A DNA stretch of 5,815 bases from an uncultured Oscillospiraceae bacterium. GTDB lineage: Bacteria > Bacillota > Clostridia > Oscillospirales > Oscillospiraceae. The position numbers and the translations under genes are program-made. Under the pieces are notes generated by a model. The model was given only the letters and a program-made list of their open reading frames with translations. It did not search any database and was not told the origin of the DNA. Shown in pieces: positions 1 to 5,815 of this stretch (within the stretch, counting starts at the first letter, position 1; each line of letters begins with the position of its first letter). The DNA lies in NCBI GenBank assembly GCA_934515035.1, contig CAKSXP010000127.1:1-5815 (forward strand), written 5' to 3'.

Positions 1-102
1 CACTTTGTGGGAAAATCAACAAACAGTTTTTAAATTAACGACGAGATTTAAACAAAATAAGGTAAAGTGTTGGAATAACAACAAAACGAACGAAAACTTT
101 TT
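1..102. promoter_or_regulatory. AT-rich upstream region of the TetR gene
   Basis: This stretch is visibly far richer in A and T than the rest of the window and holds no gene I can support. It contains an imperfect dyad, GTTTTTAAAT at 26-35 facing ATTTAAAC at 46-53, of the sort TetR-family dimers can bind. The outer hexamers CACTTT (1-6) and AAAGTG (64-69) also face each other. TetR regulators often control themselves or a divergent neighbour, so an operator here is plausible. No sigma-A promoter with a good -35, -10 and spacing stands out on either strand, so neither promoter nor operator is assigned precisely. The neighbour to the left lies outside the window. Confidence 0.3.
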
Positions 103-111
103 GTGAATAAA

Positions 112-117
112 GGGAGG
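112..117 (+). promoter_or_regulatory. Ribosome binding site deciding the TetR start
   Basis: GGGAGG lies 9 nt before the GTG at 127. The in-frame GTG at 103 has no Shine-Dalgarno sequence in front of it, and the GGGAGG would fall inside its coding region. The start at 127 is therefore preferred. Confidence 0.75.
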
Positions 118-126
118 GAATGCGGC

Positions 127-663
127 GTGCCGGACAACAGACGTGTCAGAATGACAAAATCGATGATGAAGTCGGCTCTGCTTGAGCTTCTGGAGAAAAA
201 GCCTCTGGAAAAGATAACCGTTACCGACGTATGCACGCTTGCGGACGTCAACCGCTCCACATTTTATGCATATTACGTCGATGTCGGCATGCTGCTCACG
301 GAGATAGAGGATGATGTTCTGAGTCAGCTGCCGGTCCTGTCCGGCGAAGAGCTGTCCAGCGGAGATTTTATTGATGTGGTCGAGGAGTTTTTCGAATATG
401 TGCGAAACAATAAGCGTCTGTTCCGCACGCTGCTGGTGATAAGGGACAGCGGAAATTTCAACAGAAGGCTTGTTGACGTGGTCATGGAAAAATACCGCAG
501 TCCGCTGGACAAAAACAATGAGATCAAGGACCGTTACGAATACATTTATTGCGTCAACGGTGTTGTCGGCATCCTGAAGGAGTGGATCATGACCGATTTT
601 CCGATCAGCTCCCGCAGCTTTGCGGAGATAGTGCTGCATATGGCTTCAAAGGTCACCATGTGA
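127..663 (+). CDS. TetR/AcrR-family transcriptional regulator (DhaS-like, TetR_C_7 type)
   Basis: A one-domain DNA-binding regulator of 178 residues, a usual size for this TetR subgroup. The N-terminus has the hallmark run NRRVRMTKSMMKSALLELL (residues about 4-22). The helix-turn-helix follows at about 29-50, ending in ADVNRSTFYAYY, the most conserved TetR recognition-helix pattern. The remainder is alpha-helical and ends in a segment (about 140-172) with a G-x-x-G-I-L-K-E-W-I core typical of the TetR_C_7 ligand/dimerisation domain of DhaS-like proteins. The start is GTG at 127, chosen for its ribosome binding site; GTG 103 and ATG 151 are in-frame alternatives. A strong terminator follows, so it appears monocistronic. 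The ligand and target are unknown. In this family the target is often an adjacent gene, which could be the flavoprotein downstream or a gene beyond the left edge. Family call is secure; role is not. Confidence 0.9.
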   Translation: MPDNRRVRMTKSMMKSALLELLEKKPLEKITVTDVCTLADVNRSTFYAYYVDVGMLLTEIEDDVLSQLPVLSGEELSSGDFIDVVEEFFEYVRNNKRLFRTLLVIRDSGNFNRRLVDVVMEKYRSPLDKNNEIKDRYEYIYCVNGVVGILKEWIMTDFPISSRSFAEIVLHMASKVTM

Positions 664-710
664 GCGGAACGAGCCGACTACTCTGGCCTTCGGCGGATAC
701 ATGGCGGAAA

Positions 711-752
711 GTGATTGCCGTCTGCAAACAGCAGACGGCAATCACTTTTTTT
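711..752 (+). terminator. Strong intrinsic terminator after the TetR gene
   Basis: A perfect 15-bp inverted repeat (711-725 and 731-745) with a 5-nt loop (AAACA) is followed directly by seven Ts at 746-752. It begins 48 bp after the TetR stop codon. In the opposite direction the stem is followed only by TTT and then C, so it acts mainly rightward. It should separate TetR transcription from the flavoprotein gene. Confidence 0.95.
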
Positions 753-855
753 ATCCGGGACGATATATCGGAATACCGCGGCGGGCGCATAAAAGCACGT
801 TCCCAAAGGGAAAATAAAGTCAGGCGTGTCATCCGATGGTAGGGAGGAAACATAT
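753..855 (+). promoter_or_regulatory. Upstream region of the thioredoxin-reductase-like gene
   Basis: This spacer between terminator and flavoprotein must hold the promoter for that gene. It contains a perfect 10-bp palindrome, CGATATATCG, at 761-770, and a short dyad, TTCCC-AAA-GGGAA, at 800-812. The TATATC within the palindrome or CATAAA near 789-794 could serve as a -10, but neither has a convincing -35 at the right distance. The palindrome could be a repressor site. The ribosome binding site GGGAGG is at 842-847, 8 nt before the ATG. Confidence 0.35.
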
Positions 856-1812
856 ATGGAACGACAGCTTTATGATCTGATCATCCTGGGCGGCGGCTGT
901 GCCGGACTGACCGCCGGTATATATGCTGGTCGCGCGGGACTGAACACACTGATCCTTGAAAGCAGCGCTCCGGGGGGACAGGCGGCGCTCACCGGGACTA
1001 TTGAGAACTATCCCGGAGTGCCGGAAGCGTCCGGGCCGGAGCTGATACAGCGCATGGCAGAGCAGGCGGCCTCCTTCGGAGCGGAGCTCAGGACCTGCCC
1101 GGTAAACACCGTAAGGCTTGACGGCGGGCGAAAGCTTGCCGAGACCGGCGATGGCGTGTTTGAGTCCGCCGCAATGATCATTGCGGCGGGCGCGTCGCCT
1201 AAAATGGCGGGCTTTGAAGGCGAGGAAGAATACAGGGGGAAAGGCGTTGGCTACTGCGCGGCCTGCGACGGTTTCTTTTTCCGCGGCAAGGACATCTTTG
1301 TCATAGGCGGCGGAAACGCCGCCGCCGAGGAAGCGCTGTATCTGACGCGCTTCGGGAAAAGAGTGATAATGCTGGTCAGAAAAGACCGTCTGCGCTGTGA
1401 AAAAGTCATTGCGAGGAAAGTGCTCGAGCACCCGCGGATAGAGGTCCGCTTCAATACGGAGCTTGTTCGCGTCTACGGCGGCGATGTGCTGAAAGGCGCC
1501 GAACTGAAAAATAACAAAACCGGAGAACTGAGCGCCTATACCGTCTCCGAAGAGGACGGCACGTTCGGGATCTTTGTGTTTGTGGGCCGTCAGCCCGCGT
1601 CCGCCATGTTCAGAGGGCAGATAGAACTCGACGAAGCCGATTATATCCTCACGAACGGGAAAATGGAAACAAGCCTTCCCGGCGTGTTTGCGGCGGGAGA
1701 CATCCGGGCGAAAGAGGTCCGCCAGATAGTAACGGCGGCGGCGGACGGCGCGGCTGCTGCGTTACACGCGGAAAAGTACATCGCCGAAAACGCAAAGCCC
1801 CGCCGCGGATAA
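856..1812 (+). CDS. Thioredoxin-disulfide-reductase-like NAD(P)/FAD flavoprotein
   Basis: A 318-residue flavoprotein, the normal length of low-molecular-weight thioredoxin reductases, which pass electrons from NADPH through FAD and a CxxC pair to thioredoxin in the cytoplasm. The FAD-binding GGGCAG is at residues 12-17, PGGQAALTGTIENYPG at 39-54, the redox-active pair CAAC at 134-137 followed by DGFF, and the second Rossmann motif GGGNAA at 151-156. The C-terminal FAD signature GVFAAGD is at 276-282. In the NADPH 2'-phosphate motif, HRRxxxR of E. coli TrxB is here VRKDRLR (174-180), keeping two arginines but losing the histidine; cofactor preference is therefore uncertain. The start ATG 856 has GGGAGG 8 nt upstream; a GTG 30 bp earlier is in frame but lacks such support. 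No thioredoxin gene is nearby, so the true partner could be another small redox protein. trxB is the likely name but is not assigned. Confidence 0.88.
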   Translation: MERQLYDLIILGGGCAGLTAGIYAGRAGLNTLILESSAPGGQAALTGTIENYPGVPEASGPELIQRMAEQAASFGAELRTCPVNTVRLDGGRKLAETGDGVFESAAMIIAAGASPKMAGFEGEEEYRGKGVGYCAACDGFFFRGKDIFVIGGGNAAAEEALYLTRFGKRVIMLVRKDRLRCEKVIARKVLEHPRIEVRFNTELVRVYGGDVLKGAELKNNKTGELSAYTVSEEDGTFGIFVFVGRQPASAMFRGQIELDEADYILTNGKMETSLPGVFAAGDIRAKEVRQIVTAAADGAAAALHAEKYIAENAKPRRG

Positions 1813-1862
1813 ACACACGGCAGGGCGGAAGCGTTCGGGCTGCGCCTCCGGACGGTTCGGGG

Positions 1863-3143
1863 TCAGTTAAGCTCCGCCCGGAATGTTATCCGGTCTCCGT
1901 CCAGCTTTGCCGAGATGTGCCCCCTGTGGCCCTCCGCGATGCCGCGGGCGATGGAGAGCCCTATGCCGAAGCCGCCGTTCCCGCTGCGGGAGGAGTCGGC
2001 CCGGTAGAACCGGTCGAAAAGCCTGGCGGTGTCAATTGGTTGGGAAACGTCACAGCGATTGGAGGACAGCAATACCACGCCCCTGCGGCTTTTTTCCAGA
2101 GAGAGACGGACCGGCGTGCCCGGCAGGGCGTATTTGACCGCGTTGTCCAGCAGAATGGACACGAGCTGGCGAACGGAGTATTCGTCGCCGCAATAGATCA
2201 GGTCCGGCGCAACGGAGAGCTCAAGCGCATGTCCGTTTTCCGCAGCAAAGTCCCGGAAGGACTCCGCCGTCTCCCTGACTGTGTCGCTGACGGGGAAATC
2301 CGCCATATTCATGGGGGATTCATCCTCATCTATGCGGGAAAGAGTTACAAGCGAGTTGACCAGACTGGTGAGCTTTTCCGTCTGACCAAGGGCCTTGTCG
2401 ATCCATTTCTGCTTGCCGGTCTCCATCTCCAGCACGCGCAGGCTCGTTGCGATGACGGTGATGGGCGTTTTCAGCTCGTGGCTTGCGTCGGTTATGAACT
2501 GCTTCTGCCGTTCCGCACTGCGCACGACGGGGTCGATGGCCCGGCGGGAGAGCAGCAGAACGAGAAGCAGCACGAGCAGGATGCAGGCGGCGTCCGCCGC
2601 AAGGGACCAGACCAGCACGAGGCGGACCGCTCGCATCTCCTGATAACAGTCGAGGAATACGGCCATATAACCCTCGCCGTCCGGAGTTACGAGAAATTTG
2701 TAATTTCCGGTGAAGCCGCGTCCTTCGCCGCGGCGGAGCGCGGCGGCGAGATAGTCGGCTGCGTCCTCTTCCGTGACCGCGGCGATCTTGTCCAGCTCCG
2801 CAGAGATGAGAGCGCCGTCACCGCTGCATCGGAGGACGAAAAACCGGGTGGAGAATGCCGCCTCCGGACCGAAGGGGTCGTTTCTGCGCCCGCCGGGCTG
2901 CACCGGCGCGGCATCTTTCGGCTCCGGGGGCGTCTCGCCCTCGCCCGACGGGGCGGGCACGGATTCGCCGCCCGGCATGGGCAGCGTGCCGTGGTTTTCC
3001 GCGATGCGGTCGAGCATCTCGTTTAAGTCAGAATTGGTGGAGAGAAAGTTCGCGCCGTTTAAGATGAGCGTCAGCAGAAGCATGACCGCCGTGACTGAGA
3101 GCATCGTTATGCGGATAAAGCGCGTGCGCAGCTTTTTTATCAT
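1863..3143 (-). CDS. Membrane sensor histidine kinase of an OmpR-type two-component system
   Basis: A 426-residue kinase that should autophosphorylate on His and pass phosphate to the regulator encoded just upstream. The order is: a membrane helix at about 12-34; an extracytoplasmic region of about 140 residues; a second helix at about 173-198; HisKA with the phospho-acceptor H222 in SHELKTP; and HATPase_c with its N-box in LLDNAVKY (N334) and the G2 box GFGIGLS at 391-397. The G1 box (usually DxGxG) is replaced by SSNRCDVSQPIDTARLFDRF, a variant I associate with some Clostridial kinases. No HAMP domain is evident between helix 2 and HisKA. The outer region starts with a Pro/Gly/Glu-rich stretch at about 54-90, then a compact fold resembling those of related clostridial sensors; the signal is unknown. 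The start overlaps the regulator stop as ATGA, and the site GGAGGAGGAG (3149-3158) lies inside the regulator's terminal Glu codons, so the two are translationally coupled. Confidence 0.93.
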   Translation of the reverse strand: MIKKLRTRFIRITMLSVTAVMLLLTLILNGANFLSTNSDLNEMLDRIAENHGTLPMPGGESVPAPSGEGETPPEPKDAAPVQPGGRRNDPFGPEAAFSTRFFVLRCSGDGALISAELDKIAAVTEEDAADYLAAALRRGEGRGFTGNYKFLVTPDGEGYMAVFLDCYQEMRAVRLVLVWSLAADAACILLVLLLVLLLSRRAIDPVVRSAERQKQFITDASHELKTPITVIATSLRVLEMETGKQKWIDKALGQTEKLTSLVNSLVTLSRIDEDESPMNMADFPVSDTVRETAESFRDFAAENGHALELSVAPDLIYCGDEYSVRQLVSILLDNAVKYALPGTPVRLSLEKSRRGVVLLSSNRCDVSQPIDTARLFDRFYRADSSRSGNGGFGIGLSIARGIAEGHRGHISAKLDGDRITFRAELN

Positions 3144-3817
3144 GCCTGCTCCTCCTCCAGTACATAGCCGAGCCCGCGGTTGGCGCGCAGCGTCAGCGCG
3201 GAGCCGATCTGGCGCAGCTTTTTGCGCAGATTGGAGATGTTTACCCAGACGACGTTGATCTCCGCTTCGTTATCCCAGCCCCAGACCTTTTCCATGATGC
3301 GCTCCGCGGAAAACACCTGCCGCGGAGCGCGGAGGAAGAGCTCCATCACCTGATATTCACGCCCGCTCAGGCGAACGGCTTTTTCCCCGCAGCGGAGCTC
3401 TCCGCTCGCGGGATCGAGCGAGAGATCGCCGCAGGTCAGCAGACTCGGCTGATACGCCTCGCTCCGGCGCAGAATGGCGCGAACGCGGCTGATGAGCTCG
3501 TCCGGGTCAAAGGGCTTCGGCAGGTAGTCATCCGCACCGGCGTTGAAGCCGGTGATGCGGTCGTCCTTCCGGCCCTTGGCGGTCAGCATCATTATAGGCG
3601 CCTTGACGCCCTCGCTCCGAAGCCTTTCCAGCACCTGGATGCCATCCATCTTCGGCATCATCACGTCCAGAATGATGGCGTCATAGTCGCCGGTCATGGC
3701 GTATTCATAGGCGTCGGAGCCGTTGTGTACGGCGTCCACGGTGAAGTGATTTTTTTCGAAAAAGACGGTCAGAGCCTCGGCAAGGTCGAGTTCGTCCTCG
3801 GCAATGAGAAGTTTCAT
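3140..3817 (-). CDS. OmpR/PhoB-family response regulator
   Basis: A 225-residue two-domain transcription factor. The receiver domain (about 1-118) shows the acidic pocket E7-D8, the phospho-acceptor D51 in ILDVMMPKMDG, T79 and K101 in PKPF. The winged-helix DNA-binding domain (about 127-219) shows LSGREYQVMELFL, the recognition-helix run NVVWVNISNLRKKL and the wing RANRGLGYVL. All catalytic residues are present, so phosphorylation by the adjacent kinase is expected. The start ATG at 3817 has only a modest GGAG (3830-3833), 12 nt away. Transcription probably starts from the promoter at 3860-3888, giving a leader of about 36 nt. By family, it should bind direct hexamer repeats with an 11-bp period. 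Such repeats occur in front of both the polyphosphate polymerase and the lipoprotein genes but not in front of this gene, so those are its inferred targets. Confidence 0.95.
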   Translation of the reverse strand: MKLLIAEDELDLAEALTVFFEKNHFTVDAVHNGSDAYEYAMTGDYDAIILDVMMPKMDGIQVLERLRSEGVKAPIMMLTAKGRKDDRITGFNAGADDYLPKPFDPDELISRVRAILRRSEAYQPSLLTCGDLSLDPASGELRCGEKAVRLSGREYQVMELFLRAPRQVFSAERIMEKVWGWDNEAEINVVWVNISNLRKKLRQIGSALTLRANRGLGYVLEEEQA

Positions 3818-3859
3818 GGCGTTTCATCGCTCCGTTTCCGCATTAAATATCTATCGAGA

Positions 3860-3888
3860 AGTATAGGAAAAACCGGCGGGAAAATCAA
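3860..3888 (-). promoter_or_regulatory. Sigma-A-like promoter of the two-component operon
   Basis: On the minus strand TTGATT (3883-3888) and TATACT (3860-3865) are separated by exactly 17 bp (3866-3882). They match the TTGACA/TATAAT consensus at 4 and 5 of 6 positions. Transcription would begin near 3853, about 36 nt before the regulator ATG. The -35 element sits inside the loop of the terminator hairpin of the preceding operon. Confidence 0.7.
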
Positions 3889-3896
3889 CCGCCGGT
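3868..3896 (-). terminator. Intrinsic terminator of the polymerase/DUF4956 operon
   Basis: A perfect 8-bp GC-rich stem, ACCGGCGG (3872-3879) with CCGCCGGT (3889-3896), has a 9-nt loop. On the minus strand it ends in a run of five Ts (3868-3872). It begins 7 nt past the DUF4956 stop codon. On the plus strand it is followed by GTTCTTTTT, so it may also work weakly the other way. Confidence 0.85.
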
Positions 3897-3903
3897 GTTC
3901 TTT

Positions 3904-4569
3904 TTAAAGGCTCTCTCGCGTGCTCTCCCGCCCGCAGCTGATGTTCAGATTGCCGTTGCGGCAGCGCAGAGCGTCCAGAAACTCCTTCGGAACAGTCCCG
4001 CCGGGAAGAACGACGCGGTATTCCAGCTCGTAGAGCGTGCCCATGTTACTGGTCTTGATCCTGACAAGCTCGTGAGAGCGTGTGTACCGGGCGAAAAGAT
4101 CGTCGAAAAGCCCGTCATAGTCGAGGTTTTCCGGAATGGTGATCTTCAGCACGCGCTCGTCCGCGCCGCGCTGGCCGAAGCGGAGCGCCGTGAGCGCGAA
4201 CAGTGCGCCGCCGATGAGCACAAAGGCGAGCAGCGCAAGACCGATATAGCCCATTCCGGTCGCAAGGCCGATGGCCATGGCGAGCAGCAATACGCCGATC
4301 TCCCGCGCGGTGCCGGGAGCGGAGCGGAAGCGCACTAGCCCGAACGCGCCCGCCACGGCGACGCCCGCGCCGAGGTTGCCGTTGACGAGCATGATGACGA
4401 CCTGCACGGCCGCGGGCAATATCGCAAGCGTGACGGCGAAGCTCTGGGTCGAGCGGGAGCGGAACGACCCGACGAACGCGGCGCCGATCCCGAGCGCCAG
4501 CGAAACGGCGGAGCAGATGAGAAAGGCGGATAGCGTCAGTCCCTCCGCGGGAATTATAGAGTTAAGCAC
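3904..4569 (-). CDS. DUF4956-family membrane protein, partner of the polyphosphate polymerase
   Basis: A 221-residue membrane protein of the DUF4956 family, at the family's usual length. Hydrophobic segments lie at about 12-35, 43-63, 66-78 (short) plus 91-107, and 109-130. The conserved signature GLVRFRSAPGTAREIG (77-92) sits between them. A soluble C-terminal domain of about 90 residues (LKITIPENLDYDGLF onward) should be cytoplasmic. DUF4956 proteins are known mainly by genomic association with bacterial VTC-domain proteins; their biochemical role is not established to my knowledge. By analogy with the yeast VTC complex, where the polymerase is tied to a membrane channel, this one might anchor the polymerase or translocate its product; that is inference. 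The start is GTG 4567-4569 with AAGGAGG (4579-4585) 9 nt upstream. It overlaps the polymerase gene by 8 bp, indicating coupled translation. The stop runs straight into the terminator. Confidence 0.9.
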   Translation of the reverse strand: MLNSIIPAEGLTLSAFLICSAVSLALGIGAAFVGSFRSRSTQSFAVTLAILPAAVQVVIMLVNGNLGAGVAVAGAFGLVRFRSAPGTAREIGVLLLAMAIGLATGMGYIGLALLAFVLIGGALFALTALRFGQRGADERVLKITIPENLDYDGLFDDLFARYTRSHELVRIKTSNMGTLYELEYRVVLPGGTVPKEFLDALRCRNGNLNISCGRESTRESL

Positions 4570-5287
4570 AGCAGGCAGCCTCCTTCGAGTTAAAATACCG
4601 GTTTAAGATGTGCGTTTTATAAAATGTGCCGTATTTGGAAAAGGTGCCGGGGAAGGCTCCGGCCTCCGTCAGCAGACGGCTGAGCCAGAGCGGAGCCGAG
4701 CGGAGAAACTTGATCTCCATCAGCACCGTGTCGGGCGGCAATATCGCTGTGCCGTAGTCCCCGGCACACAGGTCCGCGTTTTCGTCCCGGCAGCGCAGAC
4801 CGGTGTCGAACGTGATGCGCATTTCCGGGTCCTCCTGTCCGGCGAAGGCGAGACGGTCATAGCCTATGAAAACCTTTGGCTCCGTGTGATAAAACGACTG
4901 GAACCACGCGATCTCCTGCCCGATCTGCCCGCTCGGAGGTATCTCGCCGCGCAGGAAGGCAGATGCTTCCGCCGCGCCCATCGTGACGCGCCGCTTATAC
5001 ACCACGCCGTCGAACTTTTTCTTAAGCTCCACGAAAACGCGGCCGTCCTCTGCCGGAACGCCGTAGCTGCGCACACGGAGCTTTTCCTTATACACCGGCT
5101 TTTCCAGCGAGGCGCGCACGAGCCGCCAGTCCGGCGTGTCGTAGTAGACGCTGCAAATGGTGTATTGCCCGTATTCATCCGGAACCATGTGGGCGCGCAT
5201 ATTATCAATAATGTATTCCTGCTGTGCGCGGGTGAGGATATATTTCTTTTCATAGCGCTCGAAGCAGCACTGTATTTTTTCGGCCAT
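4562..5287 (-). CDS. VTC-domain polyphosphate polymerase
   Basis: A 241-residue single-domain VTC protein. Its family (CYTH-like tunnel fold, named for yeast Vtc4) builds polyphosphate from the terminal phosphate of ATP in the cytoplasm. Tunnel-lining charged motifs are visible in order: FERYEKKY (9-16), VYYDTPDW (47-54), KEKLRVRSYG (67-76), VELKKKFDGVVYKRR (86-100), the acidic MEIKF (190-194, E191 as probable metal ligand) and FSKYGTFYK (216-224). It has no membrane segment or SPX domain, as is usual for bacterial stand-alone forms that sit beside a DUF4956 protein. The start is ATG 5285-5287, preceded by AAGGAGGTG (5295-5303); an in-frame ATG 39 bp further upstream would place that ribosome site inside the gene and is less likely. 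The last residues, KEAACCA, overlap the start of DUF4956. A phosphate-polymer role is well supported by family; activity and partner control are not shown. Confidence 0.92.
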   Translation of the reverse strand: MAEKIQCCFERYEKKYILTRAQQEYIIDNMRAHMVPDEYGQYTICSVYYDTPDWRLVRASLEKPVYKEKLRVRSYGVPAEDGRVFVELKKKFDGVVYKRRVTMGAAEASAFLRGEIPPSGQIGQEIAWFQSFYHTEPKVFIGYDRLAFAGQEDPEMRITFDTGLRCRDENADLCAGDYGTAILPPDTVLMEIKFLRSAPLWLSRLLTEAGAFPGTFSKYGTFYKTHILNRYFNSKEAACCA

Positions 5288-5294
5288 AGCCCGG

Positions 5295-5303
5295 CACCTC
5301 CTT
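5295..5303 (-). promoter_or_regulatory. Ribosome binding site deciding the polymerase start
   Basis: AAGGAGGTG on the minus strand is a near-perfect anti-16S match 7 nt before ATG 5287 (the GGAGG core is 9 nt away). It selects this ATG over the in-frame ATG at 5326. Confidence 0.85.
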
Positions 5304-5314
5304 AGCTTGCACCG

Positions 5315-5347
5315 ATGGTAATCCATGAACCTAAAAGCAACTTAAAA
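5315..5347 (-). promoter_or_regulatory. Putative activated promoter of the polymerase/DUF4956 operon
   Basis: The minus strand carries an 18-bp box (5330-5347) built from TTTAAG and TTTTAG around TTGC and ending in GG. It matches the box on the opposite strand (5364-5381) at 14 of 18 positions. Counting from the end of the second hexamer (5331), exactly 10 bp separate it from TACCAT (5315-5320), a -10-like hexamer matching at 4 of 6 positions. No normal -35 is present; the box occupies its place. The start would be near 5308, giving a leader of about 20 nt that just includes the ribosome site. The box is seen; the regulator binding it is inferred. Confidence 0.5.
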
Positions 5348-5363
5348 AAACTTTTCGCAAAAT

Positions 5364-5396
5364 CTTTAGCTTGCCTTTAGGTACATATCTTATGAT
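5364..5396 (+). promoter_or_regulatory. Putative activated promoter of the lipoprotein gene
   Basis: CTTTAG (5364-5369), CTTGC, then CTTTAG (5375-5380) form an exact direct hexamer repeat with an 11-bp period. Exactly 10 bp later is TATGAT (5391-5396), a 5 of 6 match to the -10 consensus. A -35 at 17 bp is missing; the nearest TTGCCT (5371-5376) is only 14 bp away. This geometry resembles PhoB and PhoP promoters, where the activator's repeat replaces the -35. The adjacent OmpR-type regulator is the natural candidate activator. Confidence 0.55.
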
Positions 5397-5405
5397 GCGG
5401 TCATA

Positions 5406-5422
5406 GCCGGGGGAGACCCGGC
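5406..5422 (+). ncRNA. Short hairpin in the lipoprotein 5' leader
   Basis: GCCGGG (5406-5411) and CCCGGC (5417-5422) form a perfect 6-bp GC stem with the loop GGAGA, just after the predicted transcription start near 5403. It has no T-run, so it is not a terminator. It could stabilise the messenger or be part of a small leader structure, and the loop GGAGA could in principle mimic a ribosome site. The leader is about 69 nt, with the real ribosome site AAGGAGG at 5454-5460. I could not match it to any known riboswitch. Confidence 0.35.
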
Positions 5423-5471
5423 AAAAGTGAAATAAGAATACTTCGATCATAAAAAGGAGGCATCCTTCATC

Positions 5472-5815
5472 ATGAAAAACGACAGCACCAAAAAGATACT
5501 TTCCATTTTATGCGCCGCGTCGCTGGCGTTCTCCCTCGCGGCCTGCGGAACGGGAAGCAGTACGGCTGAGGCCGAGACCGAGAACCCGAGTCAGACCGAG
5601 AACGGCGCGCCGGACGATATGCAGACCCCTCCGGACAAACCGGACGGCAGCCAGACCCCACCGGATAAGCCGGATGGCGAGGCTCCCGGCGGTCCGGGAG
5701 GTCCCGGCGGACAACCCGGCGGCTTTGGCGGCAGCGGCGAGGTCACGCAGGGCGACAGCGCCAACACCATCAACGAAAACGGCGCTTACACGGGCGAGAG
5801 CTACACCTCCACCGG
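5472..5815 (+). CDS. Surface lipoprotein with Pro/Gly-rich N-terminus (partial, runs off the right edge)
   Basis: The first 114 residues of a larger exported protein. A short signal peptide (KNDSTKK then a hydrophobic core) ends in the lipobox LAAC, with C25 as the predicted lipidated residue, so it should be tethered to the outer face of the membrane. A low-complexity spacer follows: Glu/Thr/Asn-rich (about 31-50), two copies of QTPPDKPDG (51-59 and 61-69), then a Gly/Pro stretch (71-88). The folded part begins near 91, with NTINENGAYTGESYTST resembling, from memory, the entry to beta-helix domains of clostridial carbohydrate-binding surface proteins (Cthe_2159/PF14262-like); this is tentative because the domain is cut off. 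The start ATG 5472 has AAGGAGG 11 nt upstream. The gene diverges from the polymerase operon and seems to share its operator type. Function is unknown; a surface adhesin or glycan binder is a reasonable guess. Confidence 0.8.
   Translation, partial: MKNDSTKKILSILCAASLAFSLAACGTGSSTAEAETENPSQTENGAPDDMQTPPDKPDGSQTPPDKPDGEAPGGPGGPGGQPGGFGGSGEVTQGDSANTINENGAYTGESYTST
5622..5678 (+). repeat. Two-copy 30-bp tandem repeat coding QTPPDKPDG
   Basis: Two 27-bp units (5622-5648 and 5652-5678), separated by one Ser codon, encode the identical nonapeptide QTPPDKPDG. The units differ at a few third codon positions, which suggests the peptide is selected rather than being a very recent duplication. It forms part of the spacer that lifts the lipoprotein's folded domain off the membrane. 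Confidence 0.85.

Follow-up and report, generated by a model that had tools for sequence, protein, structure and literature searches.

Known Promoters and Loci of Similar Design

PhoB of Escherichia coli and PhoP of Bacillus subtilis act from repeats with an 11-bp period that lie upstream of the -10 element, and their hexamers differ from those found in the window, the whole stretch of 5,815 nucleotides analysed here. A preliminary description of this DNA had taken these two regulators as its precedent; the 11-bp repeats upstream of the -10 are indeed a common trait, but the promoters of the Streptococcus regulator CiaR are closer, and CiaR is the closest published precedent found. As far as the cited text goes, CiaR promoters carry TTTAAG-N5-TTTAAG, followed after 10 bp by the -10 and then by a C just before the transcription start, and CiaR of S. 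pneumoniae controls 15 promoters (PMC3091779). Similarly, in the relevant section on BAS0540, a CiaR homologue, TTTAAG-N5-TTTAAG boxes are gel-shifted, one of which lies before the regulator's own gene (PMC4938410). Both the hexamer and the targets described there for BAS0540 are other than those of the window.

In yeast, the VTC complex moves polyphosphate into the vacuole; to our knowledge, no role has been established for the bacterial pair of VTC and DUF4956 genes. Gram-positive Pel clusters include accessory cotH, poly-phosphate polymerase, DUF4956 and DUF4832 genes, thus resembling the window in holding VTC-type and DUF4956 genes together, whereas the passages on this accessory set describe no dedicated regulator or box (PMC7112168). 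VTC-domain and CotH genes also occur together in the locus described for C. perfringens (PMC2879425), and a VTC protein is included in a proteome table of S. sanguinis (PMC5817204). Searches of the CC-licensed PMC literature turned up no description of a regulon joining VTC-DUF4956, lipoprotein or Cthe_2159 proteins and a regulator.

Two Probable Divergent Operator-Promoters

Within the 184-bp intergenic region that separates the VTC-domain gene from the lipoprotein-like gene, the preliminary description had noticed an 18-bp box once on each strand, identical at 14 of 18 positions, and both copies are present where they had been placed. The plus-strand copy is, as claimed, an exact CTTTAG-N5-CTTTAG at the lipoprotein promoter (5364-5380), followed by the -10 TATGAT (5391-5396); the minus-strand copy, at the VTC promoter, reads TTTTAA-N5-TTTTAG (5331-5347) and is followed by the -10 TACCAT (5315-5320). 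The gap from box to -10 had been given as 10 bp, which is right, and equal on both strands, when measured from the 17-bp core, whereas counting from the 18-bp box leaves 9 bp. The spacer that separates both operators spans 5348-5363, with a box-to-box distance of 33. The predicted transcription starts proposed beforehand, 5403 on the plus strand and 5308 on the minus strand, fall exactly on the A of a conserved CA. A site of this kind appeared on neither strand in 20,000 shuffles of the intergenic region, nor in any of 300 Markov-simulated windows.

The hexamers and the 10-bp spacing are kept in relatives, so the proposal survives the conservation check that the preliminary description had named as able to refute it. 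Indeed, 22 VTC-side and 21 lipoprotein-side sites give the consensus CTTTAGGTTcTCTTTAGGTT, followed by 7 bp and then by the -10, whose own consensus is TATaCT on the VTC side and a TAcAAT-like hexamer on the lipoprotein side. In particular, the first T, the A and the final T of the -10 are found in 21, 22 and 22 of the 22 VTC-side sites and in 21, 21 and 18 of the 21 lipoprotein-side sites, while seven bases past the -10 the conserved CA appears on the VTC side (C 16/22, A 20/22) as well as on the lipoprotein side (C 17/21, A 15/21). Since the sites for both logos were chosen by their hexamers alone, ignoring the -10, the fixed-offset -10 and the CA are independent of the selection. The box-to-box distance is 32 or 33 in 15/21 loci, 23 in three and 69 in three, and thus the boxes behave as two operators rather than as one.

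The likeness to CiaR-type promoters, within what their cited description covers, includes the head-to-tail hexamers, the 11-bp period, the -10 placed ten bp past the second hexamer and the C directly before the start, which in the window is a predicted one. The recognition helices, VVEVYVSKVRKKL in CiaR and VVWVNISNLRKKL in the window, are identical at 8 of 13 letters, the window departing at W and N among others. The hexamers of the window (CTTTAG, TTTTAA and TTTTAG) also differ from the TTTAAG of CiaR; the window is therefore CiaR-like in its working and does not carry a CiaR box. Its predicted targets, VTC-DUF4956 and the lipoprotein, also set it apart from CiaR. The exact CiaR-type arrangement TTTAAG-N5-TTTAAG-N10 is carried by the VTC relatives L048, L056, L059 and L062.

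We consider it likely, with good confidence, that both boxes are the operators of divergent promoters, to which the response regulator encoded at 3140-3817 would bind, probably activating VTC-DUF4956 and the lipoprotein gene together. The regulator would bind each box as a head-to-tail dimer and would be phosphorylated by its partner kinase, and the phosphorylated form would activate, not repress, both promoters, so that both targets would be turned on together. As in PhoB- and CiaR-type promoters, the box lies where a -35 would otherwise stand; the earlier statement that neither promoter has a -35 agrees with the lack of any detectable sigma-70-type -35/-10 pair in 5200-5815.

The regulator and kinase genes seem to be driven by an ordinary promoter of their own, as the gap between the DUF4956 and regulator genes holds a probable separate promoter on the minus strand, TTGATT-17-TATACT (3860-3888), and the likely consequence is a basal expression of the regulator. 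A -35/-10 match of at least 9/12 is found in this gap in 18/19 loci, although in 5/19 shuffles equal the promoter score in 15% or more. The gap of the window also contains a terminator-like hairpin on the minus strand, with a stem of 8 bp, a loop of 9 and then T5 (3872-3896); it was missed by a search restricted to loops of 3-8, and a script finds terminator-like hairpins in this gap in 2/19 loci. The hairpin is GC-rich, and the -35 of the regulator promoter sits in its loop. Because promoter and hairpin stand before the regulator gene, the reading of VTC, DUF4956, regulator and kinase as one autoregulated operon was dropped as a firm claim. Feedback by read-through from the VTC promoter is possible; it would add to the basal level supplied by TTGATT-17-TATACT and, in the window, would have to pass the hairpin.

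The same architecture bears on the sign of the control. The regulator might bind both boxes and repress, with phosphorylation either releasing it or strengthening the repression. The boxes overlap the -35 region, and reporter promoters were repressed by C. difficile RR_1586, likewise OmpR-type and associated with an 11-nt repeat, in the experiments presented (PMC6222199). However, the two promoters of the window have no -35 to block, whereas the promoter of the regulator genes has one, and the constant distance of 10 bp from box to -10 fits an activator in contact with RNA polymerase, besides being the same as in the CiaR layout cited above; repression is thus unlikely, and activation of both genes is retained as the preferred reading.

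Association of the Box with the Neighbouring Regulator

The window regulator (3140-3817, minus strand) combines a receiver domain (PF00072, 108.1 bits) with a Trans_reg_C winged helix (PF00486, 71.7 bits), as in OmpR/PhoB-type proteins, and its recognition helix is EINVVWVNISNLRKKL. Its 177.6 bits lie below the NCBIfam cutoff for PhoB equivalog status (296.2), and the CiaR model is absent among the 25 NCBIfam matches listed out of 92. The gene at 1863-3143 on the same strand encodes a sensor histidine kinase (PF00512 and PF02518), the partner of the regulator.

The loci compared came from an alignment of 25 VTC proteins, at least 80 loci from genome contigs and 30 from one family, amounting to 111 entries with the window included. 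Wherever a regulator with 65% or more identity to that of the window comes after VTC-DUF4956, the box lies upstream of VTC (20/20 distinct loci, window included), and in 19/20 of these loci a second copy faces a divergent lipoprotein-like gene. VTC loci lacking that regulator match the box in 2/51 testable cases (L006 and L062), and the L062 match is actually a TTTAAG-kind site. The association of box and regulator gives a Fisher p of 1e-15, a statistic that ignores relatedness. As for the 39 remaining entries, 36 stop before the regulator could be judged and three have too little upstream DNA; L081, a second copy of L001, was left out of the counts. The claim that one OmpR-type regulator acts on both genes thus finds support in the comparison: the box is kept in relatives that carry the same neighbouring regulator, and this regulator therefore likely switches both genes together.

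Four of the 36 early-ending loci have a box (L030, L038, L088 and L092, with L038 and L088 from one genome). Two genomes with such box-bearing loci hold the regulator on another contig (G188, 72%; G211, 66%), while in the box-bearing draft G411 a search at E 1e-60 found none. Among the 80 loci listed, L001 is the closest VTC relative and has a single box and no divergent gene; since its VTC gene directly follows another gene, a score of 13/15 on the opposite strand was not counted as a second operator. Clostridia commonly carry VTC relatives, which at E 0.001 or better occur in 195/398 genomes of one family; plasmids gave four distant VTC matches, and among the viral contigs searched none was confirmed.

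Scanning 300 and 299 family genomes for the exact pattern returned seven sites directly before response regulator genes. Six of these seven regulators are 47-53% identical to that of the window and agree with it in the helix core, V(V/I)WVHISN, whereas the seventh, at L187, has the helix EIIAIYISYL. A tree of 43 regulator sequences places six sister and 19 VTC-operon regulators in one clade with support 0.99; five of the six sister sequences in the tree have the box before their own gene, whereas the box of L159 faces away. The arrangement CTTTAG-N5-CTTTAG-N10-TAnnnT lies just before the own regulator gene in L160, L164, L165, L166, L168 and L189 (site at about 1501), and in L163, L169, L172 and L197 similar sites are found ahead of ABC-transporter-like genes. 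The box-preceded sister regulators look like a larger clostridial regulator class.

The existence of such relatives makes it conceivable that a paralogue with the same recognition helix, rather than the neighbour, is the main controller. The core VVWVHISN is common to six sister-clade regulators, with I in place of the second V in one of them, and each of their genes is preceded by the same box, although these regulators were located via the box itself, and L006 has a box with a best regulator in its genome of only 49% identity (helix VVWVHLSA). Against this, the box accompanies the adjacent regulator gene in all 20 loci, and a match of at least 65% was found in 14/17 genomes searched (3/4 and 11/13), exactly one in each, which makes control by a paralogue quite improbable; the neighbouring regulator is kept as the predicted activator.

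Scans by pattern alone gave no enrichment over a reversed control (16 versus 15 hits in the first, rarer in the second). An origin of the boxes as chance repeats in the spacer has a negligible probability and is refuted by conservation: isolated exact matches arise by chance in genome scans (12/300 and 24/299, with the reversed control about equal or more), yet here the sites stand at one place in 20 loci, in both orientations in 19, and the shuffles gave none.

Recognition Helix and Operator Letters

Full-length regulators of the window's group share the helix EINVVWVHISNLRKKL or nearly so, the window having N for H. When helices and operators are compared, leaving out three loci with less than 200 bp upstream, the 19/19 loci with a VVWVHISN helix score 13 or more of 15 for the CTTTAG box, and the 11/11 loci with an NNVEAYIS helix score 15 of 15 for the TTTCAG or TTTAAG box. 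In particular, VTC loci with a divergent regulator whose helix is NNVEAYISFLRKK or nearly so have TTTCAG-N5-TTTCAG in the spacer (7/7), and those with the regulator helix NNVEAYISFLRRK have TTTAAG-N5-TTTAAG (4/4), in each case 10 bp before TAnnnT. Neither box type occurs in VTC loci with a TDDTVRRL helix (0/10). A divergent regulator with the helix TDDTVRRLRQKL and no box of these kinds is seen in L018, L025, L026, L027, L031, L032, L034, L043, L067 and L084. Because the helix classes are clades, the covariation of helix and operator stands for two or three events.

Inside the NNVE class, a finer rule by which K goes with TTTCAG and R with TTTAAG holds for 11/11 adjacent pairs and is broken by L051/G855, where TTTAAG goes with K; L058 is mixed. 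The regulator of L094 has the helix VVWVYISY, yet no box. No regulator was recognised nearby in 67 VTC loci, among which 15, several of them incomplete, have a strong box. Nine of these 15, together with G666, G531 and G803, make up a further set of 12 genomes, all of them box-bearing, in which a VTC or Cthe_2159 gene is preceded by a box while the VTC operon lacks a regulator; the other six strong-box loci comprise five in genomes already searched, plus L107. Taking the W class as expected for a CTTTAG-like box and the E-Y class for TTTCAG or TTTAAG, the expected broad class is present in 11 of the 12, loosely in G577, G531 and G1010, and the box-bearing draft G946 gave no regulator of the expected class. 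This test is weakened since several of its genomes (G531, G666) hold both helix classes.

In L044, L050, L089 and L090, TTTCAG-type boxes face both VTC and a divergent regulator gene, with one half-site altered in one box of each pair. As the second box faces the regulator gene, the regulator in these four loci may control itself. Possible TTCAAT-type repeats with an 11-bp period lie before VTC in L010 and L019, whose regulators are about 40% identical to that of the window.

Predicted Target Genes in the Window and Beyond

The first predicted target is the VTC-domain gene (4562-5287, minus strand), polyphosphate-polymerase-like, whose protein matches PF09359 with 138 bits against a cutoff of 23. 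A profile of 25 VTC relatives matches yeast Vtc4 structures at E 1.2e-07, while the window protein searched as a single sequence does not; its assignment to polyphosphate synthesis is a predicted function that draws on the VTC domain and this profile match. The DUF4956 gene (3904-4569, minus strand; PF16316, 47.8 bits) overlaps the VTC gene, and the two would by inference form one transcription unit. Pel and CotH proteins were absent among the seven window proteins scanned, and Rfam gave no match in the window at gathering score.

The second predicted target is the lipoprotein-like gene (5472-5815, plus strand), which has a Pro/Gly-rich linker and is cut at the window end. The visible part, 114 aa, lacks PF14262 (the Cthe_2159 family) and matches the fragments P0244 and P0246 at 44-45%. 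Since the continuation of these fragments matches L142 (48-52%, E 2e-10 and 2e-09) and leaves Cthe_2159 proteins unmatched, the window lipoprotein seems to be of the L142 kind. Cthe_2159 proteins are described, in the portion of the source that concerns them, as beta-helix proteins that bind cellulose and polygalacturonic acid (PMC6712302).

Across 23 genomes selected because their VTC locus has a box, 31/35 exact matches fall at the VTC locus, and the four elsewhere belong to L142 (L142-kind lipoprotein-like), L143 (secreted Cthe_2159) and L141 and L146 (RelA/SpoT-like). The last two, from related genomes, carry the same 33-bp operator-promoter (L141:6181 and L146:760), placed 179 bp ahead of a gene judged by eye to be RelA/SpoT-like; this site might link the regulon to (p)ppGpp. 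Among 26 one-mismatch sites outside VTC loci, two picked by eye for consensus-like flanks precede L144, an L142 relative with 78% identity, and L145, which looks like L143. In a Pfam scan of the target proteins of four relatives, PF14262 was found in L143, L147 and L153, and L142 had no Pfam match.

According to tblastn on the first 80 loci, 14/15 loci of the CTTTAG class have a divergent gene of the Cthe_2159-like or L142-like type no more than 500 bp from VTC. Of the other loci, 25/48, 7/9 and 3/8 have one inside 5 kb, which outside the TDDTVRRL class is mostly on the same strand as VTC. The pairing of these genes with VTC is therefore wider than this switch. The regulon itself looks like one VTC unit with one or more surface proteins.

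Possible Meaning for Clostridia

All in all, comparison of these sequences points to a two-component regulon, predicted and conserved, that is built like an ordinary activator system and whose targets are poorly understood. A broader idea, offered as a speculation with a small chance of being right, is that it would serve a bacterial system for surface polyphosphate as its dedicated switch: VTC and DUF4956 would produce a polyphosphate-like polyanion and transport it out of the cell, where secreted proteins of the Cthe_2159 and L142 kinds, expressed alongside, would hold the polyanion at the surface; such switches would form a clostridial family whose operator could be read from the helix (W-H/N for CTTTAG, E-Y for TTTCAG or TTTAAG).

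A dedicated two-component regulon would give a handle on these genes, as the signal of the kinase would tell when the cell needs the VTC-DUF4956 pair, and the surface protein under the same predicted control hints at where the pair's product acts. The match between helix and operator would allow target prediction for many unstudied clostridial regulators.
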